Source: Methanofollis sp. W23
Lineage (GTDB): Archaea > Halobacteriota > Methanomicrobia > Methanomicrobiales > Methanofollaceae
Direction of reading: 5' to 3'
NCBI RefSeq assembly: GCF_017875325.1
Contig: NZ_JAGGMN010000001.1
Coordinates: 1,116,001 to 1,180,000 of the forward strand
DNA length: 64,000 bases
Shown here piece after piece: positions 1 to 64,000 of this stretch (positions are counted from its first letter, which is position 1; every line of letters starts with the position of its first letter). A program made the position numbers and the translations under genes. The notes under the pieces were generated by a model. That model saw nothing but the letters and a program-made list of their open reading frames with translations, was not told the DNA's origin and did not search any database.

Positions 1-1
1 G

Positions 2-64
2 CCCGAAGGCTATGGTGCTGTGGGTCGTCATCCTTGATAGCCGTTGCGGTGCCGCACCTTCGGG
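2..64. repeat. inverted repeat ahead of first gene
   Basis: CCCGAAGG at 2-9 is the exact inverse complement of CCTTCGGG at 57-64. The right arm runs into the ribosome-binding site of the secreted protein that starts at 74, so a long-range stem could in principle cover that site. The 47-base loop makes a stable hairpin uncertain, and chance is possible. Confidence 0.3.
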
Positions 65-73
65 AGGAGAAAT

Positions 74-571
74 GTGAGAGAAATGCAGAGAAAAAGCAGA
101 AGCGTACTCGCTGTTTTCGCAGGACTTCTCCTTGTCGGGATGCTCCTGGTTCCTGCAGTGAGTGCCGAAAGCGAACAGACTGACTCTATTGGAGTTAAGT
201 CTGTGCAAATACTCAATGCTGGAGAATTGACCGTTGACGAAACTGGTGGTATGACCTGTACCGCGGATGCAAAATCATTCAATGTCAAGTATGTCCGTGG
301 TCTTACATACAAAATCAAAGTCAACTGCGAGTATATTGAGACTGGCGATGTGTGGGTGCAGACTGCCAGATTCTTCTTGAAAGATGCAAGCGGAAGAGTA
401 CTCGACTCGAAAGAAATTTTAGACACGCCAGGCGGTGACGAGAGTTGGAGAGGAACGCTTGAGTATACGTTCAGGCCAAATAGCGCTAATGACGTGTTTA
501 ACTTTGAGATTTCTTGTAGTGGGGGATCCGAATCAGCAAGTGATGTAATTGACATTTTATTTTACGAGTGA
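74..571 (+). CDS. secreted protein of unknown function
   Basis: This 165-residue protein has a positively charged start, a hydrophobic segment (about residues 9-25) and an AVSA site typical of a cleaved signal peptide. The rest is predicted to be a beta-rich extracellular domain with several cysteines. No family was recognised. The GTG at 74 was chosen because a clear GGGAGGAG ribosome-binding site lies at 62-69. An upstream ATG at 44 has no such site. Codon use is visibly more AT-rich than in the peptidase gene that follows 14 bases after its stop, which may mean recent transfer or low expression. The two genes are close enough to be co-transcribed. Confidence 0.7.
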   Translation: MREMQRKSRSVLAVFAGLLLVGMLLVPAVSAESEQTDSIGVKSVQILNAGELTVDETGGMTCTADAKSFNVKYVRGLTYKIKVNCEYIETGDVWVQTARFFLKDASGRVLDSKEILDTPGGDESWRGTLEYTFRPNSANDVFNFEISCSGGSESASDVIDILFYE

Positions 572-585
572 TCGGAGATGCCTAG

Positions 586-2226
586 ATGAAACAAAAATTT
601 CCCCTCTTTTTTGGTTTATCTCGTGAAAAAACATTAATCCCCACAAAGGGGCTCTATTTTGTCTTTGCTCTATTCATCCTTCTCGTCCCTACGACCTCCG
701 CCTTCACCGCGGACACCGACGAGATCGAGACAGTCACCCGCGACCTCTGTAATCTCTCGCGGTTCACGGGGGACGAGGAAGAAGCGACCGAGTACATCAG
801 TGAAAAGATGCACGAGCGCGGGCTTACCGTCACAGTCGAGTCCTTCGAGGTGCCGGTCGAGATCCGTGGAGGAGGGAGAGAAGATGAAGAACAACCGGTG
901 CTCATCGGCTCCAATGTGATCGGGGTGAAGGAAGGGAAGAGCAACCAGACCGTGATCGTCTGCGCCCACTACGACACCGCCGCCCCCGAACACCCTGGCG
1001 AGGAGTATCCAGGTGCCGACGACAACGCCGCCGGCGTCGCCTCGATGCTCGAAGTTGCCCGCCTTCTCCAGGACGAGGACCTGGACCGGACTCTCTATTT
1101 CATCGCCTTCTCCGGTGAGGATGTGGGGTTGTTCGGGAGCAAAAAGTGGCTGGACGCACACGAAGACCGCCACGACGAGATCATCGCCGCCATCAACCTC
1201 GACTGCGTGGCATATGGCGATTCTCTCAGGGCCGTTGCCCTTCCCCAGCACCGTTGGCTCTATGAGTGGTTCCCTGAGAGTGGAAGTATCACATATGATC
1301 GCGCCTATGGGGTCGCGACAGGAGACGAGTTCAGGTTTCAGGAACACCACCTCCCGGTGATCAGGTTGATCGACGGCGGCGATCATGTCACTATCTGGGA
1401 TACGCCGGAAGACCGCCCCGAGAGGCTCAACTACACCCTCGCCGCCGGGTGCGCCAGGGCGGTGGCCGGGGGTATCGCATGGGTGGAAGAGACCGGCGAC
1501 CTGACGCCTCCCGAATGCGTGGCCAGGGTGGAGAATGGGACCATCTACTACGACTCACCAGAAGATCTCACCTACGAGGTGATCGTGGACCGTCAGAACC
1601 TCGGCTCCTTCCCGTCGGGTGCAGTCTCCCTGCCTCAAGGCGTCCACACCGCAGAGACGGTCGGCCATGACTACTTTGGGAACCTTCTCTGGGGGCCGAT
1701 ACAATATGTCCCGGGCGCCCACGAGGTGGAGGTCGTCGGCTATGACGCCGCCGGCAACCGGCAGAGGATCCACCTTGCCGCAGAAGGGAGAGACCTCGAT
1801 CTCCCGGTCGCGGCAAAAAATAACGCCGGGATCACCCTTGAGGCCTCTGGTCGAAATAAAAAGTGGTGTCCTGGCATTCAGGAACTTCGCTACGAGATCG
1901 AGAGGCCCAAAGAGGTGGCTGCGGTCGCCGGTTTCATCGACGGAATCAGAGTCGCAGACCTCTCTTCAGAGAACTCTCTCGTCCTCACGCCAGGAAATCA
2001 TACCTACGGGATCGTGGCGTACGGGGAGGGCGGCGGGGTCGTCGGGAGCGATGAGACGACCATTATTCAAAGAGCATGGGGAGAGTCATTCGATTTTCCT
2101 CCGAACAACAACCCCTTCTATGAACCCCGACCGAAAGGGATACCAATAATCAGGATATTTGTTGTCGGCGGTGTGCTCGTCTTTGCCCTTGCCCTTGTTG
2201 CGGTGTACAGGAAGAAACGGCGCTGA
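586..2226 (+). CDS. membrane-anchored M28 family metallopeptidase
   Basis: This 546-residue protein has an N-terminal hydrophobic signal or anchor (about 22-40) and a second hydrophobic helix at the C-terminus followed by KKRR, so the catalytic part should sit outside the cell. M28 zinc aminopeptidase motifs are visible: the AHYDT metal site (His128, Asp130), GADDNAAG (Asp145/146), and SGEDVGLFGS near residue 178, where the usual Glu-Glu pair is Glu-Asp. A later DHVTIWDT segment could give the last histidine ligand. Residues about 305-500 form Ig-like or beta-sandwich repeats. A GGAGATG ribosome-binding site lies at 575-581. The likely role is degradation of external peptides; the substrate is unknown. 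Confidence 0.88.
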   Translation: MKQKFPLFFGLSREKTLIPTKGLYFVFALFILLVPTTSAFTADTDEIETVTRDLCNLSRFTGDEEEATEYISEKMHERGLTVTVESFEVPVEIRGGGREDEEQPVLIGSNVIGVKEGKSNQTVIVCAHYDTAAPEHPGEEYPGADDNAAGVASMLEVARLLQDEDLDRTLYFIAFSGEDVGLFGSKKWLDAHEDRHDEIIAAINLDCVAYGDSLRAVALPQHRWLYEWFPESGSITYDRAYGVATGDEFRFQEHHLPVIRLIDGGDHVTIWDTPEDRPERLNYTLAAGCARAVAGGIAWVEETGDLTPPECVARVENGTIYYDSPEDLTYEVIVDRQNLGSFPSGAVSLPQGVHTAETVGHDYFGNLLWGPIQYVPGAHEVEVVGYDAAGNRQRIHLAAEGRDLDLPVAAKNNAGITLEASGRNKKWCPGIQELRYEIERPKEVAAVAGFIDGIRVADLSSENSLVLTPGNHTYGIVAYGEGGGVVGSDETTIIQRAWGESFDFPPNNNPFYEPRPKGIPIIRIFVVGGVLVFALALVAVYRKKRR

Positions 2227-2276
2227 AATCTTTTTGAAAAGAACATGGACTTGGGGGTGCACTGGTTTCTCTTTGT

Positions 2277-2340
2277 GGCTCTATAGAATTTCACCTATTC
2301 TTGGTGTGAGCGTGAATCACCCGCATACTCACACCAGGAG
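2277..2340. repeat. decayed end of the GGCTCTGTAGAA element family
   Basis: GGCTCTATAGAA at 2277-2288 followed by TTCTTGGTGTGAG matches the left end of the element family described at 39002 and 47960. No matching right end was found nearby, so this appears to be a truncated copy just downstream of the peptidase gene. The rest of the gap to 2475 is AT-rich. Confidence 0.55.
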
Positions 2341-2475
2341 TTCCTCGAAAGCCTGGCGGCTTTCTCAAGCAACAGAAAAAAAAATAATTCTCTTATTCTC
2401 AAAAGAAATTCCATAAAAAAAGAAAATTCATCGATACTAAGTAGTGTTCAGTTTTTTAAAATACGGAGAAATACC

Positions 2476-3159
2476 ATGGGATTTCCAGAGAACAAAACCA
2501 TTGCTCTCGTCTGCATCGCACTGCTCGGACTGATTATGGTCTCGGGATGCTTTACGATTGGCACCCAGGCCTCGGCAGACGCAGACGGCACCCTCAGCGC
2601 CTACTCTCTCGAACTCACGACTTCTTCGCAGGGGTATGGACTCATCAAGAAGTGTGCGAAGGAGGATGGATACACGGATGTCAAGGAATATGTCGAGGCC
2701 GAAACGAGGTTTAGGAACATATCCTATGAAGAGTCATGGAATGGCGACTCGGTGACCCTCACGATCCTGGAGAACGAACCCATGTCCTCAGAGGCGACGG
2801 CCGTGACGATCACCGAGGAGGACGGGTGCCTGGTCTACAGGGACACGAGGTTCTCAAGCACCAGTGAAGATATGGATATCTTTAGCAGACTCATCAGTGC
2901 CGTGGTGCTCAGTGGGTGCGCTCTCCAGTATTCCCTGGAGATGCCCGAGGAGATCGTCGAGTCCAATGCCGACACGGTCAGTGGGAAGCGTGCTGAATGG
3001 CACCTGCACGGGTTCGAGATCTTTGAGACGACGATCTATGCAAAGAGCAATGGTACGGCCTGGCACCCAGAAGACGTATCGACCCCGTCCTTGCCCGGCT
3101 TTGGCGCATTTCTTGCATTACTCGCATGCGCCTTTATTGTGCTGAGAAGAAACAATTAA
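2476..3159 (+). CDS. lipobox and PGF-CTERM surface protein, copy 1
   Basis: This 227-residue protein starts with a lipoprotein signal whose lipobox is MVSGC, with Cys25 as the lipidation residue. It ends with PSLPGFGAFLALLACAFI followed by LRRNN, the PGF-motif, hydrophobic helix and arginine layout of the PGF-CTERM signal processed by archaeosortase in other archaea. The middle domain was not recognised. It is closely related along its whole length to the protein at 3486-4142, showing a tandem duplication. A GGAGA ribosome-binding site precedes the ATG, and an AT-rich TTTTTTAAAATA promoter-like stretch lies just upstream. Having both a lipid anchor signal and a C-terminal sorting signal is unusual. 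Confidence 0.82.
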   Translation: MGFPENKTIALVCIALLGLIMVSGCFTIGTQASADADGTLSAYSLELTTSSQGYGLIKKCAKEDGYTDVKEYVEAETRFRNISYEESWNGDSVTLTILENEPMSSEATAVTITEEDGCLVYRDTRFSSTSEDMDIFSRLISAVVLSGCALQYSLEMPEEIVESNADTVSGKRAEWHLHGFEIFETTIYAKSNGTAWHPEDVSTPSLPGFGAFLALLACAFIVLRRNN

Positions 3160-3160
3160 T

Positions 3161-3420
3161 GGCCCTGGAGAATCCATCCAGACTTCTCTTGGTGGCAGTG
3201 GGTTTTACCCCAAGATCCCCACACACAAGAGTGTGGAGGACGGCACCCCCTTCTTCATGTTCATTGATCTGTACCTTCCCACCCCTCTCCTGATCCCTGG
3301 GGGTCCGGGGGCGGCGCCCCCGGTGAGAAGGGTGGGGAAAGATCTCAGCCATAATTATATCTCCCATAGACATCCCTGGAATTCGTGAAATGTGTCCCCA
3401 GTTCATTTTTTATATTAATA
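3161..3420. repeat. degenerate intergenic element with GC-rich hairpin
   Basis: A left-end-like GGCCCTGGAGAATCC directly follows the upstream gene. The core at about 3283-3345 is an imperfect inverted repeat: TTCCCACCCCTCTC on the left pairs with GAGAAGGGTGGGGAA on the right, around a GGGGGCGGCGCCCCC hairpin. This matches the internal module of the repeat family. No clear right end was found. The AT-rich stretch to 3485 probably holds the promoter of the next gene. Confidence 0.55.
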
Positions 3421-3485
3421 TTGTGTTGAATTAAAATTCATAATAGTTAAATAATGATCAATGATTTAAGATATAGGATGATAAT

Positions 3486-4142
3486 ATGACATTTTCAAAG
3501 AATAGAACTGTTGCTCTCGTCTTTTTGTCACTCCTGGGACTGATCCTGGTCTCTGGATGCTTTACGATGGACGTCCATGCCGCGGCACACGAAGACGGAA
3601 CCGTCAGTGACTATCGCATTGAGTTCACCACCTCCTCATTTGCATATAATCTCATCAAGGAAAACGCAAAGGAAAATGGATACGCAAATGTAAGGGAATA
3701 TATCGAGGCTGAAGCAGGGAATACCAGCATATCCTATAATGAGACCTGGGATGACGACTCGGTGACCCTCACGATCCAGTGCAGCGACCCTCTCCTTCCG
3801 GACGCACCGAAGTGGGTGGTCACTAAAGAGGACGGGTACCTGGTCTACAAGGATATGAGATTCCTGGACGAGGACGAAGAGATAGATGCCTCTGACAAAC
3901 TCACAGGCGCCATGCTCAGCAGTTGCACCCTCCACTATTCCCTTGAGATGCCAGGGGAGATCGTCGAGTCCAATGCCAACACCTTCAATGGGAAGAGTGC
4001 CGAATGGCACCTGACCGGGTCTGACATCTTCGAGGTGCCGATCTATGCAAAGAGCGAGGTGCCGACCCCGTCCATTCCGGGCTTTGGGGCACCTCTCGCC
4101 CTCCTTGCATGCGCCTTCATTGCGCTGAGAAGAAACAATTAA
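3486..4142 (+). CDS. lipobox and PGF-CTERM surface protein, copy 2
   Basis: This 218-residue protein is a paralogue of the preceding gene product. It shares the N-terminal lipobox (LVSGC), the ATSSF/TTSS-type middle segment, the LHYSLEMPGEIVESNA block and the PSIPGFGAPLALLACAFI tail with LRRNN end. The same two anchoring signals are present. It lacks a short stretch before the PGF motif compared with copy 1. The pair is separated by about 330 bases containing a repeat element, so copy 2 probably has its own promoter in the AT-rich region at 3420-3480. The function is unknown; the duplicate suggests a cell-surface role with some specialisation. Confidence 0.82.
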   Translation: MTFSKNRTVALVFLSLLGLILVSGCFTMDVHAAAHEDGTVSDYRIEFTTSSFAYNLIKENAKENGYANVREYIEAEAGNTSISYNETWDDDSVTLTIQCSDPLLPDAPKWVVTKEDGYLVYKDMRFLDEDEEIDASDKLTGAMLSSCTLHYSLEMPGEIVESNANTFNGKSAEWHLTGSDIFEVPIYAKSEVPTPSIPGFGAPLALLACAFIALRRNN

Positions 4143-4144
4143 TC

Positions 4145-4382
4145 GGCCCTGTAAAACCCTCGCCAATTCTCGGTGCGAGCGCGATTCACCCCCCTTCCCC
4201 TATCTTCTCGCCGGGGGCGAATGCCGCCCGGACCCCCCGGATGAAGATAGGGCTGGGAAGGCACATTCGAAATCCCTGAATAGGGAGTGCCGTCCTTGAC
4301 TTATCTTGGCGCGGGGGGACCGGGGAGCGGCACGCCCCCCGCCACAGAGAGAGAGAGAGATCCAGAGGGTTTCTACAGAGCC
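4145..4382. mobile_element. MITE-like element, 238 bp, IS6-like ends
   Basis: The left end GGCCCTGTAAAACCCTC and the right end GAGGGTTTCTACAGAGCC are inverted copies of each other with small changes. The flanking octamers AATTAATC (4137-4144) and AGTGAATC (4383-4390) agree at six of eight positions, consistent with a decayed target duplication. Inside are the two standard hairpin modules: a CCTTCCCC to GGGAAGG arm around GCCGGGGGC, then a GCGGGGGGACCGGGG/GCCCCCCGCC arm. It sits immediately after copy 2 of the lipoprotein pair. Confidence 0.7.
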
Positions 4383-4740
4383 AGTGAATCCCTTTTTTGC
4401 GGGGAGGAGATCGCTCTCCCTTCTCACAAGAGTAGTGGGGAGACAGCCGCGCGTTTCGACGTCCCAATTCAATCTTCTTCGTGGGGTTCGGGAAGAACTG
4501 GAAGTTCAATCTGGAAGATGCTTACATCCTGCATCATCCACAATCATACAGGCTCCCCCCCTCTGTCGCGTGGGGGATCGTGTCTGGTCACAGATTATGC
4601 AGGTGCCTTGCGTCAAGAAAGAGACATCATCTTTTTGAAGTGCATAGATCCGACACACAATCCACATATATTTCTATAGAGACATCTCTGGCCGTGGACT
4701 CCTGAACCACCGTTCAATAGTGATGGATCCTCTGTCTGAG
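4383..4740. other. gap without a recognised gene
   Basis: The stretch has no convincing coding sequence. It contains scattered short matches to the repeat family (for example near 4415-4450) but no clear ends. The last 60 bases probably contain the promoter of the lipoprotein that starts at 4767. Confidence 0.4.
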
Positions 4741-4766
4741 GGATGAAATTAAACGAGGAGAGGAGA

Positions 4767-5333
4767 ATGTATAAAAAGAAAAGAATTCTGGCCCTTTTGT
4801 GCTCACTTGCCATTCTCGGAGGTAGCCTCTTTACGGCCGGATGCACGGCAGAGGAGGGACCGGAGACACCGACCCCTGTCCCGACCCCTGTCCCGACCCC
4901 TCCTGCTTTTCAGCCAGATATTCTGGACAAACCGATCATCAATGCCCCCGAGGGAGAGGGAGGGGCCCCTCCTTTCCTCTTTGAGTTTGATATGATGAAC
5001 GCCTCTGGCTTCGACACAGTCAGAACTGATCTTCCAGGAGCGCCTATACTGGTCCTGATATCAAATGCATCGGCGGCCCTCCCGATCGTCGTCTCCTCAG
5101 AGGCCAACGCCGGCACAGAGATCAGGGTCGCCCGGACCGAAGGAGTGCCGGAGGGAGTGCAGGTCTCCTATACTCCAGAGACGTTCACCCTTGAAGCAGG
5201 AGAGACGACGCACCTTGAGATGAGTCTCACTTCATCAGAACACCTGACCGTACCGGCAGAGACGGCAGTCGTCGTCTGGATGGAAGGTGCAGGATGGGAA
5301 ATCGGGAGGGCGTTCTATCTTGAATCCATCTAA
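4767..5333 (+). CDS. lipoprotein with Thr-Pro-rich linker
   Basis: This 188-residue protein begins MYKKKRILALL, with a lipobox FTAGC giving a lipid-anchored cysteine. A short linker of repeated TPVP units (encoded by a 12-base direct repeat near 4876-4905) leads to a predicted beta-sandwich domain rich in Thr, Ser and Val, ending in WMEGAGWEIGRAFYLESI. No family was recognised. The ATG at 4767 was chosen because the purine-rich GAGGAGAGGAG lies directly before it; an in-frame ATG at 4743 has no such site. It is probably an extracytoplasmic binding or structural protein. Confidence 0.75.
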   Translation: MYKKKRILALLCSLAILGGSLFTAGCTAEEGPETPTPVPTPVPTPPAFQPDILDKPIINAPEGEGGAPPFLFEFDMMNASGFDTVRTDLPGAPILVLISNASAALPIVVSSEANAGTEIRVARTEGVPEGVQVSYTPETFTLEAGETTHLEMSLTSSEHLTVPAETAVVVWMEGAGWEIGRAFYLESI

Positions 5334-5369
5334 AGATTGATCAGTCCATCCAGGTATCCCTGTGCTTGG

Positions 5370-6312
5370 GATCCTATAGAATCCAGGATGAATCCCTGGC
5401 TCAGGCATAGGGGATGAACATTTCTCGTCGCGTGCTTTCTCTCTCTCTCTTTTCAAGACGTGAAAATTGGTTGAGACCGCGTTCACTTCGCCGCCCCTGC
5501 CTATCTTCGTCCGTAGGGGGTTCCGGGGGGTGTAACCCCCTGGCGCGAGACGACAGGAAAGATCCTATGATGAGGACGGCGGATCAGATCGACGTGCCTT
5601 CCTGCACCACCATACCAGGAGTGTTGCCCCTTTACCCCGAGGAGGAAGATTAGAGCGGGAAGGCAGAGGCTCGATCATTCAGAAAATGCATCTGCAATCT
5701 GTGTATCACTCTTGAAGGAATCTTATAGGTTCAAACCACTATGGAACCTCTGAGATCTGATCTTCTGGATCATTTTCATAGTAATTTCTCTGGACGGAAC
5801 TCTCTGCCAGGGGGCGTGCCGCTCCCCGGCCGAAGAAGTAGGAAGGCGATTAATTCATGCTCATATCAAGTGTCATGGATTTCTACAGACCCTGTGCTGG
5901 AGAAGACCTCACCGACTCATGACGGAGGGGTGGCTTGGCCGCCATCCCATATCTTCTCGCCAAAGACCCTCGAAGACTTCGTCTTCTCATGCTCCTTTTC
6001 GTCGCACCTGGAAACACTTTGTGTCGTGGAAAATCAGAGATTTACCTGAACAGGAAGATCTCAGATTTACTGTGCACGGAAAAATATTCCATACTGATTT
6101 CCTGTGTTCTCAAGATCCTTCCTGTCGCATCTCAAAGATTTTCATCTTCTTATGTCTCAATGATCGACGATCTTCCGTGAACCTCTGATCGCCGGGAGTG
6201 GCGCGCGCGCGTTAGGGGAGGGGAAGGCACCTCGGCCACACCCTTCATCCAGATCCATATTCATGCGCTATGCCTGTGGGATGCACTCCCCTCATGAACA
6301 ATTCTACAGGAC
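5370..6312. repeat. composite of degenerate repeat-family elements
   Basis: This long gene-free stretch contains a left-end-like CCTATAGAATCC at about 5373, the hairpin modules GGGGGTTCCGGGGGGTGTAACCCCC near 5517-5542, right-end-like TTTCTACAGACCC at 5880-5892, and ATTCTACAGG at 6301-6310. The block 5661-5735 is repeated at 38931-39001 with a similar ATCATTC core. Several old copies seem to be nested or joined. No open frame in it looks like a real gene. The promoter of the next gene lies in the AT-rich stretch at 6360-6405. Confidence 0.5.
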
Positions 6313-6406
6313 TATTTCGTCTCAATTTCAAAGCAGAACCTTTGAAACGATCTCCTGATCAAAAATGTGAATATTTTTAATGTATGGAATCACCAAGGGT
6401 AATATC

Positions 6407-6961
6407 ATGTATATCCCAACACCCGCCGAGATCAGGGCAAAGCGGATCATGCTCGGCCTCAGGCAGGCCGACGTCGCCAACAGGGCCGGCGTCTCTCAAT
6501 CGATGGTCGCCAGGATCGAGTCAGGGACCGTCGACCCCCGGGTGAGCACGCTCAGGAAGATCATCCAGGTGCTGAAAGTGGCCGAACATCCGGCGATCGT
6601 CGCCGAACAGGTGATGCACGCCCCCGTCCATGCCGTCACCCCCGAAGACTCGATCACGAGCGCCGTCGAGATCATGGGCCGCGAAGATATCTCCCAGCTC
6701 CCTGTCATCCAGAACGGCGTCCCTATCGGGTGCATCTCAGAGTCTGCAATCGTCGCCATCGTCGAGCAGATTGGCCTGACGCGGGCGCACGCACGAAAAG
6801 TGAAAGATTTTATGGAGTCCAGTTTCCCGACCGTCCCCCCCGACGTCGGGGTTGAGACCGTGGTCCACCTCCTCCAGCAGCATCACGCCGTGCTCGTCCT
6901 CGACGGAGGGAAGGTCAAGGGCGTGATCACCAAACACGACCTGATCGCCCTTATCGCTTAA
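6407..6961 (+). CDS. HTH-CBS domain transcriptional regulator
   Basis: This 184-residue protein has an XRE-type helix-turn-helix at residues 5-55 ([20 protein letters not shown]) followed by a pair of CBS domains from about 65 to 184. CBS pairs usually bind adenosine nucleotides, so the protein may link DNA binding to energy state (inference). The start [10 protein letters not shown] was chosen because it opens the HTH; an ATG at 6380 would add nine unrelated residues. An AT-rich ATATTTTTAA box sits about 30 bases upstream. Its stop overlaps the stop of convergent tpiA by a few bases. Confidence 0.88.
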
Positions 6962-7626
6962 AGGAGCGAGACCAGATCGCGCAGGGCCGCGGCCGGATCG
7001 GCGGCCTTCACCACGCCGGACGCAAGAAGGACACCGTCGGTCCCCAGGTCGAGCGCGATCCGTACACACTCGCCGGTGCTGATCCCCGCGCCGGTGAGCA
7101 CCTTCACCTCAGGGTTGACCCCCCGCACCGCCTCGACCGAGTTCTCGATGATCCCGGGGTCGGCCTTCGAGACCGAGACCCCGGTCCCGATCAGTTCGGG
7201 CGGCTCGATGGCAACATATTCAGGTCCGAGCGCCGCGGCGGCCGCGGTCGTCGCCACATTGTTGGTGCAGATCACCGCTTCGAGCCCACACCGCCTCGCG
7301 GCAGAGAGACTCGCCTCGATCTCTGCAAGGGTCAACCGCCGTTCAGAGTGGTTGATGAGGGTGCCCATGGCCCCTGCTCCCCTGACCTGTTCGGCGGTCA
7401 CATGTCCGGTGTGGGCGCCAGGCATGACCCCGTCGATATGCTGGGCATAGACGGGGACGTCATAGTCCCTGGCCATAAGGCCCAGGTCCGTATATGCCGG
7501 AGCGACGCCGATCACGACCCCGCTCTCTTTCCCAACCTCTTCAGCCGCGGCGGCGATGCGAGTTGCCTTCTCCCCTGTGCCTTCGGCATATGCCTTGAGG
7601 TTTACAATGATCAGGGGTCTGGCCAT
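6958..7626 (-). CDS. tpiA: triosephosphate isomerase, archaeal type
   Basis: This enzyme interconverts dihydroxyacetone phosphate and glyceraldehyde 3-phosphate in glycolysis and gluconeogenesis. The 222-residue length is the short archaeal form. Visible motifs are the N-terminal VNLKAY substrate-lysine segment, the catalytic histidine in INHSERR, the catalytic glutamate in [11 protein letters not shown], and the phosphate-binding GAGISTG and LLASG segments. The start MARPLIIVN at 7626 fits the family; upstream codons would overlap the aMBF1 gene. It follows aMBF1 closely on the same strand and is probably co-transcribed with it. Confidence 0.96.
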
Positions 7627-7627
7627 C

Positions 7628-8125
7628 TTACTCCCTCTTGATCTTGATGATATCCCCGACCGTCGTGGAGACATGAGCAGGGCCTCTGCTCTTCAGGTCA
7701 TCGTCAGAAACGTCAAGAAGTTTGATCCCGAGCGCCTTCTCGATCTTGACCCTGACATCGTCCTCAGGGATGAGGTCGCCCTTCTCGATCTTCTTGATCA
7801 GGATTTCACGCTCCTTGATCTCGTTTGCGAGGTCTTTCTGTGTCCAGTTCTTCTCAAGACGGGCCTTCTTGATCCTGTCCCCGAAGTCCTCGACGATCTC
7901 GCCGACCATCATATCGAAGACATCCCGACCCCGGTGCTGTTGGGGTCTGGCGGCCGCCTTTGGTCGTGCCCCTGTCTGTGCTCTCCGTCGTGTCGCGACC
8001 GGACGGGGCGGTGCGATCTCCACTCCCAGGCGTGCACATTTCTCGCACACCTGGAGCACTGCACCCTCGATCTGTACCTTCTTCGGGGCGCCGCGAACTA
8101 CAGCCCCACACAATTCACACTGCAT
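7628..8125 (-). CDS. archaeal multiprotein bridging factor aMBF1
   Basis: This 165-residue protein combines an N-terminal zinc ribbon (CELC near residue 3 and CEKC near 30) with a basic Ala/Pro-rich linker and an XRE-like HTH from about residue 85 ([15 protein letters not shown]). This is the domain order of archaeal MBF1, a translation- and transcription-associated factor. The start MQCELCG puts the zinc ribbon at the extreme N-terminus as in the family. It is divergent from the PAN gene, with only 57 bases between the two starts, which holds promoters for both. Confidence 0.92.
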
Positions 8126-8147
8126 ACTACTCGCAAACACATTTAAG

Positions 8148-8180
8148 TCATTTTATACTATATATCTATTCGAGGAGGAC
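8148..8180 (+). promoter_or_regulatory. promoter and ribosome-binding site of first PAN gene
   Basis: A long TATA-like stretch, TTTTATACTATATAT, spans 8151-8165. A strong GAGGAGG ribosome-binding site follows at 8172-8178, five bases before the ATG at 8183. The gap is shared with the divergent aMBF1 gene. Confidence 0.6.
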
Positions 8181-8182
8181 TG

Positions 8183-9421
8183 ATGGGGGACAGTGGCTGT
8201 GATCCAACCGATCTGCAGAATAACGAAGAGCTCTGCAAGTGCCTGCTCGAGCGAATCTCCAGTCTTGAGAACCGCAACCTCGAACTGAGGGAGCGTATGC
8301 GTCAGATGGAGTCGGAAAAGCGCTATGTCGAGACGCAGAAGATTCGCTACGAGCGCGAGATGCGCAAGCTCCGGAGCGAGATAGAACAGCTCAGGAGCCC
8401 TCCTCTTGTCGTCGGGGAGATCATCGATATCATCGATAACAACCGGGTCATCGTCAGGAGTAGCGCAGGGCCGCGTTTCCTGGTCAGGGTCTCACAGTTC
8501 ATCGAGCCCAAGGACCTCAAGGCCGGGAGCCGGTGTACCCTGAACCAGCAGTCGCTGGCGCTGATCGAGGTGCTGCCGCAGAACTACGACCCGCAGGTCT
8601 ATGGGATGGAAGTAGAAGAGCGGCCCGACGCGATCTATTCTGATATCGGCGGGCTTGAGAACGAGATCAGAGAGGTGAAGGAGGCGGTGGAGCTCCCGCT
8701 CAAGAGGCCAGACCTCTTCGAGAAGGTGGGGATCACCCCGCCGAAGGGCGTGCTCCTCTATGGGCCGCCAGGCACCGGCAAGACCCTGCTGGCGCGTGCG
8801 GTGGCGCATGAGACGAACGCCTACTTCCTCAGGGTGGTCGGGTCCGAACTGGTGCAGAAGTACATCGGGGAAGGCGCGCGGCTGGTCCGCGAGCTCTTCG
8901 AGCTTGCAAAGGACAAGGCGCCGACGATCATCTTCATCGACGAGATCGATGCGGTGGGGGCGCACAGGACCGAGTCGATCACCTCGGGCGACCGCGAGGT
9001 TCAGCGGACCCTGATGCAGTTGCTCGCCGGGATGGACGGGTTTGACGTACGAGGCGACGTGAAGATCATCGGGGCGACGAACCGGATCGATATTCTCGAC
9101 CCCGCCCTGTTGCGGCCAGGACGGTTTGACCGGATCATCGAGATCCCCCTGCCTGACCCTGAGGGGCGTCTCTCGATCCTGAAGATCCATACAAACGGGA
9201 TGAACCTCGGGTCTGACATCGACCTCGTGGAGGTCGCCAGGATCACGGAGGGACGGAATGGCGCCGACCTGCATGCGATCTGCATGGAAGCCGGGATGTT
9301 TGCCATCAGGGACGAGCGGACCGAGGTACGCCAGGACGACTTTATCCGTGCGATGCAGAAGGTCTCTTCGGGTTATGTCCGTCCGCCCATCAAGAATACG
9401 TTCGGCGAGATGTTCGCCTGA
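8183..9421 (+). CDS. PAN-like proteasome-activating ATPase with atypical C-terminus
   Basis: This 412-residue AAA ATPase has the PAN layout: an N-terminal coiled coil (about 15-72), an OB domain (75-140) and one AAA module. Walker A GPPGTGKT is at 194-201, Walker B IIFIDEID at 249-256, and the RPGRFDR arginine-finger region near 305. PAN unfolds proteins and feeds them to the 20S proteasome, opening its gate with a C-terminal hydrophobic-Tyr-X motif. Here the protein ends EMFA, with Phe where Tyr is expected. The second PAN in this window (24654-25814) ends MYI and keeps the motif. This copy may dock to the proteasome differently or act independently (inference). Confidence 0.93.
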
Positions 9422-9446
9422 ATATTTTTTTTCTTTTTTTTTTGTT
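9422..9446 (+). terminator. T-rich transcription terminator after first PAN gene
   Basis: Directly after the stop codon come runs of 8 and 10 T residues, separated by one C and followed by GTTTTG. T-runs of this kind terminate archaeal transcription without needing a hairpin. Confidence 0.75.
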
Positions 9447-9450
9447 TTGT

Positions 9451-9970
9451 GGCCCTGTAGAAATCCGTACCTATGGTGGAGAGAATGTGACGACTCAACC
9501 ACCTTCCCATTATCTCTCGCCGGGAACGCTGCCCCCGGGCCCCAGGACAAAGATTGGAGGGGGAAGGCACAATCAATGACCTTGAGGATGGGATTGCCGT
9601 CCCCCGCCTATCTGACGCGGGGGGTCCGGGGGGTGCAACTCCCCTGGCGCGAGACGGCAGGAAATATTCTGCGGTAGGGGCGGCACATCGGATCGACGTG
9701 CCTTCCCAGATCTTCACGCCGGAGGCGTTGTCCTCACGTCCCCCCGGGACGAATATTGGGGCAGAATGGCACAATAGACGAATATGAGGGGTTGCATCCT
9801 TGTCCTATCGTGCGGCGCAGGGACGGGTGGCGGCACGCCCCTCGCCATGGTGGTCGGGATGGCACATTGATCTGACCCACCACCCTCATTCGCAGGACCA
9901 TCACACTCATCTCGCGCCGGGGGCGCCGCACACGTCCCCGGGAATAGACATGAATTCCTACAGGATCGGG
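9451..9970. repeat. composite repeat-family region
   Basis: A clear left end, GGCCCTGTAGAAATCC, starts at 9451 right after the terminator. Hairpin modules follow near 9510-9570, 9600-9660, 9690-9760 and 9810-9870. A right-end-like TTCCTACAGGATC lies at about 9955-9967. The length suggests two or more joined copies. The remaining gap to 10176 has no recognised gene and should include the promoter of the next lipoprotein. Confidence 0.55.
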
Positions 9971-10176
9971 TTGTCCTCTTTTTTTGCGCTGTAGAGATCG
10001 CGCGGCAAAATTTCTATCTCTCAAGGGAGGAGGGGAGATGACGCTCATCAGATCTCTAGTGCCGCCGCTGATACCCCGTCATGATCGGTGAGAGAGGGGC
10101 GCCGCTTCTCATAACTGCGAAGAATTCCGCAGTTATAGGACCGGTTATCGTGGAAGACGTCGGATCATATCCAGAT

Positions 10177-10611
10177 ATGAAGACGATCCACATTCTCATC
10201 ATCTCGGGCTGCCTCCTCCTTGTATTCATGACGGCCGGGTGCACCTCATCGGCCGGCGCCCCTGAAGACGCCGATAGGACACTTGTCGAATATCACCTCA
10301 GCGGCGGGTTCATGGGCGCCAACGAGACCGTCGTCGTCTATGCGAACAGGACCGCAGTCGTCTCCAGGCACGGCGAAGAGACGCTCGTCCCCCTCGACCA
10401 GACGACGGTGGACAACATCACCGGGTTCATCACTTCTGAGGACTACCAGAGTCTTGGACCAGAGTACCACCCGGCATTCCAGGGCTACGACCTCTTCTCG
10501 TACCAGGTGACGACCGCGGGCAAGACGGTCTGTGCAGAGGACGGGGCGGTCCCACCGGCACTGTCAGGGCTCATCGACGAGTTGAACGGGATCGCGACCC
10601 GTGCCCTCTAA
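10177..10611 (+). CDS. small lipoprotein of unknown function
   Basis: This 144-residue protein has a signal sequence with lipobox MTAGC, then a compact domain from about residue 35. That domain has a repeated Val-Val-Tyr/Val-Val-Ser beta pattern and a helix TTVDNITGFITSEDYQSL. The start MKTIHIL was chosen because it directly opens the signal peptide; in-frame codons from 10081 would give an improbable long leader. No family was recognised. It stands alone between two repeat-filled gaps. A short T-run follows the stop. Confidence 0.7.
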   Translation: MKTIHILIISGCLLLVFMTAGCTSSAGAPEDADRTLVEYHLSGGFMGANETVVVYANRTAVVSRHGEETLVPLDQTTVDNITGFITSEDYQSLGPEYHPAFQGYDLFSYQVTTAGKTVCAEDGAVPPALSGLIDELNGIATRAL

Positions 10612-10744
10612 TTTTTTTATCGTCGGGTCCTGGAGAAGCAGACCTGCACTCGAAGACCGGTACGTTTTCTCATGCTTCTCTCGACTCGCACTCCCTGGAG
10701 AAATCAGAGGCGGAAAAAAGATCCTGAAGAGAGTTTTGCTCCGT

Positions 10745-11107
10745 CCCTTTGATCTCTCTCTGGCGGGGTGCTGGCCGCCCCCAAACCCCCCGCACCACGA
10801 GAGGTCGTGGACGGCACTCCCTCTTCAGGGATTATGAATATGCCTTCCCGGCCCGCCCTATCTCCACACCTGGGGTCCGCGGCGAGAGGGACGGGAAGGC
10901 GTGATGATCAGACGTGCCGCCCCCGGCCATTGAATTTTTCCTGCCATCTCGCGCGAGGATAGGCGGGGGGGCGGCAATTCGATAGTGGTCCTACGTGATA
11001 CCTTGCTTCGAAGAAGGAGCACGGGTCCATGCCCATTTCAGAGACCCACGATCATCTTCATCCTGTATGCCCGGGCCCAGGGGTTCATGCCCGATTCTAC
11101 AGAACCC
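10745..11107. repeat. repeat-family element with right end
   Basis: The block 10790-10980 has the same module order as 47560-47790 and 26440-26560: a CGTGGACGGCACTCCCTCTTCAGGG-like segment, TGCCTTCCCGGC to GGGAAGGC arms, then a GTGCCGCC module and a TCTCGCGC hairpin. It finishes with a GGGGTTCATGCCC segment and the right end ATTCTACAGAACCC at 11094-11107. The left end is not clear. Confidence 0.5.
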
Positions 11108-11264
11108 TGATTTCAGAGATGATGAGTGAACCAGAATGGCTGAGAAAACGATCTCAGAGTGCGGTGCCCCCTCCCCCCTCGCCTCTCTTCTGTGGGGGGG
11201 GCGGGGTGCGGCACGTTCCCTGGCAGAGAGCATCACCTGGAGGAATTCTATAGATCCAGACTAT

Positions 11265-11525
11265 GAGGTCATCCCAAAACTCTCCTGGGGTGTCCATCTC
11301 CTCGAACCGAAGCACGTCCTTCCAGAAATTCTAAACACTTAACCTCCACCGGGGGGCTTCCCGCCCCCATCGCCATCCCCAGGGTCCGGGCGGCAAGCCC
11401 CCCGGTGCAGTGGTGTGGGAAGGCATGAATGCACGGGTGCGCAATGAAGAAGAGAGGATATTTCCACCATATCCATCGCTATCTCCTGAGAGGGAGAAGG
11501 TTGGAGAGTTTTGGGATATGCTCTA
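11265..11525. repeat. second repeat module, found inverted at 60301-60410
   Basis: The inverse complement of 11409-11515 aligns well with 60301-60410. Both carry a CCCAAAACTCT start, a CTCTCAGGAGATAGCG-like centre, AAATATCCTC, and a closing GCCTTCCC. A shorter AGGTCATCCCAAAACTCTC match also lies at 11268-11286. The region holds no convincing gene before 11591. Confidence 0.5.
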
Positions 11526-11590
11526 TGAAAGATCTCCAGCCCTCCCACCCACACCCTTTATCCCCCTGGCAGTGCTCATGGAGATCGATC

Positions 11591-12124
11591 ATGCACCGAC
11601 TCATCAGGTTCCTGGTCCAGGTCTCACGGGCGCTTTCATATGTCCTCGTCTTCTCTCTTGGCGTCCCGATTTTCCTCGACCTCGCGCTCGGCCTCCAGGG
11701 TGCCCCGCTCCTCGGACTGGTCACCTCGAGTTTTCTCTTCCAGGCCGCGGCCGCCGCCGTCGGGGTCTCGCTCGGGCTCCACCCGGGCCTCATCCTCCTG
11801 GTCATGACCTCCTTCGCCCTCGGGATGGTGCTTGCGATCTTCCAGGTCTGCGACACCTCCTCAGAACAGTCAGAGCGGGTCAACCGGTGGATCCAGGGGA
11901 TCGGCGAGAAGGCGAAGAAGATCACGGTCCTGGATAAATATGGGGTTTACTCACTCATCTTCATCTCCTGGCTCCCTGGCCTCGGGCTGTACGCCTGCCC
12001 GGTCATCGCCTGGATCTTCGGGTGGGAGCGGAAGGCTGCGGTGCTCTTCATCCTCCTCGGGTGGTTCCTCGCCTCGCTTGCCGTACTTCTCACCTCCCTC
12101 GGGCTTGTCAAGATCGTCTTCTGA
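11591..12124 (+). CDS. small multi-pass membrane protein, possible COG2426-like exporter
   Basis: This 177-residue protein has four or five predicted membrane helices. The C-terminal half (SLIFISWLPGLGLYACPVIA, then ILLGWFLASLAVLLTSLG) resembles the small multidrug-export-like family COG2426 (PF06695), which has a Pro-Gly-rich re-entrant segment between helices. That family has no proven substrate. The start MHRLIRFL at 11591 was chosen because upstream in-frame sequence belongs to a repeat module. Its neighbours downstream, HdeD and the sulfatase cluster, are on the same strand but 154 bases away. Confidence 0.65.
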   Translation: MHRLIRFLVQVSRALSYVLVFSLGVPIFLDLALGLQGAPLLGLVTSSFLFQAAAAAVGVSLGLHPGLILLVMTSFALGMVLAIFQVCDTSSEQSERVNRWIQGIGEKAKKITVLDKYGVYSLIFISWLPGLGLYACPVIAWIFGWERKAAVLFILLGWFLASLAVLLTSLGLVKIVF

Positions 12125-12278
12125 GGCCAGGAGACCGGAAAGATTTATTCAGGGTCATGACGTAGAGTGCCCGTCCATCACCAGACTCGACCGCACCGAC
12201 CGCTACAGATCGCTGGAATCCCGTCTTTGAGCGCCCGACACACCTTTCGTCTGGAGAACAGTACGCCGGAGGGAAAAA

Positions 12279-12815
12279 ATGGAAGAAACCGGTGCCCCGG
12301 TCATATACGAAGACTTTCAACTGCCATGGTGGGCCGTGGTGCTCGAGGGGATCGCGGCCCTTGTCATCGGGGTCCTCCTCCTGACCACTCCAGGGATCAC
12401 GATGGTCGTGATCGTCCAGTTCCTCGGGATCCTATGGCTCTTTGGAGGAGTCCTCGCGCTCATCGGCGCGGTATCGATCCGTGAAAATAGGGGATGGAAC
12501 ATCCTCTCGGCGGTCCTCGGGATCCTTGCCGGGATCGTGATCCTGCTCTACCCTATCTATGCCCCGTTCGTGCTCCTGACCTTTCTGATCATCGTGCTCG
12601 GGATCTGGGGGATCGTATACGGGATCACCAGACTTGTCTGGGCCATGCAGGGCGGGGGTGTCGGGACCGGGGTCCTCGGGCTCCTGAGCCTGATCTTCGG
12701 GGTGATCCTCATTATCAACCCGCTCATCGGCGCCGTCACGCTCCCGTTCATCTTCGGGGCCTTTGCGATCGTCGGCGGGATCGCGGCGATCGTGGCCGGG
12801 ATCAGGGCGAAGTGA
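12279..12815 (+). CDS. HdeD family membrane protein
   Basis: This 178-residue protein has six predicted membrane helices arranged as three hairpins with repeated GI(L/I)xxGIxxL and WLFGG patterns typical of HdeD/DUF308 proteins. HdeD is linked to acid stress in enterobacteria, but the archaeal role is unknown. It is the first gene of a same-strand run that continues with the sulfatase (50 bases away), a DUF protein and an MFS transporter. Co-transcription is likely but not proven. Confidence 0.85.
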   Translation: MEETGAPVIYEDFQLPWWAVVLEGIAALVIGVLLLTTPGITMVVIVQFLGILWLFGGVLALIGAVSIRENRGWNILSAVLGILAGIVILLYPIYAPFVLLTFLIIVLGIWGIVYGITRLVWAMQGGGVGTGVLGLLSLIFGVILIINPLIGAVTLPFIFGAFAIVGGIAAIVAGIRAK

Positions 12816-12865
12816 AAAGATATATGAGATGACCGCATGGCAGAGGCGATCCCGGAGGAGAGACG

Positions 12866-15217
12866 ATGCCAGAACAGTTCAAAGGAGTGATCAACCTGGA
12901 CATCAGGGACTCGGTCCCTGACTGGACCCCATATGAAGCCCCCAGAGCCCCGAAGGACGCACCCAACGTCCTGATGATCGTCCTCGACGACGTCGGGTTC
13001 TCCGCATTTTCCTGTTATGGCGGCCTGATCGAGACGCCGAACATCGACCGCATCGCCGGGGACGGACTTCTCTACACCCAGTGGCACACCACCGCCCTCT
13101 GCTCGCCGACCCGCGCCTGCCTGCTCACCGGCCGCAACCACACCACCGCCGGGATGGCCTGCATCGCCGAAGGGACCACCGGGTTCCCGAACTCGAACGG
13201 GCACATCCCCTTCGAGTGCGCCACCCTTGCCGAGGTGCTCGTCGAGGCGGGGTACGGCACCTGCATGCTCGGCAAGTGGCATCTCTGCCCTGAAGAGGAG
13301 ATGCACCTCGCCTCGACGCGGCGCAACTGGCCGGTCGGCCGCGGGTTCGAACGCTATTACGGTTTCCTTGGAGGCGAGACAAACCAGTATTTCCCATCTC
13401 TCGTCTCTGACAACCACCCGGTCGACCAGCCAGAGACCCCCGAGGCGGGGTATCACCTCACCGAAGATCTCACCGACCAGGCGATCACGTACCTTCGCGA
13501 CCTCAGGCAGATCGATCCGCACAAACCCTTCTTCATGTACTATGCTCCCGGCGCCACCCATGCCCCGCACCATGTCCCGAAAGAATGGACCGAGCGGTAC
13601 GCCGGGAAGTTCGACGAGGGCTACGAGCACTACCGGGAGGAGGTGCTGGCGCGCCAGAAGGAGATGGGGATCGTCCCGCCCGAGACCGAACTCCCGCCCG
13701 TCAACCCGATCGGCACGCCCGAGAGCAGGGAAGGCCCTGACGGAGAGCCCTTCCCCGAGACCGACCACACCCTCTCCTGGGACTCGCTCTCAGACGAGGA
13801 AAAACGACTCTTCTCCAGGATGGCCGAGGTCTATGCCGGGTTCCTCAGCCACACCGACCACCAGATCGGCAGGATCATCTCCTACCTGGAGGAGGCCGGG
13901 GAACTGGAGAACACCCTCATCGTCCTGGCCTCTGACAACGGCGCCAGTGCCGAGGGCGGGCCGTACGGCTCGGTCAATGAGAACAAGTTCTTCAACGGGA
14001 TCCCGGAGAGCCCGGAAGAGAACTTCACGATGCTCGACCTCCTCGGCGGCCCTGAGACCTACAACCACTACTGCAACGGATGGGCGATGGCCTTCAACAC
14101 GCCCTTCAAGATGTGGAAACGCTACTGCTATGCCGGCGGGATCGCAGACCCCCTCATCATCCACTGGCCGAAGGGGTTCCTGGCGCGGGGCGAGATGAGG
14201 CACCAATACCATCATGCCGTCGACATCGCCCCGACGGTCCTCGAGTGCGTCGGACTCAAGATGCCCGAGACCGTGAAGGGCGTCACCCAGTGGCCGCTCG
14301 AAGGGGCGAGCATGCGCTACTCCTTCGACGCACCGGGTGCTGAGAGCCGCAAAGAGACCCAGTATTACACGATGCTCGGGAGCCGTGGGATCTGGCACCG
14401 GGGCTGGAAGGCGGTCACCACCCACCCGACGCTCTCCGGGTGGGGAGGGTTCATGGAGGACACCTGGGAACTCTACCATACCGATACCGACCGTTCGGAA
14501 GTGCGAAATCTCGCGGAAGAAAATCCCGGGACGCTCGAACACCTCAAGGCCCTCTGGTTCCACGAGGCCGGGCGGTACGGCGGGCTTCCGCTCGACGACC
14601 GGCCTGCGATCGAGGTGCTCACCTCGCCCAGGCCGCACCCGGCGCCGCGGCGAAATCTCTTCGTCTACTATCCAGGGACAACCCCTGTCCCCCAGTCGGT
14701 GGGCGTGAATATCCGCAACCAGTCGTACGCCATCGCCGCCGAGGTGGAGGTTCCGGACGGCGGGGGCGGGGGCGTGCTCTTTGCCCAGGGCGACACCTTT
14801 GGCGGACATGCCCTCTATATCAGAGAGAACCGTCTCCACTATGTCTACAATTTTGCGGGCAGCATCGAACAGCAGGTCAGCAGCGTCGTCGAGGTACCGA
14901 CAGGCTCCTGCATCCTCTCGGCGGTCTTCACGAAGACCGGCGAAGAACCGAAGGGCACGGCCCACGGACGGCTTGCGCTGTACATCGACGAGAGGATGGT
15001 AGGCGAGGGAGAGATCAAGACCCAGCCCGGCAAATTTTCGCTCAGCGGCGGCGGGATCAGTGTCGGGCTCCAGCAGGGAAGTCAGGTGACCGCAGACTAT
15101 CCGGGCGAGCGCCCCTGGCGGTTCACCGGGACGCTGAAGAAGGTGGTGGTGGATGTGAGCGGGGAGCCTTATGTCCACCTGGAGACTGAAGGCGAGGCGA
15201 TGATGAGCCGCGAGTGA
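12866..15217 (+). CDS. type I sulfatase with formylglycine motif
   Basis: This 783-residue enzyme would hydrolyse sulfate esters. The metal-site Asp pair is at 41-42 (IVLDDVGFSA), and the modification motif CSPTR is at 79-83 followed by ACLLTGR, with Cys79 as the residue converted to formylglycine. HMLGKWH-type and ALASDNG metal motifs are present further on (MLGKWHL, ASDNGAS). A C-terminal beta-rich domain (about 600-783) follows the sulfatase fold. No signal peptide is seen, so it may act in the cytosol. A Cys-type sulfatase in an anaerobe needs a radical-SAM maturase, and one is encoded at 26783-28072. Substrate unknown. Confidence 0.93.
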   Translation: MPEQFKGVINLDIRDSVPDWTPYEAPRAPKDAPNVLMIVLDDVGFSAFSCYGGLIETPNIDRIAGDGLLYTQWHTTALCSPTRACLLTGRNHTTAGMACIAEGTTGFPNSNGHIPFECATLAEVLVEAGYGTCMLGKWHLCPEEEMHLASTRRNWPVGRGFERYYGFLGGETNQYFPSLVSDNHPVDQPETPEAGYHLTEDLTDQAITYLRDLRQIDPHKPFFMYYAPGATHAPHHVPKEWTERYAGKFDEGYEHYREEVLARQKEMGIVPPETELPPVNPIGTPESREGPDGEPFPETDHTLSWDSLSDEEKRLFSRMAEVYAGFLSHTDHQIGRIISYLEEAGELENTLIVLASDNGASAEGGPYGSVNENKFFNGIPESPEENFTMLDLLGGPETYNHYCNGWAMAFNTPFKMWKRYCYAGGIADPLIIHWPKGFLARGEMRHQYHHAVDIAPTVLECVGLKMPETVKGVTQWPLEGASMRYSFDAPGAESRKETQYYTMLGSRGIWHRGWKAVTTHPTLSGWGGFMEDTWELYHTDTDRSEVRNLAEENPGTLEHLKALWFHEAGRYGGLPLDDRPAIEVLTSPRPHPAPRRNLFVYYPGTTPVPQSVGVNIRNQSYAIAAEVEVPDGGGGGVLFAQGDTFGGHALYIRENRLHYVYNFAGSIEQQVSSVVEVPTGSCILSAVFTKTGEEPKGTAHGRLALYIDERMVGEGEIKTQPGKFSLSGGGISVGLQQGSQVTADYPGERPWRFTGTLKKVVVDVSGEPYVHLETEGEAMMSRE

Positions 15218-15249
15218 ACGGCTCGGAGTCTGCAAGGGGGAGAGAAAAC

Positions 15250-15801
15250 ATGGCATTTGGACCGGTACAGCTCTTCGTGATCGGGTTTGAGGACCCTGAC
15301 TTCCACGGGGAGATCCTGGAACAGTTGAGAAAAGTGCGAGAAGAGGGGTTGCTCAGGCTCATCGATCTCCAGTTTGTCTGGAAGGACGAGGACGGGAACC
15401 TCACCTCCTTTGAGGCGACCGACCTTTCCGACGAGGAGGCCGCACGCTTCGGCGCCGTCATCGGCGGGCTCATCGGCTATGGCGCCGCCGGACGGGAAGG
15501 GGCGCGGGCCGGGGCGAAGGCAGGGGTGATGGCAGTCTCAGAGCGGGACTTCGGGCTGAATGAGGACGACCTCGACGACATCAGTCTCTCGATCCCGCCG
15601 AACTCGGCCGCGGCGATCATGCTCGTCGAACACCGCTGGGCGCTTGAGTTGCGGGACGCCGTGAGGTCGGCGGGCGGCGTCGTCCTGACGCAGGGGATGC
15701 TGACCCCCGAAGTCCTGGTGAGTGTCGGCGCCGAACTTGCCGAGGCGGTGGAGGCGGCCGAGGAAGAGGAGAGGAAGAAGATCCCGATCGCCGCACGCTG
15801 A
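15250..15801 (+). CDS. DUF1269/DUF6325-like protein
   Basis: This 183-residue protein begins MAFGPVQLFVIGFEDPDF and has a central glycine-alanine stretch (about 75-100, IGGLIGYGAAGREGARAGAK), the usual pattern of DUF1269/DUF6325 proteins. The C-terminal part is amphipathic with LVEHRWALELRDAV and an acidic EAAEEEE helix. The function is unknown; relatives are often annotated as membrane- or stress-associated. The ATG at 15250 was chosen for the AAGGGGGAG site just before it. It lies between the sulfatase and the MFS transporter. Confidence 0.75.
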   Translation: MAFGPVQLFVIGFEDPDFHGEILEQLRKVREEGLLRLIDLQFVWKDEDGNLTSFEATDLSDEEAARFGAVIGGLIGYGAAGREGARAGAKAGVMAVSERDFGLNEDDLDDISLSIPPNSAAAIMLVEHRWALELRDAVRSAGGVVLTQGMLTPEVLVSVGAELAEAVEAAEEEERKKIPIAAR

Positions 15802-15827
15802 AGAGGCACCACGGGTCGGGGGAAGAG

Positions 15828-17375
15828 ATGGAGGGGCAGGGCGGACTGAAGAAATGGGGCGTCCTCGTCGTCGTCTGCCTGGCGATCTTCATCATGGTCA
15901 TCGACACGACCATCATGAACGTCTCGATCTCGGCCCTGGTCGTCGAACTCGACACCACGGTCCCGGCGATCCAGTCGGTCATCGCGATCTACGCCCTGAT
16001 CATGGCCTCGTTCATGCTCTTTGGGAGCAGGATGCAGGACGTGATGGGGCGAAAACGTGCCTTTCTTTTTGGGGTGGTGCTGTACGGGATCGGCACCTTC
16101 GTCGCCTCGATAAGCTGGAACATCGGGGTGCTGCTCGTCGGGTGGTCGGTCTTCGAAGGAGTCGGGGCGGTCTTTATGATGCCGGCGACGGCCACCTTCC
16201 TCACCGCGGCATACTCAGGTCGTGACCGTGCCGTCGCCTTCGGGGTCTGGGGCGGGGTCGCGGCGGCCGGGGCGGCCTTCGGCCCGATCATCGGGGGCTA
16301 CCTCACCTCATTTTATTCCTGGCGATGGGCCTTCAGGCTCGAACTCCTGGTCGTCGTCGTCATTCTCATCGCTTCGGTCCTCCTCTCTGGTTCAAAACCC
16401 ACCGAAAAATTCAGGAACCTCGACTTTGTCGGGATGGCGCTTTCCTCGGCAGGGCTCTTTCTCATCGTCATCGGGATCCTCCAGCTCAAAAATCTCGGGG
16501 TGTGGAGGGCCATCCCCTTCTTCATCGGGGGCGGACTCCTCCTGCTTGCGATCTTCTTCTGGTGGGAGCGGCGGGTGAGGCGGGCCGGGGGGGTTCCGCT
16601 CGTCGAGACCGCGCTCTTCGGTGACCGGATGTTTCTTGTCGGCAACCTTGTCGGCAGTCTGCAGACCGCGGTCTTTGCCGGGTTCCTCTTTATCATCCCG
16701 GTCTTTCTCCAGTCGGTCACCGGCATCGGGGCATTCGAGACCGGTATCGCCCTCCTCCCTGTCTCGATGGCCGTCTTCATCGTCTCGATCGGGGGAGCCA
16801 GGTTCTCGGCGGTGATCGACTCGAAGTACCTCGTCCTCATCGGGATGGCCCTCGGGATCTGGGGGACGGTGATGCTCAGGGACATCTTCGGTGTGGAAAC
16901 GACCGCCGAGATGATCATTCCAGGTTCTGTGGTCTTCGGGATCGGGATGGGGCTCGTCCTCTCCCAGATCACCAACCTCACCCTCTCGGCCGCCCCAGAG
17001 GAGGAGCAGACCGACGCCTCAGGCGTTCTGAACACGACCAAGCAACTCGGCACCTCGGTGGGGACCGCCCTCATCGGGGTCGTCCTCCTCATCTCGATCT
17101 TCTCTGGCCTGCTCACCGCCGTCGATGCCTCGGGCTACTTCGAGGGGATGGAGCGCGAAGAGATCGCGGCCGAGATCGATCGGTGGGTCGAGAAGATGGA
17201 GACCGGGACGCCTGAGGAGATCCCGGCGCCTGTGCTTGCCGAGGCCGAGCAGGTCGCGGACGCCTCGATCAGTCAGGCGATGAGGTCTTCGTTCGATGCG
17301 ATCCTGGCCCTCCTCTTCATAGGATTTTTTGCGTCTTTCTTCATCCCGCGGGTCAGGAGAGAAGGAGGGTGGTGA
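15828..17375 (+). CDS. MFS drug-efflux transporter, DHA2 (14-helix) family
   Basis: This 515-residue protein has about 14 predicted membrane helices. The first segment carries the DTTIMNVSI motif of EmrB/QacA-type transporters, and helix 5 contains the GPIIGG motif C that marks antiporters. It probably exports hydrophobic compounds using the ion gradient. A conserved long loop lies between helices 13 and 14 (about residues 430-480). It ends the HdeD-sulfatase-DUF-MFS run, so a link to the sulfatase substrate or its product is possible but speculative. Confidence 0.92.
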   Translation: MEGQGGLKKWGVLVVVCLAIFIMVIDTTIMNVSISALVVELDTTVPAIQSVIAIYALIMASFMLFGSRMQDVMGRKRAFLFGVVLYGIGTFVASISWNIGVLLVGWSVFEGVGAVFMMPATATFLTAAYSGRDRAVAFGVWGGVAAAGAAFGPIIGGYLTSFYSWRWAFRLELLVVVVILIASVLLSGSKPTEKFRNLDFVGMALSSAGLFLIVIGILQLKNLGVWRAIPFFIGGGLLLLAIFFWWERRVRRAGGVPLVETALFGDRMFLVGNLVGSLQTAVFAGFLFIIPVFLQSVTGIGAFETGIALLPVSMAVFIVSIGGARFSAVIDSKYLVLIGMALGIWGTVMLRDIFGVETTAEMIIPGSVVFGIGMGLVLSQITNLTLSAAPEEEQTDASGVLNTTKQLGTSVGTALIGVVLLISIFSGLLTAVDASGYFEGMEREEIAAEIDRWVEKMETGTPEEIPAPVLAEAEQVADASISQAMRSSFDAILALLFIGFFASFFIPRVRREGGW

Positions 17376-17403
17376 TGAAATGGAACAAAGGTGAGGGCGA
17401 AAA

Positions 17404-17594
17404 GATTGTGTTTTGTAGAATCAGGCATGAATGTGGGGTTCACGCATACGCGATTGAACAGGATCGTGGGTCTCCAGGGTGTGTGGACCGGTGCTTCCTC
17501 CTCTGAGGACACCAAGGAGGGCGCCTCATTGCCGTCCCCGCCTCTCCTCTCCGGGAGGTCAGGGGGTGCACCCCCCGGCCAAGATGAAAGTAAA
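17404..17594. repeat. repeat-family fragment
   Basis: A TTTGTAGAATCAGGCATGAATG end at about 17413 resembles 38475, and GATTGAACAGGATCGTGGGT recurs at 38666-38690. A GC hairpin with GGGAGGTCAGGGGGTGCACCCCC follows near 17551. It lies in the convergent gap after the MFS gene. Confidence 0.5.
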
Positions 17595-17599
17595 AATTC

Positions 17600-17772
17600 A
17601 GCTTTGTAGAAACCCTCACTTCTTCTCGGTGCAAAGGTGGCAAGGGCGACTCAATCGCCTTCCCACACAATCACACCAGGGGCGAGTGCCGCCTGCACCC
17701 CCAGGACTACGATGGGGCCGGGACGGCACGCCCCCCGTCGAAGAGAACCATCAAGAGGGGTTCTACAGAGCC
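17600..17772. mobile_element. MITE-like element, about 173 bp
   Basis: The left end (A)GCTTTGTAGAAACCCTCAC and right end GGTTCTACAGAGCC are inverted copies. If the first G of the left end was lost, the flanking octamers AAAATTCA and GATATTCA match at six of eight positions. Inside, GCCTTCCCAC pairs with the GGGACGGC segment around a GGGGCGAGTGCCGCC hairpin. Confidence 0.65.
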
Positions 17773-17951
17773 GATATTCAGGATCATTTTCATGGTAACC
17801 CCTCATTGACCAGTCAGAGTGCCCTTCTGATCACGTGCCTCCCCGACCCAATCGTCATCCCGGAGGTCCAGGCAGGGGTAGCGCCCCGGCAAGAGACGAT
17901 GGGAAGTGTGCTCATCTCTGCCACTTGCCAGAGGGGAATTTCTACAAAACC
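17773..17951. repeat. repeat-family segment next to the 17600 element
   Basis: GGATCATTTTCATGGTAA (17783-17800) and the following CAGTCAGAGTGCCCTTCTGATCACGTGCC are found again after the element at 39002-39228. A decayed right end TTTCTACAAAACC lies at about 17939-17951. The repeat of both element and flank suggests a larger composite unit copied as a whole. The last 85 bases to 18038 hold nothing recognised. Confidence 0.5.
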
Positions 17952-18038
17952 TGGGAGACAAAACTATCCTTGCACTCCGCCCCACCCGCGAGCCAGGATC
18001 GACAAAAGAGTGTCCTGAATCATCCGCGACTCTACGCC

Positions 18039-19028
18039 CTATGGACTCTCCTCTCCTTCACCATAGAACACAAACCCTTGCAGGACGCGGGCGGCCACGT
18101 TGTAGATGAGAGAAGCGACGGCCCCGATGAGGAATGCTCCTCCCGCGTAGATGAAGGGAGAGAGGAAGAGGTCGAAGATGACGGTCTCGGTCTCTGGGAG
18201 GCCCGGCAGGAACTGGAGGCCGGTGATCGCGCCAAGGGGCATGCTCACCGAATGGAGGCACCCAAGCCCGAATCCGATCGCCGCGGCGGCCCTGGCGACC
18301 GTCGGGGTGGCGAACGCCCTGATCGCATACAACCCACGAGCACTCCTGCTCACGGCACTGTCGGCCGTCCCCCTCACGGTCACCACCGCACCGCGAGTCC
18401 ACGGCAGAAAGAGATTGTACAGCAGGGCGGCACCCCCGAAGATGACAACACCAAGCGCAACCTGGGTGAAGAGCCAGAGGACGGTGATGATGATCTCCTC
18501 TGTCGTGTTCACCCCGTAGATCGCCCCGGAGTGCGGCCACCAGACCGAACTCAGCCACCCGAGACCTATATAGAGGAGGCAGGTGCAGGCCCCAAGTCCA
18601 AAGAAGATCACCCCGCCGATCCCGCCTGCGGCGCAGACTTCCACGTCCCTGATCGCGATCTCTCTTTCCTCAACCCCTGGAGAGGTGCCGGTCCTGAGCG
18701 CAATCCCCCCCATATGGGCGGCGACCAGATTGTACATCACGATTGCGACTGCCGCGGCCACCAGCACGAACATCACCCACAAGGGAGGTTCCAGGAGGAC
18801 GGCGACGGGGTCGGGGGGTGGTGGGTTCGTCATTGTCATAGTGGCCGTTCCAGACGAGGTCTCTGAGACCATCTCAGAATAGGGCTCATAGGTGAGGAGA
18901 GCGATCGCGGCGAAGACCAGGATGATCACTCCAAGGAAGACGAAGATCGGGGTCAGGGCCTTCATCGTCGGCCAGAACCTGACCGACGTGATCTCAACAG
19001 TGCTATTGAGATGAGAGGGATTGTGCAT
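18039..19028 (-). CDS. multi-pass membrane protein with repeated domain
   Basis: This 329-residue protein has about six predicted membrane helices. A pattern of hydrophobic helix followed by YN(L/V)xAxxxGG occurs twice (MYNLVAAHMGGIAL near 100 and IYNVAARVLQGFVF near the C-terminus), and LYNLFLPWTRG may be a third, suggesting internal duplication with short amphipathic ends after each helix. No family was named with certainty. The ATG at 19028 was chosen because GAGGA lies eight bases upstream; a TTG at 19046 is the alternative. It stands alone with repeat regions on both sides. Confidence 0.65.
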   Translation of the reverse strand: MHNPSHLNSTVEITSVRFWPTMKALTPIFVFLGVIILVFAAIALLTYEPYSEMVSETSSGTATMTMTNPPPPDPVAVLLEPPLWVMFVLVAAAVAIVMYNLVAAHMGGIALRTGTSPGVEEREIAIRDVEVCAAGGIGGVIFFGLGACTCLLYIGLGWLSSVWWPHSGAIYGVNTTEEIIITVLWLFTQVALGVVIFGGAALLYNLFLPWTRGAVVTVRGTADSAVSRSARGLYAIRAFATPTVARAAAAIGFGLGCLHSVSMPLGAITGLQFLPGLPETETVIFDLFLSPFIYAGGAFLIGAVASLIYNVAARVLQGFVFYGEGEESP

Positions 19029-19147
19029 TGATTGATCCTCATGCAAGCCCTGAATATATTTTTTCTCTCATGATCAGCTTCTCCGGGATCTGGTGACAGG
19101 TCAGGAACAAAAAGTCGCCAACACGATGCAATTGAACGAGATGTAGT

Positions 19148-19623
19148 TTTGTAGAAGTGCTCATGAGTCAGGAGCACGCCCCAGGCATGCCGCATGAAAA
19201 GATTTTCATGGTAATTTCTCTGGATGGCTGTCTCTGCGGGGGGTTGGCCACCCCACCCGGTCCCCCGCGCGAGCGATCGATGGCAGACGGCACTACGCTC
19301 TCCATGGTCATTGATGGTGCCTTCCCAGCCTTCTCTTCATTCCGGGGGTCGGGGGGCAGCGCCCCCGGCACCGATGTTTGGGGAGGCGTGATGATCAGAC
19401 GTGACGCCCCCCTCGCAGCATTTTCCCCGTCGTCTCGCGCCGGGGGGCGTTGCCCTCCGGACCCCCCACGGACGAAGATAGCCGAGGGGCGGCGATGAAA
19501 CAGGATACTCACTGTTGCCCTGTCACGATTGAAAGAGATCTCTCCGGACTCTGAAACTCTGCTCAGGCAAATTTTCATCGCGTATGCGTGAACCCGGGGT
19601 TCATGCCGGGTTCAACAGGCCCC
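19148..19623. repeat. long repeat-family element, 476 bp
   Basis: A left end TTTGTAGAAGTGCTCATGAG (19148 onward) and a right end GGGTTCATGCCGGG with TTCAACAGGCCCC (to 19623) bound three GC hairpin modules near 19235-19265, 19345-19375 and 19435-19475. GGTGCCTTCCC at 19318-19328 pairs with GGGGAGGCG near 19380. It fills most of the divergent gap between two membrane-protein genes. Confidence 0.55.
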
Positions 19624-19717
19624 CGAGATCCGAAAAACCCGACCTGAAACATTCTGTGAGAGAATATCTTTCTATACAGATTCCCATCCTCTGATCAGGG
19701 CGGAGGATACAAACGGC

Positions 19718-20995
19718 GTGATACCAGGGAAAAAAATACTCATTGCGCTTGCCTTGCTGGTCCTTGCAGCCAGCTTCGTCGGGGACGGTGCGGCAGGACC
19801 GGTCGCCGACGCCGATGAGGTCGCCCAGGGAACGGTGGCGGCCTACGAGGAAGCGGGATCCATCTCGACGACGGTGGCGGTGCACAGCCCAGGGGCCCGC
19901 GACGAAGAGATCCTGATCAGGGCAGAACCGCCCGAGCGTTTCAGGGCCGACCTCCTGGAACCTGTGTATCACGACGGCATCGGGGTCGTCGTCGTACGTG
20001 ACGGCCTTCTGTGGAAATACTGGCCGCCGACCGCCGATTTCCCGGCGATGAGAGGCGCCACAACAGACACCTTCTCGGACGTTCCGGGCACATATCTTGA
20101 GACCGCCGTCACCGCGCTCAGGGGCACGACCGCTGGCGAGGCGCGGACGGCAGAGCATGACGGCCGCCCTGTCTATCTGCTCCGGACCGGAGCGCCGGCG
20201 GACCCCTGGCCGTTTCCCGCAGAGACTGAAGATCTCAGGATCATGATCGACGCCGGGAGTATGGAGATTCTTGAAGTCGAAGGGCTTGACCGGGACGGGG
20301 CGGTACTCCTGACCGCGGAGTTCAGGGACATGAAGATCGGCGTCCTCCTCCCTGAGGACACCTTTGCCTTCACTCCTCCGAAGAGCATCTGGCAGAGGGT
20401 TCCCGGGGTGACCGGCATGCCGCTCATGGACCTGGCCTTCTTCCTCTCTCATCTCCTCTTCTTTGCTCCAGATCTTGCCGCTGTCTTCCATGCCTGGCCC
20501 TATCTCAGCTACCGCAAGGTTTCCAGAGAGAATATCCTCGAGAACAGGACCAGACGACGGATCTACGAGACGGTCAGAGCAGCGCCGGGCGCCCATATGC
20601 GCATGCTCTCCAGGCTGACCAGGACAAACATCGGCACCCTCCGCTATCATCTTGCACTCCTCCAGGATACCGGCAAGATCGTCGCCGCACGTGCCGGAGG
20701 GTATGTACGCTACTATGAGAACTGCGGCAGATACGATGAGAGCGAGATGAAGATCCTCGGGTCTCTCAGGAATGAGGCGAAGAGCACGATCATTTCCCTT
20801 CTTATCACAGAACCAGGACTCAGTCGCAAAGAGATCGCCGCACACCTCGGGATCACGCCCCAGGCGGTCTCCAGACATCTGAAACAACTCTGCGACGACG
20901 GGACCGTGGAACCTGGAGAAGATGGACGCACCGTCAGGTACCGTCTTGATGCACGGGCCAGGACCTTTCTCGATGACGTCCTGGCAGGAAAGTAA
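19718..20995 (+). CDS. membrane-spanning regulator: LolA-like sensor plus two winged helices
   Basis: This 425-residue protein starts with a signal or anchor helix (KKILIALALLVLAASFV) followed by an external domain (about 25-235) of LolA/RseB-like beta pattern (AEPPERFRADLL, GLLWKYWPP, VYLLRTG). A hydrophobic segment (MDLAFFLSHLLFFAPDLAAV, about 236-260) precedes a cytoplasmic half with two winged-helix domains: one near 285-345 (LSRLTRTNIGTLRYHLALLQ) and an ArsR-like one near 350-420 (SRKEIAAHLGITPQAVSRHL). It looks like a one-protein signal path from envelope to DNA (inference). The GTG at 19718 has GGAGG upstream at 19702-19706. Confidence 0.8.
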   Translation: MIPGKKILIALALLVLAASFVGDGAAGPVADADEVAQGTVAAYEEAGSISTTVAVHSPGARDEEILIRAEPPERFRADLLEPVYHDGIGVVVVRDGLLWKYWPPTADFPAMRGATTDTFSDVPGTYLETAVTALRGTTAGEARTAEHDGRPVYLLRTGAPADPWPFPAETEDLRIMIDAGSMEILEVEGLDRDGAVLLTAEFRDMKIGVLLPEDTFAFTPPKSIWQRVPGVTGMPLMDLAFFLSHLLFFAPDLAAVFHAWPYLSYRKVSRENILENRTRRRIYETVRAAPGAHMRMLSRLTRTNIGTLRYHLALLQDTGKIVAARAGGYVRYYENCGRYDESEMKILGSLRNEAKSTIISLLITEPGLSRKEIAAHLGITPQAVSRHLKQLCDDGTVEPGEDGRTVRYRLDARARTFLDDVLAGK

Positions 20996-21011
20996 AAAAA
21001 GATATTGAGGA

Positions 21012-21869
21012 TTATTCCTCAGCCTGCTTCTTCGTAGTCTTCTTGGTGGCCTTCTTTGCAGGCTTCTTGGTAGACTTCTTCGTAGTCTTTTTTGCAGGCT
21101 TCTTTGCAGGTTCTTCCTCCTTCGCCTCTTCTGGAGCCTCTGCCGGTTCCTCAACAGCGGCTTCGGCGGGCTCTTCTGCGGCGGCCTCTGCAGGCTCCTC
21201 CTTCGGGAGCTCAGGGCGCTTGAAGGACTCAACAAAGACGACTTCCTTGACCTCTTCGATGTACTCGAAGGTCTGGTAGACGACGACCCCGCGGGACATG
21301 GTCCAGCGCTTGTCATAGTTGATCCCTGCCGGCAGGGTCACGGTCAGGACGCCGTCCTCGAAGACGACATCCATGTCGCGGCCAGAGAAGAGCTTGATGA
21401 AGCCCTGTGCCTTCTCCACCACATCCTCCACGACCCCTTCGATCGTGTAGGTGTACGAGAGCGCCTGGCCTGCAAGCGGGTGGTTGAAGTCGATGACGGC
21501 ACGCTTGCCGACCACATTGACGACAACGCCCTCGCGCTCACCGGTCTGGACACGCATGCCCGGTTTGGGCTTCTCTCTGAAGTTGTTGGTGCTCACCGAC
21601 TCGACGAGCTTTGGGTCGTGCGGCCCAAAACCCTTCTCGGCCGGCACCTCGACCTCGTTCTCCTCGCCGATCTCCTTGCCGACAAGTGCTTCGTCAAGCC
21701 CCGGGATCACGTGGCCGCTCCCGACACGGATGACGATCGGGGCATAGTCCTTCTTCGGGTTCTTGATGTCTGCCTTCTCGGCCTCGGCCTCGATGGTGGT
21801 GTCAAAGACCTCGCCTTCGATACGACCGATATAATTGAGTCTGATGACGTCTCCTTCCTGGATTGCCAT
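21012..21869 (-). CDS. FKBP-type peptidyl-prolyl isomerase, SlyD-like, Lys-rich tail
   Basis: This 285-residue protein has an FKBP domain with an insert-in-flap segment, as in archaeal SlyD-like chaperone isomerases (GHVIPGLDEALVGKEIG, EKGFGPHDPKLVE, DFNHPLAGQALSY). It would speed proline isomerisation and bind unfolded chains. The last ~30 residues are a tail of KKPAKK/TTKK repeats, preceded by an acidic Glu-Ala-Pro repeat (PAEAAAEEPAEA). The two oppositely charged repeats are unusual and may bind nucleic acid or ribosomes (inference). It is divergent from the CYTH gene, with a TATA-like TTAATATAG upstream. Confidence 0.92.
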   Translation of the reverse strand: MAIQEGDVIRLNYIGRIEGEVFDTTIEAEAEKADIKNPKKDYAPIVIRVGSGHVIPGLDEALVGKEIGEENEVEVPAEKGFGPHDPKLVESVSTNNFREKPKPGMRVQTGEREGVVVNVVGKRAVIDFNHPLAGQALSYTYTIEGVVEDVVEKAQGFIKLFSGRDMDVVFEDGVLTVTLPAGINYDKRWTMSRGVVVYQTFEYIEEVKEVVFVESFKRPELPKEEPAEAAAEEPAEAAVEEPAEAPEEAKEEEPAKKPAKKTTKKSTKKPAKKATKKTTKKQAEE

Positions 21870-21925
21870 GGATACACCTTGTCTATATTAAGTCATGACG
21901 AAGATACTTAAATGGGTGCCATCGG

Positions 21926-22447
21926 ATGTTTGAAGTCGAAGCAAAGATACGGGTTCCAGATCTCGAAGAAATACGGGCGCGGCTTGTCAGGGTCGGTGCG
22001 ACCACGCCGATCTCCAGCGATCAGCGTGACGTCTATTACAACCACCCTGACAGGGACTTCAGGGAGACCGACGAGGCACTCCGTCTCAGGTACGAGGACG
22101 AACGGTGCACGGTCACCTACAAAGGTCCGAAGTGTATCTCAAAGAGCGCCAAGGCGCGAGAAGAGTTCAATGTCACCGTCGAGTCGGGGGCGGTGATGGA
22201 GGAGGTCTTTGTCCGCCTGGGTTTCAGAAAGAGTGCCGAAGTCAGGAAACACCGGGAGGAGTTCGCTCTTGGGACTGCGTCCGTCGCCCTCGACGAGGTC
22301 GAGGGGCTTGGGAGTTATGTCGAGATCGAGGTGATGGTCCATGACCTGGACGCCGGGGCCGAAGACGAGATCGCCCGCATAAAAGGGGAACTGGGGATCG
22401 AGGGCGACCACATCCCGCAGTCCTATCTCGAACTTCTCACAGCGTGA
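21926..22447 (+). CDS. CYTH domain protein (class IV cyclase / triphosphatase)
   Basis: This 173-residue protein has the CYTH signature ExExK at its start (EVEAK, residues 3-7), basic strand residues binding triphosphate (LRLRYED, VTYKGPK) and an acidic ALDEVEGLGSYVEIEV segment that binds metal. Family members include CyaB adenylate cyclase and thiamine or inorganic triphosphatases, and the archaeal reaction is uncertain. The promoter is the short gap shared with the FKBP gene, where CTTAAATG at 21907-21914 is a TATA-like box. Its end overlaps the convergent phosphoesterase by 11 bases. Confidence 0.88.
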   Translation: MFEVEAKIRVPDLEEIRARLVRVGATTPISSDQRDVYYNHPDRDFRETDEALRLRYEDERCTVTYKGPKCISKSAKAREEFNVTVESGAVMEEVFVRLGFRKSAEVRKHREEFALGTASVALDEVEGLGSYVEIEVMVHDLDAGAEDEIARIKGELGIEGDHIPQSYLELLTA

Positions 22448-23078
22448 TCAGGTCGATCGTGATCTCGCCCGGGTCGTCGCCGAAGGTGAGCATGGCGCAG
22501 TTGCCCTCGGCGGCCGGGCCAGGGTTGACGACCTTGACCCCGTCCACCTCGACGACGCCCTTGTGCTCGTGCATGTGAGCGCAGCAGACCAGGTCGAACT
22601 CCTTGAGGTGGGCCCTGACGCTCGTGCTCCCGACATGGGTGTCGCCCGCCAGATCGAGGACGCCGTGTGGAGGCGGGTGGGAGATGAGCACGTTGTGAAC
22701 GTTTCTGTCCATCAAGGCGGTGCCCTGCGTGATCAACCGCTCGATCTCCTCTTCCTGGAGTTCGAAGGGGGTGTCGAAGGGGGTCGGGTTCGAGCCGCCG
22801 ATCCCTGCCATCGAGATCTTGCCCATCGTGAAACTTGCCCCATGAAGGTTGACGCACTCGGAGCGTTCGATGGAATCGCAGATCTCGCGAGGGTCGCAGT
22901 TGCCGGGCACCACGAAGCAAGGGACGTCGATGAACGACCCGATCTTGCCGACCAGGTCGCACGGCCCAAACTGCGTGAGATCACCGGCAATAATGACAAA
23001 GTCGGGCTTCAGGTCAAGAAACGCATCCATTTTGCCCAACTGGCCATGGATATCAGCCAGCAATAACACTTTCGTCAT
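22437..23078 (-). CDS. calcineurin-like metallophosphoesterase
   Basis: This 213-residue protein has the five metallophosphoesterase motifs: LLADIHG near the start, IAGDLTQFG, GNCD, ISHPPPHG and CAHMHEHKG. The two-metal centre suggests cleavage of a phosphoester; the substrate is unknown. It is related to archaeal YfcE/MJ0936-like enzymes. Its ATG overlaps the TGA of the upstream radical-SAM gene by four bases, showing translational coupling, and it ends the three-gene operon 24614-22437. Confidence 0.92.
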   Translation of the reverse strand: MTKVLLLADIHGQLGKMDAFLDLKPDFVIIAGDLTQFGPCDLVGKIGSFIDVPCFVVPGNCDPREICDSIERSECVNLHGASFTMGKISMAGIGGSNPTPFDTPFELQEEEIERLITQGTALMDRNVHNVLISHPPPHGVLDLAGDTHVGSTSVRAHLKEFDLVCCAHMHEHKGVVEVDGVKVVNPGPAAEGNCAMLTFGDDPGEITIDLITL

Positions 23079-24199
23079 GATAGAACATCTGAATGGTTCT
23101 TAAAAAACCTTCTCTCAGGATCGTCCCATGATCCTGTGATCCTCCCTGCGAGGGCGAGCTGGCCGAGGGCCTGCTGCGTCTCGGGGAGGAGAGGCCGCGG
23201 CGCCATCCCGGCCATCGGGGTTCCAGGAAGCGGGATGAACCGGTGGACATGGGGCTTGCCGTTTCTTGCGACCTCGCGGATCAGCGAAAGTGTCGCCGCT
23301 TCGTCTTCGTCCTCGTCGCAGGGGAGGCCGACGATGAAGTCGACCACCGGGAGGAGGTCGTGGTCCCGGCAGAGGTCGAGCGCCTGCTCGACGTCGGCGA
23401 CGGTGTGGCCGCGCCTGAGCGCCTTGAGCACCCGATCTGAGCCGGACTGCGCCCCGAAATGGAGACGCCGGTTGGCACAGTAGGTGGTGATCAGGTCGAG
23501 CGCCTCCTCTGAGATGCACTCAGGGCGCACCTCTGAGGGGAAGGTCCCAAAATAGATCCTGTTCTTGTGGAGGGCCTGGAAGAGTTTCTCCACCCTATCG
23601 AGTCTCAGGTGAACGCCGTCAGAACCGTAGGCAAGGGCATTGGGGGTGACGAACCGCGCGTCCCTGAACGCCGTGGCGGCGCGTGCGATCTCGTCGACAG
23701 GCCGGTGACGCATCCGGTGACCAAAGATCCGCGGGGTCTGGCAGTAAGCACACCCGAAGGGGCATCCACGCGAGATCTCAAGATACCCTTTGAACTGCGA
23801 GAACGGGGGGTACGCCGGGAGATATACCGTATGGTCGGGCGGGCAGATCCCCCCTTCCCTGGTGGCCACGCCCGGCACCTCTCCGGCTTCACCGGCCTTG
23901 ATCGCGTGCAACAGGCGCGGGAGGGTCCATTCCCCCTCGCCGACCACCACATAGTCGGCGTACGCCGCCGTCTCCATCGGACAGGCCGTGGCATGCGGGC
24001 CGCCGACGATGGTGGTGCACGGGGCCGAGGCGATCTCGACCCTGAGATGGGGGGCGTTGAGCGAGTTGAGACTGTAGCAGGTGACGTCGCCCTCAGGGGC
24101 CTTTACCGGCCTGAGCCTGAACCCCTCGCCTTCGCAGGCGGCGTACAGGGCGGCGAACGAATTTCTCGCGTGGGTGATCTCCCGCCAGTTCACCTGCAT
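23075..24199 (-). CDS. B12-binding/radical-SAM protein, MJ1487-like family
   Basis: This 374-residue enzyme has an N-terminal Rossmann-like B12-binding-type domain (about 1-120, IVGGPHATACP) and a radical-SAM core with CPFGCAYCQ, whose three cysteines bind the 4Fe-4S cluster that cleaves S-adenosylmethionine. It matches the archaeal TIGR04013-type family, for which I know no proven reaction. The classic DxHxxG cobalamin motif is not visible, so B12 binding is doubtful. It sits between a DUF126 gene and a phosphoesterase in an operon. Confidence 0.88.
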   Translation of the reverse strand: MQVNWREITHARNSFAALYAACEGEGFRLRPVKAPEGDVTCYSLNSLNAPHLRVEIASAPCTTIVGGPHATACPMETAAYADYVVVGEGEWTLPRLLHAIKAGEAGEVPGVATREGGICPPDHTVYLPAYPPFSQFKGYLEISRGCPFGCAYCQTPRIFGHRMRHRPVDEIARAATAFRDARFVTPNALAYGSDGVHLRLDRVEKLFQALHKNRIYFGTFPSEVRPECISEEALDLITTYCANRRLHFGAQSGSDRVLKALRRGHTVADVEQALDLCRDHDLLPVVDFIVGLPCDEDEDEAATLSLIREVARNGKPHVHRFIPLPGTPMAGMAPRPLLPETQQALGQLALAGRITGSWDDPERRFFKNHSDVLS

Positions 24200-24209
24200 G
24201 GGGCGCCCC

Positions 24210-24614
24210 TCATGCGTCCCAGGCGGCCGTCCCCTCGTCGCCGTCGACGGTCACCTCGGTCCCGTCAGGCAGGTCGGCGAGGGCGACCTCGAGGCGGTCG
24301 ACCATCGGGATCCCGCCCATGATCGCACCGGTGGCGATGATCGGTTCGGCTTCGGTGTTGATGATCGCCGCCGGGGCTTTTTCGTTTCTGCTGAGGGCGT
24401 ACATAATATATGATCCGACCGTCGAACCTTTGCCGTACGGGAAGGCAAAGACTGTCCCGGCGATGGACTGTCCCTGGAGGGGGTGCCCCTCCTCCATGAT
24501 GACGCCGGTCTCGGGGTCGACCCCGGATAAGAACGAGAGCGGTGCATCTGAGACCAACAATTTTCCAGACGCTACGCCTCTTGCAATACCTCTTCCTTTG
24601 ACTATCACTTCCAC
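24210..24614 (-). CDS. phosphomevalonate dehydratase small subunit (DUF126)
   Basis: This 134-residue protein is a swivel domain of the aconitase-X small-subunit type: GRGIARGVASGKLLVSDAPLS near the start, then GHPLQGQSIAGTVFAFPYGKGSTVGSY, AAIINTEAEPI and GIPMVDRL. The archaeal enzyme made of this and a large AcnX subunit dehydrates 5-phosphomevalonate in the archaeal mevalonate pathway to isoprenoid lipids. The large subunit is not in this window. The GTG at 24614 gives the family start VEVIVKGRGIA. It is divergent from the second PAN gene, 39 bases away. Confidence 0.88.
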   Translation of the reverse strand: MEVIVKGRGIARGVASGKLLVSDAPLSFLSGVDPETGVIMEEGHPLQGQSIAGTVFAFPYGKGSTVGSYIMYALSRNEKAPAAIINTEAEPIIATGAIMGGIPMVDRLEVALADLPDGTEVTVDGDEGTAAWDA

Positions 24615-24627
24615 ACCTAATAAATGG

Positions 24628-24654
24628 TATAAAGACTCCACTATATTAGAGACA
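24628..24654 (+). promoter_or_regulatory. TATA box for leaderless second PAN transcript
   Basis: TATAAAG at 24628-24634 lies about 23 bases before the ATG at 24654, the spacing at which archaeal transcripts start. No ribosome-binding site is seen, so the mRNA is probably leaderless. Confidence 0.6.
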
Positions 24655-25814
24655 TGGAAGACTCAGTGGTTAACGTCAGCAATGACAATGACCTGTATAA
24701 AATTCAGCTTCAGGAGATGAAGGCAAAGATCCTGGATCTGAAGATGCAAAACGAGTTGCTCCAGAAAGAGGTCAACCAGCTGCGCCGGGAGAACAACCAG
24801 CTCAAGCGCGTCCCCCTTTTTGTTGCTGCGGTCGTGGACAAACTCGGCGACGGTGAGGTCTACCTCAGGCAGCAGGGCAACAACCAGGAATATATCACCA
24901 GGGTCAACCCCGAGCTCTATGCCGAGTTGAAGACCGGAATGAAGGTGGCGGTGAACAACGCCCTCTCCATCGTCAAGACGGTCGGGACCATCTATGACGC
25001 CCGCGTGCGGGTGATGGAACTGGAATCTGTCCCTGAGACCACTTTCGAGCAGATAGGCGGACTGAAAGAGGAGATCGAGGAGGTGCGTGAGGCGGTCGAG
25101 TACCCGCTCACGAGGCCCGAGATCTTCGAGGAGGTCGGCGTCGAACCCCCGAAGGGCATCCTCCTGCACGGTCCCCCTGGTACCGGCAAGACCCTCATCG
25201 CCAAGGCCGTGGCGCATAATGCCGAGGCCGAGTTCATCAGGATGTCGGGCTCTGAACTGGTCCACAAGTTCATCGGCGAGGGCGCCCAGCTTGTGCGGGA
25301 ACTCTTCACCTTTGCCCGCGAGCACACCCCGGCGATCGTCTTCATCGACGAGATCGATGCGGTGGCAAGCATGCGGACCAACGACGGGACGTCTGGCAGC
25401 GCCGAGGTCCAGCGGACGCTGATGCAGCTCCTGGCCGAGATGGACGGCTTTGACAACCGGGGCAATGTGCGGATCATGGCGGCCACCAACCGTGTCGATA
25501 TGCTCGACCCCGCCATCCTCAGGCCAGGACGGTTCGACCGGATCATCGAGATCCCGGTGCCAGACACCGACTCTCGCCGCGAGATCTTCAAGATCCACAC
25601 GGCAAAGATGAACCTCTCAGGGGTCGGCATCGAGAACCTGCTCCCCGAGACCGAGGGAATGACCGGCGCCGAGATCCAGGCGATCTGCCGGGAGGCCGGG
25701 ATGCGTGCGGTCCGCCGGAGCGCCAGGAAGGTGGAGCATGCCGACTTCCTTGAGGCCATCAAGAAGGTCGGGCACACCGAGAAGAACGCACCTGACTCCA
25801 GGATGTATATCTAA
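24654..25814 (+). CDS. pan: proteasome-activating nucleotidase PAN with HbYX end
   Basis: This 386-residue AAA ATPase has a coiled coil (about 12-52), OB domain (55-115) and ATPase core with GPPGTGKT at 173-180, IVFIDEID near 230 and RPGRFDR. Its last three residues are MYI, a hydrophobic-Tyr-X motif by which PAN opens the 20S proteasome gate. It is probably the canonical regulator in this genome. Compared with the 8183-9421 paralogue, the N-terminus and coiled coil differ strongly while the core is conserved. The next gene starts five bases after its stop. Confidence 0.95.
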   Translation: MEDSVVNVSNDNDLYKIQLQEMKAKILDLKMQNELLQKEVNQLRRENNQLKRVPLFVAAVVDKLGDGEVYLRQQGNNQEYITRVNPELYAELKTGMKVAVNNALSIVKTVGTIYDARVRVMELESVPETTFEQIGGLKEEIEEVREAVEYPLTRPEIFEEVGVEPPKGILLHGPPGTGKTLIAKAVAHNAEAEFIRMSGSELVHKFIGEGAQLVRELFTFAREHTPAIVFIDEIDAVASMRTNDGTSGSAEVQRTLMQLLAEMDGFDNRGNVRIMAATNRVDMLDPAILRPGRFDRIIEIPVPDTDSRREIFKIHTAKMNLSGVGIENLLPETEGMTGAEIQAICREAGMRAVRRSARKVEHADFLEAIKKVGHTEKNAPDSRMYI

Positions 25815-25818
25815 AGAT

Positions 25819-26217
25819 ATGCACCTGCTCCTCATCCCGCGTGAGGGGACCGACCTCTTTCATACTCTTTTTGCATCCGAGACCAGCAGAGAGATACTCA
25901 GGTTTTACCGGCCGCAGAAGGCGGAGTGCGGGGTGGTGATCGACGTGATCTCCCTTGGCGCCGCCCTCTCTCTTGCCGCCGAACTGCGGTGGTACCTGCG
26001 GCGTTATGTCGCTCTCACCCTCCTCGAAACCGAACCAGGACGCTACTGCACCCTCGGATATGCAAGGGCTATCGACCACCGGGAGATCAATCCCGACCGT
26101 CCGCCTGAAGCCCGCCGGCACCTCGTCGTGAGGGGCGGCAGGGTGAGAGAGGCAGGGGCGGACGAGGAGGGCGCCGTCGAGGTCTGGGCATTGCCGGGAG
26201 AGAAGGTGTCCCTCTAA
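25819..26217 (+). CDS. conserved protein of unknown function, downstream of PAN
   Basis: This 132-residue protein starts MHLLLIPREGTDLFHTLFAS and contains a long central helix (LGAALSLAAELRWYLRRYVAL) and a LETEPGRYCTLGYARAID segment. No family could be named with confidence; it may belong to a methanogen DUF such as DUF5804. It begins five bases after the PAN stop, so it is almost surely co-transcribed with pan and may serve protein turnover (inference). The start was set at the ATG right after the PAN stop, since earlier codons overlap pan. Confidence 0.72.
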   Translation: MHLLLIPREGTDLFHTLFASETSREILRFYRPQKAECGVVIDVISLGAALSLAAELRWYLRRYVALTLLETEPGRYCTLGYARAIDHREINPDRPPEARRHLVVRGGRVREAGADEEGAVEVWALPGEKVSL

Positions 26218-26261
26218 GGGGTCTGGAAGATCGGATCTGGAGACACTCTTTTGATCGCGCT

Positions 26262-26624
26262 GTGGCGGGGGACGGCGTCGCCGGATGTCAGGATCTTACT
26301 CTCAGGCTTTCGGGCCCAACCATTATCGTGGGGAATGCGAGCAAGAGCGCAACTTATGTCATATTCATCTATTCTGCCTTCCCGAGGCAATCGTGGTCAC
26401 GGGGGTCTGGGCGGCACTCGCCCCCGGTGCGTACGATGGGGGAAGGCACGTCGATCAGATCGGCCCCCCTATCATTGAATCTTTCCTGTTGTCTCGCTCC
26501 GGGGGGTTTCACCCCCGAGACTCCCCACGGACAGAGGATACGCGGGGGCGGCACTACAACAGCCATCTCATTTTCATCCGGTATGCTTGAGCCAGGGGTT
26601 CATGCCGAATTCTACAAAGTCAGA
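26262..26624. repeat. repeat-family element in convergent gap
   Basis: The region has a CCTTCCCGAGG to GGGGGAAGGCACG arm pair around GGGGCGGCACTCGCCCC near 26400-26430, then a TCTCGCTCCGGGGGG module with an ACCCCCGAGACTCCCCACGG partner. It ends with GCTTGAGCCAGGGGTTCATGCC and ATTCTACAAAGTC at about 26609-26621. The module order agrees with 10790-11107 and 28430-28745. The remaining bases to 26782 hold nothing recognised. Confidence 0.5.
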
Positions 26625-26782
26625 TGATCGAGTCCGTCCCTCCTCTCCAAGCCCTTATGTTCGGTCTTCCTTCTCCGACCGCATCTCCCTGGAGTTGGGG
26701 CAACACTCTTATCCTTCGCCAGGAACCGGGATTGCGAGGAGCAGAGATCAGCATAAAGACTCTGGCAGACCGGGCGGACCGT

Positions 26783-28072
26783 TCACCGGTCCATGGACTC
26801 TCCTGATCTTCGACGCCCGTGACACTTCTTGTACTTCACCCCGCTCCCGCACGGGCAGGGGTCGTTGCGCCCCACCTTTGCCGCCTTCACCCCGTGCTCG
26901 CCCTTCTCTCCGGCACGCATCTCCATCACCCCGTCGGCGGGGAGTCCCCGCCTGAGAAGACCGGCCATCACCTGCATGGGCCGCTCGATATGGGAGAAAA
27001 AGATCCGATAGCCTTCACAGAGATAGTTGAGGCCGGGGTCGCCGTCAGGGGTCGAGATGAAACGGTTTTTCGGGCACCCCCCGCGGCAGGCAAAGAGGTG
27101 AGGACATTCCCGGCAGTAGTCTGGGAGGGCGTCCTGCTTCTCCCGCCCGAACCGCTGCTGTTTCTCTGCACCGACGAGCACGGGAAGGGGAGTCTCGGTG
27201 ATATTTCCCAGAAGATATGCCGGTTCGACGAAGTGGTCGCAGGAGTAGAGGTCGCCGTTGTGTTCGAGCGCGACTGCGGCCCCGCAGGTGGGTGCAAAGG
27301 TGCAGAGGCCAGGAGGGTGGCCCGCCCATGCGGCGAGCGCCGTGTCGAAGTGCTGCACGAAGACCTCCCCCACGTCCCGCCGCACCCACTCGTCGAAGAC
27401 AGTGCAGAGAAACCGCCCCCATTGCACCGGGTCCACCGAGCGATCGGTGACCGCGGTCCTGTCCTCCCGCTCCACGATGGGGATGAACTGGAGATACTGC
27501 GCCCCTGCCTCGTCGCGGAAGAAGCGGTAGGTATCGAGGGGGCGGGTGCTGTTCGCGGTGTGCACCGTGCAGAGGATGTTGTATTCCACCCCGTGCTCCT
27601 GCAGGCACCGGAGCCCGGTCATCACCCGGTCAAATGTCCCCTGAGCCCGCCTGTCCACCCGGTAGGCATCGTGCACCTCCTTCGGGCCGTCGATGCTGAT
27701 CCCGACAAGGAAGTCGTGCTCACGGAAGAAAGTGCACCACTCGTCATCGAGGAGCGTGCCATTGGTCTGGATGGTATAAGATACCTGCATGCCGGGCTTT
27801 TTGTAGTGCTCCGCCAGTTCCACCGAGCGGCGGAAGAAGTCGAGTCCCATGAGCGTCGGTTCGCCCCCCTGCCAGGCGACGGTCACCTGCGCCACCTGCT
27901 GGGCCTCGATGTACTGCCTGAGAAATTCCTCCAGCAGGGCATCGCTCATCCGGAAGTTGCTGCCTGGATAGAGTTTCTCTTTTTCGAGGAAGAAGCAGTA
28001 GCGGCAGGCAAGGTTGCAGATCGCGCCGGTGGGTTTGGCGAGCACATGGAAGGCCTGAGGTGCCTGACCCAT
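26783..28072 (-). CDS. anaerobic sulfatase-maturating radical-SAM enzyme
   Basis: This 429-residue enzyme would oxidise the active-site Cys of sulfatases to formylglycine. It has the radical-SAM motif CNLACRYC (Cys19, 23, 26), the VAWQGGEPTLMG segment, the ISIDGPKEVHD segment with the family's catalytic Asp, and a C-terminal cysteine-rich SPASM region (CRECPHLFACRGGCPKNRF) for two more clusters. The last 30 residues form an added SEC-C zinc motif (GRNDPCPCGSGVKYKKCHG). The CSPTR sulfatase at 12866-15217 is the obvious client. A decayed sulfatase lies just upstream at 28853-29265. Confidence 0.95.
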   Translation of the reverse strand: MGQAPQAFHVLAKPTGAICNLACRYCFFLEKEKLYPGSNFRMSDALLEEFLRQYIEAQQVAQVTVAWQGGEPTLMGLDFFRRSVELAEHYKKPGMQVSYTIQTNGTLLDDEWCTFFREHDFLVGISIDGPKEVHDAYRVDRRAQGTFDRVMTGLRCLQEHGVEYNILCTVHTANSTRPLDTYRFFRDEAGAQYLQFIPIVEREDRTAVTDRSVDPVQWGRFLCTVFDEWVRRDVGEVFVQHFDTALAAWAGHPPGLCTFAPTCGAAVALEHNGDLYSCDHFVEPAYLLGNITETPLPVLVGAEKQQRFGREKQDALPDYCRECPHLFACRGGCPKNRFISTPDGDPGLNYLCEGYRIFFSHIERPMQVMAGLLRRGLPADGVMEMRAGEKGEHGVKAAKVGRNDPCPCGSGVKYKKCHGRRRSGESMDR

Positions 28073-28359
28073 GAGCGGGGATCGCCTTTTCTGAATGATA
28101 GAGGTATCGGGTGTGGGGAGGGTTTGGGGGGGAGGCCATACTGGAGATCACGATCACGTTCAATCGCGGCTGAAGAGCGTACGGGGAACATCTGCCCATC
28201 GCACCAATCGATCGCCCCTCAATTGCAGCATCTTCACCCCCGCCTCGCCGTTGGGAGATGGTGATTGAGTGGTGTTCACACGATCTTTCCCCGTCACAAG
28301 GAGAATGATCAAGGATCGATCCCTCCACGCCCGGAGAACTTCGACATGAGATTTTCATC

Positions 28360-28745
28360 ATGAGGTCATCTCAAAAGTATCCCTGGCTTGATCAATCATC
28401 AGGATTGAGAGACATTCTGGTCATTCCTCTGCCTCCCCCACTTCAATCGCCATCACAGGGGTCCAGGGGCGGCGGCCCCAGTGCGAGTGACAGAGGAAGG
28501 CAGACTGATCAGACATGCCGCCCACAGAAAGAATAAAGAGTGGTTCTTTGCCCTTTCTTGCCGGGGGGAAACCCCCCGGACCCCCCACGACGAGGATAGG
28601 TGGGGGCGGCAACGAAGGGGTGATCCCGGGGAGCATCCTGCTTAGAAGGCAGAGCAGGTGTCTATGCACACACCGTAAAATCACAGGAATTTTCATCCCA
28701 TATGCTTGAGGCGTGCTCTCGCCTCATGAAATATTCTACAGGCCC
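28360..28745. repeat. repeat-family element upstream of maturase gene
   Basis: A TGAGGTCATCTCAAAAG start at 28360 resembles 11265 and 60300. GCGGCGGCCCCAGTG and TTGCCGGGGGGAAACCCCCCGG hairpins follow. The right end has CATATGCTTGAGGCG, GCCTCATGAAAT and ATTCTACAGGCCC at 28733-28745, which matches the right part of the 47511-47904 element. The stretch 28073-28360 has no recognised feature beyond the probable promoter of the maturase gene. Confidence 0.5.
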
Positions 28746-28852
28746 CATCGGTGAATCTCATGCCTTCCTCCTCACCTTCGCCAGGGGTGTTGCCCATGGT
28801 CCTGCACAACGCGCGAGAGAGCACCGCAGGATTTCCTCGTCCTTCCGGGCGG

Positions 28853-29265
28853 TCATTTCTCACCCGCGCCCCACCCCACATCGATGTTCTCCCAGTCAGG
28901 GAGGTTCCTGATGAACTCACGCGGGTCGAACGGTATCTTCTCAAGGTCCACCCTGATCTGCGAGGCGGCCAGAGTCTCAGGTCTGGCATTCTCGATCCCC
29001 TTCAGTGGGAAGTCGCGTGCAGGTTTCCGGTCAGGGTACTTCTGCTTCCAGATCTCGTGGCGTGCCTTCATGATGTTGAACATGCCCTTTGTCGGGAAGA
29101 GCGGGAGCATCTTTGGCTGGACCTCGCGCGGGTCGTTGTAGAGATCATAAAACGCCGCCCCCGTGAGTCCGGGCGATTCACCGACCCAGACTCATCTGGC
29201 CGGGTGCGATCATGCCGGGCCACCAGGCAAACATAGGGCCACCTGATAGTTCCGCGCCGCCTCCT
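28853..29265 (-). pseudogene. remnant of a type I sulfatase
   Basis: The frame from 29158 to 28853 reads AAFYDLYNDPREVQPK and then a 85-residue tail ending VGWGAGEK, which is the C-terminal LYDL-NDP pattern of arylsulfatases. Just upstream another frame reads MFAWWPGMIAPGQMSLG (about 29181-29234), the WPG motif that normally lies some 60-80 residues earlier. A stop and a frame change separate the two, and the N-terminal half with the CxPxR site is missing. This is a broken gene with an internal deletion near its presumed maturase. Confidence 0.7.
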
Positions 29266-29377
29266 GCTCTTTATGGCCGCGCAGGACCACCATATTCTCT
29301 GCCCACAGAAGTTTTACCCAGGGTGGCCCCCATCACCCTGTCGACGGGTCCTGGCATCTCCCGGTGGACGCGACCCC

Positions 29378-29647
29378 TCACCACCTGAACCGTTCCTGTT
29401 TTCTCCTCAACTCCCCGAGGGGGACAAGCGTGTAACTGTGGAGTGCCCCTTCCTCGTCAAGGGATAGTTCGAGGTACAGCCCCTGTCCTGCATGTTCCAT
29501 CGCCACCTTTGCCGGGTCGCCGCCCTGCTGGACAAAACCCATCCTGACCAGTTCGTCCTCGAAGAGGCGTAGCGGCATCCCTCCATACCGGTCGAGCAGG
29601 GCCTCTGTGTCTTTCATCACATCGACCTGCAGAGTCTTGATGACCAT
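29378..29647 (-). CDS. small conserved protein of unknown function
   Basis: This 89-residue protein starts MVIKTLQVDVMKDTEALLD and contains RLFEDELVRMGFVQQGGDPAKVAMEH and a strand-rich end LYLELSLDEEGALHSYTLVPLGE. It is soluble and has mixed alpha/beta character. No family was recognised. The frame is open further upstream, but that sequence overlaps the end of the VTT gene in a different frame and is not protein-like, so the ATG at 29647 was chosen; MKDTEALL at 29617 is an alternative. It follows the VTT gene by 49 bases on the same strand. Confidence 0.6.
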   Translation of the reverse strand: MVIKTLQVDVMKDTEALLDRYGGMPLRLFEDELVRMGFVQQGGDPAKVAMEHAGQGLYLELSLDEEGALHSYTLVPLGELRRKQERFRW

Positions 29648-29696
29648 GTCTGCCGATACTGCGCCGTCTCCTATGAATAGGTGCCGGTTGTGAGGG

Positions 29697-30248
29697 TCAG
29701 GCCGCGAGCACCGCCCTGAGAATGAGGATGTACAGGGAGAGGAGGCCCGCCTCCCCTGCCCCGACGCCGACCAGGCACTTCCAGAGCGGGACCCTGAGCG
29801 TGGCGGCAAGGTAGACGACGAGGTCGGTCGGGACAACAGGACAGATGCTCCACCCGGCGATGACAGGGAACTGGTGTTCCATGAGGTGCGCTCTGATCTG
29901 CCCGGCCTGCTCGGGGTAGCGCCTCTCGAGGACGGCATCAAAACCAAGGTGCCGTGCACAGCAATGGACCAGGGTGGAGGAGGTGAGGATGCCGAGCATG
30001 CTCACGACAAATGCCTCCAGGGGATCGAAGAGCACGATCCCCGAGATGAGGAGAGGCGTCGAGGGGACGAGGACCAGGCCCCTGATCGAGAGGATAAGGA
30101 AGTAGACGAGGAGGGCGACGGCATGGTGCTCGGCGGTGGTGCCCTCGAGGGCGGTGAGGTTGAAGCACTCCGGGTACCGCAGATATGCCATGAGGCCGAA
30201 GGCGACAAGCGAGACCCAGATGAAGGGGACGGCCCGTCGCAGCCACAT
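29697..30248 (-). CDS. VTT (TVP38/DedA-like) membrane protein
   Basis: This 183-residue protein has four or five hydrophobic helices. The segment RGLVLVPSTPLLISGIVLFDP, followed by LGILTSSTLVHCCARHLGF and PVVPTDLVVYLAATLRVPLW, has the VTT/SNARE-associated pattern with Gly/Pro re-entrant loops. Members of this superfamily move lipids across membranes in other organisms. Function here is inferred only at the family level. It lies divergent to the C45 lipoprotein gene with a 182-base gap that looks like a normal promoter region. Confidence 0.82.
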   Translation of the reverse strand: MWLRRAVPFIWVSLVAFGLMAYLRYPECFNLTALEGTTAEHHAVALLVYFLILSIRGLVLVPSTPLLISGIVLFDPLEAFVVSMLGILTSSTLVHCCARHLGFDAVLERRYPEQAGQIRAHLMEHQFPVIAGWSICPVVPTDLVVYLAATLRVPLWKCLVGVGAGEAGLLSLYILILRAVLAA

Positions 30249-30430
30249 CGCTCAGCGCCCCCGCGGCCTGGTGCGGGGGGGCATCTGGGGAAGATTCTCT
30301 CTGTTCGGTCCTGTAGGTGTGGCCATGTGCTGGTCCCCCCTCTGCTCTCTCCCCCCTCATCATGCTTTTGCCCGGGCCGACATCTCGACCTGAGAGTGAC
30401 ACGGGAAAAAGATAAATAGAGATTATCCGA

Positions 30431-32245
30431 ATGTGCACAATGGATCCAGGAAAAAATGTGTTTCATGGACTTGAACTCTTCTTTCTTCTCTCAGTACTGT
30501 TTCTTCTTTTCATCTCTTGTGGCTGCACCACGACCGGGCAGACGCAGGCCTCGGTCGCCGGCACGATCACCGGCGACTACACCGAAGGGCCGGTCTATGT
30601 CGTCGCCCTCGATGCAGACCGGTATGGGCCCTCAGATCTCAGAGTGATGGAGGAGGGTGAGCATCCTGAACAGTCGGAGTATGTCACCGCGTTCACTGTT
30701 CTCACGGCACCCGGCGCCTTCAAGATTGACGGGTTGCCTGCCGGGAACTACACCCTGTACGCCTGGGCCGACACCGACGACAACGGCTGGATCGACCATG
30801 CGGCATACCGCGACCCGACCGGATGGCACAGCACCGGGGAACGTCTTGGGCCGGGTACCATCTCGCTCGCTCAGGGGGAGTCCCTCCAGGACGTCGGGAT
30901 CAGGCTCGTCGCCCCCTCCCCATACCCGGCCGAACTGAAGATCTCAGTCGGTGACGGCGGGGGGAGACTCACCGTCATGAAAGGCCGCCCTGTCCTCCAG
31001 CTCAGAGGCACACCCGAGGAGCGGGCATATGCGATGGGGTATCTGGCAGGGCCGCAGATCAAGGACTGGATCGAGTACGTCCTCCTTGAGACATTTTACC
31101 CTTCAGTCGAGGAGTATGATGATATCTTCATCCCCTATCTGAAAGCACACATGATAGGCGTGCTCGCAACACGCGGCGACGAGTTCGATGCGGTCATCGA
31201 TGGGATGGAAGCGAGAGGGGTCGACCTCTATTCCGACACCCTGGGCAGAGATCTCGCCCGCGAGGAGATCCTCGCTGAGAATGCCTACCCCTTCCTCCTG
31301 TACTTCAGGATCTACGGCCTCGCTATGGGCGACCTCGATCCCGGGAATGAAAGTATCCAGGACAGAGGGATCTCACCGCACCTCTGTTCGAGCGCAGTTG
31401 CATGGGGGAACTGGACAGAGAACGACGAACTCGGCGGGGGGGTCATCCATGGCAAAAACATGGACGGCGAGACCGACCTCAGGAAGGTGACGGTGAACTC
31501 CCTTCTGATCGTCGCCTCTGAGCCTCAGGTAGGGTCGGGACAGAAGCGTGTGGTCGGGTTCGACTGGCCCGGCTTCATCGGCACCTTCAATGGCATGAAT
31601 GAGGACGGACTTGTCCTGGTGCCCCACTCATCCCCCTCGGTCCCGGCATGGAACGAGACCGATTTTCTCCCGTACGTCCTGCTGTACATGGACACGCTCC
31701 AGGGAGAGAGCAGTGTGGACAGTGCGTGGGAATTCTGGCAGACGATGAACCAGACGCGGACGGGGGGGCATAACGCCGGGGTTTCGATGCCGTACCTGAA
31801 CTCTTCAGGAAGCGCTCCGGTCTGCTTTGAGGCGGACTCCTATGGGGGGGTCGAGCGCAAAGCCGGGTTCATCAAGCCGGAAGACCCCTTCTCCCTCATC
31901 ATCACAAACAACTTCTACCAGTACCAGGGTGCGAATCCCAAGGCAGTCTCGAAGGTGCAGGGTCATCACGAGACGATCGAACCCGGAGACTACCGATATC
32001 TGGCGATGCTCGACCTCTTCGATACGTATGAGGAGGAGGGGCAGACCATCGGTACCCCTGAGATGATCGCGCTGATGCAGGCGGCGTCGACTTCAGAGGA
32101 GTATCAGGGGATCACCGAGTACACCTTCGTTGCCTACCCCGACCAGGGAGCGTTTGCCGTGGCGACCGAGGACCTGGTGAACCACACCCTCGACGCCCCG
32201 TTTGCGCCGTTCACCAGGTATTCCTTCGAGGAGGTCTTTGGGTAG
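30431..32245 (+). CDS. lipoprotein with C45-type Ntn hydrolase domain
   Basis: This protein of up to 604 residues has a lipobox (FISCGC, Cys30 or Cys32), an Ig-like or carboxypeptidase-regulatory-like domain (about 40-165) and a C45-type catalytic domain. The presumed nucleophile is Cys319 in HLCSSAVAWG, followed by VIHGKNMDGETDL, the pattern of penicillin-acyltransferase-like amidases that cut themselves to expose an N-terminal Cys. Such cleavage would leave the catalytic chain held by the lipid-anchored first chain (inference). A TATA-like ATAAATAG at 30412-30419 favours a leaderless start at the second ATG, 30440. Confidence 0.82.
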   Translation: MCTMDPGKNVFHGLELFFLLSVLFLLFISCGCTTTGQTQASVAGTITGDYTEGPVYVVALDADRYGPSDLRVMEEGEHPEQSEYVTAFTVLTAPGAFKIDGLPAGNYTLYAWADTDDNGWIDHAAYRDPTGWHSTGERLGPGTISLAQGESLQDVGIRLVAPSPYPAELKISVGDGGGRLTVMKGRPVLQLRGTPEERAYAMGYLAGPQIKDWIEYVLLETFYPSVEEYDDIFIPYLKAHMIGVLATRGDEFDAVIDGMEARGVDLYSDTLGRDLAREEILAENAYPFLLYFRIYGLAMGDLDPGNESIQDRGISPHLCSSAVAWGNWTENDELGGGVIHGKNMDGETDLRKVTVNSLLIVASEPQVGSGQKRVVGFDWPGFIGTFNGMNEDGLVLVPHSSPSVPAWNETDFLPYVLLYMDTLQGESSVDSAWEFWQTMNQTRTGGHNAGVSMPYLNSSGSAPVCFEADSYGGVERKAGFIKPEDPFSLIITNNFYQYQGANPKAVSKVQGHHETIEPGDYRYLAMLDLFDTYEEEGQTIGTPEMIALMQAASTSEEYQGITEYTFVAYPDQGAFAVATEDLVNHTLDAPFAPFTRYSFEEVFG

Positions 32246-32329
32246 TCCTGCACCCGGATCTGGAGACGAATTTCTAAAACTGAATTTCTGACGGCTCTTT
32301 GAAAAATCATGAGGAGGTTTTTCATCGAG

Positions 32330-32560
32330 GTCATCCCAACACTCTCCACCCCTCCCCTCTCTTCATGGTTGTCTATACCGCCTTCCTGACTCCATCGTCA
32401 TCCTGCTCAGGTCATAGGGTCGACGACCAGGAAGAGTCCCTGGATGTCATTGCGCCCCCGCGCGAGACAGGGGGCACTCCGCATTTGATTCGGGTGGTCT
32501 TCCCCCATAGAGAGACCCAGCCTGAGGGAATTCTCCAGAGCGAAAAATAGGTTTTTCCGT
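32330..32560. repeat. degenerate repeat-family segments in convergent gap
   Basis: AGGTCATCCCAACACTCTCC at 32321-32340 matches 11268 and 60301. Fragments of the TATCTTC/CGCGAGACAGGGGGCACTCC module appear near 32455-32475, and GAATTCTCCAGAGC near 32529 resembles a worn right end. No intact copy is delimited. The rest of the gap to 32756 shows no gene. Confidence 0.35.
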
Positions 32561-32756
32561 AGATATCTGACTCTCAAGGGGCCCCACGTGAAAATGGAGG
32601 GACGGCATGGTGTGGTGCTCCCCCCTGCTCTTTTGGAAAGAAAGAAAGAGCAGAGATCCCTCCATGCCCGGAAGTGCGCCCCAGACCAATATGCACGCCT
32701 ATGGGTGAGACGTGCGGCGGTGCGGCGTCGATGAAAAAAATGTCTCTCTCCCCTTT

Positions 32757-34094
32757 CTATCCTGACTCCTTGCGCACCTCCTCCACAAACCGCCGCATCG
32801 CCCCGACGCCTTCCACCATCAGCGGCGCTACCTCGTGGACGAAGGCTGTCTTCTCAAGACTGGTGGTCGGGCGGTCCTCCCGATACAGGTCGAGGGCCCG
32901 GCGACCGTCATAGTCGACGCAGGCTACCCTGACACCATACTGGTCCTGCGGGAGCATGATCGCGTCTCCGCCGATCGTCGCCACATGGTGCGGGTGGGCC
33001 AGGAGGGCGGTGCTGAGGTCATGGGAACGCGTGACCCCGCACTGCCTGAGGTCGTCGGCAAGGAGGTTGAAATCGGCAAGAAAATAGAACCCGCCTTCAG
33101 GCACCGTCGCCCGCACCCCATCGATGGTCGAGACCGCCTTACTCATATAGTGGGACATGATCCCGTGGACCGCCCTTGCCGTCTGCATGTACTCCTCGAC
33201 TGCCGGGTCCTCGGCGTACGCCGTGATGGCGGCGTACTGGACCGGGGTGGCGACCGAGGTGTACATCGTCGCCGCCACCTTTGTGAAATCAGCGACCAGT
33301 TCTTCGGGACAGTCCTGGGGCAGGATACAGGTACCCAGGCGGTAGCCTGCCGCCGAACGGTCCTTCGAAAGCCCGCCGGTGACAAAAGTCCCTTCGGGGT
33401 ACACTGTCCCCATCGAGGTGAAGCGCTCGAAGTCGTATGTCGTGAGCGCGTAGATCTCGTCGGCGATCACCAGGCAACCGTACTCGCGGCAGACCGATGC
33501 AATCGCCTCCAGTTCCTGCCTGGTGTACACCGCCCCGGTCGGGTTGTTGGGGTTGTTGAAGATCAGAATGTGGCGTTCGGCCGGATGCGCCGCAAGCACC
33601 GCCTCCAGGTCGGCCGGGTCGAGACGATATCCCCGGTCCGGTCTTGAAGGGAGCGTCCTGTACTCCTTGCCAAGCAACGTGATGATCGGAGCATACCCGA
33701 TCCAGGCCGGCGACGGGATCACCCAGGTCGCCTCCATCATCGAGACGATGATATAGATGAGTTCTTTGGATCCGTTGCCTACGACGACCCGTTCTGGTCC
33801 GGCTTCGATACCAAAATGTCGTGCATAAAACCCGGCCACCGCCTCGCGCAATTCCTCGGTCCCGGCGGCATCGGTATAATACCCGAGCGTGGCCTCGCGT
33901 TTCAATGAGGTCACCAGTTCGGGCGGCACCGGAAAGGGCGACTGTCCAAAGGCGAAGTTGAAGAACCTGGCCTGGCACCCCATTGCGCTGCACCGTTTTC
34001 TCTGCTCCGCGACCATCAGTCCGACCCGCAGGTTCTCAGGGACCGCGACCGCATCGATCCGTGGATCTGTCCTGATCGCATACATCTGCTGCAT
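32757..34094 (-). CDS. class I/II aminotransferase
   Basis: This 445-residue PLP enzyme has the fold-type I motifs: NNPNNPTGAVYT, IADEIYALTTYD, the PLP lysine in GGLSKDRSAAGYRLG and a late GVRVACVDYDGRRAL arginine region. It would transfer an amino group between an amino acid and a 2-oxo acid. The substrate is not evident; the long form resembles aspartate- or alanine-type enzymes. A cysteine-containing start (RKRCSAMGCQARFF) is unusual. The ATG at 34094 has GGGGGAGAG directly upstream. Confidence 0.92.
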   Translation of the reverse strand: MQQMYAIRTDPRIDAVAVPENLRVGLMVAEQRKRCSAMGCQARFFNFAFGQSPFPVPPELVTSLKREATLGYYTDAAGTEELREAVAGFYARHFGIEAGPERVVVGNGSKELIYIIVSMMEATWVIPSPAWIGYAPIITLLGKEYRTLPSRPDRGYRLDPADLEAVLAAHPAERHILIFNNPNNPTGAVYTRQELEAIASVCREYGCLVIADEIYALTTYDFERFTSMGTVYPEGTFVTGGLSKDRSAAGYRLGTCILPQDCPEELVADFTKVAATMYTSVATPVQYAAITAYAEDPAVEEYMQTARAVHGIMSHYMSKAVSTIDGVRATVPEGGFYFLADFNLLADDLRQCGVTRSHDLSTALLAHPHHVATIGGDAIMLPQDQYGVRVACVDYDGRRALDLYREDRPTTSLEKTAFVHEVAPLMVEGVGAMRRFVEEVRKESG

Positions 34095-34155
34095 TGCTCT
34101 CCCCCCACTCCGGCATCCTATGCACAACCCTCGCTATAAATCCCTTCTGCCGGGC

Positions 34156-34537
34156 CTGGAGAATGGGGCATGGACCCGAGGACCGCGCATACGCGGTTGC
34201 ACATTCTTGTGGTTCCCTGGTGTGAGGACAGATCGATCCCTGGCCCCTACCCTTGCCTCAGATAAACGAACAGAGATCAAGCGTTGTGCCGTCCTCTGGT
34301 GCGAGAGGACAGGAGGAATCTACGATGAGGGCGGCACACCCGATCATCACGCCTTCCCACACCCTCCTACCAGCGGCGAGTGCCGCACTGACCCGCGGGA
34401 TGGCAATAGGGCCTGGAAGGCAGAATAGATGGCCATAAAGAGGGTGGTGCCGTCCTCGACCTATCGTGTGGCGGGGGGGGTCGGGGGGCGGCACGCCCCC
34501 CGTCAGAGATATTCATCAAGAGAATTTCTACTGAACC
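34156..34537. repeat. repeat-family element, about 380 bp
   Basis: The left part GGGCCTGGAGAATGGGGCATGG resembles worn left ends. In the middle, GCCTTCCCACACC (34350-34362) pairs with GGGCCTGGAAGGCAG, followed by GTGCCGTCCTCGACCTATCG and a GGGGGGTCGGGGGGC hairpin with GCCCCCCGTC. The end AATTTCTACTGAACC (34523-34537) is a decayed right end. It lies between two same-strand genes, upstream of the aminotransferase. Confidence 0.55.
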
Positions 34538-34638
34538 TAAAGATCATGAAGAGTGGATGCAATCCCCCGCCAATCTCCATCAATGAAGGGGGAGAGGGCG
34601 AACCCCTCGCATGACCCCTCCAAAAAGGCTTTTCTCTC

Positions 34639-36258
34639 TCAGAACCGCTTCGGGTCGGTCTCCACGTCGATGATCGCAGGGACGCCCGCGGCAAGCGCCC
34701 TCGTAACAGCAGGGGCGAGTTCGTCTGGCCGCACCACCCTGAACCCCTCTCCCCCACAGGCCCGTGCATAGTCCACGAAGTCGGGGTTGTGCAGTTCGGT
34801 CCCGAAGCGGGGGAAATGTTCCATCTGCTGCTCCACCAGGATCATCCCGAGTTCATGGTTGTCGAGCACGACGACCACGACCGGGAGGTCGTACTTGACC
34901 GCAGTGAGGAACTCGGCCATCGCCATCGTAAACCCGCCGTCGCCGGTGATGCAGACAGCCGGACGCTCAGGGTAGGCCAGACGTGCAGCAAGCGCCGCCG
35001 GCAGGGCGAATCCCATCGTTGCCAGGTAGCCTGACATCACGAACGTCTGCCCTGGGCGCATCCTGAAGTTCCGGCCAAACCACCACCCATTCTCGCCTAC
35101 ATCGACGGCGATGACGGTGTCGTCAGGGAGGACTTCGGAGAGGACCTGCATGATATAAGGCGGGCGGAGGGGCACAGCGGCGGGGTCGGCCTCGCCCCTG
35201 ATCTGTGCCAGCCATGCCGCCTTCTGACCGGCGATCTCATCTTTTGCCCCTTTCTCCTCTCGCGCTTCGAGATCTTTCAGGAGACGCGGGAGCACGACGG
35301 CGCAGTCCCCCCAGAGAGAGACCGTCTCCTTGTTCTTCCCGAGTTTGACCGGGTCGAGATCGACCTGGACAAGCGGGGTCTCTGCCGGTACTCGCGTCTG
35401 GCTTGAGAACCCGACCCCGCAGGTGAGGAGGAGGTCGGCCTCGTTCGCCCACCGTCGCGCCGCCGGGGTGCCCACGCTCCCGAGCACCCCGAGGTGCCAG
35501 GGATGGTCTTCAGGGACCAGTCCCTTCGCCCGGTAGGTGGTGAGGACCGGGGCCTGGACCTGCTCGGCGATCGCAAGGAGAGTCTCCACCGCCCCGCGGG
35601 CCCCCCACCCGGCGATGATCACCGGGCGCCTTGCGGCATTGACGGCCCGTGCCGCCTCCTTCACCTGCTCGTCGTCTGGTGCGATCCTGACCGAGGGGGG
35701 CGGTCCTTCACGCGGGCAGCAGGCCGGGTCCAGGACCTCCTTCTGGATATTGTTCGGGACCGAGATCTGGGCGACGCCCCGGTCCACGAGAGCGCGGCGC
35801 ACCGCCATGTCGACAAGTTTGAGGGCACGGGTCTTCTCATGGACTGTATTGTTGAAGACCGTGACCGGCCTGAAGAAAGCGTCCTGGTCGATCTCCTGGA
35901 ACCCCCCGGGCCCGAGATACTGGCCTTCCACCTGGCCGTTGATTGCCAGGACTGCGGCGCGGTCCTCTTTTGCGTCATAAAGCCCGGTCGCCAGGTTCGT
36001 CGCCCCGGGCCCCGCGATCGTCACGCAGGCCGCCACCTTCCCGGTCAGTTTATGGTAGGCCGACGCCGCCATCGCTGCATTCTCTTCATGCCGCACCTGG
36101 ATGAACCTGGCCCCAGGGTGTTTCCTGACGGCGTCGATGATCCCGAGCGACGACGTTCCCGGCACCCCAAAATAGAGACCAACCCCCCAGTCTGCCAGTG
36201 CCGCGACCATCGCCTCGGCGACCGTCGGTCCACCGGCGGACGTACTCTTCTTATCCAT
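34639..36258 (-). CDS. thiamine-diphosphate enzyme, pyruvate oxidase / acetolactate synthase-like
   Basis: This 539-residue protein has the three-domain ThDP fold. The N-terminal catalytic Glu is in VRHEENAAMAASAYHK, the central domain runs about 185-320, and the ThDP-Mg motif GDGGFTMAMAEFLTAV ends with NHELGM. Family members decarboxylate 2-oxo acids. The overall pattern GPGATNLATGLYDA, then GGFQEIDQDAFF, is closest to pyruvate oxidase and acetolactate synthase types. No regulatory subunit is adjacent, which argues against biosynthetic acetolactate synthase. The start MDKKSTS has a GGGGGACGG site nearby. Confidence 0.85.
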   Translation of the reverse strand: MDKKSTSAGGPTVAEAMVAALADWGVGLYFGVPGTSSLGIIDAVRKHPGARFIQVRHEENAAMAASAYHKLTGKVAACVTIAGPGATNLATGLYDAKEDRAAVLAINGQVEGQYLGPGGFQEIDQDAFFRPVTVFNNTVHEKTRALKLVDMAVRRALVDRGVAQISVPNNIQKEVLDPACCPREGPPPSVRIAPDDEQVKEAARAVNAARRPVIIAGWGARGAVETLLAIAEQVQAPVLTTYRAKGLVPEDHPWHLGVLGSVGTPAARRWANEADLLLTCGVGFSSQTRVPAETPLVQVDLDPVKLGKNKETVSLWGDCAVVLPRLLKDLEAREEKGAKDEIAGQKAAWLAQIRGEADPAAVPLRPPYIMQVLSEVLPDDTVIAVDVGENGWWFGRNFRMRPGQTFVMSGYLATMGFALPAALAARLAYPERPAVCITGDGGFTMAMAEFLTAVKYDLPVVVVVLDNHELGMILVEQQMEHFPRFGTELHNPDFVDYARACGGEGFRVVRPDELAPAVTRALAAGVPAIIDVETDPKRF

Positions 36259-36299
36259 CTTCCGTCCCCCCCGTCTCCTCATCCGCTTCAGATATAACT

Positions 36300-37973
36300 C
36301 TATCCCGGGCCGTCTCCCCCGGGCCCGGGCCACCGGCACCGGGGGGACGGGACGCGGATCTCAAACCTCGCCCCCCTGCCAGGCACTCCGCACTCTCTGA
36401 TGGAGATCCCGGTGGCAGAGAGGATTTCACTGGTCAAAAAGAGCCCAAGGCCGGTGTGTGAACCGTATTTTCTCTCAAAGATCTTCTCTTTTGCCGCCGC
36501 GGCCACCCCCATACCATTGTCCTCAACGACGATCAGGTTCTCTCCCCTGGCCTCTGAAACGCTCACCCTCATTGCCGTGACATCGCCGCCGTGCCTGATG
36601 GCGTTCTCATAGAGGTTGTAGAAGACCTTCCCGAAGAGGGGGTCGGCATAGATCTCAAGCCCTCCTGCCTCGACTTCAAGAGTGACGCCATGATGATCGA
36701 GGATCCTGGCCGTACGCTCTGCCGCCCCCGCCACCGACTGCCACTCAGGCGCCCTGAGCCCGAGATCGCGGTAGTCCCTGGCGGCGCCGAGGTGCTCCCC
36801 GATCATCTCCGAGGCCTCGATGATCCGCCTGACATACGTCTTCTGCTCAGAGCCGTCAGGCGTGAGTTCTTCGAGTAGCCCTCCATAGCCGATGATCACC
36901 TCGAGCTGGTTCTTGATGTCGTGCTGGGAGATCTGGTTGAGGATCGAGGCTTTCTTCTGGGCTCTGCGGAGAGCGTCTTCGGTCTCTTTGAGCCTGCTGA
37001 TATCCCTGACCAGGAGAAAGTGGCCGGTGGTCCTGGAACGCCAGTCGATGATAGGGGAGATCCGGAGTTCATAGTGCTCTCTCTTCCCATCCTTCTTGGT
37101 GAGGCTCTGGACATAGGCGACCTCAGATGTTCCTCTGTATCCTTTCTGGAGTTCAGGAAAATGGTTGATAAATTCTGCGACCGGCAGTCCGATCAGTTCT
37201 TCAGACTGGTGCCGCACTATCTCCTCGCCCTTCCTGTTCATCTCGACGAGCCTGAACTGGGGGTCGAGGACAAAGATCCCGTCGGTGAGACCATTGAAGT
37301 ATCGTTCCTTGGAGAGGGGGACTGTGCCGAAGAGTCCTGCCTGCAACGCACCGGCCGAGGCGGTAAGGGCGGCGGTCATGATACAGAGAATGCAGCACCC
37401 CGCACACGGCGAGGGCGAGGGATTCATGAGCGAAGGGGAGAGGACCGCCGCCCAGGGGATGAGCGCACCCATCAGGACAAACCCGATCTGGCGTCTGTAC
37501 ATCGCAGGTGCGGCGAGGAGCATTGCCACCAGAAATATGATGCAGATGATGACGACGAGATAGACCGCCCCGGCAAGGACAAAGTACGACGTGCCGCTCA
37601 TCAGGTCGGCGACCGGCACCGCCCCGGCGAGGGAGAGCACAGCGGCGGCGGTAGGGACGACCGAGGCAAGGAACGTCGTCGTCAGTGTTACTCGTTGTTC
37701 TTTGCCGGTATATTGCATGACAAAGGCCATCCATGCCGGGGTCATGACGGCGATCCCGATAATTGTCACTTCAGCCCAGAAGCCCTGCCATCCTGGACCG
37801 AGCGGGAGGAGGACCGACCCCTCGCCGAGCAACCAGATGAGGACACCAAGAGCAAAGAGAAAAAAGGTCCGTGCACCGGGTGCTTCACGTCGTTTCCAGG
37901 TTGCGACGGCAAGGACCGAGGCTATGGCAAGAGAGGCGACCATGGCGAAGGTGCCTGAGATGTAGGTGTACAT
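36300..37973 (-). CDS. membrane histidine kinase with 7TM sensor and PAS domain
   Basis: This 557-residue kinase has an N-terminal seven-helix sensor region (1-230, HisKA_7TM type), a PAS domain (about 235-350, GIFVLDPQFRLVEMNRKGEE) and a histidine kinase core. The phospho-accepting His is in SQHDIKNQLEVIIG, and the ATP site includes NLYENAIRHG and DNGMGVAAAAKEKIF plus HTGLGLFLTSEIL. A cysteine cluster (CAGCCILC) in the last sensor helices could bind a metal or sense redox (inference). No response regulator gene is adjacent. The ATG at 37973 fits; earlier start codons are only TTG. Confidence 0.9.
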   Translation of the reverse strand: MYTYISGTFAMVASLAIASVLAVATWKRREAPGARTFFLFALGVLIWLLGEGSVLLPLGPGWQGFWAEVTIIGIAVMTPAWMAFVMQYTGKEQRVTLTTTFLASVVPTAAAVLSLAGAVPVADLMSGTSYFVLAGAVYLVVIICIIFLVAMLLAAPAMYRRQIGFVLMGALIPWAAVLSPSLMNPSPSPCAGCCILCIMTAALTASAGALQAGLFGTVPLSKERYFNGLTDGIFVLDPQFRLVEMNRKGEEIVRHQSEELIGLPVAEFINHFPELQKGYRGTSEVAYVQSLTKKDGKREHYELRISPIIDWRSRTTGHFLLVRDISRLKETEDALRRAQKKASILNQISQHDIKNQLEVIIGYGGLLEELTPDGSEQKTYVRRIIEASEMIGEHLGAARDYRDLGLRAPEWQSVAGAAERTARILDHHGVTLEVEAGGLEIYADPLFGKVFYNLYENAIRHGGDVTAMRVSVSEARGENLIVVEDNGMGVAAAAKEKIFERKYGSHTGLGLFLTSEILSATGISIRECGVPGRGARFEIRVPSPRCRWPGPGGDGPG

Positions 37974-38302
37974 TGCTGATTCTCTGGTATTGGAATTGAT
38001 CTCTGACAGGAACAACCGAATAATGGCACGATATGGCAATCGGGATGGTCCGGAGCTTGATGAGAGGTTTCTCCGGGTATTTGAATTACTTTTGGGAGAT
38101 CGATCTGGTTGCTCCCAGGACCAGGGGCCGCGCCATCAGGGGTGCCGCACCTCGCGCAGTGGCCCCATGATCACTCCTGAATCCTGGGCTCTCATGGCCC
38201 GCCCCTGGACCCTGGTGCGAGGGGGGAGAAATACGTCCAATATGGCGGGGAAAATCTCTCAATTGCGAGGAGATCGGGAAACTCAAGGGGGGCCAGGCAC
38301 AA
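37974..38302. other. gap without a recognised gene or repeat
   Basis: The stretch between the divergently placed kinase and the 15-codon gene at 38360 shows no convincing coding sequence. A GC-rich part (38110-38240) has small inverted segments but no end sequences of the repeat family. Confidence 0.4.
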
Positions 38303-38352
38303 ACATTAAACCCTGAAATACGAATCTCTGATCAATGCACTCACAGGAGGTG
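38303..38352 (+). promoter_or_regulatory. promoter and strong ribosome-binding site of tiny gene
   Basis: A TATA-like ACATTAAACC lies at 38303-38312, and a perfect GGAGGTGA ribosome-binding site at 38347-38354, six bases before the ATG at 38360. Transcript start near 38333 would give a short leader. Confidence 0.5.
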
Positions 38353-38359
38353 AGGCGCC

Positions 38360-38407
38360 ATGGCAAAGAAGGGCGGCAAGAAGCAGCCGAAGGAACCGAA
38401 GGAGTGA
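38360..38407 (+). CDS. 15-residue lysine-rich microprotein
   Basis: The frame encodes MAKKGGKKQPKEPKE and a TGA stop. Seven of its 15 residues are lysine, with Gly, Pro and Glu, so it should be highly charged and unfolded alone. The strong GGAGGTGA site at ideal spacing, a TATA-like box upstream, and a T-rich stop signal (ATTATACCTTTTTT) about 30 bases after the stop make a complete tiny transcription unit. No other gene could use this site. The peptide resembles the charged tails of ribosomal proteins. Function unknown; it could bind RNA or membrane lipids (inference). Confidence 0.6.
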   Translation: MAKKGGKKQPKEPKE

Positions 38408-38474
38408 ACTCGTGTTCACTTCATGCGTACAAAACCCCCATTATACCTTTTTTCGGCCAAAAAAATTGTTCATT

Positions 38475-39001
38475 GGCTCTGTAGAATGAGCATGAGGCAA
38501 GAACACGCTTCAAGCATACGGGATGAACATTTTTCGTTGCTGGATCATTCTTTTTTCAGACCGGAGAATTGGTGAGGATCGTGTTCACCTGCTCTTCAGG
38601 CTTGAAAATGAGAGACCACGTGACAAGAAATTTTTATCCTGTATGCGTGAACCCCTTGCTCGGGGATACATGATAGAACAGGATCGTGGGTCTTCGGGTC
38701 GTGCACTGATCTGCGTACCCCCTCCTGAGCACGACACCATACGGGAATCACCATATGCCCGTCCCCCTCTATTCTCGTCATCGGGGGGTTCTGGAGGGCA
38801 AAAGTTCCCGGCGCAAGATGACGGCGAAGATTCAACGATTGAGGGTAACCCCTCTGAGCGACGCACCTTCCCATCTCTTCGGCTGGGGAGCGTGCCGCCC
38901 AGATCTCAGGGATGAAGATCGGGACGGTAAGACAGAGGTTCGATCATTCAGGATCTGTAACTGCAGTCTGCGTATCATTCTTGAAGAGATCTGGGAAATT
39001 C
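38475..39001. repeat. repeat-family region with clear left end
   Basis: GGCTCTGTAGAATGAGCATGAGGCAAGAAC begins at 38475 and is the inverse of the right end at 47845-47904 (including CATATGCTTGAGG and TTCTACAGAGCC). The block 38931-39001 repeats 5661-5735. A GGGGGGTTCTGGAGGGCAAAAGTTCCC module lies near 38780-38810. It fills the convergent gap between the microprotein gene and echF together with the next two elements. Confidence 0.55.
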
Positions 39002-39228
39002 GGCTCTGTAGAAACCCTCACAAATTCTTAGTGTGACCGTAACTCACGCCTTCCCATATATATCGCGCCGGGGGCTCCGCCCCCGGACCCCAGGGGCGAA
39101 GATAGGGCGGGGAAGGCATAATAGACAAATATTAGGGGTTTCAGTCCTCGTCCTATCGTATTGCGGGGGGACCTGGGGGCGGCCAACCCCCCGCCAAAGA
39201 TAACTGTCCTGAGGAATTCTACAGAGCC
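39002..39228. mobile_element. MITE-like element, 227 bp, IS6-like ends
   Basis: The ends GGCTCTGTAGAA (39002-39013) and TTCTACAGAGCC (39217-39228) are perfect 12-base inverted repeats. Flanking octamers GGAAATTC (38994-39001) and AGAAATTC (39229-39236) differ at one position, so an 8-base target duplication is very likely. Inside are a CGCCTTCCCATATATATCGCG to GGCGGGGAAGGC arm pair around GCCGGGGGCTCCGCCCCCGG and a second hairpin with GCGGGGGGACCTGGGGGC and CCCCCCGCC. It has no coding capacity. Confidence 0.8.
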
Positions 39229-39232
39229 AGAA

Positions 39233-39715
39233 ATTCAAACCATTATGGAAACCCAAAGAGATAATCTTCGCGATCAATTTCATTGAAACCCTCATAGATC
39301 TGTCAGAGTGGCCTTCTGATCACCTGCCTTCCCTCCTCTTCGCGCCAGGGGCACCCCTGGACTCCCAGGATCAAGATTGTGCTGGAGGGAGAATTGACAA
39401 ACAGGAAGAAGGAGGTGCCGTTCTCGACATTATCGTGTGGCGTCTGGACCGGGGGGTGGCCAAGCCCCCGGTGTGTGGTGAAGACAGCGTTTTGGTTCGA
39501 CGTGCCTTCTCCTCTTTTCTTGATCTTCTCTCTGCCCTTTTTCATGCTCGCACCGGGGGGAGCCAAACCACAAGACGCAGATGAGACCGGGAAGGCACAA
39601 TGGACGACCATAAGATAAGTGCAACCCCCCCCGGGTCACCACAGAGATCATCCCCGCAAAAGAACTCCAGACCAGGGCGCCGGCCAAAAAAATGCAGGGG
39701 CATTCCGCCCCCTCA
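39233..39715. repeat. repeat-family region flanking the 39002 element
   Basis: Segments GATCAATTTCATTGAAACCCTCA and GTCAGAGTGGCCTTCTGATCACC (39275-39325) repeat those at 17783-17830. A GTGCCGTTCTCGACATTATCG module and a GGACCGGGGGGTGGCC hairpin follow near 39415-39465, and TTCGACGTGCCTTC to GGGAAGGCACAATGGACGACC arms to 39610. No end sequence closes it. It continues nearly to the stop of echF. Confidence 0.5.
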
Positions 39716-39718
39716 TAC

Positions 39719-40120
39719 TTACTCTTCGGATTTTTCTTCAGCCGGTTTCTTCACCGGCTTCTTCTTCTCTGGCTTGACATAGGTGATCTTGACCACCTTC
39801 ACGCCGTCATGTTTGGAGAAAGCAGGGCGGTAGTCGGTGTCCATCGTGAGACAGTGCACCGGGCAGACCTCCACGCAGCAGTTGCAGACATGACACTTGA
39901 AGAGATCGATCTCCCAGAGTTTCTCGTCGCGCCTGACACAGATCGCATCTGCCGGACACTTGCGCATGCACATCCCGCATGAGATGCAGCGTGCCGGGTC
40001 GATGGTCACATGCCCGCGCGAGATCGGGTACTCCTTGGCAGGTTCGGCCGGATAGCGGATGGTAGACGGCCCATTGATGAGCGACTTGACCACCGTCTTT
40101 GCCATCTCGAAATATACCAT
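39719..40120 (-). CDS. echF: Ech hydrogenase subunit F, two 4Fe-4S ferredoxin domain
   Basis: This 133-residue polyferredoxin subunit would pass electrons between soluble ferredoxin and the hydrogenase. Two cluster motifs are visible: CISCGMCMRKCP (about 44-55) and CHVCNCCVEVCP (about 79-90). A charged KPEKKKPVKKPAEE tail follows. The ATG at 40120 was chosen because GGAGAGGTGAGAGAG lies before it, overlapping the echE stop. It is the last gene of echABCDEF. Confidence 0.93.
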   Translation of the reverse strand: MVYFEMAKTVVKSLINGPSTIRYPAEPAKEYPISRGHVTIDPARCISCGMCMRKCPADAICVRRDEKLWEIDLFKCHVCNCCVEVCPVHCLTMDTDYRPAFSKHDGVKVVKITYVKPEKKKPVKKPAEEKSEE

Positions 40121-40125
40121 CTCTC

Positions 40126-41205
40126 TCACCTCTCCAGACACCCGATGCACGGGTCGATGGTCAGCGTGATCACCGGCACATCGGCAAACTCGCAGCCCTC
40201 CAGCATCTTGACCAGGGGGGGGATGTTCGCCATCGTCGGCGTCCGCACCCGGTGACGGGCCAGTTTCTTGGTGCCGTTGCCCTTGACATAATGGATCACT
40301 TCGCCGCGGGGCTGTTCTGCCCGCGAGAAGTACTCGCCCTCAGGCTTGCCGGTCACCTTCACCTCGATCGGGCCGTCAGGGATCTTCTGGGCCGCCTCCT
40401 TGATCAGGTCGATGGAGGAGAAGAGCTCTTTTGCCCGCACCGCACACCGTGCATAACAGTCGCACCCGTCCTCGACGACCGGTTCGAAGTGGAGACGGTC
40501 GTACGCGGCGTAGCCATTCATCCTGACATCAGAGGCGACACTGCTCCCACGCAGCGTCGGGCCCACCGCCCCGAGTTCGTAGGCGTCCTCAGGCGAGAGC
40601 ATCCCGATATTCCTGAGCCTTGACTTCACCGAACTGTCGAGGAGGAAGACGTCCATCATGTCCTTGAGTTCGCCCCTGATCCCCTCGAGGCCGGTGACCA
40701 TCTCGTCGAGCTTCTCGCTGCTGATATCGCGGCGCACACCCCCGACCTTCGCGCTTCCCTGGATCACCCGGCCGCCGGTCGTCGCTTCCATGTCGTCGAG
40801 GACATGCTCGCGCAGGCGCCAGGCGTCCATGAAGAGGTTCTCGAAACCCATGCTGTCGGCAAAGAGCCCGAGCCAGAGGAGGTGCGAGTGCATCCTCGAG
40901 TACTCCGACCAGATCACCCTGAGGAACTCGGCACGCTCGGGCACCTCGACGTTCATCATCGTCTCGACACCCTGGCAGTAGGTCATCCCATGGATGAAAC
41001 TGCAGATCCCGCAGATCCGCTCGGCGATATAGACGTATTCCGGATATTCGCGCTTCTGCACCAGGGTCTCCAGGCCGCGGTGGATATACCCGACGCCTGG
41101 GATCGCCTCCTTCACCTTCTCGTCCTCGACGACCAGGTCGAGGTGGAGGGGTTCAGGGAGCACCGGGTGCTGCGGCCCGAAAGGCACGACTATTTTCTTT
41201 GACAT
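40126..41205 (-). CDS. echE: Ech hydrogenase large subunit E
   Basis: This 359-residue catalytic subunit holds the NiFe centre. The four metal cysteines are in RICGIC (Cys65, Cys68) near the start and DPCIGC (Cys353, Cys356) at the very end. It is related to NuoD of complex I. Only three residues follow the last cysteine, so no cleavable C-terminal extension is present, unlike standard NiFe hydrogenases. Maturation should therefore not need an endopeptidase. Its start overlaps the echD stop by 16 bases. Confidence 0.96.
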   Translation of the reverse strand: MSKKIVVPFGPQHPVLPEPLHLDLVVEDEKVKEAIPGVGYIHRGLETLVQKREYPEYVYIAERICGICSFIHGMTYCQGVETMMNVEVPERAEFLRVIWSEYSRMHSHLLWLGLFADSMGFENLFMDAWRLREHVLDDMEATTGGRVIQGSAKVGGVRRDISSEKLDEMVTGLEGIRGELKDMMDVFLLDSSVKSRLRNIGMLSPEDAYELGAVGPTLRGSSVASDVRMNGYAAYDRLHFEPVVEDGCDCYARCAVRAKELFSSIDLIKEAAQKIPDGPIEVKVTGKPEGEYFSRAEQPRGEVIHYVKGNGTKKLARHRVRTPTMANIPPLVKMLEGCEFADVPVITLTIDPCIGCLER

Positions 41206-41570
41206 GGTTCCTCCCCCCTGAAGGTGACATTTGCAAAGGGAAACTTCTTCGCCGTCTTGAAGAGTGTGCCATTGTAGTCAAGGGACATCCCCTCGAACTC
41301 AAGGCCGAAGAAGTCGTGGATCTCGTTCTCGTAGATGAAGGCCGCCCAGTAGATCCCTGAGATGCTCTTCACCACGGTCCCTGCCGGGACCATGACCCGC
41401 AGGCTCTCGAAGTGGAGGTCCTTGTCGAAACTGTAACTGAGCTCGAACGAGTCCTCGACCATCGAACAACTCACCTGGACCAGGCGGAAGCCGCGGTTAT
41501 GGTAGACCTGCACCTCCTTGTGCAGGTCTGTGAGGGCAATATCTCTGAGCACCTGTTCTTCAATTGCCAT
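41190..41570 (-). CDS. echD: Ech hydrogenase subunit D (NuoC-like)
   Basis: This 126-residue subunit corresponds to the 30-kDa/NuoC protein of complex I, with the signature WAAFIYENEIHDFFGLEFEGM near residues 80-105. It has no metal ligands and bridges the large and small subunits. Its start overlaps the echC stop by 11 bases, and its end overlaps the echE start, so translation of the three is probably coupled. Confidence 0.92.
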   Translation of the reverse strand: MAIEEQVLRDIALTDLHKEVQVYHNRGFRLVQVSCSMVEDSFELSYSFDKDLHFESLRVMVPAGTVVKSISGIYWAAFIYENEIHDFFGLEFEGMSLDYNGTLFKTAKKFPFANVTFRGEEPCQRK

Positions 41571-42009
41571 GCTGTTTCTCCTTTTCTTTCATCTCTTCCC
41601 GCTTCTCTTCAAGGATCCCCAGGGCCTTGACGATGCCGTCGATGATCGACTCAGGCCTTGCGGCACACCCAGGGACATAGACGTCGACCGGGATGACCTG
41701 GTCGACGCCGCCGGCCATGTTGTAGCACTCCCTGAAGACGCCGCCAGAACAGGCGCAGATCCCGACGGCCACTACGACCTTGGGATCGGGGATCTGTTCG
41801 TAGATGTTCTTGACGACTTTGCGGTTGAGTTCGTTGATCCCGCCGGTGATCACAAAGACATCGGCGTGTTTTGGGTTTCCGGTATTGATGATCCCGAAGC
41901 GCTCCACATCGTATAGCGGGGTGAGGCAGGCCAGCACCTCGATGTCGCAGCCATTACAGCTGGACGCGTCGTAATGGAGCAGCCAGGGTGACTTTTTCAG
42001 ATATGCCAT
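41560..42009 (-). CDS. echC: Ech hydrogenase small subunit C (NuoB-like)
   Basis: This 149-residue subunit carries the 4Fe-4S cluster next to the NiFe site. Four cysteines are placed as in NuoB: CNGCDIEVLAC near 18-28, then GICACSGG and VPGCAARPE. It passes electrons from EchF towards the active site. The C-terminal tail is a Glu/Lys-rich helix. It starts six bases after the echB stop. Confidence 0.95.
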   Translation of the reverse strand: MAYLKKSPWLLHYDASSCNGCDIEVLACLTPLYDVERFGIINTGNPKHADVFVITGGINELNRKVVKNIYEQIPDPKVVVAVGICACSGGVFRECYNMAGGVDQVIPVDVYVPGCAARPESIIDGIVKALGILEEKREEMKEKEKQHGN

Positions 42010-42015
42010 GCTCTC

Positions 42016-42876
42016 TCAGACCCCCATATAGAGATAATATACAATGACGAGGTTTAGGAACCCCAGGGTTGCGGCAACGCCCCACCCGCTCTTCATGGTC
42101 CACTGCCACTTCATCCTGGAGAAGGTGTTGTCGATGAAGATCTCTAGGAAGTAGGCGAGGGCGATGACCACGATGGCCAGCACCGGGTTGAACCCGAAGA
42201 AGAGGTAGATCATCCCGAGGAGGACGACGGTCTCATACCAGTGGGCGATCTCGATCTTGCCAAGGACCGGACCGGCAAACTCGGTGGTCAGTCCTTTCAC
42301 CAGTTCCTGGTGGGCATGGTGCGAGGTCGAGATGTCGAAGGGCGACTTGCGCAACTTGATGGTCAGGATGGTCAGGAAGCCGAGGAAGACACCAGGCAGG
42401 TACAGGATCGCCGGTACCGTCGAGGTGGCGATATCGCTGATGTAGAAACTCCCGGTGACCATGTAAAGTCCGACCGCCGTGAAGATCACCATCGGCTCAT
42501 AGGCCATCAGGGTGATCAGTTCACGCTCTGCGCCGATGTGGCTGTACGGCGAGTAGGCGGCGTACGCACCCAGCACGATGAATACGTGAGCCAGGGTGAA
42601 TGCGAAGATGACGAGCAGGAAGTCGCCTCCGGCAAAGAAGTACGCACCGCTCACTACCATGAAGACAAGGTAGGCCAGGATGTAGAGGTTCTGCGAGGGC
42701 GTGACGGTGACGTCTTCCTTCTCGAAGAGTTTGGCCACATCATAGAAGGGCTGGAGGATCGGCGGACCGACTCTGCCCTGCATCCTGGCAGTGATCTTCC
42801 GGTCGATCCCGGCGATCAATCCGCCGACGAGTGGGGCGAGAATCACGAAGGCAAGGGCCGTAATGATCGAGATCAC
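42016..42876 (-). CDS. echB: Ech hydrogenase membrane subunit B (NuoH-like)
   Basis: This 286-residue integral membrane subunit has about eight helices and the NuoH signature GLIAGIDRKITARMQGRVGPP near residues 20-40 plus KSPFDISTSHHAHQELVKG. It links the hydrogenase arm to the ion-pumping subunit. The GTG at 42876 is chosen because it overlaps the echA stop as GTGA and gives the normal hydrophobic start VISIITALAF. Confidence 0.95.
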   Translation of the reverse strand: MISIITALAFVILAPLVGGLIAGIDRKITARMQGRVGPPILQPFYDVAKLFEKEDVTVTPSQNLYILAYLVFMVVSGAYFFAGGDFLLVIFAFTLAHVFIVLGAYAAYSPYSHIGAERELITLMAYEPMVIFTAVGLYMVTGSFYISDIATSTVPAILYLPGVFLGFLTILTIKLRKSPFDISTSHHAHQELVKGLTTEFAGPVLGKIEIAHWYETVVLLGMIYLFFGFNPVLAIVVIALAYFLEIFIDNTFSRMKWQWTMKSGWGVAATLGFLNLVIVYYLYMGV

Positions 42877-44792
42877 ATGACCACCCCCTGCATGACACCC
42901 CATGCAACCAGGGCCGCGGCCGTCAGGATAAGGAGGACGCAGAGCGGGTTGCTGTAGTGCAGGAGTTTCTTCTCGCCGAAGTACTCTTCAAAGTAGTAGT
43001 TCCTGGTGGTCATCTCGCGCTGGATCCCGAGAGCCCCGTCGAACTTCAGGTCAGGCGTCGTGGGGCGCCCGCCCATATAGACCGGGAGTTTTCTGCTCTC
43101 TTTGCTTGAAGTATACAGAGAGAGCGGGAGGATCAGCAGGAGGAGGATCATCAGGAGCATGATGATGATGTTGTCCTGGGCAAGCCGCGCCGTCTCGCCG
43201 TAGATCCCAAAGACGTAGGGCTCGATGAGCACCGAGGAGACCAGCGGGAAGAGGAGGGCGGCGAGCACGGTAAGTGCGGTGAGCGACGAGAGGACCACCC
43301 ACTTGCCGCGAGAGACTGTGCCCTCAAGGTTCTCGCCGTACGGCGTCACCGAGAGGACCTTGCCCATCCACTTGGCCCAGAAGAAGACCGTGACGGCGCT
43401 TCCGAAGGCAAGGATGGTGACAAAGACGATCCCGAAGGGTGCGTCGATGAACCCCTCGATCGCGGCCCACTTGGAAATGAGCATGCCGAAGGGGGCGAGG
43501 AACATCCCGGCGATCCCGGTGGCGATCATCACGGCGATCTTGGGGAACCTGACGATCAGCCCGTCCATGTCCTCGATGTCACGGCTGCCGGTGCGGTGTT
43601 CGACCGTCCCGACGCAGAGGAAGAGGAGCGACTTCGCGACCGCATGGAAGATGATGAGCATGATCGCGGCCCAGACCAGTTCGGGCGTCCCGACGCTGGC
43701 ACATGCAACGATGAGCCCGAGGTTGGCGATGGTCGAGTAGGCAAGCACCTTCTTGGCGTTGGTCTGCGAGATCGCAATCGCCGAGGCGACCAGGAAGGTC
43801 ACGGCGCCGACAAACCCAAAGGCGACACCGGCAAGGGTGCCGAGGAGCACAGGAGCAAACCTGACGATGATGTAGACGCCGGCCTTGACCATGGTGCTCG
43901 AGTGGAGCAGGGCCGAGACCGGGGTCGGGGCGACCATTGCGCCGACCAGCCATGCCGAGAAGGGCATCTGCGCCGCCTTGGTCAGGCCTGCAAAGCAGAT
44001 GAGCACTGCAGGGATGATGGCGACGGCCTGGCCTGAGGCGATGAGAGTGTCGAGTTCAAGGAGCCCGCCAGAGGGGTCGACCCCTGCGAGGTACAGGAAG
44101 GAGGCCGCAAAGGCGATCCCGCCAAGCAGGTTCAACTTCAGGGCAAGGAAGGCGTTGTTCGTCGCAACTTCGCTCTCGGAGTAACCGATGAGCAGGAAGG
44201 ACGAAAGCGTCGTAATTTCCCAGAAGAAGAAGACCCAGAGCAGGTTGTTCGAGAAGACAAGCCCGAACATCGCGGCCAGGAAGACGAAGATCACAAAGAA
44301 GAACATCCGTCGCCGGTCCCGTACCTCGGGGTGGTGCTCGTGGTAGGTGTTCATGTAGCTGGTGGCATAGACCGCGATGAGGCTCCCGATGATCCCGATG
44401 ATCAGGGCCATGATGATAGAGAACTCGTCGATGAAGAGGTTTCTCACCGGTTCGAGCCCGTGGGCCATGGTCATCTCAAAGTAGAGCATCACTGCGGTCT
44501 GTACGAGGACAAGCAGGACGGCAAGGTACTGCTTGAATTTCACTCCCAGGTACAGCAGCAACAGGGCGATGGCCACCTCAATGACAAACATCACCTGTGC
44601 GGTCGGTTCAAAGGGAAAGGGGAAATAAACCGAGCCTCCGGTAAAGGAGGTTGCGAACAGGTATATGGAGCCAATTGAGATGACCAGACCCGATAATGCA
44701 ACGATTGCATCTCTGATCCGGTTATTAGGCAACAATAACAGGATGAATGCAATTATACAGGGAAAGAGTATCAGGAATATTAGTTCATTCAT
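42873..44792 (-). CDS. echA: Ech hydrogenase ion-pumping subunit A (NuoL-like)
   Basis: This 639-residue membrane protein has about 16 helices and the antiporter-like core of NuoL/MrpA, with the conserved FFFWEITTLSSFLLIGYSES, PFSAWLVGAMVAPTPVSALL and ADNAKK-like region. It moves protons or sodium ions coupled to ferredoxin-dependent hydrogen formation or uptake. It is the first ech gene. A GAGGGATAC site precedes the ATG. Confidence 0.95.
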   Translation of the reverse strand: MNELIFLILFPCIIAFILLLLPNNRIRDAIVALSGLVISIGSIYLFATSFTGGSVYFPFPFEPTAQVMFVIEVAIALLLLYLGVKFKQYLAVLLVLVQTAVMLYFEMTMAHGLEPVRNLFIDEFSIIMALIIGIIGSLIAVYATSYMNTYHEHHPEVRDRRRMFFFVIFVFLAAMFGLVFSNNLLWVFFFWEITTLSSFLLIGYSESEVATNNAFLALKLNLLGGIAFAASFLYLAGVDPSGGLLELDTLIASGQAVAIIPAVLICFAGLTKAAQMPFSAWLVGAMVAPTPVSALLHSSTMVKAGVYIIVRFAPVLLGTLAGVAFGFVGAVTFLVASAIAISQTNAKKVLAYSTIANLGLIVACASVGTPELVWAAIMLIIFHAVAKSLLFLCVGTVEHRTGSRDIEDMDGLIVRFPKIAVMIATGIAGMFLAPFGMLISKWAAIEGFIDAPFGIVFVTILAFGSAVTVFFWAKWMGKVLSVTPYGENLEGTVSRGKWVVLSSLTALTVLAALLFPLVSSVLIEPYVFGIYGETARLAQDNIIIMLLMILLLLILPLSLYTSSKESRKLPVYMGGRPTTPDLKFDGALGIQREMTTRNYYFEEYFGEKKLLHYSNPLCVLLILTAAALVAWGVMQGVVM

Positions 44793-44852
44793 CCGTATCC
44801 CTCACTCATTCGGTGGATTTTCGAGGTTTATTAACTATCCGAATTTCGTACT

Positions 44853-44924
44853 TTAATCAGTAAAAAACCTGTCGATTATACCAGTTTTCTCGGCATCTCT
44901 TGCGTCCTCCATGATGGGGTGCAC
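44853..44924 (-). CDS. possible 23-codon leader ORF upstream of ech operon
   Basis: A short frame starting at GTG 44924 (or ATG 44912) reads HPIMEDARDAEKTGIIDRFF and then TD before a TAA stop, 60 bases ahead of echA. GAGAGGTGA lies nine bases upstream of the GTG, and the composition is protein-like. A TATA-like GGTATAATGAA (44949-44960) sits close behind, so the transcript could start near 44930 and lack that site. It may be a real microprotein, a regulatory leader peptide, or chance. Confidence 0.3.
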   Translation of the reverse strand: MHPIMEDARDAEKTGIIDRFFTD

Positions 44925-44944
44925 CTGATTCTATCACCTCTCTG

Positions 44945-44962
44945 ATATTCATTATACCTTTT
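44945..44962 (-). promoter_or_regulatory. likely promoter of ech operon
   Basis: On the minus strand AGGTATAATGAAT reads as a TATA box about 150 bases upstream of echA. No other comparable box lies nearer except AT-rich sequence at 44815-44850, so the position is tentative. Confidence 0.4.
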
Positions 44963-45111
44963 GTCGGCAATTTTGGCGCATTTTTATCCATATCGCACCC
45001 TGCGCGCTCTAATCGCAAAATAACCATCATGATTAATATTTTACATGATTGAATCCACGAATCGTGCTCGAACCCTGGGCTTTTATTCTCTCTGTCCATA
45101 AGGTACATGCA

Positions 45112-46521
45112 ATGCGTCCGTCATATCTGGGAAAGATCGCGCTGCACTGGTGCGATCACTGTCATGCGCCGGTCCTCGGCGAACAATGCGCATGCGGGGC
45201 CGGGACCAGACCGGTCGCCATCACCCCGCCGGGAGATGCCAGACCGGCCATGGCCGCCGATGTCGAACTGGTCAATACAGTCTTTCAGGAGCACTTCGGG
45301 GTGCCTCTCATTCCGGAGGGGCATCTTGCCGTCCTCAACAAGGTCCCTGAGATCGACCGGATGGAGGAGGTGGTCCTTGGAGGGGCGGTCGTCGCCGCGA
45401 TCAGGTACCGCCCTGACAAAGGGGTCTGGGAACCGCTCCCGCGCCCTGCGGCCGTGAATTACTGCACGCCGACACGGCGGTATGTCGTCGTCGACGACGG
45501 GGCGGTCTCTTTCATCAAGGACGGGGCAAGCCTCCTCGCCCCTGGACTCGTCGAGATCGAGGACTCGGTCAGGGCGGGCGACGAGGTCTTTGTCCTCACC
45601 CGCACCGGGGAGTGCATCGGGGTGGGCAGGGCAAAGGTCGACGCCGCAGAGGCCCGCACGATGGAGCGGGGCCAGGTGGTCAGGACACGCAGGACCGCTC
45701 CTGCAGAGGTCGTCCCTGGTCCGGCGACCCGGGACGAGGCGGTGACGGCAAACCAGAAGATCCTCGACACCTATGAAGGGGCGTCTCTTGAGTTCATCAG
45801 GAAGGTCTGCGCCGATCACCCCGACCTCCCTCGGAATGTCTCGTATTCTGGAGGCAAGGACAGTCTTGCCACGCTCCTGCTGGTCCTCAAGGCGGTCGGG
45901 AAGGTGCCGCTCCTGTACGCAGACACCGGGCTTGAGTTCCCTGAGACCGAGGCAAATATCGAAGACGTCGCCGCACGCTACGGGGTCGAGGTGGTGCGGG
46001 CCGAGACCGGCGAGGCCTTCTGGAAGCATTTCGAAGCCGAAGGTCCGCCTGCGGTCGATGCACGCTGGTGCTGCCGGGTCTGCAAGCTCGAACCGGTCGG
46101 CAGGGTCATTGCCGAGCGGTGGGGGGAGTCGCTCTCCTTTATCGGCCAGCGCAAATATGAGTCCCTGAACCGGAAGCGGAGCCCAAGGATATGGCGGAAC
46201 CGCCAGGTGAAAAATCAGCTCTCGGCCGCCCCGATCCAGCACTGGACGGCGCTTCATGTCTGGCTCTATCTCTTCAGGGAGGAGGCGCCGTACAATGTGC
46301 TGTACGACCGCGGCCTGGATCGTATCGGGTGCTTTATGTGCCCGTCAAGCGACCTTGCGGTGCTGGAAGGGATCCAGAGGGAATACCCCGACCTCTGGCG
46401 GTCCTGGGAAGAGAAACTGCGGGTCTGGCAGGAAGCGCACGGTCTGCCAGAGGCCTGGGTGGCCAACTGCGAATGGAGACGGCGGGGGTCTGGCAGGGAT
46501 GAAGCAGATAGTTATAATTGA
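45112..46521 (+). CDS. zinc ribbon-PUA-PAPS reductase-fold protein
   Basis: This 469-residue archaeal protein joins three parts: a zinc ribbon (WCDHCHAPVLGEQCACG, about 13-30), a PUA RNA-binding domain (about 120-190, RRYVVVDDGAVSFIKDG, GECIGVGRAKVDA) and an adenine-nucleotide alpha-hydrolase domain of the PAPS reductase type (SGGKDSLATLLLVLK, YADTGLEFPET). Extra cysteines in RWCCRVCKLEP and GCFMCPSSD may bind an Fe-S cluster. PUA plus PP-loop suggests tRNA or sulfur transfer rather than sulfate reduction (inference). The ATG at 45112 is preceded by an AAGGTA site. It overlaps hisH by 23 bases. Confidence 0.88.
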   Translation: MRPSYLGKIALHWCDHCHAPVLGEQCACGAGTRPVAITPPGDARPAMAADVELVNTVFQEHFGVPLIPEGHLAVLNKVPEIDRMEEVVLGGAVVAAIRYRPDKGVWEPLPRPAAVNYCTPTRRYVVVDDGAVSFIKDGASLLAPGLVEIEDSVRAGDEVFVLTRTGECIGVGRAKVDAAEARTMERGQVVRTRRTAPAEVVPGPATRDEAVTANQKILDTYEGASLEFIRKVCADHPDLPRNVSYSGGKDSLATLLLVLKAVGKVPLLYADTGLEFPETEANIEDVAARYGVEVVRAETGEAFWKHFEAEGPPAVDARWCCRVCKLEPVGRVIAERWGESLSFIGQRKYESLNRKRSPRIWRNRQVKNQLSAAPIQHWTALHVWLYLFREEAPYNVLYDRGLDRIGCFMCPSSDLAVLEGIQREYPDLWRSWEEKLRVWQEAHGLPEAWVANCEWRRRGSGRDEADSYN

Positions 46522-47101
46522 TTATGGGCTCGGGAACCTCAGGAGTGTCAGCCGCGGACTCGAGCATGCCGGGGCCTCGGCGGCGGTCTCCTCTGACCCC
46601 GGCGAGATCGCCGCGGCCGACGCCCTGGTCCTCCCTGGCGTCGGGGGCTTCAGGGACGGGATGGAGATGCTCGGTCCCCTCGAAGCGACGGTGCGCGAGC
46701 AGGCGGGCAAGGTGCCGGTGCTCGGGATCTGTCTCGGGATGCAGATGTTGATGGAGAGTTCTGAGGAAGGAGGCCTGCGCCCTGGCCTGGGCCTGGTCCC
46801 TGGCGCGGTCAGGCATTTCCCGCGGGTGCCAGGGATGAAGGTGCCGCATATGGGCTGGAACACCCTCACGGTCCCTGCCGACGAACCGCTCTATGACGGC
46901 GTGCCTGACGGTTCATATGTCTACTTTGTCCACTCGTACTATGCCTCGGCCCCGGCCGAACATACCCTGACCACGACCGAGTACATCTGCGAGTTTGCCT
47001 CGTCGGTGAAGAACGGAAGGGTCTATGGTGTCCAGTTCCACCCGGAAAAGAGTGGGGCGACCGGGCTTCGGATCCTGAAAAATTTCATCGAACTGGCGTG
47101 A
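46499..47101 (+). CDS. hisH: imidazole glycerol phosphate synthase glutaminase subunit
   Basis: This 200-residue class I glutamine amidotransferase supplies ammonia to HisF in histidine synthesis. The nucleophile is in LGICLGMQM and the His-Glu pair in VQFHPEKSG near the C-terminus. IDYGLGNLRS at the start is the HisH signature. Its ATG lies inside the end of the upstream gene, so translation is probably coupled. HisF is not in this window. Confidence 0.97.
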   Translation: MKQIVIIDYGLGNLRSVSRGLEHAGASAAVSSDPGEIAAADALVLPGVGGFRDGMEMLGPLEATVREQAGKVPVLGICLGMQMLMESSEEGGLRPGLGLVPGAVRHFPRVPGMKVPHMGWNTLTVPADEPLYDGVPDGSYVYFVHSYYASAPAEHTLTTTEYICEFASSVKNGRVYGVQFHPEKSGATGLRILKNFIELA

Positions 47102-47120
47102 AGAGGGGCGCGGCCTCTCT

Positions 47121-47135
47121 ACTTTTTTTAGTTTT
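47121..47135 (+). terminator. T-run terminator after hisH
   Basis: CTTTTTTTAGTTTTG follows the hisH stop by about 20 bases, after the short inverted pair GAGGGGCGCGGCCTCTC. Confidence 0.6.
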
Positions 47136-47137
47136 GT

Positions 47138-47466
47138 GACCCTATAGCAACCCCTCACCAATCCCTGGTGTACGCGCGACTCACCCGCCTTCCTCAATCG
47201 ATTGCGCGGGGGGCGCGGCGCCCCCGGACAGCGAAGATCAAAGATCTTTCTATCATTGGGAATCTTCGATTCCCTCTGTTCTCGAACTTGTTCTCGCTCG
47301 TTCCCCCGGGATGAAGATCGGACCGGGAAGGCACCATCAACAAACAGGAAGAGGGGATTGCCGTCCTCCGCCTATCGAATGGCGGGGGGAACCGGGGGCG
47401 GCACGACCCCCGCCAGAGAGCCATCCGGAGGGTTTACATGAAAATGATCCAGTCGTTCTACTCTGG
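47138..47466. repeat. repeat-family element with expanded hairpin
   Basis: A worn left end GACCCTATAGCAACCCCTCACC begins directly after the terminator. The CCTTCCTC to GGGAAGGCACC pair is present, but about 70 extra AT-rich bases (47236-47305, AAAGATCTTTCTATCATTGGG) are inserted between the arms; similar sequence occurs at 60630-60690. A GATTGCCGTCC module and GGGGGGAACCGGGGGC hairpin follow. A decayed TTCTACTCTGG closes it. Confidence 0.5.
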
Positions 47467-47510
47467 AGTTATGGATGAGAATTCGAACGCACTGATTATC
47501 CTCTAAATTG

Positions 47511-47904
47511 GGCCCTGTAGAAATCCTCTTAATGAATCTCTCTGGCGGGGGATTTCACCCCCCGGACCCCCCACCATACGATAGGTCGAGAACGGGGCAA
47601 TCCCTCTTCAGGGAGTTCGAATATGCCTTCCTGGCTCAATCTTCATCCCGGGGGTCCGGGGGCAGCGCCCCCGGCACAAACATAGAGGAAGGCACGTCGG
47701 TCAGGCGTGCCGCCCTCAATCACAGCATCTTCCCCACAATCTCGCACCGGGGGGCGACCCACCCACGACGAAGAGAGATGGGGGCGGCGATGGAACATGA
47801 TCCTCACCAATTCCCCGGTCTTAAAATAGAATGATCCAGCAACGAAAAATGTTCATCCCATATGCTTGAGGCGAGTTCTTGCCTCATGCTCATTCTACAG
47901 AGCC
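47511..47904. mobile_element. MITE-like element, 394 bp, IS6-like ends
   Basis: GGCCCTGTAGAAAT at 47511 and ATTCTACAGAGCC ending at 47904 form the terminal inverted repeat. AAATT occurs on both sides (47505-47509 and 47905-47909), one base off on the left. Inside are CTGGCGGGGGATTTCACCCCCC, then GCCTTCC to GGAAGGC arms around GGGGGCAGCGCCCCCGG, then a CACCGGGGGGCG module. The last 60 bases (AAAATGTTCATCCCATATGC onward) recur inverted at 38475. It is in the convergent gap after hisH. Confidence 0.7.
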
Positions 47905-47959
47905 AAATTCTCATAAAAACCCGAAGAGATTATCGTCAGGATCATTTTCATGGTAAAAC

Positions 47960-48192
47960 GGCTCTGTAGAATCCCTCGCCACTTCTTGGTGAAAACATAA
48001 CTCCTCCGCCTTCCCCCACCTACACGCCGGGGGCGGGTGCCGCCCGGAGCCCAGGAATGAAGATAGGACCGGGAAGGCACAATCTATGGACTTGAAGAGA
48101 GAGATACCGTCCACCACCTATCTTCACGCGGGGGGACTAGGAGGCGGCCGGCCCCTCGCAGAGATGGCCATCGAGAGGAATTCTACAGAGCC
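47960..48192. mobile_element. MITE-like element, 233 bp, IS6-like ends
   Basis: GGCTCTGTAGAATCC (47960 onward) and AATTCTACAGAGCC (to 48192) are near-perfect inverted ends. Module order and length agree with 39002-39228: a GCCTTCCCCCACC to GGGAAGGC pair around CGGGGGCGGGTGCCGCC, then a CACGCGGGGGGAC hairpin. The flanking octamers do not match, so the target duplication has been lost or the ends come from different insertions. The short spacer before it (47905-47959) carries GGATCATTTTCATGGTAAA, as at 17783. Confidence 0.75.
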
Positions 48193-48292
48193 GATCCATT
48201 TCCCGCAGACCCCCTGGACGAAGAGCGGGCTGGAAAACCAGGGCACTGGTTCATGAAGAGGGAGGGTTCCAAAAAAAGTATAAATGCTCCTT

Positions 48293-48910
48293 TCAGTCCA
48301 GTGTCTTCCTCTTCCTCTTCCGGTAATACGAGAAGTAGAGGTAGACCTCATAGAGGAGGAGCAAGAGGATCACCGCCGTCCCGCCGAAGAAGAAGGCGAC
48401 GACCCTGGGGTCAGGCCCTGAGTCGGGCATCATCCCGTTATCCACCCCTTCCGCCGCGGTGCTGGCGCCGTCATAGGCCGCCATCATACGCGGCGCCTGA
48501 TCAGGAATCTCCGGAGCCGGGGCGAGGAGCGGCAGGAGAACGGCGACGACCAGAGTTGCAAGGACGACGAACCCGAAGAGGGACATGAACTTGAGAAGGA
48601 CCGACTTGATGTCCTTCACCTGAGGGGCGACGATCAAGAGCCGCTCGGTGAGGCCGTAGATCTTCACCTCGCGCCCCTTCGAACTCCACTTCGTCTTCAC
48701 GATCTCGATCAGCCCTGCCTCGGCGAGGTTCTCGACATGATATTTGAGGGTGGTGATGGGGATGGAGAGGGCGGCGGCGATCTCGGTCGCGCTCTTCGGC
48801 CCATCTTTCAGCGAGCCGAGGATATCATTGGCCGTCTGGCTCGCCATGGCCTTTGCGATCTTCTTTGCCTGCTCGTCTCCAGGCTCCAGCACCACGACCT
48901 CTTCAGACAT
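48293..48910 (-). CDS. membrane-anchored ArsR-like winged-helix protein
   Basis: This 205-residue protein has an N-terminal winged helix (about 15-100, KSATEIAAALSIPITTLKYHVENL) and two membrane helices (about 108-128 and 172-192) separated by an acidic, methionine-containing loop that would be outside. It ends with a strongly basic RKRKRK tail. It probably senses an envelope signal and controls transcription from the membrane (inference). Its ATG overlaps the alaS stop by eight bases, an odd partner for a tRNA synthetase. Confidence 0.85.
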   Translation of the reverse strand: MSEEVVVLEPGDEQAKKIAKAMASQTANDILGSLKDGPKSATEIAAALSIPITTLKYHVENLAEAGLIEIVKTKWSSKGREVKIYGLTERLLIVAPQVKDIKSVLLKFMSLFGFVVLATLVVAVLLPLLAPAPEIPDQAPRMMAAYDGASTAAEGVDNGMMPDSGPDPRVVAFFFGGTAVILLLLLYEVYLYFSYYRKRKRKTLD

Positions 48911-51644
48911 TGAGCTTTGACTCGATAAGTGCCCGACCGCGGGCCAGGGCCTCGTGGATCATCGAGGCGTCCTGCCCGCTCCCCTGGGCCAGGGTTGGTT
49001 TTCCGCCGCCCTTTCCACCAAGGGTCGCACAGACCTCACGGACGATCTCGGCGGCATTCAGGTCTTTGGTCGGCGAGGCCACCACAGCATGGACCCGGTC
49101 GGTCCCGCCGGCAAGCACTGCGACCTTCCCGCTCTCCGCGACACGTGAAGCAAGGGCGACCAGTTCCTTGGGCGGGAGGTCGATCTCCTTGATCACGGCC
49201 TCGAGCCCACCGATCTCTTCGCCCTTGAGCTGGTTCACCTCGAGTTCGACGACCTTCTCCTGCAGCCGCTCGATCTCCTTTCTCTGCTCCTTCCACTCGG
49301 TGAAGAACCTGGTCACGCTGGACGGGAGGTTCTCCTGCTGGACACTGAGGGTCTCGGCCGAGGTGCTGAGGAGGTCTTTGAGGTGCTGCATCGCATAGAT
49401 CGCCGCCGTACCGGCGGAGTACTCGAGGCGCTCGAACCCGTCCTGGATATGTTCGACCCTGAGGATGGAGATCGGTCCCACCTCGCCGGTGGAACGGCAG
49501 TGCGTGCCTGCGCAGGCCTGGACGTCGCCTGCCATCTGGACGATCCTGATCTCCTTGCCAGGCGGAACCCCGCCCTGGTAGAGGTCGAAGCCGTACTTCT
49601 GCTCGGCCTTGGTCCGGTTCTCCACGCTGATGGAGACGGGGTGGTTCTCCATCACGATCTCGTTGGCGCGGACCTCGATCCTGGCCAGTTCGTCGGGGGT
49701 GATATGCTTGAAGTGCCTGATGTCCAGGCGCGAAGTCTCGCTCCCCTTCTGGGCGCCGGCCTGGTGGACATGAGCCCCGAGCACCTCCTTTGCGGCGTGG
49801 AGGAGGATGTGGGTGGCGGTGTGGTGGCGCATCAGTGAGCGTCTCCGCTCCTCGTCCAGCATCCCCTTCACCCGCTCGCCGCGCTTGAGGGGCGCCCCCT
49901 GCACCCGGTGGAGGATCACGTTGCCGAGTTTGACGACGTTCTCCACCCTTGCGACCGTCTCGGCGGTGACGAGGGTCCCGGTGTCTGAGGGCTGACCGCC
50001 GCCTTCAGGATAGAAGAGAGTCTGGTCGAGGACCACATATCCCTCGAAGACGTCGATGACCATCGCCTCGAACTCAAAGGACGTCGGGTGGTCGTAGTAG
50101 AGCATCCTGGTGTCTGGAAGCCCTGCGGCACGTTCGCGGAACTTTGCCATCGGGTCTTCGGCCTTCTCTGGCAGGTTCTCTGAGTGAAGGTCGGCGATCC
50201 GCGAGTAGAAGTCGTCAGGGATCTCGACGACCGCTCCTTCCTGACCGGCGATCTCCTTGACCATCTCTGGCGGGATCCCGTGGGAGTCGTACAGGGTGAC
50301 GACCTCCTGGAGGGGGATCCGCTCGCTCTTCTTCTTGTATGACCGGGCAAGCCGCTGGACAATCCTGGCGCCGCGCGCAAGGGTGGCGGCGTATTTCTCG
50401 GTCTCGCGGTCGACGATCTCCCTGACCACGGCCACGCTCTGCTCAAAGGAATCGGTGCCGATCTCGCGCATCTGCATCTCGACCAGGTCGGCAAGGGTGT
50501 CCTTGAGGTCGAGGTCGCTCATCATCCGCAGGGTCCGCCGAATGACAAGGCGGGCAAGATAGCCTTCCTTGACATTGGACGGGACGATGCAGTCGCCGAG
50601 CATGTAGGCGAGACAGCGGGTGTGATCGGCGATGGCATAGATCTTCTCGATCGGAGTGATCATCCGGTCGAGTTTGTCGAGGGGGACGTCGATGGCGTCA
50701 GCGACCTTCCGGCGGAGCTGGTAAAGTTGGGCGCCTTCGATGTCCATAAGTCCGGCAAACTTGGCGTTGAGCCCGAGGATCTTGGTGAACTCCTTGTTGT
50801 CCAGGAGGTGTTCGAGCCCGGCGGACTGCATCAGGTGACTGACCATCGAGGGGAAGACGGCGTCATAGACTGTCGGGGAGCCGCGGGAGGCCCAGGTGAT
50901 CCGTTCCAGCCCGTAGCCGGTATCCACGATCCGCATCTTCATCGGATAGTAGAGGTCGCCCTCGAGATCGATCGGTTCCTCCTCATTAGGCTGCCTCGTA
51001 TAGCACATGAAGACGAGGGTCGCCACTTCGAGCCCGGCGATGAGTACCTCGACTGAAGCCCCGGCATTGCCGCCGCCGATCCAGGGGTGCTCCTTGAAGG
51101 TGACCTTTTTGAGGTCGGCACCGATGGAGGCGAGGAACTGGTCGCAGAACTCAACCGCACGGTCCTTCCAGTAGATGTCCTCTGAGGGTGAGTTGAAGGC
51201 GTGGTGGGCCATCATCTCAAAGAGGGTAAGGTGCCGCCCAGAGCGCCCGACCGAGTCGAGGTCGTTGAGCCTGATACAGGGCTGCGAGATGGTGAGCGGG
51301 TTGGCCGGCGGGGGCACGAGTCCGCTCGTCACAAAGGGCTGGAAGTCGGCGATGGATGCGATGGTGAGGTAGATGTCGTCTCTCCAGCGGGCGACAACAG
51401 GGTACCGCTCGATCCTCGTATGACCGTGGCGCTCGAAAAACGAAAGAAACGCCTCTCTCATCTCGTCAAGGGTATGCGGTTCAAAGACCGGGTTGCCGAT
51501 GAAGGAGTACGGCTCGCAGGGGGCGTCGCCGCAGGTCTCCCTCTCAGGGTCCCGTGTCCAGTAGGCCGCCCCGCACTTGGTGCAGACCTTCCGCACAAGT
51601 CCCTGGGATTTAAAATAATCAAGTTGATACTCTTCTTCGAGCAT
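48903..51644 (-). CDS. alaS: alanyl-tRNA synthetase, archaeal type
   Basis: This 913-residue enzyme charges tRNA-Ala. An N-terminal archaeal zinc-ribbon-like segment (VCTKCGAAYWTRD) precedes the class II core. The editing domain has RHHTATHILLHAA and CAGTHC zinc residues, which clear mischarged serine and glycine. The C-terminal part has a coiled coil (EWKEQRKEIERLQEKVVEL) and the DHHA1 segment GGKGGGKPTLAQGSG. The length is normal for archaea. It follows the SWIM-protein gene by 60 bases and may have its own promoter there. Confidence 0.97.
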   Translation of the reverse strand: MLEEEYQLDYFKSQGLVRKVCTKCGAAYWTRDPERETCGDAPCEPYSFIGNPVFEPHTLDEMREAFLSFFERHGHTRIERYPVVARWRDDIYLTIASIADFQPFVTSGLVPPPANPLTISQPCIRLNDLDSVGRSGRHLTLFEMMAHHAFNSPSEDIYWKDRAVEFCDQFLASIGADLKKVTFKEHPWIGGGNAGASVEVLIAGLEVATLVFMCYTRQPNEEEPIDLEGDLYYPMKMRIVDTGYGLERITWASRGSPTVYDAVFPSMVSHLMQSAGLEHLLDNKEFTKILGLNAKFAGLMDIEGAQLYQLRRKVADAIDVPLDKLDRMITPIEKIYAIADHTRCLAYMLGDCIVPSNVKEGYLARLVIRRTLRMMSDLDLKDTLADLVEMQMREIGTDSFEQSVAVVREIVDRETEKYAATLARGARIVQRLARSYKKKSERIPLQEVVTLYDSHGIPPEMVKEIAGQEGAVVEIPDDFYSRIADLHSENLPEKAEDPMAKFRERAAGLPDTRMLYYDHPTSFEFEAMVIDVFEGYVVLDQTLFYPEGGGQPSDTGTLVTAETVARVENVVKLGNVILHRVQGAPLKRGERVKGMLDEERRRSLMRHHTATHILLHAAKEVLGAHVHQAGAQKGSETSRLDIRHFKHITPDELARIEVRANEIVMENHPVSISVENRTKAEQKYGFDLYQGGVPPGKEIRIVQMAGDVQACAGTHCRSTGEVGPISILRVEHIQDGFERLEYSAGTAAIYAMQHLKDLLSTSAETLSVQQENLPSSVTRFFTEWKEQRKEIERLQEKVVELEVNQLKGEEIGGLEAVIKEIDLPPKELVALASRVAESGKVAVLAGGTDRVHAVVASPTKDLNAAEIVREVCATLGGKGGGKPTLAQGSGQDASMIHEALARGRALIESKLNV

Positions 51645-51704
51645 TCAAAACCACGTCTTGGTATTGTATTACTTGTCAATGATTCATAATTGTGTTCATC
51701 AGGC

Positions 51705-52025
51705 CTATCGATTCCGCCCCATAATGTCGAGATACCAGGCATTTACCGGGGTGTATCGGCCGGTCAGAGCGGCAATACGGGCGGCAAGGATATGCCAGCA
51801 GCACCGGCCCCGGTAGGTGAAGTCTTTGCAGGTGCAGAAGTCGTCTTCGACGATGTATTCTTCACTGCGTCCCTGTACCACGAAAAAATCGTGATATTTC
51901 TTGACTCTGCCGCTCTCGACCGCCTCGATGGCCTTCTGGCCGCGCATCCGGTAGCGCTTGCGGAGGGCTTCGCGGGTCTCAGGGGTGAGCCCGGCCTCCT
52001 GCACTCCTGCCCAGAACTCGTTCAT
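51705..52025 (-). CDS. small SWIM zinc-finger protein
   Basis: This 106-residue protein has a SWIM zinc motif: CTC, then CCWH in the segment EDDFCTCKDFTYRGRCCWHIL (about 62-81). SWIM domains bind DNA or proteins, and in archaea small SWIM proteins are linked to Rad51-type recombination partners (family knowledge). The upstream helix TPETREALRKRYRMRGQKAIEA is basic. Its ATG overlaps the Nif3 stop by four bases, so the two are coupled. Confidence 0.85.
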   Translation of the reverse strand: MNEFWAGVQEAGLTPETREALRKRYRMRGQKAIEAVESGRVKKYHDFFVVQGRSEEYIVEDDFCTCKDFTYRGRCCWHILAARIAALTGRYTPVNAWYLDIMGRNR

Positions 52026-52729
52026 GGAATGGTGGTGAGGCGCGGGGTGTCTGCAAGATAGTCCCAGCCTTCGCGCAGGGCGAGCGTCTCTATGGCCAGG
52101 GCTTCGAGGGCATAGTGGGTCGACTCGATGCAGGGGAGGGGGGAGGCCCTGGCCACGTGGTGCTTCAACTCCGCAGAGAGGAAGGCGTCGGCGCCGAGGG
52201 CGGCGGCCTCCTCGATGAGGGCGGGGTCAAACCCGCTCCCGCCGACGACGCCGAGGTACTCGGGGTCGTGTGCCTCGCCCCAGACCCTGACGTTCCCGCC
52301 GATCCGTGCGGCCATCTCAGTGAGGGAGAGGGTGCACCGGCCGACGACGCCAAGCGACATCGGCCTGGTATCTTCAAGCCCGAGGCGCGCCGCAAGGATG
52401 TCGTTCACCCCGCCGCTCGCATGATCGAAGTTGGTGTGCATCACATAGAGGTTGATGCCGTGGCTAAGGAGGGGGGCGAGCACCTGTGCGTCCCTGCCCC
52501 GCACCGCGGTCACCGGGGTCCAGAGGGGGGTGTGGTGGACGACCAGGAGGTCGGCGCCCCGTGCCGCGGCGGCATCAGCCACGGCGGGGGTGGCGTCAAG
52601 GGCGCAGCAGACGGTGCCGACCTCCTCCCGCCCTTCGACAATGAGGCCGATCCGTCCCTCGTCGAACTCTTCTGCGAGTTCGGGGGGTGCGATCTCTTCG
52701 AGATGCGCGACGATGTCTGCGATATGCAT
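52022..52729 (-). CDS. Nif3-like dinuclear metal protein
   Basis: This 235-residue protein belongs to the Nif3/YbgI (DUF34) family, with conserved metal sites DLLVVHHTPLW, MHTNFDHASGGVND and AELKHHVA near the C-terminus. The family forms hexameric rings; some members are GTP cyclohydrolase-like or NAD-repair-linked, but the role is unsettled. It is the first gene of the Nif3-SWIM(-alaS) run and is divergent from the homocysteine gene. Confidence 0.92.
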   Translation of the reverse strand: MHIADIVAHLEEIAPPELAEEFDEGRIGLIVEGREEVGTVCCALDATPAVADAAAARGADLLVVHHTPLWTPVTAVRGRDAQVLAPLLSHGINLYVMHTNFDHASGGVNDILAARLGLEDTRPMSLGVVGRCTLSLTEMAARIGGNVRVWGEAHDPEYLGVVGGSGFDPALIEEAAALGADAFLSAELKHHVARASPLPCIESTHYALEALAIETLALREGWDYLADTPRLTTIP

Positions 52730-52790
52730 GTACAGGAGTCAGCGTCCCCCATAATGAAACGATGTATTACCCCGAGTGATTAGAAAGGGC

Positions 52791-52819
52791 TATAAATATG
52801 CTCAATCTATATCTCGATA
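52791..52819 (+). promoter_or_regulatory. TATA box fixing a leaderless start
   Basis: TATAAATA at 52791-52798 is centred about 25 bases before the ATG at 52819. No ribosome-binding site is seen. The more upstream ATG at 52798 overlaps the box and cannot be transcribed, which decides the start. Confidence 0.7.
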
Positions 52820-54327
52820 TGGAGAAGTCCATCGAAGAGATCAATACGAGAATACGCGATGGCAATGCCAGGGTCGTCTCGGCCGAGGAGATGCCTGATA
52901 TCGTCGCGGAACTCGGCGAGGAAGAGGCCCTCAGAGAGGTGGACGTCGTCACCACCGGTACCTTCGGTGCGATGTGCTCGACCGGCGCCTTCCTCAACTT
53001 CGGGCATGCCGACCCGCCGATCAGGATGGAACGGGTCTGGCTCAATGACGTCGAGGCATACAGCGGACTTGCGGCCGTGGACGCCTATATGGGGGCGGCA
53101 AGCGAATCGACGACGCAGGGGAACGCCTACGGCGGCGCCCATGTTATCGAGGACTTCGTCTCAGGGCGGCCGGTCGAGGTGCGCGCCATCTCCAAGGGCA
53201 CCGACTGTTATCCGCGCCGGACGGTGACGACGACCCTGCTCCTCGAAGACCTCAATGACGCCGTCATGGTCAACCCGAGAAATTCGTTCCAGTGTTATGA
53301 TGCCGCCACGAACATGACCGAGCGTGTCATCCACACCTATATGGGGATGCTCCTCCCACACACCGGGAATGTCTCGTTCTCTGGCGCAGGCGCGCTCTCT
53401 CCGCTTGCAAACGACCCCGCCTACCGGGTGATCGGGAGCGGGGTGCCCATCTTCCTGGGCGGGACCCAGGGGATGGTCGTGGGCCAGGGGACCCAGTCTT
53501 CGCCGGCGACCGGGTTTGCAAACCTGATGACCACCGGGAATCTCAAGGAGATGAGCCCTGAGTTCCTCCGTGCGGCGACCTTCACCGGCTATGGGGTGAC
53601 GATGTACGTCGGGGTCGGCGTCCCGATCCCGGTCGTGGACCTGGACGTAGTGCGGAGCACGGCGGTGAGAGACGAGGAGATCATGACCAATATCGTGGAC
53701 TATGGGACGCCGCACCGCGAGCGCCCGGCCATCGCCCGGGTCAGTTATGCCGACCTCAAGAGCGGGAAGGTGGAGATCGACGGCGAGGAGGTGCGGACGT
53801 CCTCGCTCTCCAGTTACCGGAAGGCCCGGGAGATCGCCGAGACGATCCGCACCTGGGTGGAGGCCGGGTCCATGGAACTCTCACTCCCGACCCGAAGGTT
53901 CAACGCCGCCAAGCGGACCAGGCCGATGCGGGAGACGAAGGTGGTGCCGAGAGTGCGCGAGATCATGGACACAAAGGTCGTGGCCGTCGCCGAGGACGAA
54001 CCGATCCGCACGGCCGCGGCGAAGTTGCTCAAGGGCGAGACCAACCATCTCCCGGTCCTCAACGGCGAGGGGCAACTCGTCGGGATCGTGACCACCTATG
54101 ATGTCACCAAGGCGGTCGGGAGCACCCGTGAACTCACGGTGGTGCGGGATATCATGACCCGCAAGGTGGTGCGGACGACGCCTGAGGAGGCGGTGGATGT
54201 CGCGGCCCAGAAACTTGAGCGGCACAATATCAGCGCCCTGCCGGTGGTCGATCCCGCCCACCGGGTGATCGGGATGCTCTCTGCGATCGATTTAGGAAAA
54301 CTCCTGGGCGGGAGGTGGCAATTATGA
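52819..54327 (+). CDS. homocysteine biosynthesis protein (DUF39) with CBS pair
   Basis: This 502-residue protein has an N-terminal DUF39/HcyBio domain (1-385) and two CBS domains (about 390-500). The homologue MA1821 of Methanosarcina acetivorans, with its NIL-ferredoxin partner, is needed to make homocysteine from aspartate semialdehyde and sulfide. The two conserved cysteines are in GAMCSTG (Cys53) and GTDCYPRR (Cys130). The CBS pair probably adds nucleotide control. The stop overlaps the next start by four bases (ATGA). Confidence 0.95.
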   Translation: MEKSIEEINTRIRDGNARVVSAEEMPDIVAELGEEEALREVDVVTTGTFGAMCSTGAFLNFGHADPPIRMERVWLNDVEAYSGLAAVDAYMGAASESTTQGNAYGGAHVIEDFVSGRPVEVRAISKGTDCYPRRTVTTTLLLEDLNDAVMVNPRNSFQCYDAATNMTERVIHTYMGMLLPHTGNVSFSGAGALSPLANDPAYRVIGSGVPIFLGGTQGMVVGQGTQSSPATGFANLMTTGNLKEMSPEFLRAATFTGYGVTMYVGVGVPIPVVDLDVVRSTAVRDEEIMTNIVDYGTPHRERPAIARVSYADLKSGKVEIDGEEVRTSSLSSYRKAREIAETIRTWVEAGSMELSLPTRRFNAAKRTRPMRETKVVPRVREIMDTKVVAVAEDEPIRTAAAKLLKGETNHLPVLNGEGQLVGIVTTYDVTKAVGSTRELTVVRDIMTRKVVRTTPEEAVDVAAQKLERHNISALPVVDPAHRVIGMLSAIDLGKLLGGRWQL

Positions 54328-54710
54328 AACTGCAGGTCTCGTTCTCCCGCAAAAAGGTCAGCGAACCGATCATCGCGAGGGTGGTCAGGGATACCGGGGT
54401 GCTCATCAATGTCGAGCGGGCACGGATCGAGCCGAGCGAGGGGAAGGTGCTGATCGATGTCCCTGACGAGAGTGTGAAACTGGTCTGCGAGAAGATGCGG
54501 GCGCTCGGTGCCACAGTCGAGGTGCTGGAGCATGCGGTCATGCACGACGAGGAGGAGTGCGTGGACTGCGGGGCATGCATCAGCGTCTGTCCGCAGGAGG
54601 TCTTCTCCTTCGACGAGGAGTGGGCCCTCACCCTCGACCAGGGTCGGTGCGTCCTCTGCGGTCGGTGCGTGCAGGCCTGCCCACATGGCGCACTGACGGT
54701 GGAGAAGTAA
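54324..54710 (+). CDS. NIL-domain ferredoxin, partner of DUF39 protein
   Basis: This 128-residue protein has an N-terminal NIL domain (1-72) and a two-cluster ferredoxin domain (CVDCGACISVCP and CVLCGRCVQACP). The homologue MA1822 acts with MA1821 in homocysteine formation, probably supplying electrons to release persulfide sulfur. The ATG at 54324 has GGAGG at 54311-54315 and overlaps the upstream stop. A T-rich stretch (54712-54730) after the stop is a likely terminator. Confidence 0.95.
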   Translation: MKLQVSFSRKKVSEPIIARVVRDTGVLINVERARIEPSEGKVLIDVPDESVKLVCEKMRALGATVEVLEHAVMHDEEECVDCGACISVCPQEVFSFDEEWALTLDQGRCVLCGRCVQACPHGALTVEK

Positions 54711-54972
54711 TTCTTTTCTCCTCTTTTTTTGGTGCGGAATCTCTCGCGGGCATGCGGCGGAATGATTCCTGGTGATATCGGGGTTCTCGCAAGAGGGTGC
54801 TTTCGATCTGTACCTCTCTCTCACGGCCGTCTGAAAACACCGGATCACGGTTCCCCTGCATGAAGAGATCGCAAAGGGTACGCTGAATGATATCGTCACC
54901 AGGGTATCGCAGTGGGAACAATAGTGCCAGAGAAGACCTTTTTGATCTGCTGCGGTAAATCGTGCTATTTTT

Positions 54973-55090
54973 GGCTTTGTAGATTCCCTCACTCATACCA
55001 GGAAGGGGTGAGAGTTTGCTATGAAAAACACTGCGATGTTTTTCCAAAGAACCGCTTGAAACGTTGTTTCATCATCGATTCTACAGAGCC
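54973..55090. mobile_element. minimal MITE-like element, 118 bp
   Basis: GGCTTTGTAGATTCCCTCACTC and GATTCTACAGAGCC bound the shortest copy in the window. It lacks the GC hairpin modules. Instead it carries GAAAAACA-CTGCGA-TGTTTTTC, a perfect 8-base stem, and GAAACGTTGTTTC. The flanking octamers CTATTTTT and CTTATTAT match weakly (five of eight). It lies between the NIL-ferredoxin and COG2122 genes. Confidence 0.65.
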
Positions 55091-55390
55091 CTTATTATGA
55101 AGACAGGGGGGGCGGGTATCAGTCGAAAGAAAGAGGAACCCCCTCACTCAGGTCAGGACTTGAGATAATCTCTGGTATGAGACGACGGACGTCTTCGAGG
55201 GATTCAACTGGTGAGGGATGTACACTTCCACTCTCCTGATCTTCTGCGATCCAATACCTCTACCCTTATCATGATGATTGGGGAGGAGAGAGATGGGTCG
55301 GGGGAAGAATGGTCGCCCTTACCTGATCTCATGACCTGCGGCCCTCTCCTTCGCAAGCTCTTTTGCATGAGAAGACCCAACCCGCTGATC
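55091..55390. other. gap upstream of COG2122 gene
   Basis: Nothing convincing was found. Short purine-rich tracts and an AGTATGAGACG segment are present, and a promoter for the next gene may be near 55340-55380. Confidence 0.35.
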
Positions 55391-55403
55391 GAGAGGATTT
55401 CTG

Positions 55404-56132
55404 ATGATCAGAGAGCACTTCGAGTACAAACAGACGATCACGACGGTCCTTGCCGACGAGGAGGCGCACGTCGCGGCGGCAAAGGAGGGGATGCTCCGTG
55501 CACGCGAGGAACTGGAGCGGTTCATCATGGAGGATTCCTTCTTCGGGGTGACCTTCGACCCCTACGCCCCGGAGGCCGAAAGCCTGACGGTGCGGCGGAT
55601 GGGTGCCGCCTCGCGTGAGGCGGGCGTCGGGCCGATGGCGGCAGTGGCCGGGACGATCGCCTGGGCAGGGGCTGAGGCGATGCAGGCGGCGGGGGCGAGG
55701 TTCGGGGTCGTCGACAACGGCGGCGACATCGCCCTCTTCTCGAATCGCGAGGTGCGGGTCGGGGTCCATGCCGGGGCCTCACCCTTCTCAGATCGACTCG
55801 CCTTCGTCGTCCCGCCGCAGGAGGAGATCCTCGGGATCTGCACCTCGTCGGCGACGGTCGGGCCCTCGATCTCCTTCGGGGTCGCGGACGCGGTTACGGT
55901 CTTCTCCCGCGACGTCTCACGCGCCGATGCCTGGGCCACGTCGCTGTGCAACACGCTCTGTCCAGGGGATGAGGAGCCCTTCGCCCCCCTCGAAGGCACG
56001 GCGGTGGACGGGGCGATCGTGATCCTGGGCGAGGAGATCGGGGTCTGGGGGGAGGTGCCCGAGATTACGGGAGCGACCGTCGACCCTTCTCTCATCACGA
56101 GGGGTGAGTCGAGACCGGAAGGTCGCCGGTAA
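55404..56132 (+). CDS. UPF0280 (COG2122) protein, sulfur assimilation
   Basis: This 242-residue protein has the UPF0280 pattern: FGVTFDPYAPEAESLTVRRM, GVGPMAAVAGTIAWAGAEAM, VVDNGGDIAL and SSATVGPSISFGVADAVTV. The M. acetivorans homologue MA1715 acts with MA1821/MA1822 in cysteine and homocysteine synthesis. Two cysteines are visible in ICTSSATVG and LCNTLCPG. GAGAGGAT precedes the ATG. Unlike in M. acetivorans, the gene is adjacent to the two partner genes, separated only by the 118-bp element and its flanks. Confidence 0.9.
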   Translation: MIREHFEYKQTITTVLADEEAHVAAAKEGMLRAREELERFIMEDSFFGVTFDPYAPEAESLTVRRMGAASREAGVGPMAAVAGTIAWAGAEAMQAAGARFGVVDNGGDIALFSNREVRVGVHAGASPFSDRLAFVVPPQEEILGICTSSATVGPSISFGVADAVTVFSRDVSRADAWATSLCNTLCPGDEEPFAPLEGTAVDGAIVILGEEIGVWGEVPEITGATVDPSLITRGESRPEGRR

Positions 56133-56139
56133 AATGTGA

Positions 56140-56465
56140 TCGCAGGGGTTCTGGGGAAGTGCCCCGGCGTGAAGGTGTGATGATAAGGCGTGCCGCCCCT
56201 CTCAGAGGATCTTTCCCACCATCTCGCGCCGGGGGGCCGTGCCCCCCGGAACCCCCCACGACGAAGATAGCCGAGGGACGGCAACGGGTGGTGTTTTTCT
56301 CTGTTGTCCTGTTGTAAGGGGAATGATCAAAAGAATCTCCAACGCGGCCTTCCCGGTCCAATCCTGACACGGGGGTCCGGGGGTCGCACCCCCCGGCGTG
56401 ATTCATGAGGGAAGGCACACGGTTGATCGGTGCAAGGGATCGGTATGGTGATCAATCAGTCGTGC
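56140..56465. repeat. repeat-family element in convergent gap
   Basis: It shows GTGATGATAAGGCGTGCCGCC, TCTCGCGCCGGGGGGCC and ACCCCCCACGACGAAGATAG modules near 56175-56275 (as at 19385-19490), then GGCCTTCCCGG to GGGAAGGCAC arms around CGGGGGTCCGGGGGTCGCACCCCCC near 56345-56425. No end sequences remain. It lies between the COG2122 gene and a convergent gene. Confidence 0.5.
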
Positions 56466-56474
56466 CGCCCCTCA

Positions 56475-56873
56475 TCACGCGAGATTTTCGTAGACGTAAT
56501 CGACCGCCCGCTCCCGCGCTCCCTTCCCGGTGAAGCGTTCGTAGGTCTTCTCGCCGTCTGAGACCTCGATCCCTGCCCCGCCTTCCCCGACCGAAAAGAC
56601 CAGTTCAAAGACATCGGCCTCATCGAAGAGGATCCCCCTGAGGGTCTCAGAGGCAGGGGTGAGCATCAGCCGCTCGGCCTGGAGTTCGCCGCCCGGTTCT
56701 TCCCTGAAAAAATAGAGGTATGCCTGGTATGCGTTGAGGAGGTCTGAGGTGAGGAGTTCGAGACGCAGGTCGTCGGAGAGGTCGTCGAGGAGACGGACAA
56801 GTTTTTCGTCGTCTTCGTCGGCCTGCTCAAGCAGTCGGTCGGCGATCTCTGCAAGTGTGGGGTAATCAGTCAT
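56475..56873 (-). CDS. conserved acidic protein of unknown function
   Basis: This 132-residue acidic protein starts MTDYPTLAEIADRLL, with helices up to LLTSDLLNAYQAYLYFFREE and then a predicted beta half (LMLTPASETLRGILFDEADVF) ending YVYENLA. No family was recognised. The ATG at 56873 was preferred because GAGGTGA lies before it; a GTG two codons upstream overlaps that site. It diverges from the aTrm56 operon with a 36-base gap, so control may be shared. Confidence 0.68.
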   Translation of the reverse strand: MTDYPTLAEIADRLLEQADEDDEKLVRLLDDLSDDLRLELLTSDLLNAYQAYLYFFREEPGGELQAERLMLTPASETLRGILFDEADVFELVFSVGEGGAGIEVSDGEKTYERFTGKGARERAVDYVYENLA

Positions 56874-56909
56874 ACCCACTCACCTCATCTCTCCAGGATA
56901 AAGTATATT

Positions 56910-57227
56910 GTGGAATCACGCACAAAATACGGTGTGAAAACCGAAGAATTCGACTGGATGGTCTACCATGCGATCGCCTGGGGCCACGCCGCGACCATTC
57001 CCGCCCTCATAGAGTATGTCGGCAGGGAGAAGACGGCTGTCGAGGAGTCGGTCGACCGGCTCGTCTCCTATCTGCTCATCGAGCGGGACGGCGAGAAGGT
57101 GCGGGCGCTTTCGGTTGAAGAATCGATTCTGAAATGTCAGTTGAAACATACCGCCGGTATCCCGCTTGAGATCGAGAACGGCGTGATTAAGATACCAGAT
57201 TTTGCACGGAACGGTGACAAACCATGA
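56910..57227 (+). CDS. small winged-helix-like protein heading aTrm56 operon
   Basis: This protein of up to 105 residues contains a predicted HTH-like region ([24 protein letters not shown], about 23-47), then a wing-like [11 protein letters not shown] and a hydrophobic C-terminal part. No exact family is named. The start is a GTG at 56910; a second GTG at 56934 or the ATG at 56958 is possible, because a TATA-like GTATATT at 56903-56909 would place the transcript start near 56930. Its stop overlaps the aTrm56 start by four bases. Confidence 0.7.
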
Positions 57228-57751
57228 GAAAAGTATGCATCCTCAGGCTCGGTCACCGGCCTGAGCGTGACCACCGGGTAACCACCCATGTCGGACTCAC
57301 CGCCCGCGCCCTTGGCGCCGACGGGATGTACCTCGCGGGCGAAGACCCGGTGATCGTCGGGTCGGTCAGGGACGTTGTTGAACGCTGGGGCGGTGAGTTC
57401 TTCATCGAGGACAAGGTGAAGTGGAAACAGTGCATCAGGAGGTGGAAAGAGAATGGCGGGATCGTCGCTCACCTCACGATGTACGGGCTCGAAGTCGGCG
57501 AGGTCGTCGCCGCGGTGCAGGAGCGGCCCGAAGATCTGCTCATCATCGTCGGCGCCGAGAAGGTGCCTGGCGACGTCTATGGGATGGTCGACTACAATGT
57601 TTCGGTGACCAACCAGCCCCATTCTGAGATCTCAAGCCTTGCCATCTTCCTGGACCGCCTCTTCATGGGTCAGGAGATGGAGAAGAAGTTTGAAGGAGCA
57701 AAAATCCGTGTCGAGCCCTGCGAGGCCGGCAAGCGGGTGATCGAGCAGTGA
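57224..57751 (+). CDS. tRNA 2'-O-methyltransferase aTrm56
   Basis: This 175-residue SPOUT enzyme methylates the ribose of C56 in the T-loop of archaeal tRNAs. The start [23 protein letters not shown] and the knot region [22 protein letters not shown] are the family signatures. It uses S-adenosylmethionine. Four-base overlaps with both neighbours show operon coupling. Confidence 0.95.
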
Positions 57752-58824
57752 AACGGATCCTCGTGGTCGGGTTCGCCACCAGGCATGTGGTCCAGTCGGC
57801 CCGCCGTGCCGGGTACGAGGTCTATGCCGTCGACCACTTCTGCGACCAGGACCTCTGCCAGGACGCCGCACGGCACCTGAAGTTCGAGGAACTCGACGAG
57901 ATCCCTGACCTGGTTTCCCAGATCTGCAACGGGCATACGGCCGACTGGCTGGTGACCACCTCAGGGGCCGAGGACCTCTCGGTTCAGATCCCGCATGCCG
58001 GGCCCTCGGCCAAATGCTCGGCACGGTTCCTGGACAAACTCGAGATCCAGCGTTTCTTCGAGAAACATGGGATCCGGACTCCGGCCCTTGCCGAAGACGG
58101 GCAGTTCCCGGCGATGGTCAAGCCCAGGCACGGTGCCGGCGGATGGCGGAACCGGGTTGTCAGGTCGGCAGAAGACCTGCGGGCCTGGGAGGAGGAGTGG
58201 CCTGATGTCCCGGCGATCGCCCAGGAGGTGGTCGAGGGCGTGCCGGCCAGCGTTTCCTGCGTTTCCGACGGGAAGCGTGCCGTGGCGCTGGCCGCCAACG
58301 AGCAGCTGCTCAGGGGCGGCGACGGCGACCGGGCGTACGGGTTCTCGGGCTCGGTCACCCCCTTCGTCCACCCGCATGCGGCGCGGATGATGGCCGTCGC
58401 CGAGGAGGCGGTGGCCAGGAGCGGGTGCGTCGGGTCGGTCGGGGTGGACTTTGTCGTCGGGGACGACGACTTCTGGGCGATCGAGATCAATCCCAGGTTC
58501 CAGGGGACGCTCGACACCGTCGAGGCCTCGATCGGTGAGAGCGTCTTCCAGCACCACCTCGGTGCCTGCACCGGCACGCTGCCCGCGGCCAGGCCTGTGC
58601 CTGCGCAGGTCGCGGCGCGGGCGATCCTCTTTGCCGACCGCGACCTCGTGGTGAAGGAAGACCTTGCTCCGCTCTCCTCCTGCATCGCCGATATCCCCTG
58701 GCCAGGCACCGAAGTGGAGGAAGGAAGTGCGGTGGTCAGCGTCTATGGTCATGGACCTGACCGGGCCGCCGCCCTTGCAGCGCTGGATAGAAATATAACA
58801 CGCGTCCGTCAATATATGTCCTGA
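57748..58824 (+). CDS. ATP-grasp carboligase-like protein (COG2232-like)
   Basis: This 358-residue protein has an N-terminal Rossmann-like domain ([24 protein letters not shown]) and an ATP-grasp domain with [22 protein letters not shown] and the metal segment [11 protein letters not shown]. It would join a carboxylate to an amine or thiol using ATP. The substrate is unknown; methanofuran or amino-acid-conjugate synthesis are possible but unproven. The GTG start overlaps the aTrm56 stop as GTGA. The next gene starts on its stop codon's last base. Confidence 0.88.
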
Positions 58825-59342
58825 TGGTTGGCATTGACGATATGCTGGGCGATCCGGGGATCAGGGCCTACCTTCTCCGCCTGATCGAGGCGGAGGGGCT
58901 CGAACTCCTGGAGAAGTTCCCGCCTGACGGCGAGTATTCAGATGAAGAACTCGCGGAAAAGACCGGGATCAACCTCAACACGGTCAGGCACACGCTCTAT
59001 ACCCTGTATGAAAGGCGGCTTGCCGAGTACCGGCGGATCAAAGACCCGGATACCGGATGGCTCACCTATCTCTGGACTTTGCGGATGGACCAGATCTATC
59101 CCTATATCGGTCAGGAACTCGAGCGTGTCCTTGAGATCCTGCAGAAGCGTGAAAAGTACGAGGAGGAGAATGATTTCTATATCTGTGACGAGTGCGGAAT
59201 CTTCACCTTCAATGATGTCTCTGACACCAATTTCACCTGCCCGGTCTGCGGAGGCGAGGTGAAGCACTTCGACAACGAGATGCTGCTTGTCGCCTTGAAG
59301 CACCGGGTCGAGGAGATCCGTTCGATTCTCGGGCATGCATGA
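58824..59342 (+). CDS. tfe: transcription factor E (TFE)
   Basis: This 172-residue factor is the archaeal counterpart of TFIIE-alpha and helps open promoters. The N-terminal winged helix (about 15-90, DEELAEKTGINLNTVRHTL) is followed by a linker and a zinc ribbon with CDEC near 121 and CPVC near 139. Its length and layout are normal. It overlaps the upstream stop by one base and the downstream start by eight. Confidence 0.97.
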   Translation: MVGIDDMLGDPGIRAYLLRLIEAEGLELLEKFPPDGEYSDEELAEKTGINLNTVRHTLYTLYERRLAEYRRIKDPDTGWLTYLWTLRMDQIYPYIGQELERVLEILQKREKYEEENDFYICDECGIFTFNDVSDTNFTCPVCGGEVKHFDNEMLLVALKHRVEEIRSILGHA

Positions 59343-59850
59343 AGATATTCTGAGAGGTGCGGGGTGCGACGAGGGGGTCATCGCCCATTGCCGGGCGGTG
59401 ACCGCCGCCGCCCTGGAATACACGGGGTCGTCGGCAATCGACCGCAACCTCGTCGTCGCCGGCGGGATGCTCCATGACCTTGGACGGTCAAGGACGCATG
59501 CCCTGGCACATGCCGAGGCGGGGGCCGGATGTGCACGCGCCCTTGGGCTTCCCGACGAGGTGGTCAGGGTGATCAGGCGCCATATCGGCGCCGGGTTGAC
59601 CGCCGAAGAATGCGCGCTCCTCGGGCTTCTGCCCGCCGACGCCGTCCCTCGACGTCTTGAAGAGCGGGTGGTCGCCCATGCCGACAACCTCACCAAGGGC
59701 ACGAGGGCGATCACGCTGGAAGAGCGGATGGACCGCTCGGTCGTGCTCGGGCGGAAGGCGGCGGTCCGGGTATTCAGGTTGGGTCTTGATCTTGAACCGC
59801 TCAGGCACCTGCCTGGAAGGCAGGTCTCCACTCAAAGAACGGACCGATAG
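59335..59850 (+). CDS. HD-domain phosphohydrolase, TIGR00295-like
   Basis: This 171-residue protein has the HD metal motif GGMLHDLGRSRTHALAHAEAG (about 42-62) and further His/Asp residues in RRHIGAG and VAHADNLTKGTR. It fits the archaeal TIGR00295 family. HD proteins cleave phosphate from nucleotides or related compounds; the substrate is unknown. It is the last gene of the HTH-aTrm56-ATP-grasp-TFE-HD operon. A T-run at 59894-59902 could end the transcript. Confidence 0.9.
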   Translation: MHEDILRGAGCDEGVIAHCRAVTAAALEYTGSSAIDRNLVVAGGMLHDLGRSRTHALAHAEAGAGCARALGLPDEVVRVIRRHIGAGLTAEECALLGLLPADAVPRRLEERVVAHADNLTKGTRAITLEERMDRSVVLGRKAAVRVFRLGLDLEPLRHLPGRQVSTQRTDR

Positions 59851-59909
59851 GTTGTTCCCGTAACCCGCGCTCCCTGGCGCGGAGGGAGTGACTGATTTTT
59901 TTGGCTTTT

Positions 59910-60790
59910 GGCTTTGTAGAAACCTTCACCTCTTGTGTAGGTGAGACATGTGTCACCCGCCTTCCTACTACCCCTTTGGCCAGGGGCAAGTGCCGCCGTA
60001 CTCGACCTATCGTGTGGCGGGGGCGTACTGCCACACGATAGAGAGAGGACTTCAAATCTCTTTTCTGAGCTCTGTAGAATTGCTCATGAGGCGAGGCCTC
60101 AAGAATATGGGATAAAAATTTTCGTCATGTACTCTCTCTTTTCAAGACAGGAGAACTGGTGGAGACTGTGTTCACTGTGCCGCCCCCACCTATCTTCAGT
60201 CTGTGGGGGTCCAGGGGTGCAACTCCGCCGACGCGAGATGACGGTGGAATTCGATGATCAGAGGCGGCAGATCCATCAGAAGAATTTTTTTATCCTCTGA
60301 GGTCCTCCCAAAACTCTTCAGTCCTCCCCTCTCAGAAGATAGCGGTGGATGTGGAGAAAATATCCTCCCCTTTTCGTTGCGGGGTCCATGCATTGCCTTC
60401 CCCCACCCCCGCGCCGGGGGCGCTGCCCCCGGACCCCTGGGATGAAGATGGGGTGGGAAGGCAGAGTGATGATCGTGAAGACGGGATGCGGACTCCTGCC
60501 ACTCTTCATCAACGGGGGTCGGGGGGGCGGCACTCGCGCTCATAATTGCGAAGGGGTTCTCCCTGTGTTTTGAGGGGCAGTCTCTCGGAGACCTGCGAGT
60601 CTTCTCACACTCTCCTGGTACCGCAAAAATCAAAGATCTCTCTCATCAGGAATCTCTCCCCGTGTTTTCAAACTCGCTCTCGCTCTCGCTCGTCCCCTAT
60701 GGAAAAATGAGTGCCGGGAAGGCGGAGTCGAGAGCGTCCCCTCTAATTCCTGCCATACTCTTGTGCGAGAGGGCAGAGGCCTTTTTTCCC
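59910..60790. repeat. composite repeat-family region in convergent gap
   Basis: GGCTTTGTAGAAACC (59910 onward) opens a copy whose first 130 bases match the inverse complement of 62950-63089, including CCGCCTTCCTAC, CCCTTTGGCC and GACCTATCGTGTGGCGGGGG. A second left end, (A)GCTCTGTAGAATTGCTCATGAGG, lies at 60068. The block 60301-60410 is the inverse of 11409-11515. A GCCTTCCCCCACC to GGTGGGAAGGC pair around GGGGGCGCTGCCCCCGG follows at 60397-60465. AT-rich inserts near 60630-60690 resemble 47236-47305. No gene is seen to 60829. Confidence 0.55.
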
Positions 60791-60829
60791 GCTACATTCT
60801 CGTGATGATCTTTTGTTCCTGGTCGGCGA

Positions 60830-61330
60830 CTAAATCACCAGTTTCTGCACCTGGGGGAGGGACCGCAGTTCTTCGATCACCCCGAATGGGAGGGGTTCGT
60901 CAAGGATGATGACCAGTCTGGGCGACTCGGCAAAGTACGGATCGGTCACGAAGATCTGCCTGATCGCAAGGTCATGTCGAGAGAGTACCCTCACCGCGGC
61001 CCCGACGATCCCTTTTTCGTGGGCGTCGGTTGGGAGGATGGTGATGACGGTCAGGCCAAGGGCTTCGGCGACCTTGGAGAGGTCGGGGGTCGCTCGCATG
61101 GAAGAAAAGACCTTCCTGGCCCAGTCCATACCCTGGATACGGCGTGCCGTGGCGTCCACGACCCGCCGGTCGATCCCGATGACGCGCGCGATATGAGTGG
61201 CCGGGATCTCGATGTCATTGCAGGTGATACGCCCTTTTTCCGAGACGCCAAAGCCGTTTTCAAGGAGAAATTTCACGACTCTGGCCTGCGCGGGCGAATC
61301 GGCAAATTCCTGCATGAGTGCTGCCCACAT
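60830..61330 (-). CDS. ACT-domain regulator of amino-acid metabolism (COG2150-like)
   Basis: This 166-residue protein has an N-terminal HTH-like region (AQARVVKFLLENGFGVSEKG, ATHIARVIGIDRRVVDATARRI) and a C-terminal ACT domain (about 95-166, LTVITILPTDAHEKGIVGAAVRVLS, IFVTDPYFAES). ACT domains bind amino acids, so it may control an amino-acid pathway. The ATG at 61330 was chosen; a GTG two codons earlier also fits. It is divergent from the tRNA-Leu gene. Confidence 0.85.
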   Translation of the reverse strand: MWAALMQEFADSPAQARVVKFLLENGFGVSEKGRITCNDIEIPATHIARVIGIDRRVVDATARRIQGMDWARKVFSSMRATPDLSKVAEALGLTVITILPTDAHEKGIVGAAVRVLSRHDLAIRQIFVTDPYFAESPRLVIILDEPLPFGVIEELRSLPQVQKLVI

Positions 61331-61483
61331 AATCACCAGAGAGTACGCGCATGCATCGATATTATCCTTCGGGTCAGGGCCCCTGCGCGTGGCACCTGAT
61401 CCAGGGCAGTTCTCTGGTTTTTCAGATCGTCGGGGTGAAAGGGAGGGTTTGCATGGCCATAATTGGGCGATAGATTCAATTAC

Positions 61484-61502
61484 TTTGATATCCTTCTTTA
61501 TA
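61484..61502 (+). promoter_or_regulatory. promoter of tRNA-Leu
   Basis: TTTGATATC at 61484-61492 lies about 24 bases before the tRNA 5' end at 61512, the expected spacing for an archaeal TATA box. TTTATA at 61497-61502 is closer and better in sequence but badly spaced. Confidence 0.45.
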
Positions 61503-61511
61503 GGGTAACAG

Positions 61512-61596
61512 GCGAGGGTTGCCGAGCCAGGTCAAAGGCGCAAGGTTGAGGGCCTTGTCACGTAGGTGTTCGAGCGTTCGAATCGCTCCCCTCGCA
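61512..61596 (+). tRNA. tRNA-Leu, anticodon GAG
   Basis: The acceptor stem GCGAGGG pairs with CCCTCGC and is followed by discriminator A. The anticodon stem CAAGG/CCTTG encloses TTGAGGG, giving anticodon GAG, which reads CTC and CTT codons. A long variable arm of 14 bases (class II) and the T arm GAGCG-TTCGAAT-CGCTC complete the cloverleaf. CCA is not encoded. No intron is seen. The D arm has GCCGAGCCAGGTCAAAGGC. Confidence 0.95.
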
Positions 61597-61698
61597 CTCA
61601 CTTTTATGAAATCTTACAGATGAGCCATGGCGCTCTTTTCCGGGCCTGTATCTATAACTGCGTGCAGGGCCAACCAGTATATTCAATCTCAGACTACC

Positions 61699-62784
61699 AT
61701 GACCCGCGAAAACCTCCTCCCCATCCTCTATGGGCTGACGTCAGCGTTCCTCTTCGGTATCACGGCGCCGTTCTCGAAGTTGCTCCTCGATGGCGTGGGG
61801 CCGATCACGATGGCCTCGCTCCTCTTCCTGGGGAGCGGGACGGGTCTGTTTCTCTATCTTTTCGGGGGGTCCCTCCTCGGTCGCAGACGCGACGGGATCG
61901 AGGCCGCCCTTGCCCCGGCCGACCTGCCCTGGCTTGCAGGAGTCGTCTTCTTCGGTGGGATCCTCGCCCCGGTCACCCTGATGATCAGCCTGGCCCAGAC
62001 GCCGGCGGCGACGGCGTCGCTGCTCCTCAATTTCGAGGCGGTGGCCACGACGATCATCGCGGTGCTCTGGTATCGTGAGCCGGTAGGGAGGCGGATGTGG
62101 GCCGCGCTCTCCCTGATCACGCTCTCGTGCATTATCCTCTCGTACGTCCCTGACCAGCCTTTCGGGCTCTCGCTCGGGGCGCTCGGGGTCATCCTGACCT
62201 GCACGTTCTGGGGGATGGACAACAACTTCAGCAAGAAGATCTCGGCAAAGGACCCGATCCCGATCGTGATGATCAAGGGGTTTGGGGCAGGGGCGGTCAC
62301 CTTCGTCATCGCCCGTCTCCTTGGCGAGGCGATCCCGGACCCGGCCACCTGTCTGGCGGCGATGGTGATCGGGTTCCTGGGCTATGGCGGGATGATGAGC
62401 GTCTTCTTCCTGATGGCGCTGCGCGGGATCGGGTCGGCGCGGACGAGCGCCCTGGTCTCGACCTCGCCGTTCTTCGGGGTCTTCGTCTCGTTCCTGCTCT
62501 TCACCGAGGAACCGAGACCTGCCTTTTTCGTCTCTCTGCTGGTGATGGCCCTTGGTGCCTGGCTTCTCATCACCGAGAAGCACTCCCACCCTCACCGGCA
62601 CGAGGTGATGGTCCACGAGCACCGGCACCGGCACGACGACCTCCATCATGACGGCCACCCGCATCCGCCTGGCACCCCGGCGCTCGATGCAAAGGGTTAC
62701 CACTCGCATCCTCACCGGCATGAAGCAATGGTCCACGACCACTCGCACGCCCCCGACCTCCACCATCGGCACACCCATGAGTGA
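61699..62784 (+). CDS. EamA family transporter with histidine-rich tail
   Basis: This 361-residue protein has ten predicted membrane helices formed by two EamA repeats (drug/metabolite superfamily). The last ~70 residues are a soluble tail with two similar His-rich blocks, HSHPHRHEVMVHEHRHRH and HSHPHRHEAMVHDHSHAP, plus HHRHTHE at the end. About 25 histidines in this tail point to metal binding (Ni, Zn or Co). It probably exports or imports a metal or metal complex (inference). The ATG at 61699 begins MTRENLLPILYG; upstream codons are not protein-like. Confidence 0.88.
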   Translation: MTRENLLPILYGLTSAFLFGITAPFSKLLLDGVGPITMASLLFLGSGTGLFLYLFGGSLLGRRRDGIEAALAPADLPWLAGVVFFGGILAPVTLMISLAQTPAATASLLLNFEAVATTIIAVLWYREPVGRRMWAALSLITLSCIILSYVPDQPFGLSLGALGVILTCTFWGMDNNFSKKISAKDPIPIVMIKGFGAGAVTFVIARLLGEAIPDPATCLAAMVIGFLGYGGMMSVFFLMALRGIGSARTSALVSTSPFFGVFVSFLLFTEEPRPAFFVSLLVMALGAWLLITEKHSHPHRHEVMVHEHRHRHDDLHHDGHPHPPGTPALDAKGYHSHPHRHEAMVHDHSHAPDLHHRHTHE

Positions 62785-62926
62785 GTGGTGGGGCGGCACG
62801 ATAACTCTCTGGGGGGTGGAGGCGCCCTCGAGCTCATTCTGTACATCAGGAGTTGTGCCCGGGCAGCGTCGGGTGGTCACTCCTTCCTTTTTTCCATGGG
62901 ATTTTAGAGAGTCAAGGGCTTTGTAG

Positions 62927-63089
62927 AAATGCTCTGGGTGGGGCTCTCTGGCGGGGGGCGTGCGCACCCCGCACCCCCGCCACACGATAATAGGTCAAGG
63001 ACGGCGGCACTCGCCCCCGGCCAAAGGGGTAGGAAGGCGGATGACAGACACGCATTCTCCCCACGATACGTGAGGGTTTCTACAGAGCC
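62927..63089. mobile_element. MITE-like element, 163 bp, with perfect 8-bp target duplication
   Basis: The ends GGCTTTGTAGAAA and TTTCTACAGAGCC are inverted repeats with one mismatch. The octamer GAGTCAAG occurs exactly at 62919-62926 and 63090-63097, directly abutting both ends, the mark of transposition with an 8-base duplication. Inside are a GGCGGGGGGCGTGCG/CGCACCCCGC and CCCCCGCC pairing and the CGGCACTCGCCCCCGGCC to CCTTTGGCC module, shared inverted with 59910. No protein is encoded. Confidence 0.85.
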
Positions 63090-63154
63090 GAGTCAAGGAT
63101 GCAGAACCTGCCCGGCGCAAGGTTGATGGAGGTTTGCAGAGCACATGGGGAGTA

Positions 63155-64000
63155 TGAAAATAGCCGTGGCAGGCGCAGGTGTGGCCGGGAGTTTTCTTGC
63201 CTCCCGGCTCTCTGATGCAGGATATGTGGTAGACCTCTATGACCTCCCGGCACAGACGGCGTGCCGGGCGTCTCCATGTGCCTGGATGGCGACACGGGAC
63301 TTCCCGGCCGTGCTCGAGGCCGAGGGGCTTGAGCCCGAAAAATACGTGATCGAGCACTTCGACGCCTTCTTCCTTCAGGAGCAGCGCCTGGAGGCCGACC
63401 TGATGACGATCCATAAACCGGCGCTTCTCGCCGACCTGCGGGGCGAGGTGGGGGTGCGGACAGGGAGGCCCGACCTTTCGGAATATGGCCGGGTCATCGA
63501 TGCCACCGGGACGGCACGGGCCTATCTCCCGGCGATCACGGGGGACGACTTCTGCCGGTGCGTCCAGTTCAGGGTGCAGGGCGGGGACCGGGCGCCCTCC
63601 CTCCCGTCGGTGCGGTATGTCCATGGCGGGTATGCCTGGTCGTTCCCGCTCGGCGGCGGCGAGCGGCATGTCGGGTGTCTCAGCCATCTCGCCGACCCCG
63701 CCGGGCTCATCGGGGAGACCGGGTATCTGGACGGCGAGGCGCACTGCGGGTGCAGGAGCAGGTTGCGGGTCACGTCGCCGTACCGGGCGCAGCCGTTTGT
63801 CTCTGGAAATGTTTGCGGGGTGGGCGAGGCGATCGGGTGTACTTATCCGTTGGTCGGCGACGGGATCGTTCCTGCCCTCCTTTCCGCCCGTCTTCTCCTC
63901 GACCACTTCGACGACCCTGCGGGCTACACGCAGGCGGTCCTCGACGCCTTCCCGGGGATGCAGGGGGAGCGCACTCTCCTGGAGAGGATGAAGGCCGGGC
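63155..64000 (+). CDS. FAD-dependent oxidoreductase, geranylgeranyl-reductase-like (partial)
   Basis: The frame is open for 282 codons to the window end. The start KIAVAGAGVAGSFLASRL is an FAD-binding Rossmann motif (GxGxxG), followed by YDLP, a CRASPCAWM segment and VGEAIGCTYPLVGDGIVPAL, the GD-type FAD motif. This resembles the geranylgeranyl reductase family that saturates archaeal lipid chains. Cysteines near 37-42 (ACRASPCAW) and FCRC may be redox-active. A GGGGAG site precedes the ATG. The C-terminus lies outside the window. Confidence 0.85.

Follow-up and report, generated by a model that had tools for sequence, protein, structure and literature searches.

A probable 15-residue, genus-restricted microprotein gene with its own conserved, putative control region in Methanofollis

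Comparison across related genomes indicates that the short open reading frame (ORF) at positions 38360-38407 of the window is very probably a translated gene and, in the fullest statement that we put forward, probably a standalone microprotein gene restricted to its genus, the product of which would act in trans. The window denotes the whole stretch of DNA analyzed, 64,000 nucleotides in length; it spans positions 1116001-1180000 of contig C1 in a Methanofollis genome of 2.9 Mb. As judged from the nine loci compared, the ORF and its own control region form one conserved cassette, the elements of which are listed together with the neighboring genes in Table 1. The 15-residue gene is probably absent from annotation; genes so short are usually below the size reported by gene finders.

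Table 1. Positions in the window of the ORF, its signals and the neighboring genes.
Feature	Position	Strand	Basis and remarks
ORF, 15 codons plus TGA, product MAKKGGKKQPKEPKE	38360..38407	+	Sequence; orthologues; synonymous excess
Shine-Dalgarno (SD) GGAGGTGA	38346..38353	+	Identical in 9/9 orthologues
TATA-like box CATTAAAC	38304..38311	+	Starts 55-57 nt before ATG in 9/9; putative promoter role
Conserved upstream element AAAATCTC-N3-ATTGCG-N2-G-N-GATC	38251..38275	+	Starts 109-111 nt before ATG
Upstream motif GGTGCGAGGGG	38214..38224	+	GGTGCGAGGG in 9/9 at -146 to -149
Upstream motif GGTGCCGCAC, nearly palindromic	38141..38150	+	GTGCNGCA in 9/9 at about -219
Inverted repeat GTGAAC-TCGT-GTTCAC over the stop codon	38404..38419	+	Arms kept in 4 clade A loci
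T-run, probable archaeal-type terminator	38448..38453	+	T-rich tract after stop in 9/9; putative termination
HisKA_7TM-PAS histidine kinase	36303..37973	-	Pfam; synteny; divergent from the ORF here
TPP enzyme, pyruvate-oxidase-like	34642..36258	-	Linked in 9/9 loci; best NCBIfam scores pyruvate oxidase
Class I/II aminotransferase	32760..34094	-	Pfam; synteny
4Fe-4S subunit, membrane-bound hydrogenase-like operon	39722..40117	-	Pfam; convergent here

A search of 61 genomes detected the peptide in nine genomes, all of the same genus, and it is single-copy in each of these 9 out of 12 Methanofollis genomes. The same nine were recovered at E<1e-5 by a profile search of 232 genomes of the order Methanomicrobiales, in which none of the 220 other genomes of the order yielded a homologue outside the genus at E<=0.05, and again at E<=0.05 by a class-level search that also spanned 232 genomes. 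An exact-pattern scan of a named genome collection, which may leave out near relatives of the window, matched two contigs, both of them Methanofollis MAGs. One partial match to residues 6-13 in a genome of another genus (G190; E=0.1 in the profile search) was taken as chance. Moreover, when short Lys/Arg-rich ORFs preceded by an SD were sought near the TPP gene at 17 loci of other genera, chosen from many orthologues, none resembled the peptide.

The nine peptides, namely MAKKGGKKQPKEPKE, MVKKGGKKQPKEPKE (G001), MAKKGGKKQPKEPKQ, MAKKGSKKQPKEPKQ, MAKKGGKKQPKEPQE (twice), MAKKGSKKQPKEPQE, MAKKGSKKQPKEPQQE and MAKKGSKKQPKEPQPE, share the nearly invariant core MAKKG-[GS]-KKQPKEP. An in-frame stop is found at codon 16 or 17 in 9/9 loci, as TGA in one clade and as TAA elsewhere, and the sole length change among the orthologues amounts to exactly one codon (G002 and G007). 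Between the window and the distant clades the peptide displays 86-93% identity as compared to 46-50% for the adjoining kinase; the TPP enzyme has about 72-73%, and its fragments in G007 have 65-66%. Conservation of the peptide and of its start region in near relatives, which the preliminary description of this DNA had named as the check on its microprotein, was indeed observed: the peptide is present in 9/12 genus genomes, and SD and ATG are unchanged in 9/9 orthologues, the spacer from GGAGGTGA to ATG being 6 nt in clade A and 5 nt in the other clades.

Selection on the amino-acid sequence was found in the substitution pattern of codons 2-13. On the tree of the TPP gene 12 changes are needed, of which eight fall in third positions and are all synonymous while four are replacing; as random changes are expected to be synonymous in 20% of cases, P for this 8:4 ratio is about 0.0007 on both topologies used, under the assumption of independent, equal-rate changes and with the 12 changes falling in only five variable columns. 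The other reading frames were rejected on further grounds. The plus-strand frames carry stops, in G001 when shifted by one and in G004 when shifted by two, and the SD-start pair looked for in the minus-strand frames at the ORF was absent. One minus-strand frame (frame 1) equals the true frame in its low number of replacing changes and is thus not excluded by the substitution test taken alone.

The preliminary description had pointed to a 15-residue lysine-rich ORF with an SD at proper spacing, a TATA-like box and a T-run, and all of these are present in the sequence, with the ATG at 38360 following GGAGGTGA after 6 nt and the TGA occupying 38405-38407. The arrangement GGAGGTGA-N3-9-ATG occurs at 40 sites in the own genome as compared to six for a reversed-pattern control, which shows that the genome uses the motif for ribosome binding. 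Among the 30 of these 40 sites that were read, 13 open ORFs of <50 codons and eight open ORFs of <=15 codons, the one at 38360 included. Since short ORFs are thus common behind GGAGGTGA, the anatomy by itself cannot carry the claim of a microprotein. The proposal of a real microprotein is therefore upheld by the comparison, that is by conservation and synonymous excess, which supports the gene strongly, whereas the accompanying reason that so complete an anatomy would be improbable by chance is not borne out.

Two further ORFs came to light in this context. A 42-residue Asn-/Lys-rich ORF lies behind GGAGGTGA elsewhere in the own genome (L123; C1:1415972 onward, plus strand), and a 37-residue ORF in G042 (L054) is somewhat like it. 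Both may possibly be further small proteins.

Upstream of the ORF, the same order of elements was observed from 5' to 3' in 9/9 loci, namely GTGCNGCA, GGTGCGAGGG, AAAAT, the TATA-like box, the SD (at -14 or -13) and the ATG, and the spacing of the motifs is constant within 1-3 nt although the intervening DNA has diverged. The box CATTAAAC, found 55 nt upstream of the ATG, is weak and ranks last among the nine orthologues, the other eight having TTTAAAC or TTTATAC. Of the upstream element, AAAAT is kept in 9/9 and the AAAATCTC core in 7/9 loci, and its copy here is the sole perfect one in the own genome; likewise, GGTGCGAGGGG is present as the sole perfect copy within the window, where GGTGCCGCAC alone has further copies. 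In the 232 genomes searched, the pair of GTGCNGCA and GGTGCGAGGG occurs once at the locus in exactly the nine peptide-bearing genomes and is absent from the three remaining genomes of the genus. The pair also matches 10 genomes of two other genera, in which the sequences look unrelated and nine share one gene-like sequence. Downstream, the T-run begins 40 nt after the stop.

The two distal motifs, both nearly invariant, enclose about 85 nt (38141-38224 and the equivalent in eight relatives). The fold energy of the block around them was no better than that of shuffles (18 folds, z -1.6 to 1.4), and Rfam gave zero matches up to E=1 for the window stretch and only a distant tRNA plus two sub-threshold matches for the loci of five relatives. 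Given the missing Rfam match and the missing excess of folding, the block is read as control DNA; it could be a regulatory region or, alternatively, an unstructured small RNA.

The ORF is linked to the TPP gene in 9/9 loci and to the kinase gene in 8/9. In G000, G001, G004 and G005 the ORF and the kinase operon are divergent; in G002, G007, G008 and G009 the ORF is codirectional with the kinase gene and about 150-214 nt upstream of it; in G011 the kinase is gone, the peptide is kept and the TPP gene follows. The ORF is thus bordered by genes of a 7TM sensor kinase and a pyruvate-oxidase-like TPP enzyme and, on its other side, by those of a hydrogenase-like energy-converting complex. The TPP enzyme stayed below the cut-off of every NCBIfam family among the 25 matches listed. 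Towards the hydrogenase-like operon, a G+C-rich, repeat-like non-coding stretch separates the peptide from the ferredoxin gene at about 39040-39640, and in G004 and G005 the ferredoxin gene is only about 140 nt from the peptide.

No clearly intact locus was found to lack the peptide, in the small sample of 12 genus genomes. In G003 only the C-terminal part of the kinase is left, next to an ORF for a transposase (DUF772/DDE_Tnp_1); the loss of the peptide is recent here, since G002, the sister of G003 in the TPP tree, has the peptide. In G006 the locus is rearranged: a truncated TPP gene is joined in frame with another ORF, and kinase and peptide are absent beside it; in G010 the contig breaks off within the TPP gene. 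In the fused gene of G006 (L078:5836-7215, minus strand), the TPP enzyme contributes its C-terminal half and the N-terminal part is unrelated to it, with Pfam recognizing only TPP_enzyme_C. The N-terminal part resembles a Mur-ligase-like cofactor enzyme, and the whole represents either a gene fusion or an assembly fault.

The constant linkage to the TPP gene, the nearly constant one to the kinase and the loss of the peptide in G003 and G006, where the module is damaged, would fit a narrower form of the best explanation, in which the peptide would serve the neighboring module specifically, as a small partner or modulator whose target is most likely the TPP enzyme or the 7TM kinase. This narrower form is a real possibility, albeit a doubtful one: in G011 the peptide persists in the absence of the kinase, orthologous TPP genes are common in genomes of the order that have no peptide, and in G003 and G006 the peptide could have been lost passively, by deletion of a linked stretch.

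Constraint on the ORF may extend to the nucleotide level. Its third positions are conserved at 83-92% as compared to 53-78% in the TPP gene, and so unusual a conservation implies that part of the constraint may act at the level of RNA or DNA. Seven codons (K3, K7, K8, Q9, P10, K11 and E12) are invariant in the eight genomes compared, with a probability of about 10^-3.8 under the rates of the TPP gene, and nucleotides 18-29 of the ORF are identical across all clades. When codon counts of MbhL (hydrogenase large subunit) or mcrA were used instead, most of the third-position excess vanished. The gene mcrA prefers AAG, CAG and CCG, and the invariant GAA is not its preferred codon; an mcrA-like codon bias explains the third-position conservation in part only. 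A role of the ORF mRNA at the RNA level is therefore possible.

The identity of nucleotides 18-29 and the invariant codons, GAA included, are also what speaks for the alternative that what has been conserved is chiefly a regulatory small RNA of about 100-120 nt, of which the ORF would be a secondary (dual-function RNA) or incidental part. We consider this alternative decidedly unlikely, because the substitutions follow the plus-strand reading frame and the stop switches between TGA and TAA, most of the third-position excess disappears under MbhL or mcrA codon counts, Rfam is without a match in the window stretch, and RNAalifold revealed no compensatory pairs in the ORF region (0/16 predicted pairs changed on both sides). 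For the upstream region, RNAalifold likewise gave 0/11 pairs with changes on both sides on the plus strand. On the minus strand six pairs changed on both sides, but many cells were broken and the energy was weak (-3.4 kcal/mol), on account of which a minus-strand structure is not claimed. The inverted repeat over the stop codon has perfect 6-bp arms and a loop that varies among the four clade A loci, and it is absent from the other five.

Leader peptides of attenuated operons are small, have a strong ribosome-binding site, are followed by a T-run soon after the stop and adjoin a metabolic operon. The Methanofollis ORF is like them in all four respects, and it lies upstream of and codirectional with its neighbors in 5/9 loci, at about 150-214 nt from the kinase in four of these. 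Control of the kinase-TPP-aminotransferase operon by translation of such a leader peptide or attenuator is nevertheless very improbable, as the operon lies on the opposite strand in 4/9 loci (G000, G001, G004 and G005), yet the ORF, putative promoter and T-run are retained there; in addition, G011 keeps the ORF after kinase loss, and alternative hairpins are unsupported. The fact that ORF, putative promoter and T-run do not differ between the four divergent and the five codirectional loci points to an independent transcription unit. That the ORF merely arose by chance in a conserved promoter or spacer is scarcely credible: the frequency of short ORFs behind GGAGGTGA and the conservation of the upstream DNA would allow for it, but the invariant SD and start, the in-frame stop, the one-codon indel and the 8:4 synonymous excess stand against it.

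Returning to the preferred reading of a standalone microprotein gene, we propose that a short mRNA would start about 25-30 nt after the TATA box, would end at the T-run and would be translated into a soluble, disordered, basic peptide of 15-16 residues, and that a regulator acting at the upstream motifs would control how much of it is made. The peptide would then act in trans by binding an acidic partner via its MAKKG-[GS]-KKQPKEP core, and this partner may be a protein of the sensor-kinase/TPP-enzyme module, or an RNA or ribosome surface. The binding of RNA or ribosomes, which the preliminary description had suggested, is plausible as judged by charge alone, and the conserved Gln-Pro-Lys-Glu-Pro tail does not point to it specifically. 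In MAKKGGKKQPKEPKE, which contains six Lys and two Glu, a hydrophobic or membrane-spanning segment was sought and none was found, and a hydrophobic type I toxin-like peptide was ruled out on the basis of this composition. In Escherichia coli, the dual-function RNA Spot 42 reportedly encodes a 15-aa protein, SpfP, that regulates the transcription factor CRP, which would mean that a 15-residue peptide is long enough to act on another protein in trans. The two peptides are of equal length, and a relation in sequence is not claimed; in contrast to SpfP, which is embedded in a bacterial regulatory RNA, RNA structure was not found at the Methanofollis ORF. The putative control region of about 200 nt is several times larger than the gene. 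A more far-reaching version, in which a regulated transcription unit with several control sites over about 200 nt makes nothing but the 15-residue protein and this protein serves as a trans-acting peptide modulator of central metabolism, with the mRNA itself constrained as a dual-function RNA, strikes us as unlikely.

Very small archaeal proteins are already known as a kind. According to the account in PMC11456600, Ribo-seq in Methanosarcina mazei found unannotated small proteins, half of them of <=30 aa, and sRNA154 holds a 20-aa ORF that is conserved in Methanosarcina. The Methanofollis gene is similar to those described there in that it belongs to a methanogen, is a very short standalone ORF probably missed by annotation and is conserved at genus level. 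It differs in that it stems from another lineage and that translation, measured for the M. mazei proteins in that account, is deduced here (PMC11456600). A Methanofollis member was not found in open-access print: neither the peptide string nor a paper on Methanofollis small proteins or on Methanomicrobiales sORFs was encountered among open-access papers.

If the preferred reading is true, the gene would be, to our knowledge, among the smallest conserved and independently controlled protein genes in archaea. A 15-residue ORF supported by comparison alone would provide a testable lower bound for independent archaeal protein genes. Moreover, as a single-copy cassette with its own control region, its function would be testable by deletion, given a genetic system for the genus.

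Follow-up and report, generated by a model that had tools for sequence, protein, structure and literature searches.

An abundant MITE family with 8-bp target duplications and IS5-type ends in Methanofollis sp. W23

Insertion sequences of the ISH1 group of the IS5 family, such as ISTth7 of Thermus, are 900-1150 bp long, carry one ORF and produce an 8-bp target duplication (PMC6352166). For archaea, the MITE catalogue of Kamoun et al. (2013) lists IS5-linked elements of Methanosarcina that measure 140-252 bp and occur in 5-24 copies, and it foresees orphan MITEs whose IS has been lost (PMC3852290). A further comparison is offered by Chunjie, a MITE of Geobacter uraniireducens that measures 235 bp at full length and also exists as derivatives of 178-235 bp and as numerous partial, decayed copies (PMC10969869).

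The window analyzed here, a 64-kb stretch of the Methanofollis sp. W23 genome, contains a 173-bp element (62917..63089) that separates an EamA transporter gene upstream from an oxidoreductase-like gene downstream, the latter having no Pfam match in the part that lies inside the window. On the plus strand, positions 62909-63097 read GAGTCAAG, the 173-bp element, and GAGTCAAG again, the left and right target-site duplications (to which no strand applies) occupying 62909..62916 and 63090..63097. The preliminary description had rightly placed an exact octamer flush with both ends, but its length of 163 bp and its start at 62919 were each off by 10, the correct values being 173 bp and 62909. Its reading of the ends as inverted also holds, with GGCTTTGTAGAAA and TTTCTACAGAGCC complementary at 12 of 13 positions. 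In family orientation the element lies on the minus strand, with the ACCCTCAC end first: the terminal inverted repeat at 63077..63089 (minus strand, GGCTCTGTAGAAA) is the family left end (..ACCCTCAC) and reads TTTCTACAGAGCC in the window, and that at 62917..62929 (plus strand, GGCTTTGTAGAAA) is the family right end, of the ..GAAATCCTCTTG type, here GAAATGCTCTGG. No coding capacity was recognized in the 173 bp, and there is no transposase inside. Short (<500 bp), non-coding, bounded by inverted termini and multicopy, with 65 related stretches found in its own genome when it was used as a query, the element has the features of a MITE.

The family exceeds 100 copies in this genome by a wide margin and accounts for much of its intergenic repeat landscape. 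The exact 13-bp end GGCTYTGTAGAAW occurs 322 times in the 2.9-Mb genome (148 forward, 174 reverse), as compared to none for a reversed-pattern control; allowing up to two mismatches, the end motif has 19 matches in the window against 0.49 expected. Full-length copies span 227-235 bp around a consensus of about 231 bp, which begins with GGCTCTGTAGAAACCCTCAC and ends with GGCTCTGTAGAAATCCTCTTGATG (written as reverse complement), the inverted ends being about 18 bp long (GGCTCTGTAGAAAYCCTC). A near-full-length sibling of 227 bp lies in the window at 39002..39228 (plus strand), flanked by a target duplication matching at 7 of 8 positions (GGAAATTC/AGAAATTC). Of the 12 Methanofollis genomes searched, 10 contain the MITE; the 49 genomes searched from other parts of the order gave no match.

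Relative to the 231-bp consensus, about 60 central bp are absent from the window copy, with the internal-deletion junction at 63012..63013. The junction sequence GGGGGC/AGTGC is common to the window copy, to a truncated sibling with the same deletion and one recognizable end (59910..60023, plus strand), and to the copy at G000:C1:1609273, where the octamer GCTTCCCT is perfectly duplicated; the junction of a 173-bp copy at 17600 is similar. Since copies at unrelated sites have this junction in common, the 173-bp form is an internally deleted derivative that has itself multiplied.

There is also a second end type, GGCTCTGTAGAATNNGGCATGA (or CACCATGA/TTCATGA), which combines either with another end of its own type or with a main end. 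Such combinations bound mosaic elements of 350-625 bp with perfect 8-bp duplications (G000:C1:474273-474628, 713312-713936 and 1609273-1609848). The longest paired elements of the genome (381-1126 bp) contain only chance-looking reading frames, with no convincing transposase ORF.

To characterize the target duplication across the family we sampled 81 facing-end pairs, taken from the window, from loci recovered in our searches and from 40 targeted stretches of the genome. An exact 8-bp direct repeat flanks 23 of the 81 pairs, where 0.40 would be expected from shuffled partners, and octamers matching at 7 or more of 8 positions flank 41 (1.49 expected). The mean identity of the flanks has a single peak, at length 8 (0.681, as against 0.362 for shuffled partners, sd 0.021), and no exact repeats of length 9 to 12 were found among the 81 pairs. 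The constant-length duplication typical of a MITE is thus found here at 8 bp. Taken alone, the repeat of the window copy can also be read as 9 bases (GAGTCAAGG, the element starting with G); we set it at 8, not 9, because the family statistics peak at 8. The duplicated octamers prefer the pattern SWWWWWWS (S-W6-S) and are 71% A+T; GAGTCAAG matches its G....G frame, with a lower A+T content than most. About half of the 81 end pairs lack an octamer repeat; mispaired ends or decay of the copies probably account for some of these cases.

The perfect repeat of the window copy had also been taken to indicate that it is among the youngest, a claim that our sample contradicts. By identity multiplied by coverage the copy ranks 46th of 81, and its nearest sampled neighbor is 79% identical over 83% of the length, while the youngest-looking pairs are 95-99% identical over their full length. 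An exact octamer is no mark of youth in this copy, since such octamers are common in the family (23/81).

Direct evidence for insertion comes from a sibling copy of 121 bp at G000:C1:702973-703093, which has TTAGAATC on both sides. Two relatives, G001 and G004, align through the empty junction at 85-86% identity. Because both cover the site but lack the element, and have one octamer-length stretch there, this copy is shown to have arisen by insertion with duplication, the empty site holding a single target copy. The search covered two stretches outside the window that are rich in perfect-octamer copies, and the clean empty site came from this one copy only, most other spanning matches being related repeats at 70-80%.

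The window locus itself has been remodeled in relatives. Hardly any space separates the two genes in G001 (identity 88% for EamA, 81% for the downstream gene) and G010, and intergenic DNA comparable to that of the window locus is missing; in G004 they lie apart, in altered orientation and with other repeats between them; G007 has them on separate contigs, where the flanks are unrelated. The octamer GAGTCAAG is absent at the locus in all four relatives (G001, G004, G007 and G010), but this does not refute insertion, because the neighboring stretch of about 120 bp is missing there as well. The only likely local effect of the element, as we infer from this arrangement, is the separation of two genes that are close in relatives.

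The stretch from the EamA stop to the left octamer (62785-62908, about 120 bp) has no counterpart in the relatives examined, and the gap between the two genes is enlarged beyond what the MITE explains. In G004 (L068, G004:C1:473000-476500) and G007 (L069, L070) the gene pair is broken or rearranged approximately where the MITE-bearing gap lies in the window, and repeats of the same end type lie near the rearranged locus of G004. Recombination between repeats is a possible cause of both rearrangements.

Searches with PF01609 led to candidate sources of the transposase, elements whose borders bear MITE-type ends. G004 carries an intact IS of 1,008 bp (L074) with a perfect GAACAATC duplication, ends GGCTCTGTAGAATTCCTT/GGCCCTGTAGAAACCCTT and one ORF of about 300 aa, which matches PF01609 and scores 237 bits against the IS5 family transposase model NF033579 (cut-off 140). 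The element thus has an IS5-type DDE transposase, and its length, single ORF and 8-bp duplication are those of the ISH1 group; it is likely an ISH1-like member of the IS5 family, the subgroup being assigned from length and duplication size and not from a tree with an ISH1 reference. A degraded 954-bp relative with a perfect CGAAAATC duplication is found in G002, and elements 941-1,010 bp long that share these ends and are flanked by exact 8-bp repeats are distributed over the order. Between the MITE and the genus elements with TGTAG ends (G004, G002), 15-17 of 18 terminal bases agree, such that the MITE has its termini in common with an autonomous element. The likeness is confined to the ends; these sequences are compatible with descent of the MITE from this particular IS without proving it.

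In G011 (L094, L097, L100) a related IS of 1,007 bp is present in several copies that closely resemble one another, with TGTTG rather than TGTAG ends and exact 8-bp duplications, which suggests recent activity in that species. A 1,488-bp element of G004 (positions 1398-2885 of locus L092, on G004:C1) is bounded at each side by an end of the second type and flanked by a perfect GATAATAT duplication. It encloses a 164-aa PF01609 transposase fragment, so that it may be a carrier or may have arisen when an IS inserted into a repeat.

In the genome of Methanofollis sp. W23 itself, which is 99.7% complete, the cognate transposase had no match. The single PF01609 match is degenerate, with a stop codon, and is flanked by slightly different ends (GGCTCTGTTGAAT). 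The family therefore looks orphaned.

We consider it very probable that the window element is a gene-less MITE inserted by a DDE transposase with an 8-bp duplication, the enzyme having been provided in trans by an IS5-family, ISH1-like source and later lost. In such a scenario, the transposase would have cut the target with an 8-bp stagger between the EamA and oxidoreductase-like genes, so that repair of the staggered cuts would have duplicated GAGTCAAG. An ISH1-like transposase of the IS5 family probably acted in trans, and its subsequent loss from the host lineage would have left an immobile orphan family. A variant of this history, to which we assign a rather low probability, is that the orphan family comprises several recent-looking subfamilies (some copies being 95-99% identical) and was amplified, perhaps still is, by a transposase not encoded in the genome, for example that of an incoming IS or plasmid, its modular ends also bounding the larger mosaics.

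That the family moved by transposition, as the preliminary description proposed, is borne out by the family-wide 8-bp duplication, the empty sites at the sibling copy and the matching full-length IS in sister genomes. The element does fold better than its shuffled versions (z about -3.6, on both strands), as a regulatory or REP-like element spread by recombination or by selection on folding would, the octamer repeat then being a coincidence. A fold is largely expected from the inverted ends anyway, and the octamers lie outside it, varying among copies yet agreeing within each copy at exactly 8 bp. With the empty sites contradicting spread by folding or recombination, with ends that match those of a full-length IS, and with no Rfam covariance model matching at E <= 1, such an origin is scarcely credible. 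Duplications of 8 bp are also produced by the IS6, IS1595 and IS1 families (8-9 bp in IS1), and the ends of IS26 (GGCACTGTTGCAAA) resemble those of the MITE; the MITE might then have been moved by one of these families with 8-bp duplications and GG ends. This we regard as very improbable, given that the genus does contain IS5-family elements bearing exactly these ends and 8-bp repeats. As sources, IS6, IS1595 and IS1 were discarded after searches of all 12 genus genomes with PF13610, PF12762 and PF03400 yielded nothing.

The element, a MITE with a probable IS5-type source, is real but of an ordinary type. In this clean archaeal case, the ends, the length of the duplication and the empty sites tie a very abundant non-autonomous element to a defined source of IS5 (ISH1-like) type. 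Because searches of the host genome did not recover this source, which a sister species retains in intact form, it becomes directly testable whether the transposase was lost once the MITE had amplified.

Compared with the ISH1 group, the likeness rests with the partner IS (1,008 bp, one IS5-family transposase of about 300 aa, exact 8-bp duplication), whereas the window element, at 173 bp, has no transposase. Chunjie, compared by description only, resembles the Methanofollis family in its full-length size, shorter derivatives and decayed copies, but has a bacterial host and fewer copies. The archaeal MITEs of Kamoun et al. belong to the same size class, likewise lack an ORF and resemble their partner IS at the ends only. 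The family described here differs from them in its genus and in a host genome where no partner IS was found, and it stands apart by its clear 8-bp duplication and its far higher copy number, with 322 perfect ends.
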